This document shows, one piece after another, positions 1 to 64,000 of a DNA stretch of 64,000 nt. This DNA comes from a virus, in IMG/VR virus record IMGVR_UViG_3300020160_001176, positions 1 to 64,000 of that record, one strand, 5' to 3'. The notes under the pieces were generated by a model that had not been told where the DNA came from, did not search any database, and worked only from the letters and a program-made list of their open reading frames with translations. The translations under genes and the position numbers were made by a program. How positions within the stretch are numbered: the first letter of the stretch is position 1; each line of letters opens with the position of its first letter.

Positions 1-67
1 CGATAGCCTTTAGCAGACTAGCCTTGCGTTGCGCTTCTACGTGCGCCTTGTATTCATCTAGGTTCAT
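1..67 (-). CDS. Partial small protein, N-terminus only
   Basis: A minus-strand reading frame starts with ATG at 67 and runs off the left edge, so only 22 residues are visible. They begin MNLDEYKAHVEAQ and are charged and probably helical. A good ribosome-binding site (GAAAGAAGG) lies just upstream, and a likely promoter lies at 102-131. Function unknown. The start is well supported but the gene's length cannot be judged. Confidence 0.55.
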   Translation of the reverse strand, partial: MNLDEYKAHVEAQRKASLLKAI

Positions 68-101
68 GAATTGACCTTCTTTCGTTGTTGTTATAGTAGG
101 T

Positions 102-131
102 ATTATACACGAGCAGACCGACATTATCCAA
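102..131 (-). promoter_or_regulatory. Promoter for the partial gene at the left edge
   Basis: On the minus strand, TTGGAT (131-126) is separated by 18 nt from a perfect TATAAT (107-102). The -35 box lies inside the first copy of a 25-bp imperfect repeat (120-144), so a regulator binding that repeat could control it. Confidence 0.5.
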
Positions 132-270
132 TCGACACGCCGTATTTCCGTAAATCTTTTTATGTGATAAATCTCACAAAATTCAAGGGGTTCCGTAACG
201 TATCCGTAACGACACGCCCGACCCCGTGCCTTTGCGGGCCAGCTTGACATTGTCAAGCCGACACGCCGTA
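120..270. repeat. Pair of 25-bp imperfect direct repeats in a regulatory gap
   Basis: Positions 120-144 and 246-270 match at 21 of 25 bases, and both end in CGACACGCCGTA. A third CGACACGCC core lies at 210-218. The second copy overlaps the perfect palindrome CTTGACATTGTCAAG (243-257). The gap 68-273 holds no gene and is locally more GC-rich than its surroundings. This looks like operator DNA, though no regulator is identified. Confidence 0.45.
163..178. promoter_or_regulatory. CRP/GlxR-like palindrome
   Basis: TGTGA-TAAATC-TCACA is a perfect TGTGA-N6-TCACA inverted repeat, the consensus of CRP-family regulators (GlxR/Crp in actinobacteria). It sits about 95 nt upstream of the minus-strand start at 67 and is preceded by TAAATCTTT, a flank shared with the site at 1365-1380. 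Confidence 0.5.
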
Positions 271-273
271 GCG

Positions 274-384
274 TTAGTCTAATTTATTGTGAATTAGATC
301 ACGAATTACTAGGCGGAGCATTATTAGGGTCGGTATTCCGATACCTAATTGGACTAGCGTAGTTAGTAGGCGATTAGTAGTCAT
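274..384 (-). CDS. 36-residue membrane-type small protein
   Basis: This ATG frame starts immediately after the stop of the preceding gene and has a strong upstream AGAGAGG, so translation is probably coupled. The product (MTTNRLLTTL...) has one hydrophobic stretch at roughly residues 8-27 and a basic, polar end, which suggests a single-pass membrane peptide. It is the last of four small minus-strand genes (880 to 274). Function unknown. A CRP-like half-perfect palindrome (288-303) lies within its 3' end. Confidence 0.45.
   Translation of the reverse strand: MTTNRLLTTLVQLGIGIPTLIMLRLVIRDLIHNKLD
288..303. promoter_or_regulatory. Imperfect CRP/GlxR-like palindrome
   Basis: TGTGA-ATTAGA-TCACG differs from TGTGA-N6-TCACA at the last base only. 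It lies inside the 3' end of the 36-residue gene, so it may be coincidental, but it belongs to a set of four such sites in the first 1.4 kb. Confidence 0.3.
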
Positions 385-540
385 TTACTTACCTCTCTTT
401 ATTTTATAAATCTTATAAGCGATTAGTGATAGGGCGGTGATAATCATAGTGTGCCAAGGTAGATAGATAGCCCCTAAGAAACTATCAAACTCTAATCCGT
501 ATTCGTTAGATATAACTAACTCAAATCCGCTAGGTATCAT
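385..540 (-). CDS. 51-residue small membrane protein
   Basis: This ATG frame begins 2 nt after the stop of the 60-residue gene, and its ribosome-binding site (GGGAT) lies within that gene's end. The product starts MIPSGFELV and has a hydrophobic segment at about residues 24-42, followed by a lysine-rich tail, consistent with a single membrane span and a cytoplasmic basic end. It is part of the minus-strand chain of small genes. Function unknown. Confidence 0.5.
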   Translation of the reverse strand: MIPSGFELVISNEYGLEFDSFLGAIYLPWHTMIITALSLIAYKIYKIKRGK

Positions 541-542
541 TA

Positions 543-725
543 TTAGTTATCCCAACTTAGTGCGAATACTTTTGCTAGTTCATCATCATCAACATCATCA
601 AAATCATCAACGGGAGGTTGCTCCTCATCTACCTCATCAAGGTAGGCGTATGCGTCTGAAACATCTGATTGGATAGACTCGTATTTATCTATTGAGTTAG
701 TATTGTATGAGTATGCGTATGACAT
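543..725 (-). CDS. 60-residue acidic protein
   Basis: The start ATG overlaps the previous stop (TAATG), and GAGGT lies just upstream. The product is strongly acidic, with Asp/Glu-rich residues 30-50 (including DDFDDVDDDE) and a Tyr/Ser-rich N-terminus. Such small acidic proteins in phage early regions sometimes mimic DNA or bind host proteins, but nothing here fixes a role. Confidence 0.55.
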   Translation of the reverse strand: MSYAYSYNTNSIDKYESIQSDVSDAYAYLDEVDEEQPPVDDFDDVDDDELAKVFALSWDN

Positions 726-880
726 TACTTAGATACCTCTACTTTTCTTACATTGTAGGTAAAACCTTTACCTAGTTTATTTAGTTCGGTCATTACTGCT
801 AATAGTTCATCGCTATTCTTAGCGGTGTTATCTACTGATAGTAGTTGGCTACCTTGCCATAGTGAGTATGTGATTGTCAT
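725..880 (-). CDS. 51-residue hypothetical protein
   Basis: First gene of the four-gene minus-strand chain. ATG at 880 follows AAAGGA at good spacing, and the stop overlaps the next start by 1 nt. The product (MTITYSLWQG...) has a central helical stretch (NSDELLAVMTELNKLGKG) between short beta-like ends. No family recognised. The 173 nt upstream hold a 19-bp direct repeat. Confidence 0.5.
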   Translation of the reverse strand: MTITYSLWQGSQLLSVDNTAKNSDELLAVMTELNKLGKGFTYNVRKVEVSK

Positions 881-921
881 TTATTTTCTATCCTTTGTTA
901 GTTGTTAGTTGGTTGTTGAGC

Positions 922-965
922 GATTATTTGCTAGGCTCACCTTTCGGATTATTTGCTAGGCTCAC
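922..965. repeat. Two perfect 19-bp direct repeats
   Basis: GATTATTTGCTAGGCTCAC occurs at 922-940 and again at 947-965, a 25-nt period. The pair lies about 40-85 nt upstream of the minus-strand start at 880, where an operator would be expected. The flanking DNA (897-918) contains simple GTTAGTTG-type repeats. No gene lies between 881 and 1053. Confidence 0.5.
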
Positions 966-1020
966 GCTCTAATTCTTATTTAGTTTTCTATGTCGTAAGA
1001 CTATCACGCCCTACTGACAT

Positions 1021-1040
1021 CTAGACCCTTTTAGGGCTAG
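1021..1040 (-). terminator. Weak hairpin downstream of the 69-residue gene
   Basis: The arms CTAG(A)CCCT and AGGGCTAG form an 8-bp stem with one bulged A and a 3-nt loop, just beyond the minus-strand stop at 1054. No T-run follows, so it may be an RNA-stabilising hairpin rather than a terminator. Confidence 0.25.
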
Positions 1041-1047
1041 TGTCGTG

Positions 1048-1063
1048 TGTGATTTATACCACA
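1048..1063. promoter_or_regulatory. Imperfect CRP-like palindrome
   Basis: TGTGA-TTTATA-CCACA has one mismatch to the CRP-family consensus. It lies at the 3' end of the 69-residue gene and about 170 nt upstream of the minus-strand start at 880. It is weaker than the sites at 163 and 1365. Confidence 0.25.
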
Positions 1064-1263
1064 CAAGGCTCTATCGTGTAATCCTCGGCGTTGCCGTGAT
1101 ACACCTCGCCCTTGCCGTGGCAATTTGAGCAATAGGTAGGGAGAGAGAATAGGTGTTTTAGCAACGCCTTGCGCTCATAGGTAGTCAATTCGGGGTGGTT
1201 AGACTTCACGCCCCCGTGTTGGTATTCATAGACGATTGCGTCTAGTGTTTTTTGAGTGAGCAT
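1054..1263 (-). CDS. 69-residue protein with DnaJ-type CxxCxGxG zinc motif
   Basis: ATG follows a strong AGAAAGGAG. Residues 45-52 read CSNCHGKG, the CxxCxGxG knuckle of DnaJ zinc fingers and of small phage RNA/DNA-binding proteins. A lone Cys near the C-terminus (residue 67) could be a further ligand, but a full four-Cys site is not visible. The N-terminal half is helical. It is the first minus-strand gene left of the divergent regulatory gap at 1264-1542. Molecular role unknown. Confidence 0.6.
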   Translation of the reverse strand: MLTQKTLDAIVYEYQHGGVKSNHPELTTYERKALLKHLFSLPTYCSNCHGKGEVYHGNAEDYTIEPCVV

Positions 1264-1364
1264 TTGATTGCTCCTTTCTTTTTGTTATACCTTAAGCGTA
1301 GCATGGGGGTCTGACATTTATCAAATCCAAATTCGGACATTAGGGACAAATCAAAATAAATCTT

Positions 1365-1380
1365 TGTGAGGTCTATCACA
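1365..1380. promoter_or_regulatory. CRP/GlxR-like palindrome in the divergent gap
   Basis: TGTGA-GGTCTA-TCACA is a perfect TGTGA-N6-TCACA repeat. It lies about 100 nt upstream of the minus-strand start at 1263 and about 130 nt upstream of the plus-strand promoter at 1504. The left flank AAATCTTT is shared with the site at 163-178. The 279-nt gap 1264-1542 holds no convincing gene. Confidence 0.5.
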
Positions 1381-1503
1381 CTCACGCTCAGTATGTGCGG
1401 TCTATCTAAAATAAACCTTCTTTTTAATAGTATGTATCGTACAAAATAAAAATATATTAACATTTTATGAAATCTGATATTTTACTCGACCAGAATCTAT
1501 TCA

Positions 1504-1512
1504 TGATATAAT
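1504..1512 (+). promoter_or_regulatory. Extended -10 promoter of the first plus-strand operon
   Basis: TGATATAAT is an extended -10 element with no good -35 box. The leader is AT-rich (repeated AATTATT) and ends in a GGGGG ribosome-binding site before the gene at 1543. Confidence 0.5.
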
Positions 1513-1542
1513 TAATTATTAATTATTAATAGGGGGATCTAA

Positions 1543-2241
1543 ATGTTTGATACTACCAATTTTGAAAAAATAAGTGACCATTCTTATATATGGCGTGGAT
1601 TTTTAGACAACGAAACAGCTGACGAAGCATTTAGAGCATCAGAGTATTCATCTAATAACGATGAAAAAGAAATAAGACCTTATGACAAGATTGAAGTTCT
1701 TGGAGCGGCAGTAGACAATGGAATACTAGAGAAAGCAAAAGATATATTTAAAGATCTTAATTGGGAACTAAAATACTTCTTGCATTGGCATACTCCTGCA
1801 AACACATGGTTTGGTATACACAGAGACAATGAAGCGGATGATGAAACTCCTTATACAAAAGTATGGTCTGCTGTAATATATTTATCAGAGACAAATCCAG
1901 ATGGCGGAATTGTATTTTACCCAGAAGAAAATTTGACGGTAAAGCCACATAAGGGAGATCTCCTTATTCACGCTGCTTCATGTCCACATGGAGCTACACC
2001 CGTAACTACTAGCAATAAAAGAACCATAACCTTCAGCTTATATGATAGAGATCTACCTGTTGATCCTACAAATACATCAGGTAAAGAGAACAGTTGTATA
2101 GCAGTGTCTAATAGAGCCCATGGAGAGTCTGCAAAAACTCTTAATGCTGTTTACTCAGCAACAGATTGGCTGAATACTGATATTGGAAAAGCCTGGAGAA
2201 AAGATTATTGGATCGAAGATAAAGATTTAAAGCTAAGCTAA
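1543..2241 (+). CDS. 2OG-Fe(II) oxygenase family protein (232 aa)
   Basis: Predicted Fe(II)/2-oxoglutarate-dependent dioxygenase of the prolyl-hydroxylase-like double-stranded beta-helix type. Iron ligands are H93-x-D95 (GIHRDNE) and H149 (CPHG); R160 is positioned to bind the 2-oxoglutarate carboxylate. The N-terminus (YIWRGFLDNETADE) resembles the start of the other oxygenases here. The start is preceded by a GGGGG ribosome-binding site and an extended -10 promoter. Substrate unknown. It is one of nine such enzymes in the window and lies apart from the main cluster at 22-28 kb. An SGNH-like protein and another oxygenase follow. Confidence 0.8.
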   Translation: MFDTTNFEKISDHSYIWRGFLDNETADEAFRASEYSSNNDEKEIRPYDKIEVLGAAVDNGILEKAKDIFKDLNWELKYFLHWHTPANTWFGIHRDNEADDETPYTKVWSAVIYLSETNPDGGIVFYPEENLTVKPHKGDLLIHAASCPHGATPVTTSNKRTITFSLYDRDLPVDPTNTSGKENSCIAVSNRAHGESAKTLNAVYSATDWLNTDIGKAWRKDYWIEDKDLKLS

Positions 2242-2244
2242 CCC

Positions 2245-2272
2245 TTGACATAGAATTTCTAAATAGTATACT
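2245..2272 (+). promoter_or_regulatory. Sigma70-like promoter
   Basis: TTGACA (2245-2250), a 16-nt spacer and TATACT (2267-2272), directly after the oxygenase stop. It would drive the genes from 2351. The transcript would begin at, or immediately before, two tandem GGGGGGTC units. Confidence 0.6.
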
Positions 2273-2279
2273 TCCAATA

Positions 2280-2295
2280 GGGGGGTCGGGGGGTC
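2280..2295. repeat. Tandem GGGGGGTC repeat
   Basis: Two direct GGGGGGTC units lie at the expected transcription start of the 2245-2272 promoter. Such G-runs stand out in this AT-rich DNA and could affect initiation or RNA structure. No known element matches. Confidence 0.45.
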
Positions 2296-2350
2296 AGCAA
2301 ATCAATAAATCATATAAATTAATATATATAGACCTAAGACCTAAGATCAA

Positions 2351-3025
2351 GTGATATCTAAAAAATTATACCTAATAGGTGATTGTCAGTCAACTAGAAT
2401 ATTCGAACATTATACCGATAACGAAACAAGAGTTGAATTAAAAGCTTGGGGTAAAGGTGGACACTCAGCTTGGAAATTTAATCCATATGATCTTTTAAAA
2501 ATGAATCGATACTCTTCACTAATGGAAACTCCAAAACCAAAGGGGGGAAGAGTAGGATGGTCAGAAATCCAAGATGATGGCATAGTAATAGCCTGGTTTG
2601 GATACATTGACATAAAGTACCTATTGCCTAAATACAAAAATGCTGCTGAATGTGTCAAACGCTATGTTGATTTTTTAATTCAATATTTTCCAAACTCTCA
2701 GATAATACTTTCAGAACCTCATCCTCAGTTTAAAGAGAACATTATTCCGTATTGGGAAGAAGTAGATGAATACTCCTATGATGAACGTCTTCAGCAGAAT
2801 AATGAATTTTGCGCCGCACTAAACGAGTATGGTTCCGCCCTTGGGTTAAAAGTAATCACTCAAAAAGAGATGTTTGAAGTAATGGGCCTACAAGAATTAG
2901 ATCTAGGCTCCAGCGATAAAACCAAAGGGCATGACATTGATGGTCTAAATAAAGAATTGACACAAAAACTGTACGATATGTTTATTGAAATTGCAGTACA
3001 AGAAAGCAAAGCTGTGGTGATATAA
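2351..3025 (+). CDS. SGNH/GDSL-like hypothetical protein (224 aa)
   Basis: GTG is the chosen start; no clear ribosome-binding site precedes it. The first strand ends in LIGDCQS (residues 8-14), like the nucleophile block of SGNH-fold proteins or the GNCQ block of WcbI-like proteins. The block WFGYIDIKY with a following helix resembles the GxID/GEID block of SGNH-like proteins from phages and cyanobacteria. The usual C-terminal Asp-x-x-His pair is not clear (HDIDGLN near the end), so catalytic activity is uncertain. It may be an esterase or acyltransferase acting on glycans; the sulfotransferase nearby would suit a surface-modification role. Fold assignment is tentative. Confidence 0.45.
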   Translation: MISKKLYLIGDCQSTRIFEHYTDNETRVELKAWGKGGHSAWKFNPYDLLKMNRYSSLMETPKPKGGRVGWSEIQDDGIVIAWFGYIDIKYLLPKYKNAAECVKRYVDFLIQYFPNSQIILSEPHPQFKENIIPYWEEVDEYSYDERLQQNNEFCAALNEYGSALGLKVITQKEMFEVMGLQELDLGSSDKTKGHDIDGLNKELTQKLYDMFIEIAVQESKAVVI

Positions 3026-3061
3026 TTGTATTTAGAACTTTACAAAGAAGAGGACTAATAA

Positions 3062-3964
3062 ATGGAACACAGGCTTTTAACAAAAGACGTAATACTTTTC
3101 AAAAATGTATTAAAGGATCCAGTAGCGACACAAGATTTTGTTATTCGCTCTAAGACAAATAACGATCAGTGGTTTGGGCAATGGCAAGACTGGAGACCAT
3201 GGGGTCAATACTCCAAGGCATATCCATGGACTGATCCTTCCTATGAAGTTTGTAGAAATGAAGGCGGAGTATATTTAAGAGAGTTCCTAGATATATTTTG
3301 GGATGCAATAAAAATATACAAAGAAAATTACCTTAATCAAGACTACTTTGATCTAATTGGGGAGAGCTCAGATATTCCAACATCTATGGAGGAAGCAAGA
3401 TCTAATCCAAATTATTGTACAGCAGATGTTGTGATACTTGAATCAGAAAACACTGACAAAAAACTTAAGCTTTCAATGGAGTATCATCAGGATAGAAGAC
3501 CTTGGTTTGGCGGGACTCCACATATTTTTAATTTCAATATCTATACTAATGATGACTATCAAGGTGGAGAGATTGTTTTAATCGATACAGAAAGTGGCGA
3601 AGAGTCTACATATATAGATGCTGACGGAAATGAGCAGAAGTGCCTTATGATAGATCCTCCTATTACGTATAAGATGGAAGCAGGAGATGGCCTATTGTTT
3701 AGAACAGATCTATACCATGCAGTAATGCCAGTAGTTGGAAACAAATTCTATGTTCGTCAATTCCTCACAGCCATGTTTAAAGAGGATTTTATTAATATAA
3801 AAAATTCTATGTCAGAAGAAGATTTTGAAGTATTGCTTAAGCAAAAAGAAAAAGAGTCTTTTGATAAATTTATATGGCAGTGCAGAGTATTTAATTCAAA
3901 AGAAGAAATTGGTAATGGCGGAAACCCAAATCAGATAACTTGTGTAATTAAAGCAGTTGACTAG
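3062..3964 (+). CDS. 2OG-Fe(II) oxygenase family protein (300 aa)
   Basis: The predicted catalytic core has H142-Q-D144 (EYHQDRRP), the family signature NDDYQGGEI (residues 163-171), and H219 in LYHAVMP as third iron ligand. At the 2-oxoglutarate site the motif is GNKFYVRQF, with K228 where many relatives have Arg and R232 four residues on. A longer N-terminal region (about 120 residues) distinguishes it from the 205-235-residue members. ATG follows AAGAGGA. It ends just before the leaderless gene at 3985. Substrate unknown. Confidence 0.8.
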   Translation: MEHRLLTKDVILFKNVLKDPVATQDFVIRSKTNNDQWFGQWQDWRPWGQYSKAYPWTDPSYEVCRNEGGVYLREFLDIFWDAIKIYKENYLNQDYFDLIGESSDIPTSMEEARSNPNYCTADVVILESENTDKKLKLSMEYHQDRRPWFGGTPHIFNFNIYTNDDYQGGEIVLIDTESGEESTYIDADGNEQKCLMIDPPITYKMEAGDGLLFRTDLYHAVMPVVGNKFYVRQFLTAMFKEDFINIKNSMSEEDFEVLLKQKEKESFDKFIWQCRVFNSKEEIGNGGNPNQITCVIKAVD

Positions 3965-3969
3965 AATTA

Positions 3970-3978
3970 TGGTATACT
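3970..3978 (+). promoter_or_regulatory. Extended -10 promoter for a leaderless gene
   Basis: TGG-TATACT ends exactly 6 nt before the ATG at 3985, so transcription is expected to begin at the start codon. No ribosome-binding site is present. Confidence 0.55.
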
Positions 3979-3984
3979 AATATC

Positions 3985-4101
3985 ATGAAATGTGATTTTT
4001 GCGAAAACCCAAAGTATGTAGAGCGTATTAATGCTAAAGGCATACTTGAGAACTTTTGCACATCTTGCATCGAAAAGCTAGTAGCAAGCCGAATACGCTA
4101 G
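3985..4101 (+). CDS. 38-residue zinc-ribbon protein (leaderless)
   Basis: A 38-residue product starting MKCDFCENPKYVERI has two CxxC knuckles (C3/C6 and C28/C31), the pattern of a minimal treble-clef or zinc-ribbon fold. It starts 6 nt after an extended -10 box and lacks a ribosome-binding site, so it is probably translated from a leaderless mRNA. It ends 6 nt before tRNA-Ile, and the two may share a transcript. DNA, RNA or protein binding is possible; no partner is known. Confidence 0.6.
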   Translation: MKCDFCENPKYVERINAKGILENFCTSCIEKLVASRIR

Positions 4102-4107
4102 TCCCTA

Positions 4108-4182
4108 GGGGATATAGCTTAATCTGGTTAAAGCACTTGTCTTATATACAATAGATTCTGGGTTCAAATCCCAGTATCCCTA
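4108..4182 (+). tRNA. tRNA-Ile, anticodon UAU
   Basis: A full cloverleaf is visible: acceptor 4108-4114 with 4175-4181 (first pair G-U), D arm GCTT/AAGC, anticodon stem 4136-4140 with 4148-4152 (one C-T mismatch at the base), loop CTTATAT giving anticodon TAT at 4143-4145, variable loop of 5, T arm CTGGG-TTCAAAT-CCCAG, discriminator A4182. CCA is not encoded. UAU reads AUA, a codon that is common in this AT-rich phage and rare in GC-richer hosts, so it probably offsets a codon mismatch. Confidence 0.9.
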
Positions 4183-4196
4183 CAATGGAGTAGAAA

Positions 4197-4313
4197 ATGA
4201 ATCATGTGAATCAAGTAATAGTACCTCAAGAATGGCCAAGAAGAAAAAAAGTAAGATCAATTGTAATTGCAGTATTATTTATAATAGTAGTACTAATAAT
4301 CTCAGTCAACTAG
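4197..4313 (+). CDS. 38-residue single-span membrane protein
   Basis: ATG follows GGAG at good spacing, just after the tRNA. The product has a polar N-terminus with a basic PRRKKVRS stretch at residues 14-21, then a continuous hydrophobic helix (about residues 22-38) to the end, typical of a C-tail-anchored membrane peptide. It precedes another tiny membrane protein. Function unknown; a lysis or superinfection role is possible but unsupported. Confidence 0.5.
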   Translation: MNHVNQVIVPQEWPRRKKVRSIVIAVLFIIVVLIISVN

Positions 4314-4320
4314 GATATAT

Positions 4321-4473
4321 ATGAAGAAGATGTGGGTAGGAATAAGTACCATTGCGATAGCAATCCTTTCAGGAGTTGCATTGTCTAAATTTTTAAATTG
4401 GGCGGGAAACGTAGAAATCTTTGATTTTGACCTAGATGAAGATATAGATCAAGAATCTAATCCCTTTGCATAA
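4321..4473 (+). CDS. 50-residue membrane protein with acidic tail
   Basis: ATG follows AGGA. Residues 4-24 are hydrophobic (VGISTIAIAILSGVAL), followed by an acidic tail (FDFDLDEDIDQE). The last 25 nt overlap, in the opposite direction, the end of the sulfotransferase gene. It probably spans the membrane once. Function unknown. Confidence 0.5.
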   Translation: MKKMWVGISTIAIAILSGVALSKFLNWAGNVEIFDFDLDEDIDQESNPFA

Positions 4474-5126
4474 TTATATATATACTCATCAGTATCAGAT
4501 ATAGATCTAATTGCTTCAACTTCTTCAGCGGTCAAAGACTCATATAAAAGTCTAGAGCTATTGTTTACATTGATCTTATGGTTAACTTTACCCTTTTCAA
4601 GGTGACTTGGAACAGGTAGATCCATATCCTGTAATATACTTCGCATTGTGTCATTTGGGTTAGTTGATTCTAATATGAATTTATTGACTCTCTTACTTCG
4701 CCGCACTGCACTATTAATATTAATTTCAGTTGACTGCAATATATCCTTACCATATACATCTGAATGACTAATTAGATATCTAGACATATTGTTAGCATAT
4801 GTATTTACATTCTGCATAAATGCTTCTTTATCTGGAAGATCATTACTATAATATTTTGTTTCTGATTTGTTGGATGATTTAAATTGATCACAATACTTGC
4901 TGACTATTTGTTTTACTGGATCTCTAAATGTTGATGCTACATATGTATCTTTATCTATCTCTGGATGCCACCCCGTAATTAAAGGATTGCTATATTGATC
5001 CCACATATTAAGAAACTCAATGCCATGTTTATTAAACTCATCTTTCAATGGAGAGTACATGTTGCTTAAGAAGTATTTAGATCCTGTTTTAGGTATCTGT
5101 AAATAATAAAAGGACCTGTAAGCCAT
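4449..5126 (-). CDS. Sulfotransferase-like protein (225 aa)
   Basis: Resembles PAPS-dependent sulfotransferases. The N-terminal loop IPKTGSKYF (residues 11-19, K13) matches the 5'-phosphosulfate-binding PKxGxx motif, and TFRDPVKQIVSKY (residues 66-78, R68 and S76) matches the 3'-phosphate-binding region. H54 in TGWHPE is a candidate general base. Length is near that of small members of the family. AGAGGG precedes the ATG. It would move a sulfo group from PAPS to a hydroxyl or amine, perhaps on a glycan; hydroxyls made by the neighbouring oxygenases are possible acceptors, which is inference. Confidence 0.7.
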   Translation of the reverse strand: MAYRSFYYLQIPKTGSKYFLSNMYSPLKDEFNKHGIEFLNMWDQYSNPLITGWHPEIDKDTYVASTFRDPVKQIVSKYCDQFKSSNKSETKYYSNDLPDKEAFMQNVNTYANNMSRYLISHSDVYGKDILQSTEININSAVRRSKRVNKFILESTNPNDTMRSILQDMDLPVPSHLEKGKVNHKINVNNSSRLLYESLTAEEVEAIRSISDTDEYIYNYAKGLDS

Positions 5127-5192
5127 TCTAAGACCCTCTTTTATTGATTTGCATACTTTGGGATAGACCAGATGTTGTAAAATTGCTATATG

Positions 5193-5209
5193 GCCCTTTG
5201 AGGGCTTTT
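5193..5209 (+). terminator. Possible plus-strand terminator
   Basis: GCCCT-TTG-AGGGC followed by TTTT, in the 144-nt gap 5127-5270 between two minus-strand genes. It would stop plus-strand transcripts reading through from the 1543-4473 genes. The gap also has three CGCAC units (5237-5258) just after the stop of the upstream minus-strand gene. Confidence 0.4.
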
Positions 5210-5270
5210 AATAACATTTGAAAATGTCTTCTACCGCCGCACTTTTCGCACTTTCGCACTATATGCTCAA

Positions 5271-6095
5271 TTACTTCTTATATTTAAGTTTATTTACTTC
5301 TTTATGAGTGTTGTCGCAATAAGGAAAGTCGGCAGAGTCCCCGCATACACATTTCTTTTTGCAGAAAGTTGTTTCAGGATAAACAGTGTTGTTCCAGTTT
5401 ATGATTTCTTTTGGATCTGTCATGAATGGATGTTTGGCTGGATCAAATAGCTCGTATGTTCCTGGAGCATGTTCTTTTTCCATGCAGAAGTTAGAATATG
5501 CAAATCTTATACCACTTGTTATTTTTCTTACTCCATGTTCCCAAGGATGAGTTGCTCCATGAATTGCTACATCTCCAGGTCTTACATCTACCTGCAAGCA
5601 ATCATCAGGATCTCCAGGTCTATCTTTAATTCTTCCATCTGCTTCAATATTTGGATAAAAGATTTCTCCGCCTTCGTAGTCTCCCATATAGGCAACCACT
5701 CCATGGCTTAATCTGCAGCAAGTTGACCATCTGTCTAGCTGAGTTAGGTCATGTTCCATATTCATGCCTGGACTATCAGCATGCACAAACATTCCTTCAT
5801 CGCCAGGGCGCATGACATTTACAAATAGCTGTGGATGAATGTAGTGTTCTGGATAAAGCATCATTGAAAGTCTATCCCATATTGGTTTTAGCTCAGGCAT
5901 TGATGGACCAGTCTTGTCCTTGTACCAGTCTATATATTGATCTCTGAATACAAACGCATCTTTTGAATCTTTGTAAGCAGCCTCATGCTCTCTCATTAAA
6001 CGCATGATATTTTCATTTTCTTCTGGGGTTATGAAGCCTCTGTAAATCCAGACCTGCTCTGCAACTTGTTCTACCTTTGGATTGTCTGTAAACAT
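5271..6095 (-). CDS. 2OG-Fe(II) oxygenase fused to a CDGSH-type iron-sulfur motif (274 aa)
   Basis: The N-terminal 200 residues are a 2OG dioxygenase core: iron ligands H105-A-D107 (FVHADSPG) and H187 (WEHGVRK), signature MGDYEGGEIFYPN, and R197 for 2-oxoglutarate. The C-terminus (about 245-265) reads C249-V-C251-GDS-ADF-P258-Y-C260-D261-NT-H264, matching CxC-x2-[ST]-x3-P-x-C-D-x-[ST]-H of CDGSH proteins, which bind a labile [2Fe-2S] cluster through three Cys and one His. The combination suggests an electron-delivery or iron-sensing module attached to the oxygenase. The start overlaps the upstream stop by TAATG. The domain fusion is seen; its function is inference. Confidence 0.8.
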   Translation of the reverse strand: MFTDNPKVEQVAEQVWIYRGFITPEENENIMRLMREHEAAYKDSKDAFVFRDQYIDWYKDKTGPSMPELKPIWDRLSMMLYPEHYIHPQLFVNVMRPGDEGMFVHADSPGMNMEHDLTQLDRWSTCCRLSHGVVAYMGDYEGGEIFYPNIEADGRIKDRPGDPDDCLQVDVRPGDVAIHGATHPWEHGVRKITSGIRFAYSNFCMEKEHAPGTYELFDPAKHPFMTDPKEIINWNNTVYPETTFCKKKCVCGDSADFPYCDNTHKEVNKLKYKK

Positions 6096-6253
6096 TACTT
6101 TTTACCAACTATTCTTTTTAATTTAGAAAATATTTTTGAGAAAAATAATTCAATCTTTCTTTCTGACATGAACTCTTTAGATTCCCCGTGAGTATAGAAT
6201 CTACTCTGATACCTAGGATTCTTAGATGCTTGTGAAAAATGATCCCTTGCCAT
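6095..6253 (-). CDS. 52-residue basic small protein
   Basis: This ATG frame lies between an extended -10 promoter and the oxygenase-CDGSH gene, whose ATG overlaps its stop (TAATG). The product (MARDHFSQASKNPRYQ...) is rich in Lys and Arg and ends in an amphipathic helix at about residues 31-52 (FFSKIFSKLKRIVGKK), so it may bind membranes or nucleic acid. It probably shares a transcript with the downstream oxygenase and sulfotransferase. No family recognised. Confidence 0.55.
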   Translation of the reverse strand: MARDHFSQASKNPRYQSRFYTHGESKEFMSERKIELFFSKIFSKLKRIVGKK

Positions 6254-6262
6254 ATTAATATT

Positions 6263-6271
6263 ATTATACCA
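6263..6271 (-). promoter_or_regulatory. Extended -10 promoter on the minus strand
   Basis: On the minus strand TGG-TATAAT ends 9 nt before the ATG at 6253, leaving a leader of only a few nucleotides. It lies just after the intrinsic terminator of the upstream minus-strand operon, so it starts a separate unit (52-residue gene, oxygenase-CDGSH, sulfotransferase). Confidence 0.55.
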
Positions 6272-6281
6272 CCAGACACGT

Positions 6282-6316
6282 AAAAACCCCCTATGGAGGC
6301 GGATCCAAAAGGGGGC
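6282..6316 (-). terminator. Intrinsic terminator of the endolysin operon
   Basis: On the minus strand CCCCCT and AGGGGG form a stem around an inner TGGA/TCCA pair, followed by TTTTT. It ends the minus-strand transcript that includes the endolysin and the small genes down to 6377. Confidence 0.75.
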
Positions 6317-6376
6317 TTTACCATTGGGAGACGAGTCTCAACCAACACTTTATTATAAGTTAATAAAGATTCAATG

Positions 6377-6565
6377 TCAAGGAATAATTACGCCTTTTTC
6401 AACAAGTGTGTCATACATGTTGTTCATCTGCCATTGCAAAAATGGCTGGTTCTTAATAATCTGCTGTTCAACATCTGCAATATCTGCACCGCTGGACACA
6501 CCAGCAAATCTTGTATCGTTATTTAATTTTTCAAGCATTAAAAGTACTACTTTTTCTTTTTCCAT
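6377..6565 (-). CDS. 62-residue hypothetical protein
   Basis: GAGGAAG precedes the ATG, which starts 1 nt after the upstream stop. The product (MEKEKVVLLMLEKLNND...) looks mostly helical, with hydrophobic positions at regular spacing. It and the preceding 70-residue protein have similar size and composition (NxMYDTL here, HRIYDLL there), so they may interact. No known family. The gene is the last before the terminator at 6282-6316. Confidence 0.55.
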   Translation of the reverse strand: MEKEKVVLLMLEKLNNDTRFAGVSSGADIADVEQQIIKNQPFLQWQMNNMYDTLVEKGVIIP

Positions 6566-6566
6566 T

Positions 6567-6779
6567 TTATTCTTCCTCGTTTGGTCTAAATGATGGGGCT
6601 GGTCCTAGTAGATAGCCCTTATTATGATATTCTACCATTTTTTGCGTGTCTTCTCCACCAACAATTTTATTGGACATCAGAGTTAGCAAATCGTATATCC
6701 TATGTAACATTATATAATTTACCATAGGAAGGTTATCCTCTAAATCAGAGGTATTTATTTCATTCAGGTCTTCCTGCAT
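6567..6779 (-). CDS. 70-residue hypothetical protein
   Basis: Helical N-terminal half with LPMVNYIMLHRIYDLLTLM (residues 17-35) and a Pro/Glu-rich end. The start overlaps the 3' end of the 36-residue gene by 20 nt; GAGAGG lies about 12 nt upstream. The pattern is similar to small phage proteins that form helical hairpins. Function unknown. Confidence 0.55.
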   Translation of the reverse strand: MQEDLNEINTSDLEDNLPMVNYIMLHRIYDLLTLMSNKIVGGEDTQKMVEYHNKGYLLGPAPSFRPNEEE

Positions 6780-6870
6780 CTAACCAAAAAGCCTCTCTAC
6801 CCATTGCATCGGTTACCCGCATTGGGGCCGATTCGTTTTCTAAATTACAAATACAATTTTCTTTACACAT
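6760..6870 (-). CDS. 36-residue Cys-containing small protein
   Basis: This short ATG frame overlaps the upstream gene by 8 nt and the downstream gene by 20 nt. The N-terminus MCKENCICNLE has three cysteines in eight residues, a possible metal-binding patch. Without it the operon would have a gap of about 80 nt. No ideal ribosome-binding site is seen (GAGG lies 15 nt upstream), so translation may be coupled. Moderately likely to be real. Confidence 0.4.
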   Translation of the reverse strand: MCKENCICNLENESAPMRVTDAMGREAFWLDAGRPE

Positions 6871-7078
6871 TTTTATGTTTATTTACCTCATCAACTATCT
6901 TCTGATAGCTTGCTGCTCCTAGAGACTTTTTATAATCGCACTCTAAGCAATATAAGTATACCTCATCTAAAAGGTTTTGGTTAGAAAAAAGAAGGGATTG
7001 GTCTACTGGGCATAAAAGCTTTTCAACCAATCCTTCTTCTGACATGGAGATGTAGGCTGATACATATTGTACCCTCAT
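6863..7078 (-). CDS. 71-residue probable zinc-ribbon protein
   Basis: AAAGGAG lies 5-6 nt from the ATG. One half-site is LLCPVD (C23) and the other YCLECDYK (C44, C47), so three Cys plus an Asp or other residue could bind zinc as in a degenerate zinc ribbon. The rest is helical. It follows the endolysin with a 10-nt gap and is probably in the same operon. Role unknown. Confidence 0.55.
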   Translation of the reverse strand: MRVQYVSAYISMSEEGLVEKLLCPVDQSLLFSNQNLLDEVYLYCLECDYKKSLGAASYQKIVDEVNKHKNV

Positions 7079-7088
7079 CCCATCTCCT

Positions 7089-7631
7089 TTACTTTGTCGG
7101 AAATTTTAATAAAAATTCCTTAGCTCTCGGGGTCATACCCTTCCAGCTTGACCAATCAATACCGCCATTAGTCATATAGTACGTTATCTCTGCGTTTGTT
7201 ACTGGGTCGAATAACTCTTTGTTACTCTGTAGATCAAATTTCTCAAGTCTTGCAGGACCAAGATCTCCGATCATATTTATTTGAAATAGTCCGTAAGAAC
7301 TATCCCCTGTATTCTTATTCCCGTTATATGCAAGCGGTCTTCCATTAGATTCACGCTTTGCTATGGACCAAGCTTTTTTAAGGCCTACTCCTTCGAATCC
7401 TACAGTCTCAAGTAATACTTTTAACTTTTCGTCTGTAAGCATTTCAGATGGCTTGTAAATTGCTTTACTAAAACTATCTAAAACTTCTTGCTTTAATTGG
7501 GCTTCAGTTTTCACTAAAGGTTCTACTACAGTTAAAGCGTTTGCTGAGCTACCAAACAAAAATAACATTGTTACTGCTATTATCGTCCAGTCACGAACCA
7601 AATCGCTAAACTGTTGCTTTATATTCTCCAT
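7089..7631 (-). CDS. Secreted lysozyme/transglycosylase-like endolysin
   Basis: Predicted peptidoglycan-cleaving enzyme of the lytic transglycosylase (goose-lysozyme-like) fold. The catalytic Glu lies in AKRESNGRP, and the motif SSYGLFQINM follows about 20 residues later, as in SLT enzymes. The N-terminus has a Sec-type signal or signal-anchor (WTIIAVTMLFLFGSSANA) with an ANA cleavage site, so export may not need a holin. An upstream in-frame ATG at 7637 lies only 2 nt after AGGAGG; the ATG at 7631 has the correct 8-nt spacing and is preferred. It is first in its minus-strand operon and divergent from the reductase gene. Confidence 0.75.
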   Translation of the reverse strand: MENIKQQFSDLVRDWTIIAVTMLFLFGSSANALTVVEPLVKTEAQLKQEVLDSFSKAIYKPSEMLTDEKLKVLLETVGFEGVGLKKAWSIAKRESNGRPLAYNGNKNTGDSSYGLFQINMIGDLGPARLEKFDLQSNKELFDPVTNAEITYYMTNGGIDWSSWKGMTPRAKEFLLKFPTK

Positions 7632-7664
7632 TGGCATTTCCTCCTATAGAGATAACGAACTCTA

Positions 7665-7694
7665 AGAATAGCATTGATTATAAACAACTGTCAA
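7665..7694 (-). promoter_or_regulatory. Endolysin operon promoter
   Basis: On the minus strand TTGACA (7694-7689), an 18-nt spacer and TATTCT (7670-7665). An inverted repeat GTCAA-GTTAG-TTGAC (7690-7704) overlaps the -35 box and could bind a regulator. Confidence 0.6.
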
Positions 7695-7772
7695 GTTAGT
7701 TGACCAAAACTCTATCTCATATATTGATACTTGTAAAAGTATTTTTCACCCCTAGACCATTAAATAAAAGTT

Positions 7773-7781
7773 TGATACACT
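7773..7781 (+). promoter_or_regulatory. Extended -10 promoter for the reductase gene
   Basis: TGATACACT lies about 50 nt upstream of the ATG at 7834; the leader carries GGCGGAGAAAAGG. A second TATAAT only 2 nt before the ATG is too close to act as a -10 box for this start. Confidence 0.4.
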
Positions 7782-7833
7782 AGGACTTCATTCAAAATTA
7801 GTACCGCAAGGCGGAGAAAAGGTCGTATAATAA

Positions 7834-9768
7834 ATGTCACAAACTATTGAAAATCCTTATGAAAACTTTATTGCTTTATCTAGATATGCAAAATGGGTAG
7901 AAGCAGAAGGTCGTAGAGAAACATGGGGAGAGACAGTAGACAGATATTTTTCATTTATGACTAATCATTTAAAGACAAACCATAATTATATTCCAAATGA
8001 AAAGCTAGTTGCGGAATTAAAAGAGTTTGTTTTTGAACGAAATGTAATGCCCTCTATGCGTTCTGTAATGACTTCAGGGGCTGCACTAGAAAGAGATAAT
8101 GTTGCTGGATACAACTGTGCATTCCTACCAGTTGATTCCCCACGTTCTTTTGATGAAACGATGTATGTTCTTATGTGTGGAACAGGAGTTGGTTTTTCTG
8201 TTGAATACAAGTATATTAATAAACTTCCCGCCGTCCCAGAAAAACTTGAAAAGTCTGATACAGTTATTGTAGTTGAAGATTCAAAACAAGGTTGGGCAAA
8301 AGCATATCGTGAACTGCTTGCTTTACTCTGGACAGGACATATCCCAGCAATTGATGTCTCCAAAGTTCGCCCAGCAGGAGCAAGGCTAAAAACAATGGGT
8401 GGAAGATCTTCTGGACCTCAACCACTTATTAATCTATTTGATTTTACAATTGCAAAATTTAAAAATGCAACAGGAAGAAACCTTAAGCCGATAGAGTGCC
8501 ATGACATTATGTGTAAGATTGGCGAAGTTGTTGTTGTCGGTGGAGTTAGACGCTCTGCAATGATCTCGCTATCTAATATTAATGATATTGAAATGGCACA
8601 AGCTAAATCAGGAAATTGGTGGGAGCAAAGCCCACAACGTGCACTTTCAAACAACTCTGTTGCATACTCACGCAAGCCAGAGATGGAGCAATTTATTGCA
8701 GAATGGAAATCTCTTTATGATTCAAAGTCTGGAGAACGAGGTATATACAATGTGGCCGCAGCTCAAGCCCAAGCAGCCAAGTACGGTAAAAGAGATCCAG
8801 ATATACACTACGGAACTAACCCTTGCTCAGAAATTATTTTACGTCCTTATCAGTTTTGTAACCTTTCAGAAGTCGTATTACGTGAAAATGATACAAAGAA
8901 AGATATTCAACGCAAAGTTGAGCTTGCTACAATTCTTGGAACTTGGCAATCAACGCTAACAGACTTTAGGTATCTTCGTAAAATTTGGAAAGATAATACA
9001 GAGGAAGAAAGACTTCTTGGAGTATCATTGACTGGACAATTTGGCCATAAGTTTATGTCTGGTAAAGAAGATCTTGTAATGCTTGAGTCGTTTTTAATGA
9101 CAATGCGTGAGAGAGCGAGAGAGGTTAATAAAGAAGAGGCTGGGAAAATTGGGATTCCTGAGTCTGCCGCCATTACTTGCGTAAAGCCTTCTGGAACAGT
9201 ATCTCAATTGGTCGGGGTATCTTCAGGAATGCATCCATGGCATTCACCGTATTACATTCGTACAGTTCGTGGCTCAAAGGGAGATCCTATCTCTACATTT
9301 TTGAAAGAAGTCGGAATTCCCGTAGAAGACGATGTAATGAAGCCAAACGATACATACGTATTCTCATTTCCAGTAAAAGCACCAGAAGGAGCAATTGTAA
9401 GAAATGATCTTACAGCAATTGACCATTTAAACATTTGGTTAGTGTACCAACGTGCTTGGTGTGAACATAAGCCATCAATTACTGTTTCCGTAAAAGAAGA
9501 TGAGTGGATGGAAGTAGGAGCCTGGGTTTATAAGAATTTTGATGAAGTTTCTGGAATTTCTTTCCTTCCTCATTCAGAACATACATACAAGCAGGCGCCA
9601 TACCAGGAAGTTTCTGAAGAAGAGTATGATGCTCTTGTTGAAAAAATGCCCAAAAATATTCGTTGGGAAGACCTATCTTTTTATGAAACAGAAGATGGAA
9701 CATCACCCTCTGCCACCCTTGCCTGTAGCTCTGACGGCAATTGCGAACTTGTAGATATTTCAGCATAG
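7834..9768 (+). CDS. nrdJ: Class II (adenosylcobalamin-dependent) ribonucleotide reductase
   Basis: Makes deoxyribonucleotides for phage DNA synthesis. It resembles monomeric B12-dependent ribonucleoside-triphosphate reductases. C95 in AGYNCAF and C342 in FCNLSE are candidate redox-pair cysteines; N329-P-C331-S-E333 holds the thiyl-radical Cys with the catalytic Asn and Glu; the C-terminal ACSSDGNCEL (C631, C637) is the mobile reductant pair. At 644 residues it is shorter than bacterial RTPRs (about 740). No small subunit or activase is nearby, which supports class II. Arg codons are mostly CGT, unlike the fibre genes. The cobalamin would have to come from the host. Confidence 0.85.
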   Translation: MSQTIENPYENFIALSRYAKWVEAEGRRETWGETVDRYFSFMTNHLKTNHNYIPNEKLVAELKEFVFERNVMPSMRSVMTSGAALERDNVAGYNCAFLPVDSPRSFDETMYVLMCGTGVGFSVEYKYINKLPAVPEKLEKSDTVIVVEDSKQGWAKAYRELLALLWTGHIPAIDVSKVRPAGARLKTMGGRSSGPQPLINLFDFTIAKFKNATGRNLKPIECHDIMCKIGEVVVVGGVRRSAMISLSNINDIEMAQAKSGNWWEQSPQRALSNNSVAYSRKPEMEQFIAEWKSLYDSKSGERGIYNVAAAQAQAAKYGKRDPDIHYGTNPCSEIILRPYQFCNLSEVVLRENDTKKDIQRKVELATILGTWQSTLTDFRYLRKIWKDNTEEERLLGVSLTGQFGHKFMSGKEDLVMLESFLMTMRERAREVNKEEAGKIGIPESAAITCVKPSGTVSQLVGVSSGMHPWHSPYYIRTVRGSKGDPISTFLKEVGIPVEDDVMKPNDTYVFSFPVKAPEGAIVRNDLTAIDHLNIWLVYQRAWCEHKPSITVSVKEDEWMEVGAWVYKNFDEVSGISFLPHSEHTYKQAPYQEVSEEEYDALVEKMPKNIRWEDLSFYETEDGTSPSATLACSSDGNCELVDISA

Positions 9769-9777
9769 TGGTAGAAT
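9749..9777 (+). promoter_or_regulatory. Promoter for the holin-like gene
   Basis: TTGTAG, a 17-nt spacer and TAGAAT with an extended TGG, overlapping the reductase stop. Confidence 0.45.
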
Positions 9778-9784
9778 TATAGTA

Positions 9785-9821
9785 TTCGGCCACAGCCGAA
9801 AATTCCAGGGGCAAATTGCCC
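9785..9821 (+). promoter_or_regulatory. Two-hairpin leader before the holin-like gene
   Basis: TTCGGC-CACA-GCCGAA (9785-9800) is followed by GGGCAA-A-TTGCCC (9809-9821), then the ribosome-binding site AAGGAG. Neither hairpin has a T-run, so they are more likely RNA-stabilising or translational elements than terminators. Confidence 0.45.
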
Positions 9822-9837
9822 AAAAGGAGAAAATAAA

Positions 9838-10077
9838 ATGGCTAAATTTGCAAAAGCAGATTTAAACAAAGATGGAAAGGTCAGTATGCAAGAACAGATC
9901 CTAGCAGCACTAGCAAGCTACGGAAGAGCATTTCTTTCAGCAGCACTAGCTTTATACATGACAGGTAATACAAATCCTAGAGATTTACTACTTGGCGGAG
10001 TGGCAGCAGTAGCACCCGTGATTTTAAAGGCATTAAATCCAAATGATAAGAATTTTGGATTTACCAACAAAGCCTAA
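9838..10077 (+). CDS. Holin-like membrane protein with EF-hand loop (79 aa)
   Basis: Residues 8-19 (DLNKDGKVSMQE) match a canonical 12-residue EF-hand calcium loop, with ligands D8, N10, D12, S16 and E19. Two hydrophobic segments follow (about 30-43 and 50-66), giving a two-span membrane protein of holin size. The nearby endolysin supports a lysis role, though that gene is on the other strand and has its own export signal. It has its own promoter, hairpin leader and terminator. A non-lysis role is possible. Confidence 0.5.
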   Translation: MAKFAKADLNKDGKVSMQEQILAALASYGRAFLSAALALYMTGNTNPRDLLLGGVAAVAPVILKALNPNDKNFGFTNKA

Positions 10078-10096
10078 GTTATAGTTGATTAGGAAC

Positions 10097-10130
10097 GCCT
10101 TTATGCTAAAATTGGCATAAGGGCTTTTCT
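10097..10130 (+). terminator. Intrinsic terminator after the holin-like gene
   Basis: GCCTTTATGC and GCATAAGGGC form a 10-bp stem (one G-U pair) with an 8-nt loop, followed by TTTTCT. Confidence 0.8.
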
Positions 10131-10145
10131 AATTTAGGGGTAAAT

Positions 10146-10490
10146 GTGGCAGCGCAAAAGAATTTTGAAGTTGATCAAAATACAACGTTTACGTTCGAGG
10201 TCCAGTACCTAGACGAAGATCAGACACCTATTCAACTTCATAATCACACAGCAAAACTTCAAGTTAGAGATACTCAAGGCGGTAAAAAGCTAGCGTTTAC
10301 TTTAACAGAGCAAGATGGTTTAACAATAAGCCCAGTAGAAGGAAAAATACAAATTTCTATATCTCCAGATAGAACAAACAAAATGTTTTTCCCAAAATCC
10401 GCATACGACCTAGTATTAGTTGATCCAAGTGTAAACAAGACCAGGCTCCTAGAGGGATATATGACATTGAATAGATCGGTAACAGTGTAA
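10146..10490 (+). CDS. Baseplate/fibre beta-sandwich protein (BppU-N-like, 114 aa)
   Basis: GTG start after AGGGG; the ATG two bases earlier is out of frame. The sequence (FEVDQNTTFTFEVQYLDEDQ ... HTAKLQVRD) has the pattern of the immunoglobulin-like N-terminal domain of siphovirus upper-baseplate and fibre proteins. It opens the long adhesin region and overlaps the next start by 1 nt. Probably a small structural or adaptor protein of the tail tip. Confidence 0.5.
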   Translation: MAAQKNFEVDQNTTFTFEVQYLDEDQTPIQLHNHTAKLQVRDTQGGKKLAFTLTEQDGLTISPVEGKIQISISPDRTNKMFFPKSAYDLVLVDPSVNKTRLLEGYMTLNRSVTV

Positions 10491-10924
10491 TGGCAACAAA
10501 ATTAATAGTTACAGAAAATAACCCACTTGTAGTAGTTAGGTCTACTGGAGCGCCTGGAAGAACAATAATAAGTGGAGGCGGAAATCCAGATGCTACGCTT
10601 GGAGTCCCAGGAGACTTTTATTTTGATACAAACACAACAAGGTTTTGGGGCCCAAAGGCTTCAACAAATACTTGGAATATAAACAATAGCTTTATCTTGG
10701 ATAAACAAATTTCTTTGACATATCCATGGGAAATGGCACAAATAACTGGGCCAGTCTCTGGAGTCTATTCAGTTCAGATAAATCATAACCTTGGGTTCCA
10801 CCCAAACGTAACCGTCAAATCTAGCGCTGGGGACATCCTAGAAACTGGAATAGACTATAATAGTATTAATCAAATAACACTGACAATGGCGCAACCGTTC
10901 TCAGGGACAGCATATCTGTCATAA
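10490..10924 (+). CDS. Small tail-fibre protein (144 aa)
   Basis: Gly/Thr/Asn-rich beta protein. Residues around 37-60 (GVPGDFYFDTNTTRFWGPKA) match the short GDxYFDTxTxxxW module at fibre N-termini, also present in the next two genes. The C-terminal half (HNLGFHPNVTVKSSAGD) resembles a fibre head domain with HNLG-type turns. ATG overlaps the previous stop (TAATG). Probably attached to the tail tip; receptor unknown. Confidence 0.55.
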   Translation: MATKLIVTENNPLVVVRSTGAPGRTIISGGGNPDATLGVPGDFYFDTNTTRFWGPKASTNTWNINNSFILDKQISLTYPWEMAQITGPVSGVYSVQINHNLGFHPNVTVKSSAGDILETGIDYNSINQITLTMAQPFSGTAYLS

Positions 10925-10936
10925 GGGAGAAAAAAA

Positions 10937-11908
10937 ATGGCAAAAAAGTTTTTAGTTAGTATTGATCTCAACAAGAATGAGTTACTCAATGCTAGAATTC
11001 AGAATTTAGGGTCAGCCCCTTCATCACCAGTTGCAGGTCAGATTTATTTTGATACAGGCACACATGTACTATACTTCTACAATGGAACAGAGTGGACACC
11101 AACCTCTGGCTCACAAGAAGTAATTCAAGATTTAATTGGCTCTACAGTTGTTGGCGGAACAGGATTAACAGCAACATATAGCGATGCAGCAGGAACACAT
11201 ACAATAAAATTAAATGATACCGCAGTAACAGCTGGAACATATGGCTCAATTACAAAGGTACCAACATTTACAGTTGATCAGCAAGGTAGATTAACTGGAG
11301 CAAGCGAAGCAAATCTAGTTATACCGCTAGACACACAAACAACAGGTGACTATGTAGCAACAATTGTTGGAACAGCAAATGAAGTTACAGTTTCACCAAA
11401 TAGCGGACACAATGCAGCTGTAACAATTGGCTTGCCAGACAATGTAGAGATTACTGGTAACTTGCAAGTTGGCGGAAACTTAAATGTAATTGGAACAGTT
11501 AACTCTGTAAATACAACACAGATTAACATTGAAGATAATAAGGTAAAGCTTAATAGTAATTTTGCTGGAACCCCAACTACAGATGCTGGAGTTACAGTTG
11601 AGCGTGGATTAGAAACAGATGTAGAAATCCTATGGAATGAAACATCTGATACATGGACATTAACAAATAATGGAACAGCATATCACGCAATTGCTAGAAA
11701 ATATGCAGAAACTCTAGGAGCATCTGCTACATCATATACAATAACACATAATTTAGGAACTTCAGACGTGACTGTTCAGATTTTTGAAGCAGCATCTCCA
11801 TTTGCACAAGTTGAGGCAGATGTAAAAAGAACAAGCTTAAACGTCGTTACAGTAGATTTTGCAATTGCACCAGCAGCTGGAGAATATAAAGTAGTAGTTG
11901 TAGGTTAA
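10937..11908 (+). CDS. Tail-fibre protein (323 aa)
   Basis: Strong ribosome-binding site (AAGGGAG). N-terminus MAKKFLVSIDLNKNELLNARIQNL with the GQIYFDTGTHVLYFYNG module, then beta-rich repeats typical of trimeric fibres. The C-terminal domain (ATSYTITHNLGTSDVTVQIFEA) is related to that of the preceding gene. Probably a receptor-binding or fibre-shaft protein of the tail tip. Confidence 0.6.
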   Translation: MAKKFLVSIDLNKNELLNARIQNLGSAPSSPVAGQIYFDTGTHVLYFYNGTEWTPTSGSQEVIQDLIGSTVVGGTGLTATYSDAAGTHTIKLNDTAVTAGTYGSITKVPTFTVDQQGRLTGASEANLVIPLDTQTTGDYVATIVGTANEVTVSPNSGHNAAVTIGLPDNVEITGNLQVGGNLNVIGTVNSVNTTQINIEDNKVKLNSNFAGTPTTDAGVTVERGLETDVEILWNETSDTWTLTNNGTAYHAIARKYAETLGASATSYTITHNLGTSDVTVQIFEAASPFAQVEADVKRTSLNVVTVDFAIAPAAGEYKVVVVG

Positions 11909-11912
11909 TAGT

Positions 11913-12371
11913 ATGTCAAGACAGATGAAGGTTGCCCTTAATCTTCTTACCTCTATGGAGAACCCAGATGTAGCCACAGTCGGAGACATTTATTTCAATA
12001 TAGTAACTAAAAACTTAAGAATATACAACGGATTAGTTTGGGTTGAATTAACCCCACCAAGCACTGACCCAACTCCATTCTATATGCACACACACACGTT
12101 TGATGGAGATGTACATACAATTGATGTACAAAACAAGATTACATTTAAAGAAACAAACGTTCAAGACACACCAGGAGTTACTCTGCCTATCATAGTTGGC
12201 TATGATGGTCAAAATGCTTCATCTCTAAATGATGGCGGATCTATAACAGACCAAACATTACTTGATGGCGGAAACGTTGAAGGACAAATACAGCAAGCAG
12301 AAGATCAAATTCTAGAGGGAGGTAACTCTGCAGACATCGATGGTATAATTGTTGATGCAGGGGGTTCATAA
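11913..12371 (+). CDS. Short fibre-associated protein (152 aa)
   Basis: The N-terminal MSRQMKVALNLLTSMENPDVATVGDIYFNIVTKNLRIYNG parallels that of the preceding fibre, so the two share an attachment domain. The His/Asp-rich middle (MHTHTFDGDVHTID) could bind metal, as in some fibre needles. The end is Gly/Asp-rich. The next gene starts 2 nt after its stop. Probably a small fibre or connector. Confidence 0.5.
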   Translation: MSRQMKVALNLLTSMENPDVATVGDIYFNIVTKNLRIYNGLVWVELTPPSTDPTPFYMHTHTFDGDVHTIDVQNKITFKETNVQDTPGVTLPIIVGYDGQNASSLNDGGSITDQTLLDGGNVEGQIQQAEDQILEGGNSADIDGIIVDAGGS

Positions 12372-12372
12372 A

Positions 12373-14586
12373 ATGGCATTAAGAATACAATTAAGAAGAG
12401 ACACAGCAGCAAATTGGGTAGCAAATAATCCAATATTGCTTTCTGGTGAACTAGGCTTTGAAACAGACACATTAAAGTTTAAAGTTGGTAACGGCTCTAG
12501 ATGGAATTCCACAACCTCATATGCATTAAAATTAGGCGAAGCAAATGGAGTAGCTACACTTAACTCTATTGGTAAAATTCCAACATCACAGCTTCCAGAC
12601 TCTATTTCTGCTTCAGTTGATTTAAATGGAGCTATTGCTGCATTGACAACAAATTCAATTGCAGAGGGATCAACCAATAAATATTTTACAAATCAAAGAG
12701 CAATCGACGCTGCCGCTCTCGCAATATCCTCAGCTATTGCAACAGAAATAATAAATAGAAACAATGCAATTGCAACGCAGGCAACAGCTACGACAGCAGC
12801 GATTGCAACTGCAAAGACCCAAGCAATCGCAGCAGCAGCAGACGATGCTTCTGCAAAAGTTATCGCAGCCAAAGCAGAACTTAATACATCTATACAGTCA
12901 AATACAGTATCTGTAAATTCATATACTGATGCAAAAATTGCCACAGAGGTCACAAATAGAAATAATGCAATTTCTACAGCAGTGTCAGGTCTATCTTCAG
13001 GTGGAGGATCTTCAACAATAACATTGGGATCTGTTTTAACTGGAGATGCAGACTCTTCTGCTTCAATTGTAAATTCTGGAACCACGACAGCAGCAGTATT
13101 TAACTTTACTATTCCTCGTGGCGCAACTGGCGCATCTGGTGCAACTGGACCACAGGGATTAAAAGGCGACACAGGAGACACTGGACCACAGGGCCTAACT
13201 GGATTAACAGGAGCAAATGGAGCAACTGGAGCCGCTGGCTCCGCAGCCACAGTAGCTATTGGAACAGTTACAACTGGAGCCGCTGGCTCCTCAGCAGTAG
13301 TTACAAATGCTGGCACAACTTCAGCAGCTGTTTTAAACTTTACTATTCCTCGTGGAGCAGATGGCTCAGGTGGAGGTTCAACTTTTTCTGGAAACACAGA
13401 CGCAGTAACAGAAGGCACAACAAATCTTTACTTTACAGATGCACGAGCACTAGCGGCAACAAACCAAAGATTCACAGATGTTTATGTTAATTTAAATCAA
13501 GCAACAGACGACCTGTTGACATATGCAAATTCTACTTATTTAACATCATCTAGTCTCGGAAATACATTAGATGGATATGTAATGGAAGCAGACGCAGATT
13601 TGGCAGGAGGATATGCAAGACTTGGAGCGTCAAGCGGAAAAATTCTAGACTCAGTTATACCTTCTACAATTGCAAGAACATCAGATATAACAACAGCTAT
13701 AGCAAATGTTGTAAATGCAGCACCAGCCTCATTTGATACACTTAAAGAAATTTCAGACTATATTGCCTCAGATCAAACAGCAGGAACAGCATTAACAACA
13801 TTAGTAGGAACTAAGCTTTCTTCAACAGATGCAGCATCTACATATGCTCCAATTGCTTCCCCTACATTTACTGGTACAGTGGGTGGCATTACAAAGACAA
13901 TGGTTGGCTTAGGAAATGTTGATAATACAACAGATCTACTAAAGCCTATATCTACTGCAACTCAAACAGCACTAGATTCCAAATTATCCACATCAGTTGC
14001 AGCATCAACCTATGCAACTAAAGCCTCACCAGTATTTACTGGAACAGTAGATTTTTCTGGTGCAACAGTAACTGGGATAACAGCACTTCCAGCACAATTA
14101 GATAATGCTGGCAAATATTTAAGAACAAATGGCACAGTGGCCTCATGGGCAGATCTTTCTGGAACAGTGCTTGAAGGCAGTTTTAGTGCAAATTCTTTAT
14201 ACAATGTTGGAAACAAATTCCACTTAGGGTCTGGCACAAGCGGATATGCAGAAATATCAGTTAACCCAACAAGCGGAAAACTGTATCATAAAAAAGTAAT
14301 TGGCGGAACAGAGCTAGAAATTATTAATGAGTCCTGGGAACAAACATTAACCAATAAGACAATATCTGGATTAAATAATACAATAACAAACCTTCAGGCA
14401 TCATCTTTTGCAGACTCTTCTATAACTAACGCTAAACTTGCTAATTCAAGCATAACAATTAATGGCACACCAGTTTCACTTGGTGGAACTGCAACAATTT
14501 CTGGTGGTGCAAAAACATTCTATAATAATACTGGCACACTACCTACCACTGGTATGGTTGCTGGAGATATTTATATACAATACTAG
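12373..14586 (+). CDS. Large tail fibre with Mtd-like N-terminus and collagen-like runs (737 aa)
   Basis: The start at 12373 (MALRIQLRRDTAANW) is chosen because GGGGG lies upstream and the earlier in-frame ATG at 12349 overlaps the previous gene. Residues 1-50 match the N-terminal domain of major tropism determinant/fibre proteins (RIQLRRD...GELGFETDT...VGNG). An Ala-rich coiled region, two IPRG modules, a collagen-like Gly-X-Y run of about 15 triplets, and beta-repeats follow. Probably a long trimeric side or tip fibre. Confidence 0.7.
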   Translation: MALRIQLRRDTAANWVANNPILLSGELGFETDTLKFKVGNGSRWNSTTSYALKLGEANGVATLNSIGKIPTSQLPDSISASVDLNGAIAALTTNSIAEGSTNKYFTNQRAIDAAALAISSAIATEIINRNNAIATQATATTAAIATAKTQAIAAAADDASAKVIAAKAELNTSIQSNTVSVNSYTDAKIATEVTNRNNAISTAVSGLSSGGGSSTITLGSVLTGDADSSASIVNSGTTTAAVFNFTIPRGATGASGATGPQGLKGDTGDTGPQGLTGLTGANGATGAAGSAATVAIGTVTTGAAGSSAVVTNAGTTSAAVLNFTIPRGADGSGGGSTFSGNTDAVTEGTTNLYFTDARALAATNQRFTDVYVNLNQATDDLLTYANSTYLTSSSLGNTLDGYVMEADADLAGGYARLGASSGKILDSVIPSTIARTSDITTAIANVVNAAPASFDTLKEISDYIASDQTAGTALTTLVGTKLSSTDAASTYAPIASPTFTGTVGGITKTMVGLGNVDNTTDLLKPISTATQTALDSKLSTSVAASTYATKASPVFTGTVDFSGATVTGITALPAQLDNAGKYLRTNGTVASWADLSGTVLEGSFSANSLYNVGNKFHLGSGTSGYAEISVNPTSGKLYHKKVIGGTELEIINESWEQTLTNKTISGLNNTITNLQASSFADSSITNAKLANSSITINGTPVSLGGTATISGGAKTFYNNTGTLPTTGMVAGDIYIQY

Positions 14587-14593
14587 GATATAA

Positions 14594-16150
14594 ATGAAAA
14601 TAAATGATGGTTCAGCCTGGAAAGAAGCAAAAGCCTTAAGAATACACACAGGCTCAGGATTCGAACTAGCAAAAAAAGCTTATGTCTATAATAACGGCTG
14701 GCAGATTGCATATCCAAACCTACCATCAACTACAGGACTTACCCTAACATATTCAGGTACAACATATCCAACCGTAGGAACAGTTTGGGCTGTACAAGGA
14801 AACTGGAATATGGATCCAGCAAATGCCCCAGTTTCATATACATATCAATGGAAGCGTGGAAATACAAATATTTCTGGTGCCACCTCTGCAACATATACAA
14901 CAGTCGTTGCCGACATAGATTCAACAATTGGCGTAACAGTTGTTGCAACAAATTTAAGAGGCAACACAACTGCAAGCCAAAACTATGGAGCAATTATTCT
15001 TCCTACCGTTTCTTCCGTTACAGTTTCAGATTCCACCGATACACCGTCAGCAACATCTGTAACAATTTCAAAGAGCGGAACTTCTTATAGTGGAAGCTTT
15101 ACTGCATCTACAAATGCAACTACATATAGCGTAACTACAAATAACGGTTCAGTTACAAGATCTGGTTTAACATTTAGCGGATCAGGGTCCTCTGGATCAA
15201 CAACAGTTTCAGTCACACCAATAAATACAAACAAGAAGGCTTTAATTTCATGGACAGCAGCCCCAGGAGCATCTTCATATGATATTGTAAAGTATGGTAA
15301 TAGCATACAAGACACAGTCAATGTCCCTTCTTCACAGCTTAGCTATACTTGGTCAATTGCAGATGGAAATGAAGGAAACTACTTTACCGTATATCCAAGA
15401 TCTGCTTTATATCAAGGCTATGGAATACAAAGAACTCTTACCGTATCAAATAAATCTGCCGCAACTGCAACAGGAACAATAACAATAGGTTGTACAGCAG
15501 GATGGGTAGATGCTGATTGGACATATGGCGGAGCTACATGGAGCGGAAGCTGTGTAAATAGCGTTGAGGCTGGAACTTACAGCTGGAGATATAGACTTTA
15601 TCAATATGCAGATTGCACACAAGACAATTTAATGGAATATGGAAGTTATTCTACATCACGAGCCTGTACACCAACATGTACAGCAGGATGGCAAACTGGA
15701 TCTGAATACACATACAACAGTATAACTTGGTCTGGATCCTGTAGCCCAATGGGAATTGAAGGTGGAACAGCAGCAAATAGAACAAGAACTTGGGTAAATG
15801 CAAACTGCACTACAGAAACTAGAACCGAATATGGTCCATTCTATCAATCAAGAGAGTGTGTTTACACACCACCAGCAGCATGTGTATGTAATTACACAAC
15901 AACCCCAACACAAAGCTATCACTTTGCCCCAGAATCATGCCCAGGCGGGTCACAAAGAGCTGGCTCATTATCTGGAACTACAACAAATGCCAATTGCCCA
16001 AATGTTACTAAGACAGCTACTGGAAAATATGCATGTAAGTCATACGATGTAACCAACTCAGCAAGCAGTAATTATTCTTGGTGCTACAACGTTGGAGATT
16101 GCGATGCTCGGTATAACTCAGACGGAACAAGAGATGCTTGTTATGCATAA
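14594..16150 (+). CDS. Adhesin with Ig/Fn3-like domains and a Cys-rich end (518 aa)
   Basis: N-terminal MKINDGSAWKEAKAL is a short attachment motif common to phage fibre genes. Residues about 45-130 (YTYQWKRGNTNISGATSATY) are Ig-like; Ser/Thr-rich Fn3-like domains follow. The last 200 residues hold 16 Cys, including two copies of CTAGW...YxxxTWSGSC. Such Cys-rich modules normally form disulfides outside the cell. Probably a surface-exposed adhesin binding the host envelope. Confidence 0.6.
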   Translation: MKINDGSAWKEAKALRIHTGSGFELAKKAYVYNNGWQIAYPNLPSTTGLTLTYSGTTYPTVGTVWAVQGNWNMDPANAPVSYTYQWKRGNTNISGATSATYTTVVADIDSTIGVTVVATNLRGNTTASQNYGAIILPTVSSVTVSDSTDTPSATSVTISKSGTSYSGSFTASTNATTYSVTTNNGSVTRSGLTFSGSGSSGSTTVSVTPINTNKKALISWTAAPGASSYDIVKYGNSIQDTVNVPSSQLSYTWSIADGNEGNYFTVYPRSALYQGYGIQRTLTVSNKSAATATGTITIGCTAGWVDADWTYGGATWSGSCVNSVEAGTYSWRYRLYQYADCTQDNLMEYGSYSTSRACTPTCTAGWQTGSEYTYNSITWSGSCSPMGIEGGTAANRTRTWVNANCTTETRTEYGPFYQSRECVYTPPAACVCNYTTTPTQSYHFAPESCPGGSQRAGSLSGTTTNANCPNVTKTATGKYACKSYDVTNSASSNYSWCYNVGDCDARYNSDGTRDACYA

Positions 16151-16154
16151 CATA

Positions 16155-16183
16155 TTGACACCACTTATACTAAAGGGTATAAT
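16155..16183 (+). promoter_or_regulatory. Consensus promoter for a leaderless gene
   Basis: TTGACA, a 17-nt spacer and TATAAT: both boxes match consensus exactly. The -10 box ends 5 nt before the ATG at 16189, so the mRNA is expected to start at or next to the start codon. Confidence 0.75.
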
Positions 16184-16188
16184 AAACT

Positions 16189-16563
16189 ATGATTAATTTA
16201 AATGAAGAAGACTGGTTTCTTGAGGGAGTCAAATCTACCCAGGTTGCCGCTGGTAGAACCGCTATGCAATTGGCTTTAATTATAGATGGAGAAATTGTTT
16301 CTTTTATTGGAGTTAGCCCAGAGATAGCAGAGAAGTTTTTAAATGCATCTGCTGTATCCGATATTGGGGAGACAAGCCCAGGAATATTTGAATTTAATCT
16401 TGATGGCGAGACAGTAAAATCAAATGAAAAAATATACTCAATTATGCTATCAGATCCAACTATTGTTCATGTAAGCCTAGATGCCCAAAGACATGCAGAC
16501 AAGGCAGAAGAGGGCTGGTTATACCAGGGAGGCCAATTCGTAATTCCAGGAGTTTATGAATGA
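16189..16563 (+). CDS. 124-residue hypothetical protein (leaderless)
   Basis: No ribosome-binding site; the ATG lies 5 nt after a perfect TATAAT. The product (MINLNEEDWFLEGVKSTQ...) is an alpha/beta protein with no recognised family. Its stop overlaps the start of the zinc-binding gene (ATGA), so the two are co-expressed from the strongest promoter seen in the fibre region. It may be non-structural despite its surroundings. Confidence 0.6.
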   Translation: MINLNEEDWFLEGVKSTQVAAGRTAMQLALIIDGEIVSFIGVSPEIAEKFLNASAVSDIGETSPGIFEFNLDGETVKSNEKIYSIMLSDPTIVHVSLDAQRHADKAEEGWLYQGGQFVIPGVYE

Positions 16564-16790
16564 CGAGTAAATGGCAACAATACAAAGAAAAGTTGGGCGA
16601 GACAAGGCCCTGGGACATATTAAACCCTAACACAGAATATGTCGAAGAAGCGGAAGCAACAAGAAGATATGATATATGTAAGGCATGCCCAGAGCTTATA
16701 GATTTAACCAAGCAGTGCAAACAATGTGGATGTGTGATGCCATTAAAAACAAAGCTTGCAAAAGCTACATGCCCACTATCAAAATGGTAA
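16560..16790 (+). CDS. 76-residue Cys-rich zinc-binding protein
   Basis: ATG overlaps the upstream stop (ATGA). The C-terminal half has CKACPEL, CKQCGCVM and a final CPLSKW; this CxxC...CxxCxC...C spacing suggests one or two zinc ions. Similar small proteins are widespread in environmental phages as unknowns. The N-terminus is helical and polar. Role unknown; possibly a nucleic-acid or assembly adaptor. Confidence 0.6.
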   Translation: MTSKWQQYKEKLGETRPWDILNPNTEYVEEAEATRRYDICKACPELIDLTKQCKQCGCVMPLKTKLAKATCPLSKW

Positions 16791-16819
16791 ATATTGCAAT
16801 TTGAATAAAAGATATACGG

Positions 16820-16825
16820 TATAAT
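16820..16825 (+). promoter_or_regulatory. Probable -10 box (TATAAT)
   Basis: A perfect TATAAT with no well-spaced -35 box precedes a 35-nt leader with AGGAGG before the gene at 16861. Confidence 0.4.
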
Positions 16826-16860
16826 AAGATAACACGCAACACCGCCAGGAGGATTTATAA

Positions 16861-17412
16861 ATGGCAACGGCTTTTCCAACAAGTAAAGACAACCTAACTA
16901 ACCCATCAGGATCTGATGAATTAGTTGGTCACGCAGCACAACATGCAAATGCCAATGATGCAATTGAAGCACTTGAAACAACAGTTGGTGTGACTAACTC
17001 AGCTGATTCAAATTCTTTGACATACAAGGTAAACACACTATCCACAGCAGTTGCAGGACTTGAAAGTAACGCAGACGTTACAACAACCCTACTGGGGCTA
17101 GATGGTAATAATGACCTTGAGGTAAACGGTATTGAAAACCCTACTAACGTAGACTCATTTTCAAAAACTGCATGGAGAACAGTTCATTATAAGATCCAAG
17201 TTAAAAAAGGAATCGATGTTTACTCTTCAAACATCACAGCGACACATGATGGAACTAATGTTCTTGTATCAGAGTCAGACATAATCTCAACAACTAACAA
17301 TACTTTATTTAGTTATACATTTGAAGAAGATTCAGGTATAATTAGTCTAAGAGTCACCCCTAATGGTGGATCTATTACTTTTAAGTATTATAGAACCGCA
17401 ATTAAGGCATAA
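16861..17412 (+). CDS. Tail-fibre/virion structural protein (183 aa)
   Basis: AGGAGG ribosome-binding site. The N-terminus (FPTSKDNLTNPSGSDELVGHAAQHANANDAIEALE) is the phage fibre motif that pairs with a helical trimer region. The C-terminal domain (VHYKIQVKKG ... LRVTPNGGSITFKYYRTAIKA) is related to that of the next gene (LLVKIDN ... VKVTPVNNSTVKVSGTLIK), so the two have homologous heads. Probably a short fibre. Confidence 0.6.
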   Translation: MATAFPTSKDNLTNPSGSDELVGHAAQHANANDAIEALETTVGVTNSADSNSLTYKVNTLSTAVAGLESNADVTTTLLGLDGNNDLEVNGIENPTNVDSFSKTAWRTVHYKIQVKKGIDVYSSNITATHDGTNVLVSESDIISTTNNTLFSYTFEEDSGIISLRVTPNGGSITFKYYRTAIKA

Positions 17413-17440
17413 TAAAAAAGCAATAAGAGGAGTCATATAA

Positions 17441-18709
17441 ATGGCAACAGTAGTCAAAAATTTTAGAATTAAATCAGGCCTCATTGTTGAAGGTACAACA
17501 GGTACAATCAACGGCCAAAACATACTTACAGAAACAGGCGCAGATAGTTATATCCTCAATCTTGTTGGCGGAGCGACTCTTGTAAAATCAGTAGAAGCCA
17601 CACAGCTTGAAGTTAATGGCGCAGGCAAGCTATCCGTAAAGTCTGGCGTATTTGATGCAGCAGGCGCAGCAGCAGCTGCACAGACTGCAGCAGAAGCAAC
17701 TGCATCAGCAGATGCAACAAGCAAAGCAAACACCGCAGCATCATCTGCAATTTCAGCAGCCGCAACAGATGCAACAACTAAGGTAGCCGCAGAAGCAGCG
17801 CTTAGAGTATCAGGCGACGCAGCCTCAGTTTCAACTGCAGCAGCAGATGCAACATCTAAGGCAGATGCCGCTCAAGCAGCAGCAATCTCTGCAGCAGCAG
17901 CAGATGCCACAACTAAGGCTAACGCAGCTAAGTCAGGAGCGGAAGCAACTGCAGCAGCAGCACTTTCATCTGCAATCTCAACAGAGGTTTCAAACCGTAA
18001 TACAGCAATTTCAACTGCAGTAGATTCATTGGTAGACGGTGCACCAGCACTTCTTAATACATTAAATGAATTAGCAGCAGCAATTAATGATGATGCTAAT
18101 TACACAACAACTATTACAACAGCTCTTGGAACAAAGGCTAACTCAGCTGATGTTACAACAGCAATTGCAACTGCAAAGACTGCAGCAGAAGCAACTGCAT
18201 CAGCAGATGCAACATCTAAGGTAGCCGCAGAAGCAGCCCTTAGAGTATCAGGCGATGCAGCCTCAGTTTCAACTGCAGCAGCAGATGCAACAAGCAAGGC
18301 CAACGCCGCTCAAGCAGCAGCAGAAGCCACAGCAGCAGCTGCTAACACAGCTCAGCAAGCTGGAACAACAGCATTTACAGCATTAAACGTAAATGATCAA
18401 GCAAAGCAAATTGCAGCTTCATCATCTGGAACAGCATCAGTTGCTGGAACAGCTTACCAGTGGGCAAAGGCTGACTACCGTTCAGCTAAGCTACTTGTTA
18501 AGATTGATAATGCAACACACAATGAAATATCAGAAATCCTATTAACACTAGATGCATCAGATAACGTAGCAATTACAGAATATGCAATTGTCGGAACTAA
18601 TGGATCAAGAGGAACAATTACAGCAGAAGTATCTGGTGCAGATGTTCTTGTAAAGGTAACTCCAGTAAATAACTCAACAGTTAAAGTATCTGGAACATTA
18701 ATTAAATAA
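17441..18709 (+). CDS. Ala-rich coiled tail fibre (422 aa)
   Basis: N-terminal MATVVKNFRIKSGLIVEG is shared with the gene at 18781. Residues about 70-320 are Ala/Thr/Asp-rich heptad-like repeats, suggesting a long coiled-coil shaft, interrupted by LLNTLNELAAAINDDANY, a module also seen at 19196. The C-terminal head resembles that of the gene at 16861. A DNA repeat of about 100 bp lies inside. Probably a long fibre shaft with a small head. Confidence 0.65.
   Translation: MATVVKNFRIKSGLIVEGTTGTINGQNILTETGADSYILNLVGGATLVKSVEATQLEVNGAGKLSVKSGVFDAAGAAAAAQTAAEATASADATSKANTAASSAISAAATDATTKVAAEAALRVSGDAASVSTAAADATSKADAAQAAAISAAAADATTKANAAKSGAEATAAAALSSAISTEVSNRNTAISTAVDSLVDGAPALLNTLNELAAAINDDANYTTTITTALGTKANSADVTTAIATAKTAAEATASADATSKVAAEAALRVSGDAASVSTAAADATSKANAAQAAAEATAAAANTAQQAGTTAFTALNVNDQAKQIAASSSGTASVAGTAYQWAKADYRSAKLLVKIDNATHNEISEILLTLDASDNVAITEYAIVGTNGSRGTITAEVSGADVLVKVTPVNNSTVKVSGTLIK
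17781..18319. repeat. Direct repeat of about 100 bp within a fibre gene
   Basis: About 17781-17880 and 18219-18319 share a nearly identical segment beginning AGGTAGCCGCAGAAGC. A third related stretch lies at about 20020-20110 in the fibre gene at 19196. Such repeats allow deletion or expansion of the coiled shaft by recombination. Confidence 0.65.
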
Positions 18710-18723
18710 TTAAATAAAGGTTT

Positions 18724-18748
18724 TGGGGGATTCCTTAAAAATCCCCCA
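18724..18748 (+). terminator. Hairpin after the Ala-rich fibre gene (weak terminator)
   Basis: TGGGGGATT and AATCCCCCA form a perfect 9-bp stem with a 7-nt loop. A T-run does not follow on the plus strand, so termination may be weak; it may instead protect the mRNA end. Confidence 0.4.
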
Positions 18749-18780
18749 CAATAAAACAATTAGGGGATAAGTGAACTTAA

Positions 18781-19140
18781 ATGGCAACAGTAAATAAGAA
18801 TTTTAGAATAAAGAATGGATTAAATGTGGCTGGTACAGCTACGTTTGATTCTAATATTGTATTAGGCACCGCCCCGATAGCATTTGATGAAACAACAGGG
18901 AGACTACAGGTTCAGATTAATGGAGCTTGGGTCTCTTTAGCACATACAACAGATGTAGTAGATACATCTGGAGCAATTAGCTTTATGGATATTGGACTAG
19001 CAATCGATTACGATGGCAATCCAGTCTATACAGTTCAGGCAAACGGGGTTGTAACAACAGCGACTAAATTCGCTGACGGCGGAACCCCTTCAACAACTTC
19101 ATACGATCTATCCTTTGACTCCAGCACAATTAATGCTTAA
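18781..19140 (+). CDS. Short fibre attachment protein (119 aa)
   Basis: The N-terminus MATVNKNFRIKNGLNVAGTATF matches that of the 422-residue fibre, followed by TGRLQVQINGAWVSLAH, a small beta module similar to the YFDTxT modules. It lacks a coiled shaft, so it may be a short fibre or a tail-tip plug. AGGGG lies upstream, rather far from the ATG. Confidence 0.55.
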   Translation: MATVNKNFRIKNGLNVAGTATFDSNIVLGTAPIAFDETTGRLQVQINGAWVSLAHTTDVVDTSGAISFMDIGLAIDYDGNPVYTVQANGVVTTATKFADGGTPSTTSYDLSFDSSTINA

Positions 19141-19155
19141 TTGTAATGGGCTCAG

Positions 19156-19164
19156 TGGTATAAT
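19156..19164 (+). promoter_or_regulatory. Extended -10 promoter
   Basis: TGG-TATAAT, about 30 nt upstream of the ATG at 19196, with AGGGG in the leader. Confidence 0.5.
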
Positions 19165-19195
19165 TTACAAATAATATAAAATAAGGGGTGGCATA

Positions 19196-20998
19196 ATGTC
19201 AACAGTAAGAATTCAAGTAAGAAGAGGCGTCGCAGCAGACTGGACCTCAGTTAACCCAATACTAGCAGCAGGAGAAATGGGTTACGAATCAGATACAAAC
19301 AAGTTTAAATTTGGTAACGGCACAGGAGCTTGGAGCACACTTTCATACGGTGCATCAGATACACCTGGCGTTACAGAGATTGCACAAGATGCAATTAACA
19401 CAGCGCTTACAGTTGGAACAGGTCTCACAAAGACATATAATGACGGTGCCAACACAATTACAGTAGCAATTGATGATACAGTATGGGCAAACAAGACATA
19501 CGTAGCATCAGCTATATCAACAGCTGTAGCAGCAGGTGTAGCAGGACTTCAAAGCACATCAGACGCAACATATGTTCCAGAGTCAGATAAGGGAATTGCT
19601 TACGGAGTTGCTTCACTTGATTCAACTGCCACAATCCCAGCAGTTCAAATTAGCGACGCATCAGTAAGAAATAAGATAAGCGTTTCTGGTAATGGTATTA
19701 ACTATAACTCTACAACTGGAGCTATGAGTCTTGATTTTTCAAGCTCACCTACAGCGGTAGCTAACCAAGGATATGTTGCAACACAGCTTTCAAACATTGT
19801 TAACAGCGCACCAGGTGCGCTAGACACTCTTCTAGAGCTTTCAAATGCACTAGGATCAGATGCAAACTTTTCAACAACTGTAACAAACAGTTTGGCTACA
19901 AAGGCTCCAATTGCTTCACCAACATTTACTGGAGTAGTAACAATCCCAGCAGGTGCAATAATTGCTGACTACGATTTAATTTCAGATCGTACGACTGCAG
20001 TTTCAGGTGCTATTACAACCGCAGCAGCAGATGCTACTACAAAGGCAGATGCCGCTCAAGCAGCAGCAATTTCTGCAGCAGCAACAGATGCCACAACTAA
20101 GGCCAATGCAGCAACAACAACTGCAGCAGCAGATGCCACAACTAAGGCAGCAGCAGCTCAAGCAGCAGCTATCACATCAGCAGCAAATACAACTGCAATT
20201 GCTAAAACAGAAGCAATCGCCGCAGCAGGAGCAGCAGCAGACACAGCTGTAGCTGGTGCAATTACAGCAGCAGCAGCAGACGCTACAACTAAGGCTTCAA
20301 ATGCACAGTCTGCAGCAATTGCTGCAGCAGCCTCTGCAGCAGATACAAAGGTATCAGACCACAACGCTGATACAACAAATGTTCACGGAATTTCAGATAC
20401 ATCGCTTCTAGCACTTAAGTCAGAAGTTGCAGCAGTTACAGCAACAACACTAGGTCTTGGAAATGTTGATAACACAGCAGATACAGCAAAGCCAGTGTCT
20501 ACAGCACAGGCTACAGCAATTGCAACTGCTAAATCAGAAGCTATTGCAGATGCAACAGCGCAGGTAAATGCAGTTATCGCATCAGCGCCAGCAGCATTAA
20601 ATACACTTGATGAATTAGCTGCAGCTCTTGGAGACGATGCAAACTATGCAACTACTGTAACAACAGCACTTGCAGGCAAGGTCCCATCAGCTACACCAAT
20701 TTCACAGAAGACAGCAAGCTACACACTTTCATCAATTAACGAAAAAGACTCAATGATTGAGATGAACGCAGCAGGAGCAACAACAGTTACAATCCCAACA
20801 GATGCAGCAGTTGCATTCCCAGTCGGTACATCACTAGATGTTCTCAGAGTCGGAGCAGGTGCAGTAGACATCGCAGCAGCAGGTGGAGTTACAGTAAATG
20901 CAACTCCAGGACTAAAGCTTCGTGCACAGTGGTCATCAGCAACATTAATAAAGAGAGCAGCAAATACTTGGGTACTTGTTGGCGATCTGTCAGCTTAA
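19196..20998 (+). CDS. Large Ala-rich tail fibre with Mtd-like N-terminus (600 aa)
   Basis: Residues 1-50 (MSTVRIQVRRGVAADWTSVNP...GEMGYESDT...GNG) match the N-terminus of the gene at 12373. A beta region, then an Ala/Thr-rich coiled shaft (about 260-400), DelAAALGDDANY-type modules and a small beta head (TVTIPTDAAVAFPVGTSLDVLRVGAG) follow. The C-terminal head resembles those of phage hyaluronate-type fibres, but no enzymatic residues are evident. Probably a major receptor-binding fibre. Confidence 0.65.
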   Translation: MSTVRIQVRRGVAADWTSVNPILAAGEMGYESDTNKFKFGNGTGAWSTLSYGASDTPGVTEIAQDAINTALTVGTGLTKTYNDGANTITVAIDDTVWANKTYVASAISTAVAAGVAGLQSTSDATYVPESDKGIAYGVASLDSTATIPAVQISDASVRNKISVSGNGINYNSTTGAMSLDFSSSPTAVANQGYVATQLSNIVNSAPGALDTLLELSNALGSDANFSTTVTNSLATKAPIASPTFTGVVTIPAGAIIADYDLISDRTTAVSGAITTAAADATTKADAAQAAAISAAATDATTKANAATTTAAADATTKAAAAQAAAITSAANTTAIAKTEAIAAAGAAADTAVAGAITAAAADATTKASNAQSAAIAAAASAADTKVSDHNADTTNVHGISDTSLLALKSEVAAVTATTLGLGNVDNTADTAKPVSTAQATAIATAKSEAIADATAQVNAVIASAPAALNTLDELAAALGDDANYATTVTTALAGKVPSATPISQKTASYTLSSINEKDSMIEMNAAGATTVTIPTDAAVAFPVGTSLDVLRVGAGAVDIAAAGGVTVNATPGLKLRAQWSSATLIKRAANTWVLVGDLSA

Positions 20999-21026
20999 TT
21001 AGATTAAAAATAATAGGAGATAAAAA

Positions 21027-22352
21027 ATGGCAAATAAGAAAATCGGTATTAAGTCTTCAGCTCAGGATAACTTCCTAGAGCCAAAGGCAGTCACTGGATT
21101 TACTGCCACTGGTGTTAATGGAGGGGCGTTCAATAACGGTTCAGCGAACCTAGCTTGGACGCTTCCATCCGATTCACCAGCAGCAACACTATATACAATA
21201 GTGTCAAATCCAGCAACAACAACACAAACAACAGCTTCTACCTCAATGTCCTTTACTGGTCTTGCAGGTGGAACATCATATACATTTACAATAACTCCAT
21301 CTAATGCAGTTGGCAATGGTCTTACTACTACTTCAGGTGCTACAACACCTACTACTGTTCCAGCTCAAGTAACAGGAGTTTCGGCTTCATCATCTTCAGC
21401 AGGAACGGACGTAGTTTCATGGTCTACTCCAGCAAACGGAGGATCAGCACTAGGTGCTTATTACTGGGCATCATCTGATGGAAAGACTGGTAATACAACC
21501 TCTACATCAGTTTCAGTATCACAAGAGCAAGGAACTGCTCAGACCTACACAGTATATGCAACAAATGCAATTGGTTCAGGACAGACTTCAGGTGCATCTA
21601 ATAGCATAACTACATTCTTCTCACCACCAAGCTTCTTCTCCCCACCAGGGTTCTTTTCCCCACCAGGGTTCTTTGCACCTCCAGGGTTCTTTTCCCCACC
21701 AGGGTTCTTTTCCCCACCAGGGTTCTTTGCACCTCCAGGGTTCTTTTCCCCACCAGGGTTCTTCGGTCCTCCAGGATTCTTTGCACCACCAGGGTTCTTC
21801 GGTCCTCCAGGATTCTTTGCACCACCAGGGTTCTTCTCTCCTCCAGGTTTTGGCGGATGCATAGAAGAAAACACACTTATTAAAACAACAACAGGAATGA
21901 AATCTATTAAAGATCTAGCAGTTGGAGACACAATTGTCTCAGTAGATTTGGCTGGAATCCCACTAGTTGGCTCACAAGAAGAGTCAGAGTTTGATCTAGC
22001 ACTATGGAATTCAGACAGCCTAGTTTCTTCAGGAAATGTTGAAGCAACAGTAACTTCAAAAATTGGTAAAATTGTACCGCAGGTAATGTATTTCAATGGC
22101 AACGAGTCAAAGAAAGTATCTCTAGTACAGCATGTATTCATTAAAAGAGAAGGCATGTACCAGGTTCAAGTTTCAGCAGATATCGTTGAAGGAGACTACC
22201 TTGTTCATGTAAATGAAGACGGATCTCTTACAGACGAGCTAATCGAATCAATCACAATGGTTGATGGAGTAGCAACAGTATATAGATTAAATACAGAACC
22301 ACAAGACTGGTTCGTTGCAGATGGAATTCTGCTACACAATTTAAAGATCTAA
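21027..22352 (+). CDS. Fn3 protein with FFxPPG repeats and a C-terminal Hint domain (441 aa)
   Basis: Two Fn3-like domains (about 20-110 and 112-195) are followed by 13 repeats of F-F-[SAG]-P-P-[GS] (197-274) and a Hint domain (278-438). The Hint domain starts at C278 after GFGG (CIEENTLIKTTTG...LAVGD), has H369 (LVQHVF) as its block-B His, and ends in WFVADGILLHN (H437, N438) with only LKI after it. The Cys and the final His-Asn allow thioester formation at G277-C278 and Asn cyclisation. The TxxH Thr is Leu here, so efficiency is unknown. Aromatic/Pro-Gly repeats may form a flexible adhesive stalk. It lies directly upstream of the oxygenase operon. Confidence 0.85.
   Translation: MANKKIGIKSSAQDNFLEPKAVTGFTATGVNGGAFNNGSANLAWTLPSDSPAATLYTIVSNPATTTQTTASTSMSFTGLAGGTSYTFTITPSNAVGNGLTTTSGATTPTTVPAQVTGVSASSSSAGTDVVSWSTPANGGSALGAYYWASSDGKTGNTTSTSVSVSQEQGTAQTYTVYATNAIGSGQTSGASNSITTFFSPPSFFSPPGFFSPPGFFAPPGFFSPPGFFSPPGFFAPPGFFSPPGFFGPPGFFAPPGFFGPPGFFAPPGFFSPPGFGGCIEENTLIKTTTGMKSIKDLAVGDTIVSVDLAGIPLVGSQEESEFDLALWNSDSLVSSGNVEATVTSKIGKIVPQVMYFNGNESKKVSLVQHVFIKREGMYQVQVSADIVEGDYLVHVNEDGSLTDELIESITMVDGVATVYRLNTEPQDWFVADGILLHNLKI
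21615..21848. repeat. Thirteen tandem 18-bp repeats encoding FFxPPG
   Basis: Each 18-nt unit encodes Phe-Phe-(Ser/Ala/Gly)-Pro-Pro-Gly (the first unit ends in Ser). Units differ mostly at the third codon, and silent sites are similar (TTCTTT/TCCCCACCAGGG), so the array has probably grown by unequal recombination. It is coding, in frame, and not a CRISPR array. Confidence 0.9.
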
Positions 22353-22378
22353 TATACAAAAGCTATTTATTTTAATAA

Positions 22379-22407
22379 TTGACATTTATATACTTAAATG
22401 TCATAAT
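22379..22407 (+). promoter_or_regulatory. Promoter with 8-bp inverted repeat for the oxygenase operon
   Basis: TTGACA, a 17-nt spacer and CATAAT, ending 6 nt before the ATG at 22414 (leaderless). The spacer and box edges form GACATTTA-TATACT-TAAATGTC (22381-22402), a perfect inverted repeat that would place a dimeric regulator on top of RNA polymerase. Confidence 0.7.
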
Positions 22408-22413
22408 GAATAA

Positions 22414-23121
22414 ATGATAGGCTTAATGGCAGAAATGCAAAATGATTTATCGGAGACATGGTCTTCAAAAGAACAGCTTTTCCCTGGACTTTGGGTTTAC
22501 AGAGATGTAATTAAAAAAGATTTAAATCTTTCCCAAAGACTAGAGGAAGAGCTTTCTTTGTCTAGCGGATACAGATGGCAACGAGCAACTGTTGGCGGGA
22601 GTAAGAAATCTATAGACTATAGGGACTGTTTTGATTTTAAAATTGAAAAGACAAGTTTTCCAGAAAAAGATAAGCATCAGATTGTATTTGAAAAGATATG
22701 GCAAGACTCATATGACGCACAAAATCCAGCCCTTCAAGACTATTGCAATATGTATAGCATACAAATGAATTTCTGGGAAAAAATGAACTTTATTAAGTAT
22801 GGCCCAGGCAATTATTTCAAAGAGCATGCGGACCATGGGTTTTCTTACGTATCAACAGTTTCATTAGTTGGCTATATAAACGATAACTATGTTGGTGGAG
22901 AGATTGTTTTCCCAAAACTTGGTTTACAAATTAAACCTAAAGCTGGAGACCTTTATATATTTCCTTCAACATATTTATTTTCACACGCAGCCATGCCAGT
23001 TTCTGATGGCATAAAATACTCTGTAGTAACAATGACAGATTATAATGATAATTCTCACGGAGATGAGTTTGACAGCTTTGTTAGACTAAAAAACAAAAGT
23101 AAATTGAATATGGGAGGGTAG
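22414..23121 (+). CDS. 2OG-Fe(II) oxygenase family protein (235 aa, cluster gene 1)
   Basis: Iron ligands H138-A-D140 (FKEHADHG) and H191 (LFSHAAMP); signature YINDNYVGGEIVFP; 2-oxoglutarate site GIKYSVV with K201 in place of Arg. The next gene is a close paralogue with the same layout, including the NFxKYGPG block before the ligands. The first ATG is used because it lies 6 nt after the -10 box with no ribosome-binding site. First gene of the operon after the PPG/Hint protein, hence a candidate modifier of that protein. Confidence 0.85.
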   Translation: MIGLMAEMQNDLSETWSSKEQLFPGLWVYRDVIKKDLNLSQRLEEELSLSSGYRWQRATVGGSKKSIDYRDCFDFKIEKTSFPEKDKHQIVFEKIWQDSYDAQNPALQDYCNMYSIQMNFWEKMNFIKYGPGNYFKEHADHGFSYVSTVSLVGYINDNYVGGEIVFPKLGLQIKPKAGDLYIFPSTYLFSHAAMPVSDGIKYSVVTMTDYNDNSHGDEFDSFVRLKNKSKLNMGG

Positions 23122-23122
23122 T

Positions 23123-23821
23123 ATGAATCAGCCAGAAATGTTAGCGCCAGGAGTTCTTGTATATAGAAATGTATTTCCAAAAGAAATGGATTTGATTAAT
23201 AGGCTTGAAGAATGTTTATCCAGAGACCCAGATGCCGAAGGTGTTGGATACTCAGACTCACCACATGCAACTTATAAATGGAAGCAGGCCACAACTGGTT
23301 ATGCTTTGAGTGATTTAAAGTATAGAGACGCATTTGATTTTAAAATTAAGAAAAACAAGCAGGACGATGATGGCAAAAGCGCAGATCAAATTAAGCTAGA
23401 ATCAATATGGGAAAATGCTAAAGATGCACAGCTAGGCCCAGTAGAAGACTATAGACAAAAATTTAACCTTGCACCACTAAATTACTGGGAGTCTTTTAAC
23501 TTTGTTAAATACGGACCAGGGCAGCATTTTCAAGTACACTCTGACCACGGATACTCCTATATCTGTGTTCTATCTTCAGTCGGGTATATTAACGACGATT
23601 ACGAAGGCGGGGAGTTGTTTTTTGATAAGTTTAATTTAAAAATAAAGCCACAGGCAGGAGACCTTTATCTATTCCCTTCTTCATACTTATTCTCTCACGC
23701 CTCACTTCCAGTAACAAGCGGAACAAAGTATTCTATAGTAACAATGCTTGATTACCTAGAAGCACCACACACACCAGCATATCGAGAGATAGAGAAAAAG
23801 TATACAGATGGATATGCGTAA
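23123..23821 (+). CDS. 2OG-Fe(II) oxygenase family protein (232 aa, cluster gene 2)
   Basis: Close paralogue of the preceding gene: H139-S-D141 (FQVHSDHG), H192 (LFSHASLP), signature YINDDYEGGELFF and GTKYSIV with K202. Ribosome-binding site GGGAGG, start 1 nt after the previous stop. An insertion at residues 36-50 (AEGVGYSDSPHATY) is the main difference. The pair probably arose by tandem duplication. Substrate unknown. Confidence 0.85.
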   Translation: MNQPEMLAPGVLVYRNVFPKEMDLINRLEECLSRDPDAEGVGYSDSPHATYKWKQATTGYALSDLKYRDAFDFKIKKNKQDDDGKSADQIKLESIWENAKDAQLGPVEDYRQKFNLAPLNYWESFNFVKYGPGQHFQVHSDHGYSYICVLSSVGYINDDYEGGELFFDKFNLKIKPQAGDLYLFPSSYLFSHASLPVTSGTKYSIVTMLDYLEAPHTPAYREIEKKYTDGYA

Positions 23822-24512
23822 AATAAATGTTTTTAAGACTGGCGACAATCCAGCAAAAATAGAACAAATAAAAGTAAATAGAGAATGGATGGATGAGACT
23901 GCAGACAGACATGCATATAACTGTTTCCCAGTCAGTCTATCTAATACTTTAGGATGGGGAATATCCTTCCCAGAAGACATTTCTTTTATTTGGGACGGAA
24001 TATCAGACAGCCAGCCCATACACATTAAAGTACTTTCTGGAGAAAAATATGTTCATACAAATAGGTCTAATGCAACAATAAGCTTTATAACTGGACTTAC
24101 ATTTAAGACTGATAAGAACACAACAATTCTAACAATGCCAGCCCCCAACTTTTTTATAGATGGAGCACAAGCATTTACAACTTTATTAACAACATCATTT
24201 TTTTCTGGAGAAGTTCCAGTTGTATGGAGAGTCACCTCACCAGGAAAAGTTATAACCGTAAAAGCTGGCACACCAGTTGCCGTAATACTTCCAATATCAC
24301 TAAAAGAAATTAATGGATATGAGGTAGATCTTTATGATGGCAAGGGCTATGTCGGATCGGCCTACGATGGAAGAGAATACGGAATGACAGTAGATAAGAT
24401 TAATCAGTCTGGCAAGTGGGCGGGTTTCTATAGGAACGCAACTGATCATAAGGGAAAAGTTGTCGGTGAACACGAGACCAAGACTTTGAGGCTACGGGTA
24501 AATGACAAATAA
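23808..24512 (+). CDS. Unknown protein, cluster gene 3 (DUF6065-like, 234 aa)
   Basis: Start overlaps the previous gene by 14 nt. The core block CFPVSLSNTLGW...FPEDISF (residues 39-60) aligns with CPGLLDIFISGY...TPCNITF in the next gene, and both have AGTPxxxxxP near the C-terminus, so they are distant paralogues. The pattern is like the DUF6065 family; from memory only. The fold looks all-beta (cupin-like), but no metal motif is seen. Its place amid oxygenases suggests a partner or substrate-recognition role, which is inference. Confidence 0.55.
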   Translation: MDMRKINVFKTGDNPAKIEQIKVNREWMDETADRHAYNCFPVSLSNTLGWGISFPEDISFIWDGISDSQPIHIKVLSGEKYVHTNRSNATISFITGLTFKTDKNTTILTMPAPNFFIDGAQAFTTLLTTSFFSGEVPVVWRVTSPGKVITVKAGTPVAVILPISLKEINGYEVDLYDGKGYVGSAYDGREYGMTVDKINQSGKWAGFYRNATDHKGKVVGEHETKTLRLRVNDK

Positions 24513-25230
24513 AATAACATTTCATTCTAATAGACTATACAACATTATTTCTGATTCGTATGCCCCGCAAACTACAAAATCTTTAATGCCAGAATGGTTT
24601 AAGGATGCTCCAAAATTTGAAATTGACCCAAATACCCAGGAGCCATATTTAAATACAGAGGGCGGTCCAGTAAGAACATTTAGATCATGCCCAGGACTAC
24701 TTGATATATTTATAAGCGGATATGTTTACGTAACACCATGTAATATAACTTTTAAAAAGAATACAGATGGAACTACTTTTGTAAAAACGGAAGCTGGCTA
24801 TGAGGATTTTATAGGAGTGAGACAGCCAATGAAAAGTTTCCCAACACCAATTGGATGCGATGACTATCATTTTCATTGGTACCCAAACTGGGCACCATCC
24901 GTGCCAGATGGATATAGCGTAATGTACATTCATCCAATAAATAGATTTGATTTACCATTTATTACCACTTCTGCTATAATAGATAATGATAAGATGGATA
25001 CTCCTGGCCTAATGCCATTTTTTCTTAAAAAAGATTTTGAAGGCACTATTCCAGCAGGAACACCTTACATGCAATTAATACCATACAAAAGAGAAGACTG
25101 GAAGATGGAAAAGAAATTCTATTCTAAAGATGAAATAGAAAAAAGGCACAACCAGCAGGCAAAAAAGTTTAGAACAAAAGATGGTGGAGCGTATAAGCTC
25201 AACGTCAGGTCTTTAAAGAAATATGAATAG
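24502..25230 (+). CDS. Unknown protein, cluster gene 4 (242 aa)
   Basis: N-terminal LMPEWFKDAPKF, then TFRSCPGLLDIFISGYVYVTPC, both conserved-looking blocks; IPAGTPYMQLIPYKREDW is shared in pattern with the preceding gene. The C-terminal 40 residues are Lys-rich and helical. Related genes are known as hypothetical proteins in marine phages. Overlaps the upstream gene by 11 nt. No catalytic motif; may be a structural or scaffold partner of the oxygenases. Confidence 0.55.
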   Translation: MTNKITFHSNRLYNIISDSYAPQTTKSLMPEWFKDAPKFEIDPNTQEPYLNTEGGPVRTFRSCPGLLDIFISGYVYVTPCNITFKKNTDGTTFVKTEAGYEDFIGVRQPMKSFPTPIGCDDYHFHWYPNWAPSVPDGYSVMYIHPINRFDLPFITTSAIIDNDKMDTPGLMPFFLKKDFEGTIPAGTPYMQLIPYKREDWKMEKKFYSKDEIEKRHNQQAKKFRTKDGGAYKLNVRSLKKYE

Positions 25231-25237
25231 GTGAAAA

Positions 25238-25912
25238 ATGGAATATACAAAAAGAGCTAGGTTTGCAAGAATGTCAATTACCCCATCTGGTCATTTCGGT
25301 AACTCCCCAGATAATGTAGTAGAGCTAGAAGACATGGTTACGCTAGAAGAACAAGAATATCTTTTAAATTTTGCAAGAAACAATAAAATTTGGGATGTTA
25401 CAGAATCACAGTGGAATGAAAACGGAAATATTATTTATGACCACCGAGTATGGGAAGATAGAGTTGCAACCAAAGACTCTTTGATGAAAGCTGACCCAGA
25501 AGTTGTTAGAATATTAAACCTTGTTATAAAAAGAATGACTCCGCATATTAGAGAAAAGTTTGATGTTGAAGTTTCACCAACTGACGCAGCCATAGTAAGA
25601 TGGCCAGTAGGAGCAATGCAATTCCCACATGCAGATAAAGAGCTACACGAAGGCCCAGATGCGGGAACAGAGAATGAGTTTCCTTGGTATGACATAGGAA
25701 CCGTATTCTATCTGAACGATGATTACGAAGGCGGAGAGCTATTCTTTCCATTGCAAAATATAAAATTTAAGCCAAAGCCAAGGGCTGCATATTTTTTCCC
25801 AGGAGATAAGAACTATATTCATGGGGTAACAAAAGTAACAAGCGGAACAAGATATACCGCACCATTCTTTTGGACAATAACTAGATTAGGTAGAGTAGAC
25901 AATGACAAATAA
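25238..25912 (+). CDS. 2OG-Fe(II) oxygenase family protein (224 aa, cluster gene 5)
   Basis: Iron ligands H131-A-D133 (FPHADKEL) and H195 (YIHGVTKV); signature YLNDDYEGGELFFP; R205 in SGTRYTAPF at the 2-oxoglutarate site, as in prolyl hydroxylases. The Arg distinguishes it from the Lys-type members at 22414 and 23123. AGGTGA precedes the ATG. Its last codons overlap the next start by 11 nt. Substrate unknown. Confidence 0.85.
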   Translation: MEYTKRARFARMSITPSGHFGNSPDNVVELEDMVTLEEQEYLLNFARNNKIWDVTESQWNENGNIIYDHRVWEDRVATKDSLMKADPEVVRILNLVIKRMTPHIREKFDVEVSPTDAAIVRWPVGAMQFPHADKELHEGPDAGTENEFPWYDIGTVFYLNDDYEGGELFFPLQNIKFKPKPRAAYFFPGDKNYIHGVTKVTSGTRYTAPFFWTITRLGRVDNDK

Positions 25913-26684
25913 CTACGAGTATACATCTTTTGAGCTTTTGCCAAATGTAAGAATATACCAAGGGCTTCTCCCAGATGCTGACGAGCTTTATAGAATCATG
26001 AAAGAGTCAGATCACGATGCAGAAGGCAGATACTATTTAAGAAATTGGGACGAATGGTCAATATTTGGAACGTACTCTCAGCAAAAACATAATGAGGATG
26101 AGCCTAGAGAATTTGGCCCAAGATATGATGAAGAGAAGATGCTTTCAGATAGAGTCTATGAGGCTTATAATACTGCCATCGAGGATTATAAAAAGACATA
26201 CGGGATTGTGTTGCCAGAATCAGCTAAACTGATGACATCATCTTTTTCAAAATATGATGCAAATGTTGATACAATGGGCAATGAAATGTCAATGCAGTAC
26301 CACACAGACTTTATTATTTCAGAAAGAGATATGCCTGGTCCAAAGTTTTTGCTTACATGTACAACATACATCAATGATGATTATGAGGGTGGAGATATTG
26401 AGTTTTATGTAGGAGAAGAATACTTCCCTCATAAGCCAAAAGCTGGAGACATCCTTGTATTCCCTTCACAAGATCCTTATTTCCATGGAGTAAGAACAAT
26501 TAGAAATGGCAACAAGTTCTTTATAAGAAACTTTATCCAATACTATTATGATGGTCACCCACAATGGATTGCAAATCAAAAGCACTATGGAGCTTATACA
26601 TGGGCCAAGATGGAGCAAAAAAGAATTGAAAGAGAAAACCCAGCAAACATGAGATATTCTGAAAGAAAGAATTTAGGATACTGA
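25902..26684 (+). CDS. 2OG-Fe(II) oxygenase family protein (260 aa, cluster gene 6)
   Basis: Iron ligands H134-T-D136 (QYHTDFII) and H195 (YFHGVRTI); signature YINDDYEGGDIEF; GNKFFIRNF with K205 and R209, resembling the pattern of the 300-residue oxygenase at 3062, so these two may be a subfamily. The N-terminal 120 residues are helical. Substrate unknown. Translationally coupled to its neighbours. Confidence 0.85.
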   Translation: MTNNYEYTSFELLPNVRIYQGLLPDADELYRIMKESDHDAEGRYYLRNWDEWSIFGTYSQQKHNEDEPREFGPRYDEEKMLSDRVYEAYNTAIEDYKKTYGIVLPESAKLMTSSFSKYDANVDTMGNEMSMQYHTDFIISERDMPGPKFLLTCTTYINDDYEGGDIEFYVGEEYFPHKPKAGDILVFPSQDPYFHGVRTIRNGNKFFIRNFIQYYYDGHPQWIANQKHYGAYTWAKMEQKRIERENPANMRYSERKNLGY

Positions 26685-26685
26685 C

Positions 26686-27384
26686 ATGCCAATTCCAAAA
26701 ATAAGAGATGAATTCTTTATAGTAGAAAATTTTGTAGATCAAAAAACCTGCTCTGCTATTATAAATTATTTTGATTTTTTGGTTGAAAACAAGATATTAA
26801 AGTGGAATGAGATATCATTTTACGGATCAGAAGCTATGGGATACTGGCCTTCAGACCCTAATTTAAAACTTTTTGGTTTGCCAGAAGATTTCTTTAATCA
26901 GCTCAAAGAAAAAATAAAAGCAAAGACTGAAGAGCTTTTAGGGTTTGAAGTTTCTGAAGTTAGCTACCATGCACAGAGATGGGTTGAGGGCGCTTTTGCA
27001 GACTATCATTCCGACAACTCAGATGAACTTGGGAACCCCACAGCATTTGAAAGAAGTAAGTATGCGGTATTTATTTATTTAAATGATGATTTTGAAGGTG
27101 GTCACCTAAAGTTTAAAGATAGCGATATCGACATAAAGCCAAAGGTTGGTCTAACTGCAATATTTGCTGGTGGACATACACGAGAGCATATGGTTACTAC
27201 AGTAAAGGGTGGCATAAGATATACAATCGGTTCATTTTGGGATGATGCTAGCATAGAATATACTGAAGAGCAGAGAGAAGCTTGGGCAACAGAATTAAAG
27301 GCAGTAAGAGCAGAACAAGAAAAGATTTATAAAAAGTGGGCAACACCAGAAGGCAAACCAGTAATGCCAGAAGGTAGAGAATGA
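26686..27384 (+). CDS. 2OG-Fe(II) oxygenase family protein (232 aa, cluster gene 7)
   Basis: Iron ligands H108-S-D110 (DYHSDNSD) and H168 (REHMVTTV); signature YLNDDFEGGHLKF; R178 in GGIRYTIGSFW. This layout is closest to canonical prolyl-4-hydroxylases of the phages considered here. The C-terminus carries a Glu/Lys-rich helix (about 190-220). Starts 1 nt after the previous stop; next gene overlaps by ATGA. Substrate unknown. Confidence 0.85.
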   Translation: MPIPKIRDEFFIVENFVDQKTCSAIINYFDFLVENKILKWNEISFYGSEAMGYWPSDPNLKLFGLPEDFFNQLKEKIKAKTEELLGFEVSEVSYHAQRWVEGAFADYHSDNSDELGNPTAFERSKYAVFIYLNDDFEGGHLKFKDSDIDIKPKVGLTAIFAGGHTREHMVTTVKGGIRYTIGSFWDDASIEYTEEQREAWATELKAVRAEQEKIYKKWATPEGKPVMPEGRE

Positions 27385-27998
27385 TAAAAGAGCTTCTTGA
27401 TAACAACATTTATTATTATAAAAATGTTATTGCCAACCCAAACGAGTTTGTAAAAGAGATCGAAAGGCTAGACAGTCTATCTCAAGAAAATGCTCATTTA
27501 ACAAAATGGATGAGATGGACATCAAGCAATGACCCAGATGACATTTTTGGAGAATATAAGTCTGGTGCGTTCACTGCCCCACAGCCCAACAACGATGTAG
27601 ATAAAAGATATGCTTTGATTGTATCTACAATACTTAATGCAATTAATTTGTGCGTAGCAGACTATTCCGAATCCTTAAATAAAGACTTAGGGTTTTTACC
27701 AAACGAAGTTTCAATAAGAAAGTATTTCCCACCAGCCCAAATGGGGCCCCACATAGATTGTGAAGAAGATGACGATGAGGCAAGACTAACTGCCTCAATT
27801 GTTCTTTATTTAAACGATGACTATGTTGGAGGCGACTTGGCATTCCCAGAACAAAACATAAAGATTAAGCCAGAGGCTGGCAGTCTTGTCATATTCCCTT
27901 CAGTAAAACCATATTTTCATGCCTCAACTCCACTTGTTTCTGGCAATAAGTATATGTGCCCAGCATTCATGTTTAAAAGAAGTAAGATAATTTCATAG
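27381..27998 (+). CDS. 2OG-Fe(II) oxygenase family protein (205 aa, cluster gene 8)
   Basis: The smallest member: iron ligands H124-I-D126 (GPHIDCEED) and H180 (YFHASTPL); signature YLNDDYVGGDLAFP; K190 in SGNKYMCPAF. An acidic run (CEEDDDEA) follows the ligands and could bind a basic substrate. Last gene of the operon, with the promoter of the next fibre gene directly after its stop. Substrate unknown. Confidence 0.85.
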   Translation: MIKELLDNNIYYYKNVIANPNEFVKEIERLDSLSQENAHLTKWMRWTSSNDPDDIFGEYKSGAFTAPQPNNDVDKRYALIVSTILNAINLCVADYSESLNKDLGFLPNEVSIRKYFPPAQMGPHIDCEEDDDEARLTASIVLYLNDDYVGGDLAFPEQNIKIKPEAGSLVIFPSVKPYFHASTPLVSGNKYMCPAFMFKRSKIIS

Positions 27999-27999
27999 G

Positions 28000-28008
28000 T
28001 GGTATAAT
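28000..28008 (+). promoter_or_regulatory. Extended -10 promoter for a leaderless fibre gene
   Basis: TGG-TATAAT ends exactly 6 nt before the ATG at 28015; no ribosome-binding site. Confidence 0.6.
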
Positions 28009-28014
28009 TAAAAA

Positions 28015-29115
28015 ATGGCAACAGTAGGCGTTAATGGATGGCACTTCCCAAGTTACTCGGATTCACCCGATGTACCTAGGGATCTTGGTATTTTAGGCGA
28101 AGATATTGCAACATACATAGCAGCACATCCTGGTCCGCAAGGATTAACTGGCCCATCAAATGTTTTAACTGTATCTGAAACAAATACACTCAGTGCTGGC
28201 CAAAATGCATCTGTAACGATTACTGGAACATCCCCATCACAATCTTTAATTTTTAACATTCCAAGAGGACAAGATGGAATTTTAGGAGGCCCTGGACCGT
28301 CTAATGTTTTATCTATTGGAACAGTCACACCAGGAGTAACAGCATCTGCAACTATAACTGGTACATCTCCGTCTCAAGTTTTAAATTTAGTTTTGCCAAA
28401 AGGTGACACAGGAACAACTGGAACAACTGGAGCGCCTGGACCAAAAGGAGACGCAGCGGCAACGATAACAGTAAACTCAACAACAACTTCAGCAGCAGGA
28501 ACTAGTGCCACAGTTACAAATACTGGAACTTCAAGTGATGTCCTATTAAACTTTACTATTCCTCGTGGAGCAGATGGCGCACAAGGCATACAGGGCCCAG
28601 CAGGCCCAGCAGGATCAAATGCAGTTATAGATCCGATTGCAACAAGAATTGCTTTGCAAACAACAGCAACTTCATCAACTGGAGTAAACTCATCGTGGTA
28701 TCCATTCGTAACAAATTCATTTTCTTTAGGCCTACTAGGACCTATTAACTCTGGCCCAGATAACGTTACAAGAGCTTGGAAAAATATATATTTAAATACA
28801 GCAGCAACAGTAATTTCTGACGAAAGAACAAAAGAGAATGTAGCGGCATCAGATTTAGGATTAAGTTTCATCAATAATCTTAGCCCAGTTAAGTATAATA
28901 AAATTGACGGGGACAGAACACATTACGGATTAATTGCACAACAGGTTAAGTCTGTATTAGATGAAGCTAACATTGCAGACTTTGGCGGTTGGGTAATTTC
29001 TGATGTGAATGACCCAGAAGGACAGCAAGCATTAAGATACGAAGAATTTATTTCTCCACTAATTAAAGCAGTCCAAGAACTTACAGCAAGAGTAAAATTA
29101 CTAGAAGAAAAGTAG
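28015..29115 (+). CDS. Collagen-like tail fibre with S74 auto-chaperone (366 aa)
   Basis: Leaderless start. Three IPRG/LPKG modules with Gly-X-Y runs (GPQGLTGPSN, KGDTGTTGTTGAPGPKG, GIQGPAGPAG) are followed by a C-terminal intramolecular chaperone of the peptidase S74 family: S268-D-E-R-T-K273 is the Ser-Lys dyad, and the tail LIAQQVKSVLDE and EELTARVKLLEEK-type helices fit. The chaperone should trimerise and then be released by cleavage before S268. A 33-bp segment is identical to one in the fibre gene at 12373. Confidence 0.8.
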   Translation: MATVGVNGWHFPSYSDSPDVPRDLGILGEDIATYIAAHPGPQGLTGPSNVLTVSETNTLSAGQNASVTITGTSPSQSLIFNIPRGQDGILGGPGPSNVLSIGTVTPGVTASATITGTSPSQVLNLVLPKGDTGTTGTTGAPGPKGDAAATITVNSTTTSAAGTSATVTNTGTSSDVLLNFTIPRGADGAQGIQGPAGPAGSNAVIDPIATRIALQTTATSSTGVNSSWYPFVTNSFSLGLLGPINSGPDNVTRAWKNIYLNTAATVISDERTKENVAASDLGLSFINNLSPVKYNKIDGDRTHYGLIAQQVKSVLDEANIADFGGWVISDVNDPEGQQALRYEEFISPLIKAVQELTARVKLLEEK

Positions 29116-29122
29116 GTTCGGG

Positions 29123-30952
29123 ATGTCATACAAAAGCGTAGTCTTAAATGACCACCCAACATCATTCTACCTGCTAGACGAAGTTATATCTGGAACAACA
29201 GTATCCTACGATGCACTTAGAACTCAATACTCCACATACGCAGACTTAAGAGATAATGGCATATCTTATGCAAACTTAGGCGGAGCAGTAGTTTATGACT
29301 ATTCAGGAAGCGGCAACAACGGAGTCTCATTTAACTCATCAAATTCAATACTAATGCCACTTGTGCCAGGATCTATATCTGGAACTAAGATGAACTCAGA
29401 TACAAAAATAATATATGATACGCCAGGAATGGCAACGTCTATATATAAGAATAATCCATTTTCTATAGACTTCTGGTTTAAGCCACCACAAAATTCTACA
29501 AATGAAATACCATTGGCATTCGATACATCTAATTTAATTGGACTAACCTATAAAGACGGCAACGTATTATTTTATATAGGGTCGGCAATTGCAATAGCTA
29601 AAATAGAAAAAACTTCTGCATCGTATATATCTGCGGTGTATAACGGATCTTCAATTTTGTTATATGTAAATGGAATCAATAAATCAACAAAGAGTGTCTC
29701 AGAAGAGTATCCTTTTGATAGCCAGACAGTTTCTTTTATGTCTGGACCATCGGATGAAGTCGAGCCATTTGTGATAGATTGTGTTGCATTCTATAGATAT
29801 GCCTTATCAGAAAGCAAAATACAAAATCATTATGACTCTGGTTCATATGAGCTAAATCATTTGCAAATAGTAGAGCCAGACGGCGGAGTTTTGTTCACGC
29901 TAAATCATTCAAAAATAATGCCAGTTAAACAGTACTACTATCCATCTGCAATCAAATGGTCAGAATTAACCAGTGGCGATGCCATACTGTCTATAGACCA
30001 CGACTACATAACATTTGCAAAAACAGATACAGCCCAGTCAGCCAGCTTTAGCTTTACACAAGAAATATTAGTGCCTTCAGGAATTGGAATAAATAGCTCA
30101 CAGCTAACCTACTCCCCAGACTACGACAACATATCTGTTGAAATTAGTTTAGATGGCCTTACTGATTGGCAGCCTTGTCAAAACAACAAGTCTTTGCCCT
30201 ACTTCAGCAAAAATGATTTAACAACAAATGAGCGTGTATATATCAAAACAACAATGTCATCTGACGACACGTCTTTTGACATTCCAAAAATTGAATCTCT
30301 TTCAATTGATTTCTTTAATAACTTAGACTACTATGCAGACAATTCTGGAGATAGAATATATTCAGATCAAGACTATGACCTGTCTAGATATAACGAAAGA
30401 ATCCTGTCTTATAACAAAAACAATGGGCTCTCCATGCATGATATTGGCGGGTTTAATGTAGACTCTACAGTAGCAACAAGAAGCATTGAAATGATATATA
30501 CCCCTGGCTCTGGCAGAAATGTTTTATTCTCAAATGGATCTAAGATATTTGAATGGTCACCTGATGGCACTATAAATAAAAGCGGAGTGTCTGAAATATA
30601 TGTAAACGGACAAAATGTGACAAGCCAGACAAATGTCTCAAATTGCTTTACGGTTGGGTTTCCACATCACATAGTCATCACCCTATCAAGTGCCACTTCT
30701 GGCATAATTAAAATCAATCAGAATGTTGGCGGGACTGTATATGGGGTAGGATCCAAGTATAACAATATAGCCATCTACCCGTCAGTATTGACATCTGGAC
30801 AAATATTAAGGCATTATAACTATTATATTGGCAATTGGTCAAATTCTGTTGGCTCGGAACAGCTCTCCATAGCAGAATCTACATCAGGGAATGACTTAAC
30901 CCCTTACTCGGTTTACTCTATTGAATTTGCTAGTTCAAATATTGTAATTTAG
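29123..30952 (+). CDS. LamG-like adhesin/tail protein (609 aa)
   Basis: Starts after GGGA. N-terminal SFYLLDE, then PFSIDFWFKPP...YISAVYNGSSILLYVNGINK (about 110-200), the core of a LamG/concanavalin-like lectin fold; a second similar jelly-roll appears near residues 430-570 (SIEMIYTPGSGRNVLF...HHIVITLSS). Probably binds carbohydrate on the host surface. Lies at the border between the adhesin and head modules. Confidence 0.65.
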   Translation: MSYKSVVLNDHPTSFYLLDEVISGTTVSYDALRTQYSTYADLRDNGISYANLGGAVVYDYSGSGNNGVSFNSSNSILMPLVPGSISGTKMNSDTKIIYDTPGMATSIYKNNPFSIDFWFKPPQNSTNEIPLAFDTSNLIGLTYKDGNVLFYIGSAIAIAKIEKTSASYISAVYNGSSILLYVNGINKSTKSVSEEYPFDSQTVSFMSGPSDEVEPFVIDCVAFYRYALSESKIQNHYDSGSYELNHLQIVEPDGGVLFTLNHSKIMPVKQYYYPSAIKWSELTSGDAILSIDHDYITFAKTDTAQSASFSFTQEILVPSGIGINSSQLTYSPDYDNISVEISLDGLTDWQPCQNNKSLPYFSKNDLTTNERVYIKTTMSSDDTSFDIPKIESLSIDFFNNLDYYADNSGDRIYSDQDYDLSRYNERILSYNKNNGLSMHDIGGFNVDSTVATRSIEMIYTPGSGRNVLFSNGSKIFEWSPDGTINKSGVSEIYVNGQNVTSQTNVSNCFTVGFPHHIVITLSSATSGIIKINQNVGGTVYGVGSKYNNIAIYPSVLTSGQILRHYNYYIGNWSNSVGSEQLSIAESTSGNDLTPYSVYSIEFASSNIVI

Positions 30953-30993
30953 TGTACTATCTGTTACAAAATATGGACTTTGGCACCAGATAA

Positions 30994-31002
30994 TGGTATG
31001 AT
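30994..31002 (+). promoter_or_regulatory. Extended -10 promoter of the head module
   Basis: TGG-TATGAT ends 8 nt before the ATG at 31011, so the leader would be about 2 nt. No ribosome-binding site is seen. Confidence 0.45.
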
Positions 31003-31010
31003 TATGGTCT

Positions 31011-31349
31011 ATGGATATCTTAAAGAAAAATACGAGAATTGTTGAAGAGACAACCCTAGGAATCTATGTCTGGGAAATGCCAGATGGCAGATGGATTGGA
31101 GATGACGATGGGAATTTTCTTTCGATCACGTCAATCAAAGGCAATAGATCCAGAATCGATGCTTTGGCTAGAGAAGTTCGCTCATATGGTATTGACGAAG
31201 GCCAACCCAAGTTCCTATCTGGCCGCAGAAAAATTAATGACGAAGAGCTTGCAGAGCAAGAACAAAGACTTAAGTGGGGACTCCCACCAGACCCATATGA
31301 TATCGGAGTCTATAAAGACGCAGTACTAAGAGGCGGTAAAGTACAATGA
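31011..31349 (+). CDS. 112-residue protein preceding portal
   Basis: N-terminal IVEETTLGIYVWEMPDGRWIGDDDGNF is a compact beta region; the rest is helical and charged. Genes of this size and position upstream of portal occur in actinobacterial phages without known function. Stop overlaps the portal start (ATGA). Structural or packaging accessory role possible. Confidence 0.55.
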   Translation: MDILKKNTRIVEETTLGIYVWEMPDGRWIGDDDGNFLSITSIKGNRSRIDALAREVRSYGIDEGQPKFLSGRRKINDEELAEQEQRLKWGLPPDPYDIGVYKDAVLRGGKVQ

Positions 31350-32938
31350 CACGAAAAGTAGAATTTTTAGAAGACGAGATTGATAATGGAAACACTATCG
31401 ATATATCAAATACCTCAGACTGGTTTCATTTTCAAAAATCAGAAGAGCACGAAGATCCATTCAAGATAGGCCTAGATGAGATTAAAAAATTAAGAGGCCT
31501 TGGAACAAATTTTAAACGTAAAATTAACCGTGATTTTTCAAAAGCTTTTGTAGGAACTTCTGGCGTTGGTACACAGCAAAACCTTTTGCAGCAAGCAATT
31601 AGCGGGTATGCATTATTTGATCTCGTAGAGCCAACTTATAATTTAGAGTACCTATCAAAAATTTATGAAGTTTCAACATACAACTATGCAGCAATTAATG
31701 CAAAAGTTTCAAATATTGTTGGTCTTGGATATATGTTTGCAGAAACATCAAAGGCTAAAGACGCAATGGATGCTATTAATGATGACAAGCAATTAGATAG
31801 AGCCCGTGCAAAAATTGATAGAATTAAAACACAGCTAGACAAATGGCTTGATGATTGTAATGAAGAAGAGTCTTTTACGGAAACCCTTATAAAGGCCTAC
31901 ACAGACCTTGAGGCAACTGGAAATGGCTACATAGAGGTAGGACGTACAACAGCAGGAGACATCGGCTACATCGGCCATATACCAGCTAAAACAATGCGTG
32001 TCCGCAGATTCCGTGACGGATTCATACAGTTACTTTATGGCAAGGCTGTGTTCTTCCGTAACTTTGGAGACCTAGAAACCCCAAGCCCAATTGCAGGACA
32101 AGAAGATCGACCAAATGAAATTATTCACTTAAAGAAATACACTCCAATGAATAACTACTATGGAGTCCCAGACATTATTGCAGCCCAGCAAGCACTAGCA
32201 GGAAATGAATTTGCTGGAAGATATAACTTAGACTACTTTGAAAATAAGGCGGTCCCAAGATATATTATTACAGTAAAGGGAGCAAAGCTTTCACCAGAGT
32301 CAGAAAGAAAACTTCTTGAATTTTTCCAGGTTGGATTAAAGGGTAAGAACCACAGATCATTATATATCCCGCTTCCAGCAGATACCCCAGACTCAAAGAC
32401 TGAATTTAAGATGGAGCCAATTGAAGCAGGAGAGCAAGAGTCTTCATTTAATATCTATCGTAAGTCTAATAGAGATGAAATCCTTTTGGCTCATCGTGTT
32501 CCAATTAGCAAAATAGGTATCCCAGAAGGAATTAACTTAGCTGCTGCCAGAGATGCAGATAAAACATTTAAAGAGCAGGTTTGCCGCCCAGCGCAAGATA
32601 GACTTGAAAAGAAATTAAATTATTTAATCGCAGAAAAAACAGATGTTGTTCAATTAAAGTTTAACGAACTCAGTCTCACAGACGAAGAGACTCAAAGCCG
32701 TATTGACGAAATCTATTTGAGAATGCAGGTAATTACCCCTAACGAAGTCCGTATTAGAAAAAATATGACAACCGTTGACGGCGGGGACAAAATGGTAGAT
32801 TTAAAGCCACAGCAAGCGGCTGATCAAAATGCCAAGTCTACTGGGAACAGATTGCGAGATCAGCAAAGGTCCGCAAATGCCCCAGATAAAAGCGGAGAGG
32901 CCAGAAACCCCAAAGGCGATGGTCCAAAAGTCAAATAA
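31346..32938 (+). CDS. Portal protein (530 aa)
   Basis: Forms the dodecameric DNA channel at a capsid vertex. The sequence follows phage portals: NYAAINAKVSNIVGLGYMF (clip/wing entry), the ATGNGYIEVGRTTAGDIGYIGHIPAKTMRVRR block, an FFRNFG strand, VPDIIAAQQALAGNEFAGRYN with a following helix, and EILLAHRVPISKIG near the crown. The C-terminus is polar (DQNAKSTGNRLRDQQRS). Overlaps the preceding gene by 4 nt. No terminase lies upstream, which is unusual for this module order. Confidence 0.85.
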   Translation: MTRKVEFLEDEIDNGNTIDISNTSDWFHFQKSEEHEDPFKIGLDEIKKLRGLGTNFKRKINRDFSKAFVGTSGVGTQQNLLQQAISGYALFDLVEPTYNLEYLSKIYEVSTYNYAAINAKVSNIVGLGYMFAETSKAKDAMDAINDDKQLDRARAKIDRIKTQLDKWLDDCNEEESFTETLIKAYTDLEATGNGYIEVGRTTAGDIGYIGHIPAKTMRVRRFRDGFIQLLYGKAVFFRNFGDLETPSPIAGQEDRPNEIIHLKKYTPMNNYYGVPDIIAAQQALAGNEFAGRYNLDYFENKAVPRYIITVKGAKLSPESERKLLEFFQVGLKGKNHRSLYIPLPADTPDSKTEFKMEPIEAGEQESSFNIYRKSNRDEILLAHRVPISKIGIPEGINLAAARDADKTFKEQVCRPAQDRLEKKLNYLIAEKTDVVQLKFNELSLTDEETQSRIDEIYLRMQVITPNEVRIRKNMTTVDGGDKMVDLKPQQAADQNAKSTGNRLRDQQRSANAPDKSGEARNPKGDGPKVK

Positions 32939-32955
32939 GTTTAATCAACTGTTAT

Positions 32956-32984
32956 TTGCGTTATAGTAGATAAACCACTAAAAT
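32956..32984 (+). promoter_or_regulatory. Probable promoter for the protease gene (leaderless)
   Basis: TTGCGT, a 17-nt spacer and TAAAAT, which ends 7 nt before the ATG at 32992. No ribosome-binding site is present, so leaderless translation is likely. Confidence 0.45.
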
Positions 32985-32991
32985 TAAGCAT

Positions 32992-34356
32992 ATGAACATT
33001 GAAAAAGGCCATTGGTCTAGTAATGGCGACAACCTACATTTGTCGATTCCGTTTACTAAGGTCAACCGAGAAAATAGAACTGTATCTGGTTTTGCAACAT
33101 TAGATAATGTTGACCAGACAGGCGATGTAGTCACAGCAGAAGCAAGCGTAAAAGCTTTTGAAAATTTCAGAGGAAATCTTCGTGAGATGCATCAGTCAAT
33201 TGCAGTTGGTAAAGTTGTTTCATTTAAGCCAGAAACATACTATGACCAAAAGTCTCAAACTTTTTACAATGGCGTTTATGTAACTTCATACATTTCAAAG
33301 GGTGCACAAGATACTTGGGAAAAAGTTCTTGACGGCACTCTTTCTGGTTTTTCAATTGGCGGAAAAATTAAAGAGTCTGATAATGAAGTTAACAAAGCAA
33401 CAGGAGAAGCAGTGAGATTTATTAAAGACTATGATCTTGTTGAACTTTCAATCGTTGACTCACCAGCAAATGAGCTATGTAACATTCTATCAATCGAAAA
33501 GGTTAATGGAAAAATGATTTACAAAGGCCTTGCTACAAATGTAGTAACAGAAAATATTTTTTATTGCGAAGACAGCGACTCAGTGTTTATGTCTACAGAA
33601 AAAACTTTTGATTCACCAATATCTGGAAAACCAGCTGCGCTAATCGGTTGGGTAGAAAGTTCAGACATTAACAAGTCAAAAGAAATAGATAAAATTCTTG
33701 CTTCATTTAAGAAGTCAAGATTACCGTTGCCTGAAACACAATTAGCAAAACAGGCAAACGTAGAAGGAGGTAATGACATGGAAAAACTTAATGTAGGTAA
33801 TGATGCAGAAGTAGTTGCAGAAGCAATTGTTGAAGCACCAGCCGAAGTTACTCCAGAAGTTGAGGAAGTCGTAGCAGAATCTAACGATGACTCAAATGTC
33901 AATCTTTTTGACAAATCATTGGAAGCCGTAGAAGTTACAGCTGAAGATACCTCTGCCGACAACGTTGAAAAAGCAGCCGATACAGTAGAAGTTATGGTTG
34001 ATGAACCTGATTTTGCAAAAATGTTAGGCGATCTCAAAGGCTTTTTCGCAGAGACACTCACAAAAGCTACAGAAGCAAATGCTGCACAAGTTACAGAAAT
34101 TAAAACATCTGTTGAAGCTTTCAGCAAGAGCGTCGATGATAGAATTTCAGAGTTGGCAGAAAAGCACAGTGCACTTAGTGCAGCTGTGACAGAAATAAAG
34201 GGCACCATTGATGGTGTTCAAAAGCAGGTTGATGCCGTAGAAGGCGATACCGCAATTAAGAAGTCCTCTGACCTTGGCGGGTCTGAGGTATTTACCAAAT
34301 CAAAATCAAAATGGTCTGGAGCTTTCCTCGGTTCCGTAAATGAAATCTTTAACTAA
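32992..34356 (+). CDS. Prohead protease fused to a scaffold domain (454 aa)
   Basis: Residues 1-170 resemble U35-type (HK97/phi-like) prohead serine proteases: H67 in REMHQSIAVG and S121 in SGFSIGG are probable catalytic residues, with ELSIVDSPAN near the end of the domain. The C-terminal part (about 255-440) is Glu/Val/Ala-rich and then coiled-coil (VTEIKTSVEAFSKSVDD), suitable for scaffolding. An internal ATG at 33778 after AGGAGG could yield the scaffold alone. Directly upstream of the major capsid gene. Confidence 0.8.
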   Translation: MNIEKGHWSSNGDNLHLSIPFTKVNRENRTVSGFATLDNVDQTGDVVTAEASVKAFENFRGNLREMHQSIAVGKVVSFKPETYYDQKSQTFYNGVYVTSYISKGAQDTWEKVLDGTLSGFSIGGKIKESDNEVNKATGEAVRFIKDYDLVELSIVDSPANELCNILSIEKVNGKMIYKGLATNVVTENIFYCEDSDSVFMSTEKTFDSPISGKPAALIGWVESSDINKSKEIDKILASFKKSRLPLPETQLAKQANVEGGNDMEKLNVGNDAEVVAEAIVEAPAEVTPEVEEVVAESNDDSNVNLFDKSLEAVEVTAEDTSADNVEKAADTVEVMVDEPDFAKMLGDLKGFFAETLTKATEANAAQVTEIKTSVEAFSKSVDDRISELAEKHSALSAAVTEIKGTIDGVQKQVDAVEGDTAIKKSSDLGGSEVFTKSKSKWSGAFLGSVNEIFN

Positions 34357-34377
34357 AATAAGGTAGGTGAAATAAAA

Positions 34378-35427
34378 ATGAGTAATGAATTATTAGAAAA
34401 GGCCGCAGCAGCTGGTGCAACAGTATCAACTGGGTTCGGTTCTTCAACAGGTGGTTCAGGCGTTCATGTTGCTTCAGAAAATGGCAACGGTGGACTTCTA
34501 AACCCAGAACAATCAGCACGATTCTTGGACTATATGTTCGATGCTACCGTAATTGGTAAGGTTGCACGTACAGTTCGCATGAAAGCTGACACAACAGAAA
34601 TTGATCGTATGTCCGTAGGAGAGAAGCTTGTAAAGCTTGCATCTGAAGGCGAAAACACAGGAGCTAACTCAGGTGTTACTTTCTCAAAAATTTCTCTCAC
34701 AACTAAGAAACTCCGCATGGACTGGGAGCTTTCAACAGAGTCTCTAGAAGACAACATTGAAGGTGCAGATCTAGAAGATCACATTGCACGTATGATGGCA
34801 ACACAGGCAGGAAATGACATCGAAGATGTTATTCTTAACGGTGATACATCACTTTCAAGCGATGCACTATACAAGTCTTTTGACGGTGTAGTTAAGAAGG
34901 CAAAGACAAGCGGTCACGTTGTCGATGCTGCAGGTGCTGCAGTTTCTCGTGCAGTATTTAACTCAGCTCTTAAGGCTCTTCCACGTAAGTACAAGCAACG
35001 TCGTACAGACCTTCGCTTCCTTGCAGGATCAAACTTGATCCAAGATTACCTATACTCAACATCAACAAACATTCAGAACGTTAACCCACAGGACATTGCT
35101 TCAGGCATCATCCGTGGAGATGTTCCAGTTCTTGGTGGTCCAGCAGGTTATGTCGCTCCATACGCATTTGGTATTCCAATCGTTGAAGTTCCATTGCTTC
35201 CTGAGACACAGGTAGGTACATACGCAAGCCCATCAGGTTCACACGGAGATATCCACTTGACATTCCCAAATAACGTTGTTATTGGTATCAAGCGTGATGT
35301 TACTGTTTACCGCTTCTTCTGGCCACGTAAGGACTCAATCGAGTACACAATGTATACTCGTGTTGGCGTTCAAATCGAGCAGGCAGACGCTTGGGTAGTT
35401 GTAAAGAACGTTAAGGTTGCTTCTTAA
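34378..35427 (+). CDS. Major capsid protein, HK97 fold (349 aa)
   Basis: Forms the icosahedral head. Position after the protease/scaffold, length and blocks such as FLDYMFDATVIGKVARTVRM, KLRMDWELSTESLED and RMMATQAGNDIEDVILNGD match HK97-type capsid proteins. Arg codons are nearly all CGT or CGC, unlike the AGA-rich fibre genes, as expected for a highly expressed gene. The ribosome-binding site is AGGTGA. A strong terminator follows. Confidence 0.9.
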   Translation: MSNELLEKAAAAGATVSTGFGSSTGGSGVHVASENGNGGLLNPEQSARFLDYMFDATVIGKVARTVRMKADTTEIDRMSVGEKLVKLASEGENTGANSGVTFSKISLTTKKLRMDWELSTESLEDNIEGADLEDHIARMMATQAGNDIEDVILNGDTSLSSDALYKSFDGVVKKAKTSGHVVDAAGAAVSRAVFNSALKALPRKYKQRRTDLRFLAGSNLIQDYLYSTSTNIQNVNPQDIASGIIRGDVPVLGGPAGYVAPYAFGIPIVEVPLLPETQVGTYASPSGSHGDIHLTFPNNVVIGIKRDVTVYRFFWPRKDSIEYTMYTRVGVQIEQADAWVVVKNVKVAS

Positions 35428-35450
35428 TTAATTAAGAATTAAACTACCGA

Positions 35451-35480
35451 AAGGCCCCCAATTAATTTTGGGGGCTTTTC
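35451..35480 (+). terminator. Intrinsic terminator after major capsid gene
   Basis: GCCCCCAA and TTGGGGGC form an 8-bp stem with a 6-nt loop, followed by TTTTC. Confidence 0.9.
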
Positions 35481-35495
35481 ATTTAAATTTAACAA

Positions 35496-35504
35496 TGCTA
35501 TAAT
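35496..35504 (+). promoter_or_regulatory. Extended -10 promoter of the connector genes
   Basis: TGC-TATAAT lies 30 nt before the ATG at 35535, after the capsid terminator. The leader has AAGGAG. Confidence 0.6.
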
Positions 35505-35534
35505 TAAAGGACCTAGAAAAAGGAGAAATAGAAT

Positions 35535-35927
35535 ATGTCGTTTGACACATTAAAGGTAGCTGAATTAAAAATAATTGCAACAGATTTTGCGGTTGATACA
35601 GAAGGCCTAAAGAATAAAAAAGACATTATTGCTGCTCTAGCAGAAGAAGGCGTTACTTGGAGCGTATATCAAAGCACATTAGATGCAATTGAGAAGGACA
35701 CAGAGGAAATTGAAATTCTTCCAAAGTTTGACCCAAAGGCACAGGCTGAAGATACAATCTTAGTTAGAATGACAAGAGAGAACATGAGATACGATATTCA
35801 TGGAAAAACTTTTACAAAGGACCATCCTTTTGTGGCTATGTCAGAAGAAGATGCTCAAAAAATCTTTGATACAGAGGAGGGTTTTCGTTTAGCGACACCA
35901 AAGGAAGTTCAAGACTTCTATAACTAA
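35535..35927 (+). CDS. Head-region protein with SAP/HeH-like N-terminus (130 aa)
   Basis: Residues 1-40 (LKVAELKIIATDFAVDTEGLKNKKDIIAALAEEGV) match the two-helix SAP/HeH/LEM-type DNA-binding motif common in phage proteins between capsid and connector genes. The C-terminal part is beta-rich (TILVRMTRENMRYDIHGKTF). Possibly helps hold the genome end or connector. AAGGAG ribosome-binding site. Confidence 0.6.
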   Translation: MSFDTLKVAELKIIATDFAVDTEGLKNKKDIIAALAEEGVTWSVYQSTLDAIEKDTEEIEILPKFDPKAQAEDTILVRMTRENMRYDIHGKTFTKDHPFVAMSEEDAQKIFDTEEGFRLATPKEVQDFYN

Positions 35928-35943
35928 ACGTTAACATAAGTTA

Positions 35944-36921
35944 ATGGCAGAAATATATAAAGATCAAGCCTCAAGAGTAATAACTAAAATTTACTGGGCA
36001 GGTGAAATAACCGATGCAGATGGAACAGTCACTGCATTAGTTAAAAGATCAAACCCAGACGGAGCACCGTTTGGTAGCCTGCCGTCAGCCTCCTACACTG
36101 CAACAAAGTTGGATTCAGATTTTGGAACTTATGAAATTATAATTCCACAAGCCGCATCTAATTTTAATGAGCCAACATTAGAAATTACATGGAGCTATTC
36201 TGTAAATGGAACACCAACAACACACAAGCAAATACTAGATGTTGTTAGACCATACGTTAGCATTTCTGAATCTCTTGATAGACTAAATGTTGGAACAGAC
36301 GTATCTGATCCAAACTATAGGTCATATAATGAATTAAAAAATGCAGAACGATATGCAAGAAAACTAATTGATGCTTATACAAATCAATTCTTTTCACAAA
36401 GATATATGACAGAGACGCAGTATGGCAATGGAACAGACATACTTCCATTAAAAACAAGAATTATTGGGATTACCGTTCTTAAAGAAGAAGACATTGTACT
36501 AAAAGATTATTCGTCACAAATTAATAATTGGCCCTATGATTTAAAGATATCTGAATCAAATTATGGCCTTGCAGTAAATAAACAAGATATGTATGACAAT
36601 TTGGTATACACAGCTAATGGGCTAGTTCCTCCAAGCATTAATGATAGATCCTACTTTGGAGCTTTTAAAAAAGATTATAAATATGTTGTTACTGGATGGT
36701 ACGGGTGGGAGCGTGTGCCAGATAATGTGTCTGAAGCTTGCCTGACATTAATGCAGCAGTACTTTGAAAAAGATCGTGCCTGGAAAGACAAGTACGTGAA
36801 AAATATAAGTACCTTTGATTGGAAGTTTGAATTTTTGGATAGCGCACACAAGGGCACTGGAAGTTTATATGCAGATCAGCTGCTTGCGCCATATGTTACA
36901 AATGGTATGGTTGTAATCTAA
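35944..36921 (+). CDS. Head-tail adaptor (325 aa)
   Basis: N-terminal 100 residues are an Ig-like beta domain; the C-terminal part (NELKNAERYARKLIDAYTNQFF... and NVSEACLTLMQQYFEKDRAWKDKY) is the helical adaptor that docks under portal, as in HK97 gp6/SPP1 gp15-type proteins. No clear ribosome-binding site precedes the ATG. Ends flush with the next start. Adaptor role inferred from position and helical pattern. Confidence 0.65.
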   Translation: MAEIYKDQASRVITKIYWAGEITDADGTVTALVKRSNPDGAPFGSLPSASYTATKLDSDFGTYEIIIPQAASNFNEPTLEITWSYSVNGTPTTHKQILDVVRPYVSISESLDRLNVGTDVSDPNYRSYNELKNAERYARKLIDAYTNQFFSQRYMTETQYGNGTDILPLKTRIIGITVLKEEDIVLKDYSSQINNWPYDLKISESNYGLAVNKQDMYDNLVYTANGLVPPSINDRSYFGAFKKDYKYVVTGWYGWERVPDNVSEACLTLMQQYFEKDRAWKDKYVKNISTFDWKFEFLDSAHKGTGSLYADQLLAPYVTNGMVVI

Positions 36922-37347
36922 ATGAGCCTAGCAACTTCATTAATGCCGATGAAGCTAGACATCTATCTTCAATTAGACACTCAGGATGAGAATACTGGGG
37001 CTATTAAAAAGGAATGGATATTTACTAGGTCCGTGCCATGTGCGGCAAAAGGAATAATTTCAAATTCTGCCACTGGTCGAGGCGGAGATAAACAGACATT
37101 TAACAATAGATACACAAATGAACAAATGCTTGAAATTAGAACACCAGACCAGATAACATATAGAGAAAAGATTACTAATGTTAGAGATATGTCTGGCAAT
37201 GTAATATGGAAAGAAATAAATTATCCAAACAATACTCCAACAGTATTTGAGGTAATAAGCTCTACCCCGATTACCGATCCATTTGGTAATGTTCTTGCAT
37301 ACAACTCTGTTGCAAAGAGATCGGAGAACCAGGAAATTGGATTCTAG
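36922..37347 (+). CDS. Head-closure protein (141 aa)
   Basis: A small beta-barrel-like protein (MKLDIYLQLDTQDENTGAIKKEWIFTRSVPCAAKG...) with the ENTG...W pattern of phage head-tail joining proteins. Position between adaptor and gp10-like gene fits the stopper that seals the DNA after packaging. Starts immediately after the upstream stop. Confidence 0.6.
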   Translation: MSLATSLMPMKLDIYLQLDTQDENTGAIKKEWIFTRSVPCAAKGIISNSATGRGGDKQTFNNRYTNEQMLEIRTPDQITYREKITNVRDMSGNVIWKEINYPNNTPTVFEVISSTPITDPFGNVLAYNSVAKRSENQEIGF

Positions 37348-38125
37348 CGTAGCCTTAATTCAAACTGCCAGCGGACTTGAAAGATTAATGGCTGGATCAG
37401 CCCCAGGAGTTCTTAGGGACAGCACAGTGGCACAAGTATCTGCATTCTTGTATTACGAAGCAGCGGTACTTTCAAAGCTAACAACAAATGCTGAGTTTAA
37501 GAATTTATTTAAAACAACAATATTTAATCAAATAGAAAAAGATTTTGGCGAATATATTGATTCACAAGCAAGGGTAAGACCAAGATCATTGCATCACGTT
37601 TATGAATGGAACAAGGTTGGTGTTCCAACATCGAGACTATTTAGACTATCAAGATTTGATACTGACGGACTTTCTTTTAGAATTAATTATGATTTTAAAT
37701 TATCTAAATCTTCAGTACCATCTAAAAATAAAAAACAAAAGAAGAAATACATATTTGCAAATAAAGCTCTTGTGATGGAGACTGGAATGCCCGTAGTAAT
37801 CCGCCCAAGGTCCGCTGAGCGCCTAGTATTTGAACTAGATGGTGAAACCGTGTTCATGCCTAAAGGTACGTCAGTGACCGTCAAGAGGCCAGGAGGAGCA
37901 CAGGCTACAAATCAATTTGCATTATCTTACGGAAGATTTTTTGGCGGGCAGCTAGTAAACTCATCCATAAAGTCATCAGGACTACAAAGAATATTTAACT
38001 TAAAAATGACAAAAGCATTAAATATCCCAATTAGTATAAAGAAGGTGCAATATAGCTTCAGTCCTGGTAAAATAAGAACACAGGCGGACGCATCACTACA
38101 GGCAGCATTTGGAGGCTCACTATGA
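37337..38125 (+). CDS. HK97 gp10-like neck/tail-completion protein (262 aa)
   Basis: The open frame begins at 37283 (TTG) but overlaps the previous gene strongly; TTG at 37337 (DSSVALIQTASGLERL), with GGAG/AGGA upstream, is the preferred start, and ATG at 37289 is an alternative. The product is basic, helical at first, then beta. Its order between closure and terminator genes fits a neck protein. Function inferred from position. Confidence 0.5.
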   Translation: MDSSVALIQTASGLERLMAGSAPGVLRDSTVAQVSAFLYYEAAVLSKLTTNAEFKNLFKTTIFNQIEKDFGEYIDSQARVRPRSLHHVYEWNKVGVPTSRLFRLSRFDTDGLSFRINYDFKLSKSSVPSKNKKQKKKYIFANKALVMETGMPVVIRPRSAERLVFELDGETVFMPKGTSVTVKRPGGAQATNQFALSYGRFFGGQLVNSSIKSSGLQRIFNLKMTKALNIPISIKKVQYSFSPGKIRTQADASLQAAFGGSL

Positions 38126-38631
38126 CGGTAGATTATAAAATAGACGCAATGTTCGAGCTTCGTAAATTTTTGTGGAAAGAATTAAAAGACGCTGGAATAT
38201 TTGATCAGTATGACTACTATTCAGATAATCTAGGAAGAGAAATAATTCCTATTATCCCAGTCCAGCAGTCACCAGAAATGGATCAATTCCTAAATGGCAA
38301 AAAACATATTGTGTACGACAAGATCGGAATGTCATTTGAAGACATCTGGCTAATAGCCTGCGAGAAGGTCCTATTTACAATTTACTCAACAGACATCACA
38401 GAGGTCTACGAAATAAGAAACCTCATGATGGATCTATTCCGCAGAATGGATGAGTCAGCCAGGGATGCTAATAATGCCAGAGATACAGATAAATTAATAT
38501 TCCACAGCATTCATGTGGTCGAGACATCACCCATAGAGCCTTCAGCAGAACTTCAGGGTTTTATATCCACAGATGTCATCCTAGAGGTCAAATATTCAAG
38601 GACCACCGATTCCAAGGGCAGATTCAACTAG
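38122..38631 (+). CDS. Tail terminator (169 aa)
   Basis: Overlaps the upstream stop (ATGA). An alpha/beta protein (ELRKFLWKELKDAGIFDQYDYY ... WLIACEKVLFTIYSTDITEVYEIRNLMMDLFRRMDES) with the pattern of phage tail terminators that cap the tail tube and join it to the head. The following 120 nt hold no gene: only an AT-rich leader with TATATATATATG and AGGAGG before the major tail gene. Confidence 0.6.
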   Translation: MTVDYKIDAMFELRKFLWKELKDAGIFDQYDYYSDNLGREIIPIIPVQQSPEMDQFLNGKKHIVYDKIGMSFEDIWLIACEKVLFTIYSTDITEVYEIRNLMMDLFRRMDESARDANNARDTDKLIFHSIHVVETSPIEPSAELQGFISTDVILEVKYSRTTDSKGRFN

Positions 38632-38754
38632 TTGCTTTTAGTCTAGTTATCCAGTAAAATTAGCTAAGAGGAAAAAGAGAGCCTAGCCAGCTTTGATTAG
38701 ATTTAAAATGTAAGTCAATATATATATATGTTTATTTAACAGGAGGTTTTACAC

Positions 38755-39516
38755 ATGGCAACACAAATCGCAGGTAATGCAAGAAATATTCTTGTTGGTG
38801 CGTCACCACTATTCTTGTCAGTAACAGATATTACTGATGCAGATTATGTCAATAACGCAGAAGCTGGTGCCGCAAAGGCATTCGTAGCTTCAAAGAACAA
38901 GGCTGTCCCAGCATTTGCTTCTGGTCTTTCATACACAGATTCACTAAATGATATCTCAACAGAAACAGCAGCTACAGATGGAACAGCACGTTCAGGTTCA
39001 ACACCATCAACATCAAAGGGTGCTTTTTATCGTAACGTAGGTTACACAAACAACGGTCTTCAGGTTACATACAACCCATCATACGGTTCAGTAACAGTTG
39101 ATCAGCTTCTTGATACAGCAAAGCTTTTCAAGGAGTCAATGGAAGTTATGATTGCAACAGAAATGGCAGAAGGTACTCTTGAGAACGTTCTAGCAGTATT
39201 CGGACAGCGTTCATCAACACTTGCTTCTACAGGAACAGGCCTTACAGCAACCGATAAGCTCGGTATTGCTGGAGGAGCACTAGGAGAAGCCCCAACAGAG
39301 CGTCAGCTAATTGCAGTTGGTAACGCACCAACTTCAGAAGCAACAGCAACTGAGCGTGTATACTATGCACGTCGTGTTCTTTCTGTACAACAGTCACAGT
39401 TCTCTTTGGCTCGTAACCAAGCATCAACATTCCCAGTAACATTCCGTTTGCTTCCAGACGGTGCATACGCAGGACAGGAATACGGATTTATCGTAGACCG
39501 TGTACTCGCCCTCTAA
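38755..39516 (+). CDS. Major tail protein (253 aa)
   Basis: Forms the tail tube. It has a consensus AGGAGG, a single open domain rich in Ala/Thr/Gly, CGT-type Arg codons like the major capsid gene, and its own terminator, all fitting high expression. It lies between the terminator and chaperone genes as in other siphoviruses. No C-terminal Ig domain is present. Assignment rests on position and codon use more than on motifs. Confidence 0.8.
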   Translation: MATQIAGNARNILVGASPLFLSVTDITDADYVNNAEAGAAKAFVASKNKAVPAFASGLSYTDSLNDISTETAATDGTARSGSTPSTSKGAFYRNVGYTNNGLQVTYNPSYGSVTVDQLLDTAKLFKESMEVMIATEMAEGTLENVLAVFGQRSSTLASTGTGLTATDKLGIAGGALGEAPTERQLIAVGNAPTSEATATERVYYARRVLSVQQSQFSLARNQASTFPVTFRLLPDGAYAGQEYGFIVDRVLAL

Positions 39517-39540
39517 TTAATATAATTAATTAATAGATTG

Positions 39541-39564
39541 CCCCCTAAGAAATTAGGGGGTTTT
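39541..39564 (+). terminator. Intrinsic terminator after major tail gene
   Basis: CCCCCTAA-GAAA-TTAGGGGG followed by TTTTC: a perfect 8-bp stem. Confidence 0.9.
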
Positions 39565-39568
39565 CTAT

Positions 39569-39596
39569 TGCTATGATATTTCCAATATGATACAAT
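39569..39596 (+). promoter_or_regulatory. Two extended -10 boxes before the chaperone genes
   Basis: TGC-TATGAT (39569-39577) and TGA-TACAAT (39588-39596) lie just after the terminator. Either could drive the chaperone and tape-measure genes. Confidence 0.5.
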
Positions 39597-39625
39597 AATT
39601 AAGACGAAATCCTAGGAGGATTAAA

Positions 39626-39958
39626 TTGGCAACTACAGTATATGATGTTGAAGAAATTCAACTACAAAATGGCGCAACAGTTAAACTCAAGCCTTTAACA
39701 ATTAAAGAGCTTCGTGAGTTTATGAAAGTCATTCAGAGAACACAAGAAGTAACATCAGAAGATGAGACATTAACAATTCTTATTGAGGCATGCGGAGTAG
39801 CATTACAAAAGCAACTCCCAGACCTAGTAGCAGATAAAGACGCATTTGAAGACACACTTGACGTTCCAACTATCAATCGCATTCTAGAAGTTTGCGGCGG
39901 AATTAAGATGGACGACCCAAACCTACTAGCGGCAGCAGTACTGGCTGGTCAGAACTAG
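39626..39958 (+). CDS. Tail assembly chaperone, short form (G-like, 110 aa)
   Basis: TTG start after AGGAGG at good spacing (LATTVYDVEEIQLQNGATVKLKPLT). The product has an N-terminal beta hairpin and helical remainder typical of siphovirus chaperones that coat the tape measure. Translation can shift at 39916-39922 to make the longer form; otherwise it ends at the TAG at 39956. Located directly upstream of the tape measure gene. Confidence 0.75.
   Translation: MATTVYDVEEIQLQNGATVKLKPLTIKELREFMKVIQRTQEVTSEDETLTILIEACGVALQKQLPDLVADKDAFEDTLDVPTINRILEVCGGIKMDDPNLLAAAVLAGQN
39916..39922 (+). promoter_or_regulatory. -1 ribosomal frameshift site CCCAAAC
   Basis: The heptamer C-CCA-AAC is in the X-XXY-YYZ form in the reading frame of the short chaperone (codons 98 and 99). 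The -1 frame is open from 39907 to 40290, so slippage yields a 221-residue fused chaperone, as in lambda G/GT. The site lies 37 nt upstream of the zero-frame stop. Confidence 0.75.
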
Positions 39959-40290
39959 ATCTAGCCGCTTTAGAAGGGGAAGTTTTTCTTCTTGGTAATT
40001 GGATAAATTACGAACAACTAGAAGATAATCTTTCAATGCCAGAGTTAATCCAGACTTTTAAATCAATGCAAAAGACTGAATCGGAGAAAAGAAGATTCTT
40101 AGCTTCAATTCAGGGAGTAGATTTAAATGAAAGCAGTAATGAAAATGAGGGGGGTTCCTCCTTCGAAGATGTTAGAAGAAGAGCACTTGGCATAAACGCA
40201 TCAGCAGATGATGTTGTTTCACTACAAGGATCTTTTGCCAGCGAAGCTGGCTTTGGCATCAACGCAGGATTAGGATACCGAATAGAGTAA
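39922..40290 (+). CDS. Tail assembly chaperone T segment (frameshift extension, 122 aa)
   Basis: This segment continues the short chaperone in the -1 frame (residues after N99: PTSGSSTGWSELDLAALEGE...). An ATG at 40036 within it lacks a ribosome-binding site, so the segment is probably made only as the fusion (about 221 aa). The extension contains helical, charged sequence (QTFKSMQKTESEKRRFLASI) that would bind the tape measure or tail tube. The conserved order with the tape measure supports this. Confidence 0.7.
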   Translation, partial: PTSGSSTGWSELDLAALEGEVFLLGNWINYEQLEDNLSMPELIQTFKSMQKTESEKRRFLASIQGVDLNESSNENEGGSSFEDVRRRALGINASADDVVSLQGSFASEAGFGINAGLGYRIE

Positions 40291-40299
40291 TATAAGTAT

Positions 40300-43200
40300 A
40301 TGGCAGATAATTTAATCACGACCAATATTACCGCCCACGCAGACTTCACGAGTTTAAGAACTCAACTAGCTGCGGTTACTGCCCAACTCGTAAAATTACA
40401 AGAAACAACAGCGGGAACTAACGCTAAGCTTGCAAATCAAATTGCAGTAATGAACAAGTCGTTTGCAGAAACGATGCGTTCAACTGGCCAGTTCTCTTCA
40501 CACTTTGTATCGCTATCTTCAGACGTAGACAAGTTCGGCAAGAACTTAGATAGAGGCCGTTTAAAGCTCAACGATTACTATAATGCTTGGAACGGCCATA
40601 CAAAGAAAACTAGCAACTTAATTAGAGATCTTGCAAAGCAGCAAGTAATGCTTCAGCAAGCAATAGTTCAGCCAGTTGGTAAAAATGCACAAGGCCTAAT
40701 GCAGTACAACGTAATGGTTGCAAAAGGCTTAGATGAAGTAAAGAACAAGATGGCACTTGCTCGCCAAGAAGCAGCAATTATGAACAAGGTTATGCTTGAT
40801 GGATCTAATCAGCTTATCAACTGGGGTAAGAATACACAGTGGGCTGGTCGTCAGTTAACTGTTGGTTTGACTGTACCGCTTGCAGCATTTGGAATGGCTG
40901 CACAAAAAGCATTTAGAGAAGCAGATGCAGAGCTAGTAAGACTCACAAAAGTTTATGGCGGTCTTGCAGCCACATCTTCAGCAGACTTAGCCCAAGTTAG
41001 AAAAGACATAACTGCTACAGCAAAAGAGATTGCTAGCTCATACGGAGTTGCATACAAAGAAACAATTGCATTAGCAGCGGACCTTGCAGCAACTGGTCAG
41101 CAGGGAAATGATTTAATTCAAGCTACTCAGCAAACAACAAGACTTGCAGTTCTTGGTGAAGTAGATAGACAAGATGCTATGAAAGCAACACTTGCTATTC
41201 AAAATGCATTTAAGCAAAATACAGAAGAGCTTACACAATCAATCGACTTTCTCAACGCAGTTGAAAACCAGACATCAACAAGCCTTGCAGATTTAACTGA
41301 AGCAATCCCTAAAGCGGGACCAGTAATCAAATCGCTTGGCGGAGATGTAAAAGATTTAGCACTTTACCTTACTGCCATGAAAGAGGGTGGAGTAAATGCT
41401 GCCGAAGGCGCTAACGCAATTAAGTCAGCAATGGCTTCTCTCATCAACCCAACTAAAGTTGCAACAGAACAGTTTGCAGGATTTGGAATTGATTTAAAAG
41501 GTATTGTAAATAGTAATGCTGGTGATTTAACGGGAACCATTATGGCGTTACAAGCAGCGTTAGATAAACTAAACCCATTAGATAAGTCAAGAGCAATTGA
41601 GCAACTATTTGGCAAGTTCCAGTTTGCAAGAATGTCTGCACTATTTGAAAACTTAGGAAAGCAAGGATCGCAGACACTTCAAGTCATGGACTTAATGAAG
41701 GCAAGCGCAGTAGATCTTGCACAGATATCTGAGCGAGAATTAAAGATGATGACAGAGTCAGCATCTGGACAATTTAAAAGAGCATGGGCATCAGTACAGG
41801 CAGACTTAGCACAAACAGGCGAGCAGTTCTTAAGAATAAGCACACAAGTATTAAAAGTTGTAGATTCAATTATCAAGTTCTTCCAGCACCTTCCAGGCCC
41901 AGTTAAAACATTCTTAAATGCATTGGGAGGCTTAACAGCAATTGCTGGTCCTCTCATTATGATGGCTGGTGTAATGGGTAACTTTATTGGATATGTAGTA
42001 AAAGGCATATTCCATTTAAGACAACTTGCTAAAGGTGGACAAGGATTTAAGTTACTTACCCCAGAAATAATGGCTGCAGATGCAGCAGCAAAGGGATTAG
42101 CAACATCATTTTATTCGGACACGGAAGCTACAATTGTTTTATCAAATGCCGTAAACACATTAACACAATCTTTTAATAATCTTGAGCTTAAGGCAAACGC
42201 AGCAAAGGTTGCAGTGCAACCAGCAATTTCTACAGTAGCAGGTGGAGTAATTGCTGCTGGCGGAGCTGGACAAAGAATGGTAGATAAGAATAATCCATTA
42301 GTTGGTGATCCATATTCAAGAGATATGTCACACCTTATACCATCACAAAGCCAGCAGATGGGAACAATATTTGGAACAGTTCCTGGAGCAGGCCCAGTCA
42401 ATGTAAGAATTGGAAAAAATCCACAAGCATACATGAATCAAGATATGCCAAAGATTCCAGGTGTCACATCTATAAATGGAATATCTACTGGTATCGTTGC
42501 ACAAGAGGCAGCAAAATGGCATGCAATGACAGCAGCAATAGCGATGCAGTCCGAAGCAGAAATCAAGATACTAAAGGCAGAAGTAACGGCAACTGGCACA
42601 GTCACATCCAGCCTAGCAGATTCTTATCAAGCATTACTACCACAATTTTCTGAAATAACACAATTAGCTGCTGCCGAAACAGAAGCAATAGTTGCACAGC
42701 TACAGGCTAGCAAGATAACCGTAGATCAAGCAAGAGCAAAAGTTATGCAAATGAATGCGACAGTAGAGGCAATGCTTGCCGAAACTGCAGCAGCAACTGC
42801 AGCTGGTATGGGAAGAGTTGCAAATCTAACTACAGTCCCATTGACATCACAACCAGTGGTAGACCCTTTAACTGGAAAATCAAACATGAAGGAAATGTTC
42901 CATAAAGGAACAACAAAAGATATTGTTGATAAGATTGCAAGATCACTAGGTGGAGTTAGAACATCAGGCGCAGGCTATAACATTCAAACAACAAAGCCTA
43001 AGTTTGCAAAGGGTGGTATTGTCCCAGGTACTGGCGACACAGACACATATCACACAACAGCAGAAGAGGGATCATTTGTAATTAACAAAGCTGGCACAGA
43101 AGCCAATATGCCAATAATTGAAAATATTTTAGGCGGAAAGCCAGTATATAGAAATAATGGCGGTCAAGTTCCCGTTGTGTTGACACCAGGAGAGGCTGTC

Positions 43201-46200
43201 ATTCCAGCAGATATTGCACAAAAAGATATGCCACTAATGCATGCATTAAATGGGGGGCCTGGAAATACATCTGGAATGGGAAGATCATCTGGTGGCGGAA
43301 TTTCAATGAATATTTTTGAAGGGTTAAAGGCATGGCTTGAAAGAAACACAGACCCACAGTATGAGTCATCTTTAAAAAACAGAGTTGTGCTGCATGATTC
43401 AGCAGTATTAAATCATTTAGGATTTTCTGAAGACGAATCAATAAACATGGCAAAAAGAGATTTTGAAGAAGCAATTTTAAAGTCTACTGACTCTAAAACT
43501 GGAAAAGTAAATAGAGCAAAATATAAGCAAATAAGAATTATGCAGGCAAGAGCGATGCAAGATTATATTGACATGCAGGGCATGGGAAGAACGGACAGTC
43601 GTGGCAACAAAGTTAACTATAGAGACCTGCTTCGTCAAGACAAGCCAGAAGAATTATTACCTGGAAAAAGACCTCAAATTGCAGCAATTAAACCGACAAA
43701 AGCATTACTAGATACATTGATGTCAAGAATGGACATAGACCAGGTTAATTTACAGAGAGTATTAAATGGGTTTAAGCTTAGAGCGGATGGAACTATTGAT
43801 TATGCGTCAGAGCACATGGATCCAGACCAAGATATGTTTACAAAAGAAAATGGTGTTACTAAAAGTAATAGAACTACTGGTAATGGATACAATGCACAAG
43901 CTGGAAGCAAAACTATAAACAGCTTTACAAACTGGCTACGTGCTATGACCCAGGGTAAATTTGAAGATAGAGTTCCATTAAATCAATCTACCGCACAAAT
44001 ATCAGCAGATACATTAGCAAAAGAATTAAAATACGGTAAAGCTTCACAGCTTATAAAAAGACTGCCAGTAATTCAAAGAGGTCACATGATGACCGCAATG
44101 ATGCGTATGCTCTTGACCAGAGGAAGATCTCTTCCACTAACAACGAAAATTACAGCAAATTCAGGCGGAGAAATTCCAGGACAGTTTGCACAAAGATTAT
44201 TTGGCGGAGGAAAAGCATTGTTCCTTGGTATGCCTAAAACAATTAAGCAGGTAGAACAACAAAGAGCGATGAAAGCAGCAATGGAAAAGGCAGACATTGC
44301 AGTTAAAGATTCTAGATTTGCAAAGCATCCAGTAACAGAGTATGGAGATTTACTAGAGCCAACATCTGGAAGAAGCTTCCCAGTTCCTGGTATCGGTGGC
44401 GTATATACAAGAAACGGCGAAAAGGTTTTTGTTAAACCAATGCTTGATGAAAAGTCAGCACTTGCTGAAATGAGAGCAACACAAATTGCTCGTGAAGCAC
44501 ATGGACTAAAGGCTCCAAAACAAAGTCTCAATGTAATGCGTGATCCAACTGATCCAAAGGGATTGAGAAAGCTACTAGTTCTTGAATCACCATTCGATAA
44601 AGCCCTTACTGTGCAAGACGGTAAATTTACTACAGATGAGTATTTCAGACAGCTTCTTGCATCATCTCTTCGTGGAGATAAAGATCTAGGAAGAGGGAAT
44701 CTATCTGGAAATGTTTTGTCTGATGTTGGGACTGCTGGAGTATTTTCAACAGCATCTGGGCTAAGAGACTATGCTGGATTCATGCCTTCAGTTGGAGACC
44801 AAGCAATGGTTAATTTACTTGGAATTAAGGGAAGCGGAGCAAAGAAGTTCTTTGCTGAGTCTACAATGGACATTCCAAAGGGTATGACGCCAGACGCTTA
44901 CAATTCAAGAATGCTTGAAGAAATTGAAGCAACTCTGCCAAGACTCAAAAAAACTATTGGTAGCTTTGATCTAAATCAGCAAGAAAAAGTTGTCTATGCA
45001 AAAATGATTAAAAGACTTGAAGATGCAAGAGAGGTAAAGTGGAGAGAGCTTCATGGAGTGCACTCCGCAGTAGTACCTTCAAAAGAAAGCAACCTTACAC
45101 CAGCAGCATTGGCTAAGATTGCAGCAGCAGAAGAATTAAAGAGAAGACAGTCTGGACATATTGTTAGCCTATCGGATGCTGGATTTAAATCGTCAGCAAA
45201 TGGATTTGCAATTGGCGGAATGATTGGCAATGTATTAAAAGGTAAAGCAATGCATAGAATAGGTGCAGGATTTGGACCAACAGGTGCGCCAAAGCCAAGT
45301 ATGTATGAGTCAGCGCCATGGGGTGTAAATTCATTGTCTATTGAAATGGCTAATACTTTGTTTGCAAATACTGGACTAAGAAAGCATACTCAAAAACTAT
45401 TCTACGACAAGTTTGCAGCAGCTCTTGCAAAAGAAAAGCCTTACGGTTATGTTAAGGATGCAAAGGGATCTCTAAAGAATGCCCTAGAGCCAGACGTCCT
45501 AGACGCAGTAGTAAGATCAGCCGCATCCGATTTGATTGGAGATAGGTCTGTATTAAAACAACTATCGCCAATAGATAAAGATATTTTAAGACAAAAGTAT
45601 TTAAACTGGGAATCTAAAAAGGATACCCCACTTACAGAATCTTTAAAGAAGATTATATTTGGTCTAGAAGGAAGAGAAAAAGGCGGCCCAGTTAATGGAG
45701 GGCAGGCATATGTTGTTGGAGAAAAAGGACCTGAACTTTTTGTTCCTAGAGTTTCTGGCGGAATAGTTCCAAATAATAAATACGGAATTGGTGGACAGAT
45801 TGCTGGTGGTATGGCAGTCGCAGCAGGAGCACAATTTATTGCTAGTAAGGTTGCAAACCCAATCATAGCTATGATAATCCAGCAAGTTGGTTTTATGTTG
45901 CCTATGATGATGCAGTCTGCTGCTATGATGGGTGGCGGTGGCAAGGGCAAGTTGATGTCAAAAATACCTGCATCAATGAAGAGTCCAGTAGGAGTGTTCT
46001 CTGAAAAAACTGGTGGTTTAACTAAGTGGGGCGCAGGACTAGATAAATTAAATACTAGCGGGAAAATGCTTCCAGGGATTATTGGAAAAATTGGAATGGC
46101 TATGACAAGATTTAACCTAATAGCATTCGCAACAGTCTCAGCAATAGGACTTACATTTAAAGCTTGGCAGGCTCAAAAAGAAAGCATGAGACTAAATGCA

Positions 46201-48645
46201 CTAGGCTATGGAATGACAGCAGAGGCAGCAAAGAAGGCTGGGCTTAGATTTACCGACTTTAATAAGAAATTAAAAGAAACAGTAGCAGACGCACAGGCTG
46301 TTAAAGAAAGAAATCAAATGATGTATGAGAGCATGACTACATCTGGGACACCATTAAAATTAACAATAGAGCAATACAAGAAGTTAAAGAAAGAAGTTAA
46401 CTCTGTATATAAGGATCAAATAGCTCTTATTAATAAAACTGATTATGACGATCAAGCAGATCTTGCTATAAGATTAAAAGAGCAGCTAATGTCTATGGGG
46501 ATGTCTGCAGAAGATGCAACAGCAAAAATTTATGCAATGTATAAAGCCTCTAATCAATCAAATAACACATCAGCTTTTACAACTTCATCTAAAGCCTTTA
46601 TGAATATTAAAACTTCTGTTGATGCAGCCCGTGAAGCACTTAACACGTACAGCGATGCAGTTAGAAAAGATTTAGACCCAACTGAACAAGCAAATGCTCT
46701 TAACACTGCAGCAATGGGAATTGACACTGCAATTGCAGATAAAGAATCTGAAGCAATGAAAGCACGTAAAAAAGATAAGAATAAGCCTTCATTTATTAGT
46801 ACAGCCGAATCTGATTCAATTAAATGGGATGCAGAAAAACAGGCGCTAGATGAGATATCAAGTAAGCTAGAAGGACAGAAAAGACTTAGCAAAGAAACAC
46901 TTGATGAAATGGAAAAACAAAATCCTGCATTAAGAAAGATTGCCTCTGAGCAAGATACTGCGCTAACTCTTTGGAAAAAAACAAGAATTGAAGCAAGAGG
47001 ATTTGTTGGAGATTTATCTGGTCTATCTGCTGCACAAACAAATGCTCTGTATGCTTTGCAGAGCGCAGTAGCAAAAGGCGTTGAAACAACAAATAGAGGC
47101 GGAATACTAAAGACGCAATATGCTGCATTAGATAAACTTAAGGGATTGCAAGAAAAATATCAAAAAGCATTAAAAGGACAATCAGTAGCACAACAAATAT
47201 CTGATAGAGATAGACTTGCTGCAATTAACAAGCAAATTGATGCTAATAATAAATTAGCAGAGGCAAGAAAGAAAGCACTACAGGATAAAAAGAATGAACA
47301 AGATTCTGGAAGAGCAATTGAGGCTAAAAAACTTGAGCTTCAAAATGCAGAGGCTACTGGAAACACAGCTGGGGCACAGCAAGCAAGACTTGATCTTGAA
47401 GGCTTGGTTGCCACACAGCAGTATGACGCACAGATTAAAGCCATTGATGAAGCAACAGAAAAAGCAAATGCTCCTCTTAAAAAAGCGGCAGAGGCTATGG
47501 CAAAGAAGCAGCAAGATCTTGGCGATGCAGCCGCATACGCAGGAGAAAAGCTTGGCGATGTAACTAAAGAAATTGAAACTAATGAAGGTAAAATTGAAGC
47601 CTTAAATAAAGCCATGACTACATATAGACTGGCCATTGAGATTCATAAGGATGACCTTAAGAAGTGGAAGACAACAGATGAAGCTAAGGGAATGCTTGCA
47701 GCAATTACTCAAGCAGCGACAGATGCAAAAGTAGACATGTCTGGGCTTCCAAAAGATAAAGATGGAAATATTGGAATTGCAGCTGGGCAGGCCCTCTTCG
47801 ATTCAGTATCATCTGGCCTTGAGGCATCTCTAAAAGAGCAAGGTATTGTTGTAAATGGTGATGTAATTATTAATGGCAAGAAAATAGATCTTGGTAACGC
47901 TGGCTCAAAGACAGCAACGCTGGCAGATCCTGGAAAAATTGCTGGAAAGAAAACTGGAACTGGGGACTCAACTAAATACTTTACTCAATCTGGAAAAGAA
48001 GTAAGTAAAAAAGAATACGACTCCATGCCAGTAGGCGCACCTTCACAAGGCCAGTCCTATATAATTCCAGATAGCAAGTTAAGCGGTAAAGAATTTGCTA
48101 ACAGAGATGCAGCAACAAGAGCATTTTATAAGGCTCATAAAACTTCTTGGAAACAAGGTGATATGACATACTATTCCAACGGAATGGTAATGCAAGACGG
48201 AAAAGTAATTGGTTCATGGCTTGCAGCAATGGGAGATCAAAGCGGAAGAGTTAAGTCTTATAAAGATGGCGGTTTACTTTCTGGACCAGGAACTGGTACA
48301 TCTGATTCTATTTATATGCCAATGATGCCAAGCGGTAAATATGCTTCTGGCGCATATGTTTCAAATGGAGAATTTGTTGTAAATGCTCAAGCAGTCAGAC
48401 AGCCAGGGATACTTCCACTTCTTGAAAGAATTAATAATATGCAGTATTCTGTACCGCAATCTAATTTCCAGGCAGCAGCATTTAATGTTGGATCAGGAAG
48501 CACAATTAATCTAACACAAAACATTTATCCATCTGACGGAATGAACACAGATACATTTGTAAGACAGGTTGTCTCTATGACAAAACAAGCTATTGGACAA
48601 GATGCAAAGCTTAATGCTAAAATGATAGGAACAAAGAGGACATAA
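40300..48645 (+). CDS. Tail tape measure protein (2781 aa)
   Basis: Sets tail length and lies inside the tube; 2781 residues predict about 400 nm at the usual 0.15 nm per residue if fully extended. N-terminal coiled region, hydrophobic segments near residues 540-570, 1835-1880 and 1935-1955, then a long coiled coil at about 2130-2480. Gly-rich blocks GGIVPGTGDTDTYHTTAEEGSFVIN, GGPVNGGQAYVVGEKGPELFVP and GGLLSGPGTGTSDSIYMP...GEFVVNAQAV are typical of tape measures. Residues about 1350-1580 resemble a kinase-like fold. Pro residues are common near the hydrophobic parts. Confidence 0.9.
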   Translation: MADNLITTNITAHADFTSLRTQLAAVTAQLVKLQETTAGTNAKLANQIAVMNKSFAETMRSTGQFSSHFVSLSSDVDKFGKNLDRGRLKLNDYYNAWNGHTKKTSNLIRDLAKQQVMLQQAIVQPVGKNAQGLMQYNVMVAKGLDEVKNKMALARQEAAIMNKVMLDGSNQLINWGKNTQWAGRQLTVGLTVPLAAFGMAAQKAFREADAELVRLTKVYGGLAATSSADLAQVRKDITATAKEIASSYGVAYKETIALAADLAATGQQGNDLIQATQQTTRLAVLGEVDRQDAMKATLAIQNAFKQNTEELTQSIDFLNAVENQTSTSLADLTEAIPKAGPVIKSLGGDVKDLALYLTAMKEGGVNAAEGANAIKSAMASLINPTKVATEQFAGFGIDLKGIVNSNAGDLTGTIMALQAALDKLNPLDKSRAIEQLFGKFQFARMSALFENLGKQGSQTLQVMDLMKASAVDLAQISERELKMMTESASGQFKRAWASVQADLAQTGEQFLRISTQVLKVVDSIIKFFQHLPGPVKTFLNALGGLTAIAGPLIMMAGVMGNFIGYVVKGIFHLRQLAKGGQGFKLLTPEIMAADAAAKGLATSFYSDTEATIVLSNAVNTLTQSFNNLELKANAAKVAVQPAISTVAGGVIAAGGAGQRMVDKNNPLVGDPYSRDMSHLIPSQSQQMGTIFGTVPGAGPVNVRIGKNPQAYMNQDMPKIPGVTSINGISTGIVAQEAAKWHAMTAAIAMQSEAEIKILKAEVTATGTVTSSLADSYQALLPQFSEITQLAAAETEAIVAQLQASKITVDQARAKVMQMNATVEAMLAETAAATAAGMGRVANLTTVPLTSQPVVDPLTGKSNMKEMFHKGTTKDIVDKIARSLGGVRTSGAGYNIQTTKPKFAKGGIVPGTGDTDTYHTTAEEGSFVINKAGTEANMPIIENILGGKPVYRNNGGQVPVVLTPGEAVIPADIAQKDMPLMHALNGGPGNTSGMGRSSGGGISMNIFEGLKAWLERNTDPQYESSLKNRVVLHDSAVLNHLGFSEDESINMAKRDFEEAILKSTDSKTGKVNRAKYKQIRIMQARAMQDYIDMQGMGRTDSRGNKVNYRDLLRQDKPEELLPGKRPQIAAIKPTKALLDTLMSRMDIDQVNLQRVLNGFKLRADGTIDYASEHMDPDQDMFTKENGVTKSNRTTGNGYNAQAGSKTINSFTNWLRAMTQGKFEDRVPLNQSTAQISADTLAKELKYGKASQLIKRLPVIQRGHMMTAMMRMLLTRGRSLPLTTKITANSGGEIPGQFAQRLFGGGKALFLGMPKTIKQVEQQRAMKAAMEKADIAVKDSRFAKHPVTEYGDLLEPTSGRSFPVPGIGGVYTRNGEKVFVKPMLDEKSALAEMRATQIAREAHGLKAPKQSLNVMRDPTDPKGLRKLLVLESPFDKALTVQDGKFTTDEYFRQLLASSLRGDKDLGRGNLSGNVLSDVGTAGVFSTASGLRDYAGFMPSVGDQAMVNLLGIKGSGAKKFFAESTMDIPKGMTPDAYNSRMLEEIEATLPRLKKTIGSFDLNQQEKVVYAKMIKRLEDAREVKWRELHGVHSAVVPSKESNLTPAALAKIAAAEELKRRQSGHIVSLSDAGFKSSANGFAIGGMIGNVLKGKAMHRIGAGFGPTGAPKPSMYESAPWGVNSLSIEMANTLFANTGLRKHTQKLFYDKFAAALAKEKPYGYVKDAKGSLKNALEPDVLDAVVRSAASDLIGDRSVLKQLSPIDKDILRQKYLNWESKKDTPLTESLKKIIFGLEGREKGGPVNGGQAYVVGEKGPELFVPRVSGGIVPNNKYGIGGQIAGGMAVAAGAQFIASKVANPIIAMIIQQVGFMLPMMMQSAAMMGGGGKGKLMSKIPASMKSPVGVFSEKTGGLTKWGAGLDKLNTSGKMLPGIIGKIGMAMTRFNLIAFATVSAIGLTFKAWQAQKESMRLNALGYGMTAEAAKKAGLRFTDFNKKLKETVADAQAVKERNQMMYESMTTSGTPLKLTIEQYKKLKKEVNSVYKDQIALINKTDYDDQADLAIRLKEQLMSMGMSAEDATAKIYAMYKASNQSNNTSAFTTSSKAFMNIKTSVDAAREALNTYSDAVRKDLDPTEQANALNTAAMGIDTAIADKESEAMKARKKDKNKPSFISTAESDSIKWDAEKQALDEISSKLEGQKRLSKETLDEMEKQNPALRKIASEQDTALTLWKKTRIEARGFVGDLSGLSAAQTNALYALQSAVAKGVETTNRGGILKTQYAALDKLKGLQEKYQKALKGQSVAQQISDRDRLAAINKQIDANNKLAEARKKALQDKKNEQDSGRAIEAKKLELQNAEATGNTAGAQQARLDLEGLVATQQYDAQIKAIDEATEKANAPLKKAAEAMAKKQQDLGDAAAYAGEKLGDVTKEIETNEGKIEALNKAMTTYRLAIEIHKDDLKKWKTTDEAKGMLAAITQAATDAKVDMSGLPKDKDGNIGIAAGQALFDSVSSGLEASLKEQGIVVNGDVIINGKKIDLGNAGSKTATLADPGKIAGKKTGTGDSTKYFTQSGKEVSKKEYDSMPVGAPSQGQSYIIPDSKLSGKEFANRDAATRAFYKAHKTSWKQGDMTYYSNGMVMQDGKVIGSWLAAMGDQSGRVKSYKDGGLLSGPGTGTSDSIYMPMMPSGKYASGAYVSNGEFVVNAQAVRQPGILPLLERINNMQYSVPQSNFQAAAFNVGSGSTINLTQNIYPSDGMNTDTFVRQVVSMTKQAIGQDAKLNAKMIGTKRT

Positions 48646-49106
48646 TGGCGCTAACTTTACCTGTAGGATCACTACTGTTTATTGACACTGGAACAGATGC
48701 AGCTACCCCTACCTGGACTAAGCTGTCAGAGCATAATAGGCAGACAGTAACTTTAGATACAAATAGAATTGAAAGAGCAGAGCGCATGGCTAATGGAACC
48801 ATGCGTAAAATATTTATTGCAGATAAATATTCTATTCAGTGCTCATGGAATACATTGCCTTCAACAAGCACAATGACTGTCGATGGCGGCTACGGCGCAG
48901 AACAAATTAGAGCATTCTATAAAGCAAAAGGAATAGGCTCATTTAAATTAAAAATATCTTACAACGGAGTCTCAGCAAGAGATGAAATAATAACAGTCAT
49001 GTTTACCAATTGCAGCTTTAGCATAAATAAAAGAAATGTCAAAATGGTAAGCGGAGTAGATCCACAAGAATTTTGGGATGTTAGTCTAACACTGGAACAA
49101 GTATAA
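48645..49106 (+). CDS. Distal tail/minor tail protein (153 aa)
   Basis: Overlaps the tape measure stop (TAATG), with GAGGA upstream. A beta-rich protein (LFIDTGTDAATPTWTKLSEHNRQTVTLD ... DKYSIQCSWNTLPSTS) of the size of a small tail-tip protein; C-terminal LTLEQV strand. Probably a distal tail or adaptor protein between tube and tip; a Dit role is inferred from position. Confidence 0.6.
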   Translation: MALTLPVGSLLFIDTGTDAATPTWTKLSEHNRQTVTLDTNRIERAERMANGTMRKIFIADKYSIQCSWNTLPSTSTMTVDGGYGAEQIRAFYKAKGIGSFKLKISYNGVSARDEIITVMFTNCSFSINKRNVKMVSGVDPQEFWDVSLTLEQV

Positions 49107-52100
49107 TGTTAAGCTCATCAACAGACATTTTAAATCAAATTAAAAAGTCTTCAACTCTATCAATGTCGCCAGGGCTATGGGCTGAATATAACATGAACGA
49201 CCTTATCGCTGGAGTTGCTGTTGAAAATCTAGGCGGGGAAACAGTAACACTAAAAGACTCTGCTGGCGTAGAGTACAAACCATTTTTAAAGCTATTCCCG
49301 CTTGCAAGTATTATAAGCCCTAAGAGACCATCTTCTGCTGGAATTAAATACTTTATATCTAATAATACAAGTAATTCTGGTATAACCTATAACGCTTTGT
49401 TGCCGTACAACACACTAATTAAAGAGCCATACAGAATGTATTACGCTGGATCAAAGAATAAGTATCAGTATTGGGTAACGCCAAAATCAAGCGGTACATC
49501 TCTATCAAATTGTAAATTAACAGTTTCCTATCCATCTGGTAAGAATACAGTTACAAATAAGATATCTATTAAGTTTGAAACATCATACGGACTAAGAAGC
49601 CTAGTGTCAGACAATGGAACTTCGAAAGTCTGGTCTGACATGACATATGTAAAGCCAGTAACATGGACAGTAAAAATTACAAAAGGCGGAACAACAACAA
49701 CTGTTTTAACAAATGGTAGCGTTGACTCAACTGGTGTGGTTAACTTATACTATCAGGGTGGAACAACCTGGTCCACAACAGAATGGACAACATCTCCTAC
49801 GGAGCCAGTAGATATAGACTCTATTATAGTTGAGATCAATTCAATAAATGTATCAGACACTTACTTGGGTGTAATTGAGATATCCGCCAGATATGTAAAG
49901 GATATGTCAGACAAGATAATGTCATTTAGCACACAAAAAAAGGCATCTGATTCTTCTAATGGTCTAACCCCAGTAGGAAATGTTACTGCAAATTCTTTAA
50001 ATGCTAGGTTATTTTTTGAAGACAGGTCTGGAATCTCTTACGACAAAACATTTGTTTTTGATAAAACCAAGTCATATTTTTATAACAATGTTCTTTTTAA
50101 GCCATATTACAATATAACTAAATCAGATAACACTATTGAAAAGATAAAGCAAGGATACTTCTATGCAGATTCTTGGACAGTAGATGAATTTGGTCAAGTT
50201 GATTTGCAAGCACTAGACCAGGCCCTACTATTGCAAAAAATAGTAGCGCCAGATATTTTGATAAAAGATGCACCATCACCTGCTATTATTAAAAGACTGC
50301 TAGATGGGATAGGATTTACAAATTATAACTTTAACCTATCACCAGAGGGCAATGATAAATCTGCAATAACTCCGTACTACTGGTATACAGACGATACAAA
50401 AACTGTTTGGGAGTGCATACAGGACTTATGTAAAGACACACAAATGGTAGCCACATTCGATGAGAATAATATACTTCAGTTCTATACAAGAGAATGGATT
50501 TATAATAAAAATAAAACTAAATCTTTTACTTTTAGATACAACCCGCTTGTTTCTAGCGGAGTTACTCAAGAAGAAGCAAATATTATATCAATGTCTAAAG
50601 AAGATTTGCCGTCAGTGCAGGGAGTTAAAATTCTTTATAGGCCACAAATGAGTTCTTCTTATAATGCTGGCGCTGATCTCCTATGGCAGTCACCAGTGTA
50701 TTCTCTTGGAGCTGGCGCATTGGTAAAGAATTTAGCAGCATCTTCTTTGGCTGGATCTTCTCTATGGATAAATTTAATAACAACAATGGACGGACTTGAT
50801 CTAAGAGCTTTAAATAAAACTGGGTTCCTAGTTTTAAATGATGAAGTTATAGAGTATGATGCAATCAGATATTCATATACAAGCCTTGCTGGCTCCCCTG
50901 AAAGCCAATGGATAGAGTCAGACATAGACCTTCAAAAGTATCAGGCGCTAGGTCAAGTAAATAGTTTTAAGCCAACTGGAGAATATAGAATTAAAACTAG
51001 AGGAGCATTTGGCACCCCCGTATCTTCACACAGTGTAGACATAGCGGACTACAAAGATGATTTTGAGGTAAGGCTGTTAACAGAGTCCACACAGTCTACT
51101 GGCACTCCTTCTATAGATAATTCTAAAATATCTATAGAGGCTTCTGATAGTTTTGGTAAAAGTGTTCCGAGATCCATGCTCACAGTATCACAGCCAGGCA
51201 CTGTGTCATTAAATAAAAACTACACAGTTGCAACTATAGATGCAAAATTTATAGATTCAACTACAAAAAACTTTTCTGTTGGAACGAGCTTTTACTTCCC
51301 ATTAATGAAAGACTCTGCTGGAAGATTAACTGGGGCAGATCAGGTAATAGGTGGACTTGCCATATGCCTATCGGACAATGGGGCTACTGGTTACTATATT
51401 GAAATTAAGACAGAGCAGACAACCGCTACGGGTAAATTGACTGACAAGAATATAAGATTGTGGAGATTTAAAAAAGGATCCAAGCCTTATCAAGTTGCAA
51501 TAACAGACTCTCAAAAAGGAGATACAACAACTGTAACTGGTGTTTCTGGTGGTCAGTTGTATAACCTAGATGTTAAAGTTAATTACGATACAACAAGAAG
51601 AACATTTAAAATTAAATTTGATAACACTACAATTATAGCCACAGACAACGGGGCTAGCTATGTATTGCCTATAACAGAAAAAGTAGGACTATTCTCACAA
51701 AAGGGTTCAATTAGCTACGACTACTTGTATAGCAACGCAATTTCAGAATCTCAATTTGCTTCTACTACACCTTATAATCCTTATAGCGGAATGCTTGGTT
51801 CACAGTCATATCTATCTCAATCTTTTGGAGACTTTGTTTTAACAAAAGGATCAAAGGTTTCATCCCCAACCTTCTTTAAAGAGTTTGGCCCAGTAGCCAG
51901 AGAGCTAAAATATATAAGCGCTAAGTATGCACAAAGACCAGGCCAGCCAAGATTTGCACAAATAACTTTAAATCCATTTGTTACACTTATTGGATCATCA
52001 GTCAATTCTTTTGGTATAGAGGCATATGTTTTAAATAATGCTGGGACCTTTGTTCCACTTGCTGACGGGCAGACAAGAAGCTTCCAGGTAGTAGGAGATC

Positions 52101-52465
52101 AAATCGTTGCAACGGATCCGTTTGAGTATATAGACCCAGAAATAGCAAAGTTAAAAGACATTGAAATTATTGGATTTGATTCAACCTGGATACAGAAAGA
52201 GCGGGAAGCAAAAGAGCTATCTACATGGATGAAAGACCAATGGTCCAGACAGCAAACATCAATAGATATACAATGCTTTCCAAACCCTCTAATTCAAGTA
52301 GGAGATATGGTTGAGATATCATATCCCCTAAACTCAGTATATGCTTCAGACGATACAATTCCATCTGGTAAATCTGCAAGCAAATACGTTGTATTAGACA
52401 TAGGTCATTCCTGGGACAACGGACTATCCACCTCAGTAAAATGCAGGTCGATTTATACTGGATAA
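49106..52465 (+). CDS. Large tail-tip protein, Tal/minor tail-like (1119 aa)
   Basis: Overlaps the upstream stop (TAATG). The N-terminal third contains repeated beta domains (FSTQKKASDSSNGLTPVG); the middle (about 360-480) has DILIKDAPSPAIIKRLLDGIGFTNYNF and WECIQDLCKDTQMVATFDENN, matching the base of siphovirus Tal-type hubs. The rest carries jelly-roll-like insertions (about 640-820: KNFSVGTSFYFPLMKD...YVLPITEKVGLFSQKG). Probably the central tail tip, with carbohydrate-binding insertions. Confidence 0.7.
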   Translation: MLSSSTDILNQIKKSSTLSMSPGLWAEYNMNDLIAGVAVENLGGETVTLKDSAGVEYKPFLKLFPLASIISPKRPSSAGIKYFISNNTSNSGITYNALLPYNTLIKEPYRMYYAGSKNKYQYWVTPKSSGTSLSNCKLTVSYPSGKNTVTNKISIKFETSYGLRSLVSDNGTSKVWSDMTYVKPVTWTVKITKGGTTTTVLTNGSVDSTGVVNLYYQGGTTWSTTEWTTSPTEPVDIDSIIVEINSINVSDTYLGVIEISARYVKDMSDKIMSFSTQKKASDSSNGLTPVGNVTANSLNARLFFEDRSGISYDKTFVFDKTKSYFYNNVLFKPYYNITKSDNTIEKIKQGYFYADSWTVDEFGQVDLQALDQALLLQKIVAPDILIKDAPSPAIIKRLLDGIGFTNYNFNLSPEGNDKSAITPYYWYTDDTKTVWECIQDLCKDTQMVATFDENNILQFYTREWIYNKNKTKSFTFRYNPLVSSGVTQEEANIISMSKEDLPSVQGVKILYRPQMSSSYNAGADLLWQSPVYSLGAGALVKNLAASSLAGSSLWINLITTMDGLDLRALNKTGFLVLNDEVIEYDAIRYSYTSLAGSPESQWIESDIDLQKYQALGQVNSFKPTGEYRIKTRGAFGTPVSSHSVDIADYKDDFEVRLLTESTQSTGTPSIDNSKISIEASDSFGKSVPRSMLTVSQPGTVSLNKNYTVATIDAKFIDSTTKNFSVGTSFYFPLMKDSAGRLTGADQVIGGLAICLSDNGATGYYIEIKTEQTTATGKLTDKNIRLWRFKKGSKPYQVAITDSQKGDTTTVTGVSGGQLYNLDVKVNYDTTRRTFKIKFDNTTIIATDNGASYVLPITEKVGLFSQKGSISYDYLYSNAISESQFASTTPYNPYSGMLGSQSYLSQSFGDFVLTKGSKVSSPTFFKEFGPVARELKYISAKYAQRPGQPRFAQITLNPFVTLIGSSVNSFGIEAYVLNNAGTFVPLADGQTRSFQVVGDQIVATDPFEYIDPEIAKLKDIEIIGFDSTWIQKEREAKELSTWMKDQWSRQQTSIDIQCFPNPLIQVGDMVEISYPLNSVYASDDTIPSGKSASKYVVLDIGHSWDNGLSTSVKCRSIYTG

Positions 52466-52467
52466 AA

Positions 52468-52476
52468 TGGTAGAAT
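52468..52476 (+). promoter_or_regulatory. Extended -10 promoter for a leaderless gene
   Basis: TGG-TAGAAT ends exactly 6 nt before the ATG at 52483; no ribosome-binding site. Confidence 0.55.
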
Positions 52477-52482
52477 GATAAA

Positions 52483-52863
52483 ATGGCAACTGTAGATAAT
52501 AATAAGATAAAGTTTAGTGGTTTTACTACTAAGCAGAAAATTCAGCTACCAGCAGATGATCCGCTTGTAGACATTCTTAAAAGTCAATATTACGACCTGG
52601 TTGTAACAGCACAACTAGATGGAAGTGTAATATTAACACTGCCCAACTCAAAGCCACCGACTAGCGGTTATAAAAAGGGCGAAGAATACACCATACCAGA
52701 TGATGGAACTGGCCAAAAGCCATTTCCAACATTAGCAGATATAACATTAAAGAAAATAGATGTAGTTAATGATATTAATGGAAATGCTAAATTAAAATTT
52801 AATTTTAATGTAAAAAATAATTCAGGAGATGCCGTTCGTGGCGTACAAGGGGGTGGTGGATAA
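52483..52863 (+). CDS. Tail-tip associated protein (126 aa, leaderless)
   Basis: The ATG lies 6 nt after an extended -10 box. The product (MATVDNNKIKFSGFTTKQKIQLPADDPLVDIL...) has an early beta region and a C-terminal polar strand ending RGVQGGGG. Overlaps the next start by 1 nt. Probably a small structural protein of the tail tip. No family recognised. Confidence 0.6.
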   Translation: MATVDNNKIKFSGFTTKQKIQLPADDPLVDILKSQYYDLVVTAQLDGSVILTLPNSKPPTSGYKKGEEYTIPDDGTGQKPFPTLADITLKKIDVVNDINGNAKLKFNFNVKNNSGDAVRGVQGGGG

Positions 52864-53840
52864 TGGAGATGAAAGGCACTTATATCTTTTATCAAGATGG
52901 AGTAGAGCTTCATAGACAGGATAATATTTTAACTAAGTTTGGAAAAAGATTCTTAACAAACTATTTAGCTGGCACCCTAGGTTTTAGCAGCAAGGCAATA
53001 GCTATTGGCATAGGGTCTGAAACCCCGACAGTCGATGATACAAGACTTGGTTTTGAATTTTACAAGGTCCCAGTTGATCTGAACTCACCTAATATTGAAA
53101 CAGACCCAGTTACTGGAATATCAACATACTCTGTCATATACAAGACTTCACTGCCTAATGACGTGGCTGGATCCATAAAGGAAGTTGGGCTGTTCCCATC
53201 ACAATCAACAAGCAAGTCAGACTATTCCAATAGATACATAAGCTCTTTTGAAAATGCTTTGCCGTGGGTAGACTCATCTGGCAATAACCCAACACTTGTT
53301 TCTACTCCAACGCCAAGGCTTGGATCATATTTATTTCAAGTAACTGCACCAGCAGTAACATCACCAGCGACTTACTCTACAAAAGAATATTGGTTTAATG
53401 CCACATTTGATTTGTCTGGCTATAGCATATACGACAGTCTAACACTTGCATTCAGACAGGCAGACACTAATCTTGACTATGTGTACATAAGATTCTATAG
53501 CGGAGATACTGATTATTTTGAAACTAGAATTACAGGTGACGCATCAATAACATCACCGCAGACACCAGATAAAATTAAAAGTAAAACGCTTTCTGAGCTT
53601 CTCGGATCTTCGTATAAATCTGGAACACCAGACGCTAGCTCAATAAATAAAATACTTATTGGGGCTAAGTCAAAAACAATATCTGGTACAACAGTATATA
53701 TGGATGGTCTAAGAATTAATGATGAGGATTCATTTGATCCAATATATGGATTGATAAGTCGATCTGTTTTGTCTTCTGAAATTGTTAAGGTTGCTGGTAA
53801 GCAAATGGATATAGAATACAGACTAGGACTTAGTTTTTAA
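52863..53840 (+). CDS. Minor tail protein (325 aa)
   Basis: Starts with TAATG overlap. N-terminal GTYIFYQDGVELHRQDNILTKFGKRFLTNYLAGTLGF and AIGIGSETPTVDDTRLGFEFY are blocks common to phage tail-tip proteins that follow Tal. A jelly-roll-like middle (YWFNATFDLSGYSIYDSLTLAFRQ) may bind glycans. The next gene begins directly after its stop. Confidence 0.6.
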   Translation: MEMKGTYIFYQDGVELHRQDNILTKFGKRFLTNYLAGTLGFSSKAIAIGIGSETPTVDDTRLGFEFYKVPVDLNSPNIETDPVTGISTYSVIYKTSLPNDVAGSIKEVGLFPSQSTSKSDYSNRYISSFENALPWVDSSGNNPTLVSTPTPRLGSYLFQVTAPAVTSPATYSTKEYWFNATFDLSGYSIYDSLTLAFRQADTNLDYVYIRFYSGDTDYFETRITGDASITSPQTPDKIKSKTLSELLGSSYKSGTPDASSINKILIGAKSKTISGTTVYMDGLRINDEDSFDPIYGLISRSVLSSEIVKVAGKQMDIEYRLGLSF

Positions 53841-56624
53841 ATGACAAAAGCTGACTACCTAGATTCTGGTGGGCATCAACCTTCACCACAAGATGCAGCA
53901 CCAGACCTATCTTCTAATGCAGCTGCTGCTGCTAAAGCTGTATCATCTACTAGTCAGAGCTCCTATGATTTAGTCATAGAAAATATAGACTTAAACTTAT
54001 TTAAAGACTACGCATTTATATTTTCATACATATTAACTAACGACGACCCAGCAGATAAAACTGTTGTATTTGGTCCACCATCACCAAGATTTATTGTAAC
54101 TAGACAGCAGATTGCCGCAGCTGTTCCAGATTACACACAGCCGCCATCTAATGTTGTTGTTACTTCTGGCCTTCTTTCTTATCAGGTTAAATGGGATAAG
54201 CCAACATGGGAAAACTATGTTGACACAATTATTTGGGAGGGAACTTCTTCAACATTTACTGGCTCAGAGCCAGTTGTGTGGGTCGGAAACTCAACACAGG
54301 CAAACATTCTTACATCTAATACAGCAGATAGATATATAAAGGTTTTACATAGAGATAAGTTTTTTCATGCAGACACAACAAGTGCAAACAAGTACTACAT
54401 AAGTGGAGTTATAAAACCCACAGACCCAGTCATTGTCGATGTTGACGGGCCACCAGCAGTTGGCTCAGCAACAGTGAGTGGTGGCATTGACCCATCTGCC
54501 TATCTTGGATTTAATGGCTATGCCACAATACAATGGAGCGCAGTAACATCTGGAGACATTCGAGGATACAGAATAAGGTTTAAGCCTGTTGGAGACTCTG
54601 TATATTCATATGCCGATTCTCCTGGTTCTAGTACATCGTACAAATTAGAAGGGCTTGGCGTTGGAGTAACATACGAGTTTGCAGTAGCGACATATGATCA
54701 ATACAACAATACAACTTCTGGATATGTTTCTGGTGGCACATTAGCAATACCAGGAACACCAGTCATGAATGGATATATATCTGCTGGCGCATTTAAATTC
54801 GGTGATGGCGTTGTATCTGGCAAGCGTGGCTTACTATTTAACGCCAGCAACTACTGGTACATAAACTCAGGTAGCACAGCAGAATTTAAAGTAGGTGGAC
54901 CAACCAGCAATTACATTAAATGGGATGGCTCAACCTTAAACATAGATGGAAATATCGGCGCAACAGGAACTGCAACAATTGGCGGAAACATAAATCTTTC
55001 TACATCTGGCGCATCTATTTATAATGGAACAATCAGTACGGCAGGAACATTAACTGGTAACGGTTTTGCTTTAAACTCAACAGGACTCAAAATTGCTAAT
55101 GGTGCCAACTCTGTAACATTAAATGCAGCAGACGGAACAATAACTGCAAATGCAGGAACTATTGGTGGATGGACCCTATCTTCTACAACTCTTTCAAAAA
55201 ATAATATATCCCTAGATAGCGCTGGACAAATTCGTGCTGGATCTTCTTTAGCTACAAGTGTTTATATAGATGGAACTACAACTTGGGCTGTTGCTGGAAC
55301 GCCTGGAACATATTATAAGTTATGGTCTGGCAACAATAATCCAGCAAATGCATCTTTCAGCGTTGACTCCTCTGGAGTCCTAAGAGCAACCAATGCGATT
55401 ATTAGTGGAAGCATTGGCCTTGGAAGTACATTTGGTACATCGAAAACAGCACAACAAATTTTAGACGACACTCTTGCAGCAAAGACCGCTGCCGACAATG
55501 CGCTTCAACCAAATGGAACATTGACTGGTAATGTTAGCGGAACCATAGATGGAGTTGCAGCATCAACTGTAAAAGGAAATGCTGCTAAGGGCGCAACAGC
55601 AGTCCAAGAAGGTAACGGGCTAAGCGTAGACCCAACTACAAGAGTTATTAATGCTTTGCAAGCAAGTAATAATATGAAAATACGTTCTGGCGGAACAAGG
55701 CCAGTTTATTTAGATGAGACTGGCTTATATATGACGAATCCATCTACTGGACTATACTCAATACTACTAGATGCATCTACTGGAACTGCAATATTTAGAG
55801 GCGACGTGTATGCAGACAATGGTTATTTTAAGGGTAGTATAACAGGAGCAAGCGGAACATTTAAAGGAAACGTTGAGTTAATCTCAAATAACACAGAGTG
55901 GTTTAGCAGCCCAGGTGTAAAAATAGAATCAAAAAATTTATATAATCAAAATCAAACAGCATGGCTATATGCTGGAAGCTTAACTTTAGGTACGGCAGGA
56001 TCATACGCCTACATATTTTCAGGCAATTCATCTGGAGGAGTAAATGATGGGTCGCTTGTTCTAACATCCGATGCAGGACAAATACATCTTTTTGGTGTCA
56101 ATCAAGGATCTGGAATAATATATGCAAACAGAAGTATTATGCTTGGCCAAGGCCAGACACAAAATGTTTCTTTTAATGCAAATGATCTAACTAGAATATG
56201 GTCAGACGGAAGAATATTTGCTAACTCATTGAACTCGGCAACTGGATCTGGAAATACTTCTGGAACATCCGTTGTTCAGAACTCAAGCGGATACCTAAAG
56301 GTACTTGGTTCTAGTAGAGCCCTTAAAGAAAATATAATTGAAATCCCTAAGTCTGGATATTTGGATGCAACTTTAAGAGTTAAGCCAGTTAACTTTAATT
56401 ATATAAACGATGATGTGCTTGCCATTGAGCCAATACAATCTGGACTTATAGCAGAAGACCTCGCCCTGATTCCAGAATTTAGGGGAGTCGTAAACTACAA
56501 TTTACAGGGGGATCCAATAAGCATAGGCTATGACAGAATGTCTGCCCTATTAGTATTAGCAATACAAGAATTAAAAGATGAAGTAGATACACTTAAAGAA
56601 AGACTTGACGGAATCCAGGCTTAA
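53841..56624 (+). CDS. Tail fibre with Fn3 domains and S74 auto-chaperone (927 aa)
   Basis: Fn3-like domains at about 90-310, fibre repeats (residues 310-780), then an S74 intramolecular chaperone: S824-S-R-A-L-K829 is the Ser-Lys dyad, followed by EIPKSGYLDATLRVKPVNFNYI and a C-terminal coiled coil. Cleavage before S824 would release a chaperone of about 104 residues. Probably the main central or side fibre of the tail tip. The ATG follows the previous stop directly, with no clear ribosome-binding site. Confidence 0.8.
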   Translation: MTKADYLDSGGHQPSPQDAAPDLSSNAAAAAKAVSSTSQSSYDLVIENIDLNLFKDYAFIFSYILTNDDPADKTVVFGPPSPRFIVTRQQIAAAVPDYTQPPSNVVVTSGLLSYQVKWDKPTWENYVDTIIWEGTSSTFTGSEPVVWVGNSTQANILTSNTADRYIKVLHRDKFFHADTTSANKYYISGVIKPTDPVIVDVDGPPAVGSATVSGGIDPSAYLGFNGYATIQWSAVTSGDIRGYRIRFKPVGDSVYSYADSPGSSTSYKLEGLGVGVTYEFAVATYDQYNNTTSGYVSGGTLAIPGTPVMNGYISAGAFKFGDGVVSGKRGLLFNASNYWYINSGSTAEFKVGGPTSNYIKWDGSTLNIDGNIGATGTATIGGNINLSTSGASIYNGTISTAGTLTGNGFALNSTGLKIANGANSVTLNAADGTITANAGTIGGWTLSSTTLSKNNISLDSAGQIRAGSSLATSVYIDGTTTWAVAGTPGTYYKLWSGNNNPANASFSVDSSGVLRATNAIISGSIGLGSTFGTSKTAQQILDDTLAAKTAADNALQPNGTLTGNVSGTIDGVAASTVKGNAAKGATAVQEGNGLSVDPTTRVINALQASNNMKIRSGGTRPVYLDETGLYMTNPSTGLYSILLDASTGTAIFRGDVYADNGYFKGSITGASGTFKGNVELISNNTEWFSSPGVKIESKNLYNQNQTAWLYAGSLTLGTAGSYAYIFSGNSSGGVNDGSLVLTSDAGQIHLFGVNQGSGIIYANRSIMLGQGQTQNVSFNANDLTRIWSDGRIFANSLNSATGSGNTSGTSVVQNSSGYLKVLGSSRALKENIIEIPKSGYLDATLRVKPVNFNYINDDVLAIEPIQSGLIAEDLALIPEFRGVVNYNLQGDPISIGYDRMSALLVLAIQELKDEVDTLKERLDGIQA

Positions 56625-56657
56625 TGGTATTCTTTATATGAATAGAATGGAAATATA

Positions 56658-56801
56658 ATGGAAAAATTAGAACTTGTAGTTCAAGCACTACAACAGCGCA
56701 TTGGAGAAATTGTCTCACAATATGAGACACATATCGCTATACTACGTGCAGAAATGACTACGCTAGCAGACACAAAGAATGCGGAAGACGCTAAGGAGTA
56801 A
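56658..56801 (+). CDS. 47-residue coiled-coil protein
   Basis: ATG at 56658 (MEKLELVVQALQQRIGEIVSQYE...) encodes a single amphipathic helix with heptad-like spacing, so it probably oligomerises. Stop lies 2 nt before the next ATG, which shares its GGAG ribosome-binding site. TGG-TATTCT at 56628 could be a promoter. Small coiled-coil proteins near tail-fibre genes may be fibre assembly factors. Confidence 0.6.
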   Translation: MEKLELVVQALQQRIGEIVSQYETHIAILRAEMTTLADTKNAEDAKE

Positions 56802-56803
56802 TA

Positions 56804-57250
56804 ATGGCTATCAACATAGACCCAGTAGTAATAAATGATGGAGACCCAGTATCTGCTGAAGTCATCCAAAGAATGAATTCAAATATTGCTAAGGTTGCTC
56901 TTGGTGAAAAAATTACTGTAATTAACATTACAAACCAAACTGGAGCTCCTAGTCTGAGGTCTGCAAATACTACAATACATAGCTCGTTTCCAGCAAAAGC
57001 AGAGCCAAAGAAAGCTGTCCCATATACAGTCGAATACGGTAATGTTACATTTACCGACATCCCTTCAGTATCGCTACAAATTGAAAATCCTAATGCTGGC
57101 GTAAAAGCTTTGCATACAGTATGTTTGACAGAATCAACCAAGCTTGGTTTTAAGTGCTTGCTGATCCCATCTTCGATTGCAACAGCAACCGACGGACTAT
57201 TTATACGATGGATAGCTGTAGGAAACGTAGATAACAACACACAGGCTTAA
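56804..57250 (+). CDS. Virion structural protein (148 aa)
   Basis: AAGGAG lies upstream. N-terminal MAINIDPVVINDGDPVSAEVIQRMNSNIAKVALGE is a helix-rich start, followed by beta strands (TFTDIPSVSLQIENP). It is the last gene before the terminator that closes the structural region. Probably a small fibre head or tail-tip component. No catalytic features. Confidence 0.6.
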   Translation: MAINIDPVVINDGDPVSAEVIQRMNSNIAKVALGEKITVINITNQTGAPSLRSANTTIHSSFPAKAEPKKAVPYTVEYGNVTFTDIPSVSLQIENPNAGVKALHTVCLTESTKLGFKCLLIPSSIATATDGLFIRWIAVGNVDNNTQA

Positions 57251-57258
57251 ATAGCCTA

Positions 57259-57286
57259 TTGACAAGCCATATCAATATGTTACAAT
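57259..57286 (+). promoter_or_regulatory. Promoter just before a terminator
   Basis: TTGACA, a 16-nt spacer and TACAAT. Inverted repeat GTTACA-ATTAC-TGTAAC (57279-57295) overlaps the -10 box and expected start. The terminator at 57299-57323 lies only 6 nt beyond the start, so output depends on read-through or anti-termination. Confidence 0.5.
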
Positions 57287-57298
57287 TACTGTAACATC

Positions 57299-57323
57299 AA
57301 AGTCACGTACCCGTGACTTTTTT
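57299..57323 (+). terminator. Intrinsic terminator closing the structural region
   Basis: AAAGTCACG-TACC-CGTGACTTT is a perfect 9-bp stem followed by TTT. It separates the structural and replication modules. Confidence 0.85.
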
Positions 57324-57340
57324 ACATATTAAGGTAGACA

Positions 57341-58141
57341 ATGAGTAACGATTTAAAGTGGATGATTTCATCCGACCAGCAGTTCCCATATCAGGATGAT
57401 AAAATGATTGCACTTTGGTTTAAGGTGATGAAGTGGTTTAAGCCAGATGTCGTTGACTACCTTGGTGACACAGATGATCAGGCTTGCTACAGCAAATATA
57501 CAGAAGGTCGATCAGCAGAGTTTTTAAACCTTCATAAAACAGATAGCAGGGATCTTATTGTTCCAATGATGCGTCATGAAGCAAAAGGCGCAAGAGATTT
57601 TTATGCAAAGACAAGAGATATGCTACCAGATGCTCAATTGTTTTCAGCGCTTGGTAATCATGATGTAAGAATCTTTAATTATGTCGATGCAAAACTTCCA
57701 GACTACATAAATGAAGTAACACCAGAAGCTTTATGGGGACTTGACTCACTAGGATATGAATATATTCACTATAACGAATTGCCAAAGCGACGCTTTGGAG
57801 ATATTCACGTACACCATGGACTCTCTATTGCAGCAACTGGATCTGTTCGTAAAGACATGGAAGACCTTCAGATTTCATTGATTAGAGGACACTCGCATAG
57901 AATTGCCTCACACCTAGTTACTTATGAACTAAGAAATAATGGTGAGGGAGAAACGATTCGTGGCTACGAGCTTGGGCATATGTGTGATGAGAAGGGCCCA
58001 GGAATGAAGTATATGCAACACCATGACTGGCAAAAGGGATTTGCAATTGCTCACATTGTTAACGACTACCCGCATATTCAGATGATCCATGTGGCTCCTG
58101 ACTATTCATGTGTTGTTGACGGGAAGTTGTTTACACTATAA
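57341..58141 (+). CDS. Metallophosphoesterase (266 aa)
   Basis: Calcineurin-like phosphoesterase: D12-Q-Q14 (in place of the usual DxH), G42-D43 with D45 in GDTDDQ, N106-H107 in GNHDVR, H159 in VHHGLS and G183-HSH186 (GHSH). These residues build the two-metal site that hydrolyses phosphate esters. Phage homologues may cut nucleic-acid ends, but the substrate is unknown. AAGG precedes the ATG. It begins the replication module after a terminator. Confidence 0.8.
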   Translation: MSNDLKWMISSDQQFPYQDDKMIALWFKVMKWFKPDVVDYLGDTDDQACYSKYTEGRSAEFLNLHKTDSRDLIVPMMRHEAKGARDFYAKTRDMLPDAQLFSALGNHDVRIFNYVDAKLPDYINEVTPEALWGLDSLGYEYIHYNELPKRRFGDIHVHHGLSIAATGSVRKDMEDLQISLIRGHSHRIASHLVTYELRNNGEGETIRGYELGHMCDEKGPGMKYMQHHDWQKGFAIAHIVNDYPHIQMIHVAPDYSCVVDGKLFTL

Positions 58142-58326
58142 TGTGGTGCGGAAAATGTAATGGACGAGTTTTTGTAGATAGAGTTTTCTCTCAAAAACTA
58201 CATATGGAATTATTCTGTATCATGTGCGGCAAACGCTGGATGTGCAATAAAGAAACGAGTGCTTTCGGAAAATGGCTGGAATCAAAAGAGACGGCAAATC
58301 AAAAAGCTTACGGTATTTCTTCTTAA
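58141..58326 (+). CDS. 61-residue zinc-ribbon protein
   Basis: ATG overlaps the previous stop. CGKC (C3, C6) and CIMCGKRW (C26, C29) form a zinc ribbon; a further C35 is nearby. The tail is helical and basic. Overlaps the next gene by 55 nt in another frame. Probably a nucleic-acid-binding accessory of replication. Confidence 0.6.
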   Translation: MWCGKCNGRVFVDRVFSQKLHMELFCIMCGKRWMCNKETSAFGKWLESKETANQKAYGISS

Positions 58327-58757
58327 ACGATAAGATACATAAGGTTTTAAAGGCATCCAGATCAAAGGATGAAATGATTGCTTGGTGCTACCCAGACAAG
58401 AAGAGAGTTATGTATTCATATTCTCAAGTTAAAAAGAATATGGAAACTGCCTATACTGTTGTAGAAGTTGCCTCTATTCTTAACAAGCATAGGGTAACTA
58501 TACAAGAATATATATTAAATGAGAAGGTTGCTACCCCTCAAAAGATATATCCCATAGGACAACCAGATAGCGAAAGATGGTCTCAGTATATGTTTAATCA
58601 AAAGAACATATTGGATATGCATCAACATATATTAGACTCAGGACACTCAAAAGAAATTCCTTCAAAGGCAGAGGTTCAGGCCCTTCTCAAAAACAACTTA
58701 GTATTGTATACTAAGACAGAAGACGGAAAATTTGTTCCAGTATGGAAGGCGGAGTAG
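58272..58757 (+). CDS. Helix-turn-helix protein (161 aa)
   Basis: Residues 61-90 (YTVVEVASILNKHRVTIQEYILNEKVATPQ) form an excisionase/MerR-type helix-turn-helix, so DNA binding is likely. The N-terminal part (RYFFLNDKIHKVLKASRSKDE...WCYPDKKRVMYSYSQVKKN) is a second basic domain. The start ATG overlaps the zinc-ribbon gene and has only a weak ribosome-binding site; the N-terminal domain looks real, so this start is kept. Could regulate replication genes. Confidence 0.7.
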   Translation: MAGIKRDGKSKSLRYFFLNDKIHKVLKASRSKDEMIAWCYPDKKRVMYSYSQVKKNMETAYTVVEVASILNKHRVTIQEYILNEKVATPQKIYPIGQPDSERWSQYMFNQKNILDMHQHILDSGHSKEIPSKAEVQALLKNNLVLYTKTEDGKFVPVWKAE

Positions 58758-58888
58758 TGAGCTATATTGCAATATATAAACTTGAAACTGGCGCTGCTAA
58801 GAAAAGAAAAAGAGAAAAAGAAGTTGAGAATTGGAATTCTAAGAACGGCCCCGTGACTGTGAAAAAGGTGGAAGATGGAAAAAGGTAG
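58757..58888 (+). CDS. 43-residue basic protein
   Basis: GTG overlaps the previous stop (TAGTG) after GGCGGAG. The product (MSYIAIYKLETGAAKKRKREKEVENWN...) is short and highly basic, with a central KKRKREKE stretch, suggesting nucleic-acid binding. Overlaps the next gene by 14 nt. No family recognised. Confidence 0.5.
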   Translation: MSYIAIYKLETGAAKKRKREKEVENWNSKNGPVTVKKVEDGKR

Positions 58889-58988
58889 GGCTGTTACTTG
58901 CGATATCTGTAAGCGGGACATAGAAGTTCGTTGGGGCATTTTTGCCAGCGATACATTGAGTAGACACAAGAAGGCGGAACATAAATGA
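58875..58988 (+). CDS. 37-residue C2H2-like zinc finger
   Basis: ATG at 58875 after GGTGGAAG. C9-x2-C12 and H31-x4-H36 (HKKAEH) give a C2H2-type zinc site with an 18-residue spacing, resembling classic single zinc fingers more than zinc ribbons. Overlaps both neighbours (ATGA at its stop). Probably binds DNA or another replication protein. Confidence 0.6.
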   Translation: MEKGRAVTCDICKRDIEVRWGIFASDTLSRHKKAEHK

Positions 58989-59188
58989 CAACGAGAGTAA
59001 AGGTAGATCTTTCATTTACTAGAAATCTTGGTAACTATGAGAGTATTAAAATTGGCGTGGGCATTGAAGATGACGTAAGGCAAGGCGAAACAGTAGATGC
59101 TGCCACGGAACGAGTATATGCTTTTGTTGAGAATAAGCTAATTCAAAAAACAGAAGAGGTCGAGGAAGAGCTAAAGCGTGGCAAATAA
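58985..59188 (+). CDS. 67-residue hypothetical protein
   Basis: ATG overlaps the previous stop. The product (MTTRVKVDLSFTRNLGNYESIKIGVGIEDDVRQGET...) is a short beta region followed by a Glu-rich helix (ENKLIQKTEEVEEELKR). Similar genes lie before phage helicase genes, function unknown. Overlaps the next GTG start by 11 nt. Confidence 0.6.
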   Translation: MTTRVKVDLSFTRNLGNYESIKIGVGIEDDVRQGETVDAATERVYAFVENKLIQKTEEVEEELKRGK

Positions 59189-59501
59189 TAAAGAGCCGTA
59201 TATTCTTCTCAGCCTATTTCAAAATTTATATAAAGAGAAGTATGGCAAAGAGGCATCGATTAATAAATTTCGTGAGAAGTGGGCTATGCAAGATGTCATT
59301 GATAGTGTAGGATTTAACCGTGCAAAAGAGTTACTGGAATACTATTTCCATTTAACAAAGCATGGACACACCATACAGTTCTTCCTATATAACTTTGATA
59401 AAATGGATACAGTAAGGACTGAGATTGAAAAAGATAAAGAGAAGCGTCGTTTGTTACTAGAAGAAACGAAGAAGATGGTAGAGCAAGGCGGAGTAGAGTG
59501 A
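59178..59501 (+). CDS. Possible replication accessory protein (107 aa)
   Basis: GTG start with an upstream AAGAGC-type site. All-helical protein (NNKEPYILLSLFQNLYKEKYGKEASINKFREKW...); the stop overlaps the helicase start (GTGA). Position and size fit a helicase loader or adaptor, but no ATPase or known fold is visible. Role unconfirmed. Confidence 0.55.
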   Translation: MANNKEPYILLSLFQNLYKEKYGKEASINKFREKWAMQDVIDSVGFNRAKELLEYYFHLTKHGHTIQFFLYNFDKMDTVRTEIEKDKEKRRLLLEETKKMVEQGGVE

Positions 59502-60760
59502 ATACAGAAGCGGAACTAATCTCAGCAGTATGTAAGAATAAAGATATAAGCACACTACTTGCAGATAACGTAGACGACCTATTTACATCACATAAAGATA
59601 TTTGGGATGGGTTAAAATCCTATTACTATAAATTTAAAGCTGTGCCAGAGGCTGGAATATTGCAGGAGAAGTTTAAGGACTTTGAGCCAGTTGATGTCAA
59701 AGGCCAAACGGGTTACTACCTTGATACACTTAAGAATGAATTTATTTCAAATAAACTTAAGACTATTATTCTTCGTGCAGGATCATCCCTTAAAGAAGAT
59801 GCTGCATCTAGAGTTCTTGAAAACATGCAGTCACAGCTAGCAGGCCTAAGTAGATTTACTAACAATGTCCGAGATCTAGACATTACAGATGCCGAAGCAG
59901 CAATTAGACATATGGAGTTGCTGAGAGTACGCTCTGCCGAGATGGGCGGTTCTCCAGGCATCAAGACGGGTTTTGAGGCCATAGACTTGGCATACCCAAC
60001 AGGTATGGCTCCAGGACACCTTATCGTTGCTATTGGCTGGCCAGGGCGTGGTAAGACATGGTTTACTTCCTACCTTGCATGCAAAGCGTGGGAGCAAGGG
60101 TTTAAGCCAATGATTGTTTCTCTTGAAATGTCACCAGAGAATATGCGTGATCGTATTTATACAATGCTTGGCTCTGGACTATTTAAAGCTTCTGACTTTT
60201 CAAAGGGAGATATTAATATTGACGACTTCCGTTCATGGTCTACAAAGAAGTTTGCTGACAAGAATAGCTTTATTCTTATTTCAAATGAGGGTAATACAGA
60301 AGTCACACCAGCGACCATTCAGGGAAAGATTGACCAGCATAAGCCAGACTTGGTTATCCTTGACTACCATCAGCTGTTTAATGATAACAAGCGAAGCAAT
60401 TCTGAAGTCGAAAGAAATAGAAACGTTTCTCGTGAATTTAAAATGCTAGCGGTTTCTAACAACATTCCTATTATTGATATTACTGCAGCAACCGCAGATG
60501 ATGTATCCGATCAAGACAACCCACCGATGATGTCGCAGGTGGCATGGTCAAAGGCTATCGAGTACGATGCAGATATGGCTATGGCTGTGCACAGATATCC
60601 AGGAACTAACATGATTGAGATTGTTTCACGCAAGAATCGACATGGACACGAATTTGGTTTATACTTAGATTGGGATATCAACAGAGGTATCGTAAAAGAG
60701 ATTTATGAGAATCCATTCCAGAATAATGAACCACAAGCCGATAAAAAGATTTCAGGTTAG
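59498..60760 (+). CDS. DnaB-like replicative helicase (420 aa)
   Basis: RecA-type SF4 helicase. Walker A GWPGRGKT (residues 180-187), SLEMSPENM (208-216) after the P-loop, Walker B LVILDY (285-290) with HQLF, and a conserved RKNRHG near the C-terminus. N-terminal 150 residues are helical, as in DnaB. It unwinds DNA at the phage fork, with the primase downstream. GTG start overlaps the previous stop. CGT-rich Arg codons resemble other core genes. Confidence 0.85.
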   Translation: MNTEAELISAVCKNKDISTLLADNVDDLFTSHKDIWDGLKSYYYKFKAVPEAGILQEKFKDFEPVDVKGQTGYYLDTLKNEFISNKLKTIILRAGSSLKEDAASRVLENMQSQLAGLSRFTNNVRDLDITDAEAAIRHMELLRVRSAEMGGSPGIKTGFEAIDLAYPTGMAPGHLIVAIGWPGRGKTWFTSYLACKAWEQGFKPMIVSLEMSPENMRDRIYTMLGSGLFKASDFSKGDINIDDFRSWSTKKFADKNSFILISNEGNTEVTPATIQGKIDQHKPDLVILDYHQLFNDNKRSNSEVERNRNVSREFKMLAVSNNIPIIDITAATADDVSDQDNPPMMSQVAWSKAIEYDADMAMAVHRYPGTNMIEIVSRKNRHGHEFGLYLDWDINRGIVKEIYENPFQNNEPQADKKISG

Positions 60761-61016
60761 AGTTGAATTTTTAGACGACTCTGATATGGTTCGCATTAAG
60801 CATCAATATGAAAGTATGCTTACTCACCAGATGAGAGACAAAGGTTATCTTAGGGTACTTGACATAGATACTAACTTTTCGGTAGAATTTGACGGTACAA
60901 CATGGATGTTCCTAATGACACTCTATGGGACTTACGTAGGAAAGAAGATGGCATGGCGGCACGAAGCAATTACGCAAGGAAAGCTGATTCCACGCAATAC
61001 TCTAAGCAACACATAA
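60705..61016 (+). CDS. 103-residue hypothetical replication protein
   Basis: ATG at 60705 with AAAGAGA upstream overlaps the helicase by 56 nt; a later ATG at 60726 lacks a ribosome-binding site. N-terminal VRVEFLDDSDMVRIKHQYESML is helical; the C-terminal part (TTWMFLMTLYGTYVGKKMAW) is a probable strand-rich region. Overlaps the primase start. Function unknown. Confidence 0.5.
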   Translation: MRIHSRIMNHKPIKRFQVRVEFLDDSDMVRIKHQYESMLTHQMRDKGYLRVLDIDTNFSVEFDGTTWMFLMTLYGTYVGKKMAWRHEAITQGKLIPRNTLSNT

Positions 61017-61957
61017 AGGCGATAGTAAAAAGCCTTGGCTTACAGGTAGCTGGTGAAACAGATATAGAGATCTCTTTCTACTGCCCATTTCATTCCAACA
61101 GACACAGTGCAAGTTGTAGTATAAGCAAAGTAACTGGTGCATGGCTATGTTTTAATCCATCATGTGGCGAAACTGGATCGCTAATAGAATTAGTTAAAAG
61201 AGTTTTACATAAGAATGACTTTGAAGCGATGAGATATGTTTACTCAAAGGAAGCGGAGACGCTAGAAAACTTTGACGACCTTTTAAACGATATGCTAGAA
61301 GATAAGCCAGAGTTCGTAGAGTTTCCAGAAGAGATACTAAAGAATTTACATAATGACCTAGTTGCAAGTCAAGAAGCACAAAACTATTTTAAATCTAGAG
61401 GGATCGATATGTCTGCAATAACACACTTTTCTCTAGGATATTCACCTAAGCAGAACATGGTTACGGTTCCAGTGCATAGTCCAGATGGACTACCAGTAGG
61501 AATTGTTGGCAGATCAATATCGGAAAAGAAATTTAAGAATAGCACCAATTTACCAAGAAGCAAAACTATGTTTAACATTCACCGTGCTAAAAAAATAGGT
61601 GATAATGTTATTATTGTAGAGTCTAGCTTTGATGCAATCCGTGTGCATCAGGCTGGATTCCCCAATGTTATTGCAACACTTGGAGGACATATATCTACAG
61701 AAAACCTAGCATTAATAAATAGATATTTTAATAAAGTTACTTTAATGACAGATGCTGATCACGCTGGGCGTGAGCTTGCTAATAGCATAGCTTCTAGATT
61801 AAAGAATAAAGACCTCTTGTGGGCTTCGTACGAATATGGTAAGATATATCCACATGATGCAAAAGATGCTGGCGACATGACCGAAGAGGAAATTAAAGCC
61901 TGTATTAAAAACGCAGTTTCCAATATTGAATATCAATCTTGGACCCATCAAAAATAA
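60953..61957 (+). CDS. DnaG-like primase (CHC2 zinc finger plus TOPRIM, 334 aa)
   Basis: Start at 60953 (MAARSNYARK) is preferred because AGGAAAG lies 8 nt upstream; an in-frame ATG at 60902 has no ribosome-binding site. CHC2 zinc ligands are C44 and H47 (FYCPFHSN) and C66 and C71 (LCFNPSCGE). TOPRIM residues: E223 in VIIVESSFDA, D267 and D269 in LMTDADHAG. The C-terminal DnaB-binding domain is short. Makes RNA primers at the fork. Confidence 0.85.
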   Translation: MAARSNYARKADSTQYSKQHIKAIVKSLGLQVAGETDIEISFYCPFHSNRHSASCSISKVTGAWLCFNPSCGETGSLIELVKRVLHKNDFEAMRYVYSKEAETLENFDDLLNDMLEDKPEFVEFPEEILKNLHNDLVASQEAQNYFKSRGIDMSAITHFSLGYSPKQNMVTVPVHSPDGLPVGIVGRSISEKKFKNSTNLPRSKTMFNIHRAKKIGDNVIIVESSFDAIRVHQAGFPNVIATLGGHISTENLALINRYFNKVTLMTDADHAGRELANSIASRLKNKDLLWASYEYGKIYPHDAKDAGDMTEEEIKACIKNAVSNIEYQSWTHQK

Positions 61958-61999
61958 TAAACAGATGGATTTATACCATCAACTACAAAGGAGAAATAT

Positions 62000-62671
62000 A
62001 TGGGAATAGTAAAAGGTCTAAAAGATCTTAATAAGGTTATGGACAAGCCGCAGTCAAATGGTGGCGAAGGAACAAAAGGTCGTTGGGTAAAGCTAGAAGA
62101 TGCAGAGAGCGTAAAGATTCGCTTCTTACAGGAACTGGATCCAGACTCACCGACATACAGCGAAAAGGCTGGGCTTGGATTTATTGCTGTAGAGCACACA
62201 AATCCAAAAGATTATCGCCGTAAAGGTCTTTGCACAATGGAAGACCAAGGTAAGTGCTACGGATGCGAGCAGCACCGTAAAGATTACAAGGCTGGATGGA
62301 AGGGTCGTTCACGACTTTACATTAACGTTCTTGTTGATGATGGCAAGGAAGATCCATATGTGGCTATCCTTTCTCAGGGGTCAAGCGGTAAAACAATTAC
62401 CCCAACATTAATTGAATATGCTGGCGAAATGGGAAGCATCACTAATCTGATGTGGCGTGTTAAGCGTTCTGGAACAAAAACAGATACAAGTTACACAATC
62501 ATTCCTTTGGCAAAAGACGAAGCACCATTTGATGCTTCAGCGCTAGAACTGTTTGATCTTGAAACCTCAGCAGTTCGTGATATGCCTTACACAGAACAAG
62601 AAGCTTTCTTTGCTGGAGAAAGCACTCATGCAGATGAGCCTTCAGCAACAAGTAGCAACTTAGACTGGTAA
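62000..62671 (+). CDS. Single-stranded DNA-binding protein, gp32-like (223 aa)
   Basis: AAAGGAG precedes the ATG. The order is gp32-like: basic N-terminus, OB-fold core, and a zinc motif CTMEDQGKCYGCEQH (three Cys and a His), then an acidic C-terminal tail ending SSNLDW that would bind partners. It coats exposed single strands during replication. High-expression codons and a terminator fit its needed abundance. Alternative: another nucleic-acid-binding protein with the same zinc motif. Confidence 0.75.
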   Translation: MGIVKGLKDLNKVMDKPQSNGGEGTKGRWVKLEDAESVKIRFLQELDPDSPTYSEKAGLGFIAVEHTNPKDYRRKGLCTMEDQGKCYGCEQHRKDYKAGWKGRSRLYINVLVDDGKEDPYVAILSQGSSGKTITPTLIEYAGEMGSITNLMWRVKRSGTKTDTSYTIIPLAKDEAPFDASALELFDLETSAVRDMPYTEQEAFFAGESTHADEPSATSSNLDW

Positions 62672-62683
62672 ATAATTAAATAC

Positions 62684-62713
62684 CAGGGGCAGTCTATTGA
62701 CTGCCCCTGTGTT
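62684..62713 (+). terminator. Intrinsic terminator overlapping a promoter
   Basis: CAGGGGCAGT-CTATTG-ACTGCCCCTG is a perfect 10-bp stem followed by TGTTATTT, ending the SSB transcript. Its loop and right arm contain the next promoter's -35 box. Confidence 0.85.
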
Positions 62714-62725
62714 ATTTAGTAGAAT
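62697..62725 (+). promoter_or_regulatory. Promoter with its -35 box inside the terminator
   Basis: TTGACT (62697-62702), a 17-nt spacer and TAGAAT (62720-62725), which ends exactly 6 nt before the ATG at 62732 (leaderless). It drives that gene and the polymerase. Confidence 0.7.
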
Positions 62726-62731
62726 GCTTAT

Positions 62732-62938
62732 ATGAACACATACGAGATACCAGATCCTTTTGATACTTTTGTGGCGCACAAGTATAAGGACTATAAAGGA
62801 ATGCTATATGATTTCTTTGCAAAAGAATGGCATTTAAAGGCAGCTTGTTGTGGCGAAGATTTATATGCACCAAATAAAAAAACAATGACAAAGATTAGAC
62901 TTTATCATACTAGAAACGAATGCATGGGCGGATATTAA
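62732..62938 (+). CDS. 68-residue Cys-containing protein (leaderless)
   Basis: ATG lies 6 nt after TAGAAT. The product (MNTYEIPDPFDTFVAHKYK...) has WHLKAACCGEDLYAPN and a final ECMGGY. The WHxxAAC start resembles WhiB proteins, but only three Cys are present, so it cannot bind a WhiB [4Fe-4S] cluster as usual. Stop overlaps the polymerase start (TAATG). Function unknown, probably translation-coupled to the polymerase. Confidence 0.6.
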   Translation: MNTYEIPDPFDTFVAHKYKDYKGMLYDFFAKEWHLKAACCGEDLYAPNKKTMTKIRLYHTRNECMGGY

Positions 62939-64000
62939 TGAGTTTTACACACCTACACGTTCATTCATACTATTCATTAATGGATGGACTAAATTCACCT
63001 AAAGAATTATGCCAAGCAGCGTTAGATGCTGGGCAAACTGCGATTGCAATTACAGACCATGGTACTCTCTCCTCACACAGAGATATGCAAATTGCCGCAA
63101 AGGAAACTGGCATTAAGCCAATTCTTGGTGTTGAGGCGTACATTTCTCCAACTGATAGGTTTGACAGATCGTCTAAAACAGACAAGTCTATTCAGGCCTA
63201 CAACCATATTATTTTGCTAGCGAAAAATAAAAAGGGGTTGGAGAATATAAATATTCTACAAGAACTTGCTTGGAACGAAGGCTTTTATCATAAGCCACGT
63301 ATTGACAGAGAGGTATTAAAAGAATATGCGGAAGGTATTATTGTACTTAGTGGATGTCTTAATGGACTTATTAGCAAATGCATCGAAAAGGGCGAACTCT
63401 CAGAAGCCAAGCTTATACTTCAAGATTTTAAACAGACTTTCATGGAAGATTTTTACGTGGAAGTTCAATCACATAACCCACACGAAATTAACTCGACCCT
63501 TTTAAAACTTGCAGATGAACTAGGAATTAAAGCGGTGGCAACAGGAGATGCCCACTTTGCTAAAGAAGAAGATAGGATATTAGAAGAAGCATTACTAATC
63601 CTATCCACATCTCCAAAGGCTGATAAAGACATGGATTTCGACATGTCCAGAAATATGAAGGACATGTTAGATAGATTTAACTATCTTTATCCTGATAGAA
63701 GAATATCATTTCAAGATATGAATCTATTTATTCAAAGCCGTTCAGAGATAGAGGCGGACTTTAACAAGGCTGGGATTCACCGTACCGATATCTATGAGAA
63801 TACAATGGAAATTGCTGATAAGATTGGAGAATATGACTTCCATCAAGGCCTAGACCTCCTGCCAGTCCCGAAGACTGATGCTGATGAAAGACTAAGGGAG
63901 TTGGCTGAAAAGGGCTTAGAGAGGCTTCTGAAGGCCTCAGACCCTATTTATAAGGATAGGCTTGACGAAGAGCTTGGGATTATTGCCAAGAAAAATTTTG
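62938..64000 (+). CDS. dnaE: DNA polymerase III alpha subunit, N-terminal part (runs off the right edge)
   Basis: ATG overlaps the previous stop. The 354 visible residues are a PHP domain: FTHLHVHSYYSLMDG (residues 3-17) and AITDHGTLS give the HxH and DH motifs, then GVEAYISP, LSGCLNGLI, EVQSHNP and ATGDAHF provide further metal-site blocks. These match DnaE-type (family C) replicative polymerases. PHP residues look intact, so proofreading or pyrophosphatase activity is possible. The palm domain lies beyond the window. Confidence 0.9.
   Translation, partial: MSFTHLHVHSYYSLMDGLNSPKELCQAALDAGQTAIAITDHGTLSSHRDMQIAAKETGIKPILGVEAYISPTDRFDRSSKTDKSIQAYNHIILLAKNKKGLENINILQELAWNEGFYHKPRIDREVLKEYAEGIIVLSGCLNGLISKCIEKGELSEAKLILQDFKQTFMEDFYVEVQSHNPHEINSTLLKLADELGIKAVATGDAHFAKEEDRILEEALLILSTSPKADKDMDFDMSRNMKDMLDRFNYLYPDRRISFQDMNLFIQSRSEIEADFNKAGIHRTDIYENTMEIADKIGEYDFHQGLDLLPVPKTDADERLRELAEKGLERLLKASDPIYKDRLDEELGIIAKKNF

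Follow-up and report, generated by a model that had tools for sequence, protein, structure and literature searches.

An FFxPPG-stalk fibre gene with a predicted Hint tip lies beside a cassette of prolyl-hydroxylase-like genes in a freshwater phage

Organization of the stalk-Hint locus

The window analyzed here is a 64,000-nucleotide stretch (positions 1 to 64,000) of the 82-kb IMG/VR virus record IMGVR_UViG_3300020160_001176. It contains a gene encoding a 441-residue protein with a proline-rich repeat stalk and a C-terminal Hint domain, followed directly downstream by six PF13640 oxygenase genes within 5.7 kb. The features of this region are the following.

21,027–22,352, plus strand: gene for the stalk-Hint fibre protein, 441 residues (open reading frame and translation)
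21,132–21,326, plus strand: fn3 domain, residues 36–100 (Pfam PF00041, E = 5e-7)
21,615–21,848, plus strand: stalk of 13 FF[SAG]PP[GS] units, residues 197–274
21,858–22,349, plus strand: Hint domain, residues 278–441 (AlphaFold pLDDT 92; Foldseek matches in the PDB and among viral proteins)
21,858–21,860, plus strand: C278, candidate position-1 nucleophile; the 25 representatives have either Cys or Ser here
22,128–22,130, plus strand: Q368, block-B catalytic position (placed by alignment with phage NCTB and the TxxHP relatives)
22,335–22,340, plus strand: terminal pair H437-N438, invariant in the HN class; LKI and the stop codon come next
22,414–23,121, plus strand: 2OG-Fe(II) oxygenase 1, prolyl 4-hydroxylase (P4H)-like (PF13640, E = 3e-11; P4H matches in the PDB; AlphaFold fold matches P4H)
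23,123–23,821, plus strand: 2OG-Fe(II) oxygenase 2 (PF13640, E = 1e-12; reciprocal linkage to the stalk)
23,808–24,512, plus strand: DUF6065 gene inside the cassette, also in the syntenic cassette of related locus L025
24,502–25,230, plus strand: cassette gene of unknown function, also in the L025 cassette
25,238–25,912, plus strand: 2OG-Fe(II) oxygenase 3 (PF13640, E = 4e-7; nearest PDB relative P4H, E = 6e-4)
25,902–26,684, plus strand: 2OG-Fe(II) oxygenase 4 (PF13640, E = 5e-9)
26,686–27,384, plus strand: 2OG-Fe(II) oxygenase 5 (PF13640, E = 5e-10; nearest PDB relative prolyl 3-hydroxylase 1, a weak match at E = 0.002)
27,381–27,998, plus strand: 2OG-Fe(II) oxygenase 6 (PF13640, E = 7e-11; nearest PDB relatives a PKHD-type hydroxylase and P4H)

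Translation of the open reading frame confirms the architecture described in an earlier note on this DNA, in which thirteen FFxPPG units lead into a C-terminal domain. The array consists of one FFSPPS unit and twelve FF[SAG]PPG units and is joined by a GFGG link to C278; this cysteine, the terminal H437-N438 pair and the three trailing residues (LKI) are all as claimed. A second fn3-like stretch is discernible by eye at approximately residues 113–196, and a weak NCBIfam match spans residues 26–197. The gene adjoins an Mtd_N tail-fibre gene and lies upstream of the portal gene, a setting that supports the proposed assignment to the tail or its fibres.

Two collagen-like Gly-x-y fibre proteins are also encoded in the window, at 12,349–14,586 and 28,015–29,115 (both plus strand). 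The latter ends in a Peptidase_S74 chaperone domain; the stalk-Hint protein itself has no match to this intramolecular chaperone. A minus-strand gene at 5,271–6,095 has a weak C-terminal match to the CDGSH iron-sulphur zinc finger, below the cut-off.

Structural prediction of the C-terminal domain

The assignment of the C-terminal domain to the Hint superfamily is weak by sequence and firm by predicted fold. In the sequence libraries, the Pfam Intein_splicing family (PF14890) matched at E = 8e-4, below its cut-off, and a search of PDB sequences with the domain alone returned chance-level matches only. An AlphaFold (AF2) model built with 39 relatives has a mean pLDDT of 92.1 and a pTM of 0.87, and Foldseek comparison of this model with the PDB produced 53 matches at E ≤ 1e-3, the best 50 of which are all inteins, intein-like domains or hedgehog Hint domains. 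The fold search thus settled the identity of the domain and bore out the Hint fold proposed in the earlier note, which had named a structural prediction lacking that fold as grounds for refutation. The protein is the sole Hint match within the 82-kb record, and a scan of genome contigs with its Hint domain recovered no relative.

Fifteen close relatives of the protein are present in IMG/VR, and INPHARED holds no close named relative of the whole 441-residue sequence. Among named phages, the nearest example is NCTB, with tail proteins that end in Hint domains. The closest viral fold matches are predicted proteins of uncultured phages labelled 'Fibronectin type III' or 'Hint domain containing', indicating that members of the family have already been deposited in predicted-structure databases; our literature search found no paper that describes these fn3/Hint proteins.

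The FFxPPG stalk family

The stalk units of the gene differ in their synonymous codons, and F-F-[A/S/G]-P-P-x is kept across the 94 arrays (1114 units) of related viruses, a count in which the search pattern itself demanded the two prolines. These two observations indicate that the repeat is maintained at the protein level and is not merely the product of recent copying. Gly follows Pro-Pro in only about 61% of the units in related arrays, a figure biased upward because the loci were picked by PPG and one that counts against the reading proposed below. A collagen-like stalk was ruled out by the repeat spacing, in which Gly recurs at most every sixth residue and not every third.

The stalk family comprises at least 119 stretches matching FFxPPGFFxPPGFF in IMG/VR. 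The C-terminal ends carried on this scaffold vary and include several Hint types, a short Cys-rich tail (e.g. CPYGTYCDNGKCIG) or a few residues only, and many stalk proteins of related phages terminate right after the stalk, without a Hint domain. The Hint domain is therefore optional, and a cleaved stalk would look like the natural short forms. An unusually long member, the 673-residue stalk-Hint protein at 5,014–7,038 of locus L046, has FFxPP units from approximately residue 33, recurring to residue 504.

Linkage between stalk and oxygenase genes

The strongest feature of the locus, which the earlier note does not mention, is its linked prolyl-hydroxylase-like cassette. Six of the eight PF13640 matches in the 82-kb record fall within the cassette; two further oxygenases lie away from the stalk, at 1,543–2,241 and 3,062–3,964 (both plus strand), the second below the Pfam cut-off. 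The HxD..H..K/R signature is kept in all six cassette enzymes. Among PDB sequences, a profile of oxygenases 1 and 2 matched P4Hs of B. anthracis (E = 8e-9) and a chlorella virus (E = 2e-5), and the first ten PDB structures matched by the AF2 model of oxygenase 1 (pLDDT 86.7) are all prolyl hydroxylases. Thus, of the features expected of a P4H (a double-stranded beta-helix fold with HxD..H and Lys/Arg for 2-oxoglutarate), the signature is found in six of six enzymes and the fold in the model of oxygenase 1. Oxygenase 4 has no clear PDB relative by sequence.

The linkage was assessed on 40 stalk loci that remained after de-duplication at 80% and are flanked on either side by 1.5 kb or more. In 34 of them (25 of 27 with a Hint domain and 9 of 13 without), a same-strand oxygenase gene follows within 1.5 kb downstream; upstream, none has one (0/40). 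Collagen-like phage genes, used as controls, have an oxygenase neighbour in 4 of 48 cases (Fisher 7e-14), although the p-values overstate independence because related phages were counted separately. The association also holds in the opposite direction: among 72 IMG/VR loci that were recovered with oxygenase 2 and do not break off at the match, an FFxPP stalk lies upstream in 66, and the remaining six have just 0.7–3.5 kb of upstream sequence and belong to a subfamily with the stalk 3.0–3.5 kb away. The arrangement varies between loci, the two genes being directly adjacent, spaced by other genes or, in some cases, accompanied by a convergent oxygenase.

Among the spaced arrangements, locus L061 (1,021–2,290) has a sulfotransferase (PF03567) and an Asp/Asn beta-hydroxylase (PF05118) between the stalk-Hint gene and the oxygenases, and L069 (2,565–3,870) has a sulfotransferase (PF03567) in the same place, which suggests a broader fibre-modification cassette. 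The cassette gene at 24,502–25,230 (plus strand) has relatives with 24–32% identity in tailed viruses of haloarchaea, HRTV-7 among them; the neighbourhoods of cassette-gene relatives in halovirus HRTV-7 and cyanophage ACG-2014f contain no annotated stalk.

Active-site residues of the Hint domain

The earlier note had assigned the block-B histidine to H369. This assignment was mistaken: Q368 aligns with the catalytic His of the T-x-x-H-P relatives L095 (TAEHP), L129 (TKEHP) and L078 (TKDHP) and with that of the phage NCTB block B (TEQHP), placing H369 at the Pro position, where it ranks 150th of 164 in conservation. The protein thus has S365-x-x-Q368 in place of the block-B T-x-x-H motif.

Residue counts were made on 25 Hint representatives sharing less than 70% identity. 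Position 278 is Cys in 19 and Ser in 6; position 368 is Gln in 11, Glu in 7 and His in 7; and position 438 is Asn in 17, Asp in 6 and Ala in 2. Taking position 278, position 368 and the terminal pair together, the representatives fall into four states: Cys with Gln or His and HN (10/25), Cys with Glu and YN or NN (7/25), Ser with His and FD or YD (6/25), and Cys with Gln and IA (2/25), the last having lost the terminal Asn or Asp. These states are clade-wide and therefore reflect few independent events; on the tree, two changes suffice between HN and non-HN forms, with long branches leaving the deep joins unsure. Across 10 diverged relatives of the HN class (mean identity 35%), 12 columns are invariant, C278, H437 and N438 being three of them; dN/dS between close pairs is 0.02–0.38. 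This conservation, together with the tracking of the terminal pair by position 368, suggests a coupled and mostly retained active site, and the residue pattern fits a working, co-adapted site better than a dead fold. One clade (L125, L065) has Pro at position -1, which should hinder cleavage.

Among class 1 inteins, the constant residues are Cys/Ser1 and a terminal Asn, Gln or Asp, while the block-B and penultimate His are replaceable with compensation; block-B T-x-x-H is usual and not strictly required (PMC7664689). Bacterial intein-like (BIL) domains are defined by a Hint fold, a terminal His-Asn and the lack of a nucleophilic +1 residue (PMC7664689). The domain studied here has the fold and the Cys/Ser at position 1 that characterize the Hint superfamily, as well as the terminal His-Asn and non-nucleophilic +1 residue of BIL domains. 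Since that residue is Leu, and not the Cys, Ser or Thr that opens the C-extein of a splicing intein, and three residues in all follow the domain, splicing is not expected. It resembles the BIL and Hint superfamily structures 6y75 and 2lwy in fold, Cys1, terminal His-Asn and absence of Cys, Ser or Thr at +1, but differs from BIL domains in the replacement of the block-B His by Gln (Glu in another clade) and in its position C-terminal to a fibre stalk, three residues from the end of the protein, where cleavage is as yet a prediction.

The NCTB proteins BN7874_136 and BN7874_132 (LT598654) are likewise fibre-type proteins with a Gly-rich linker, a Cys1 Hint domain, His-Asn and a short tail. They differ in that their N-terminal parts are collagen-like or of another kind, an FFxPPG stalk is missing, the block-B His is canonical and the stretch examined around them has no annotated oxygenase. 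Adjoining a Hint-ending tail protein, NCTB also encodes a stand-alone Hint-like protein (BN7874_135; L256, 9,486–9,947) that keeps the terminal HN and, by eye, has no Cys1 aligned at its start.

Proposed modification and maturation of the stalk

We propose that this tailed freshwater phage would use the protein as a subunit of a fibre or adhesin, in which an N-terminal fn3 region precedes the FFxPPG stalk and the C-terminal tip, here a Hint domain, can be swapped. All or some of the neighbouring 2OG-Fe(II) oxygenases would act as prolyl hydroxylases on the Pro-Pro-x units, stiffening or decorating the stalk, and in most lineages the Hint domain would be an intein-like, non-splicing self-processing domain. 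We give this combined reading an even chance of being correct. Modification of the stalk by the cassette oxygenases, with the substrate inferred from the linkage, is the more probable part; the stalk Pro-Pro pairs are the obvious candidate.

Phages commonly encode 2OG oxygenases. Prolyl-hydroxylase-like folds proved to be widespread among phages in a 2026 survey (PMC12774648), and another survey concluded that viral use of prolyl 4-hydroxylase 'remains cryptic' (PMC9301287). For phage oxygenases, including those of cyanophages, DNA repair or the modulation of 2-oxoglutarate metabolism has been suggested (PMC3037559), consistent with an unlikely alternative, in which the cassette enzymes act on host metabolism, nucleic acids or other fibres and their synteny was inherited with the fibre island. 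The collagen-like proteins at 12,349–14,586 and 28,015–29,115 are alternative hydroxylase substrates close at hand, and the presence of six oxygenases for one stalk suggests that there are other substrates too. Nevertheless, the linkage is reciprocal, directional and found across diverged genes in differing arrangements, collagen-like genes elsewhere rarely have oxygenase neighbours, and the best fold matches are peptidyl-prolyl hydroxylases, all of which argue for the stalk; shared ancestry of one fibre island may account for part of the linkage. Relative to characterized P4Hs (B. anthracis 3itq, PBCV-1 vCPH 5c5t and Chlamydomonas 2jig), the cassette enzymes share the fold and the HxD..H..K/R signature but are only about 15–23% identical, have a candidate substrate only and occur as several paralogues beside one stalk gene.

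For the Hint domain, Cys1 cleavage at G277-C278 by a putative self-processing domain is chemically plausible. An N-to-S acyl shift at this bond, followed by hydrolysis, would set the stalk free with a free C-terminus, like the related proteins that end just past the repeat; the block-B role would be filled by Gln in this Hint domain and by Glu or His in other clades. Self-cleavage of this particular protein is a prediction that we regard as equally likely to hold or fail, and the optional tip, as a putative self-processing module, probably removes itself. A possible but less favoured explanation is that the fold serves only as a structural or receptor-binding tip or trimer cap, keeping its residues without cleavage, a role with which a hydroxylated stalk is compatible. 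In favour of such a tip, relatives exchange their C-terminal modules in the manner of host-recognition tips, most lack the block-B His and IA replaces the terminal pair in two representatives; against a purely structural role, position 278 is always Cys or Ser, partner residues change in step, and C278, H437 and N438 stay invariant in the HN class despite its low mean identity.

Hedgehog Hint domains carry out thioester-based transfer, and the Hint fold and Cys1 of the present domain, both shared with the hedgehog autoprocessing domain (1at0), would allow a thioester at C278 to crosslink the stalk or bind another molecule covalently. We consider this quite improbable: the domain ends in HN-LKI, no sterol- or other adduct-recognition region follows it, no conserved acceptor was identified and the block-B His had been misassigned. 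Hedgehog-like transfer is less apt because the His-Asn end is that of inteins and intein-like domains. Those same features, an intein-type fold and an HN end, might point to a decayed selfish intein, an origin already disfavoured and now hardly credible; it was rejected for want of a C-extein, and +1 is Leu, there is no endonuclease, the domain occupies the same place in dozens of diverged relatives and dN/dS between close relatives is low.

The stalk gene stands beside prolyl-hydroxylase-like genes in nearly every related virus checked, which suggests that these phages modify their own fibres chemically, and tight linkage to a proline-repeat fibre provides a specific, testable substrate for phage 2OG oxygenases. 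More tentatively, the locus may represent a widespread dedicated phage system in which a non-collagen FFxPPG stalk is hydroxylated by several prolyl-hydroxylase paralogues, in some relatives with an Asp/Asn hydroxylase and a sulfotransferase, and matured by a self-excising, noncanonical Gln/Glu-type Hint domain. For probing how far self-processing tolerates change, the Hint family furthermore supplies natural variation at the active site, where block B has Q, E or H in step with the terminal pair.

Identity of the phage

The phage is a freshwater relative of the Stanwilliamsviridae, with a likely actinobacterial freshwater host. By portal protein, its nearest named relatives are Streptomyces phages of that family, BillNye among them, with 56% identity. 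The order RNR, portal, protease and major capsid protein is shared with BillNye, in which about 4 kb separates RNR from portal; in the present phage that interval is about 21 kb long and filled with fibre and oxygenase genes.
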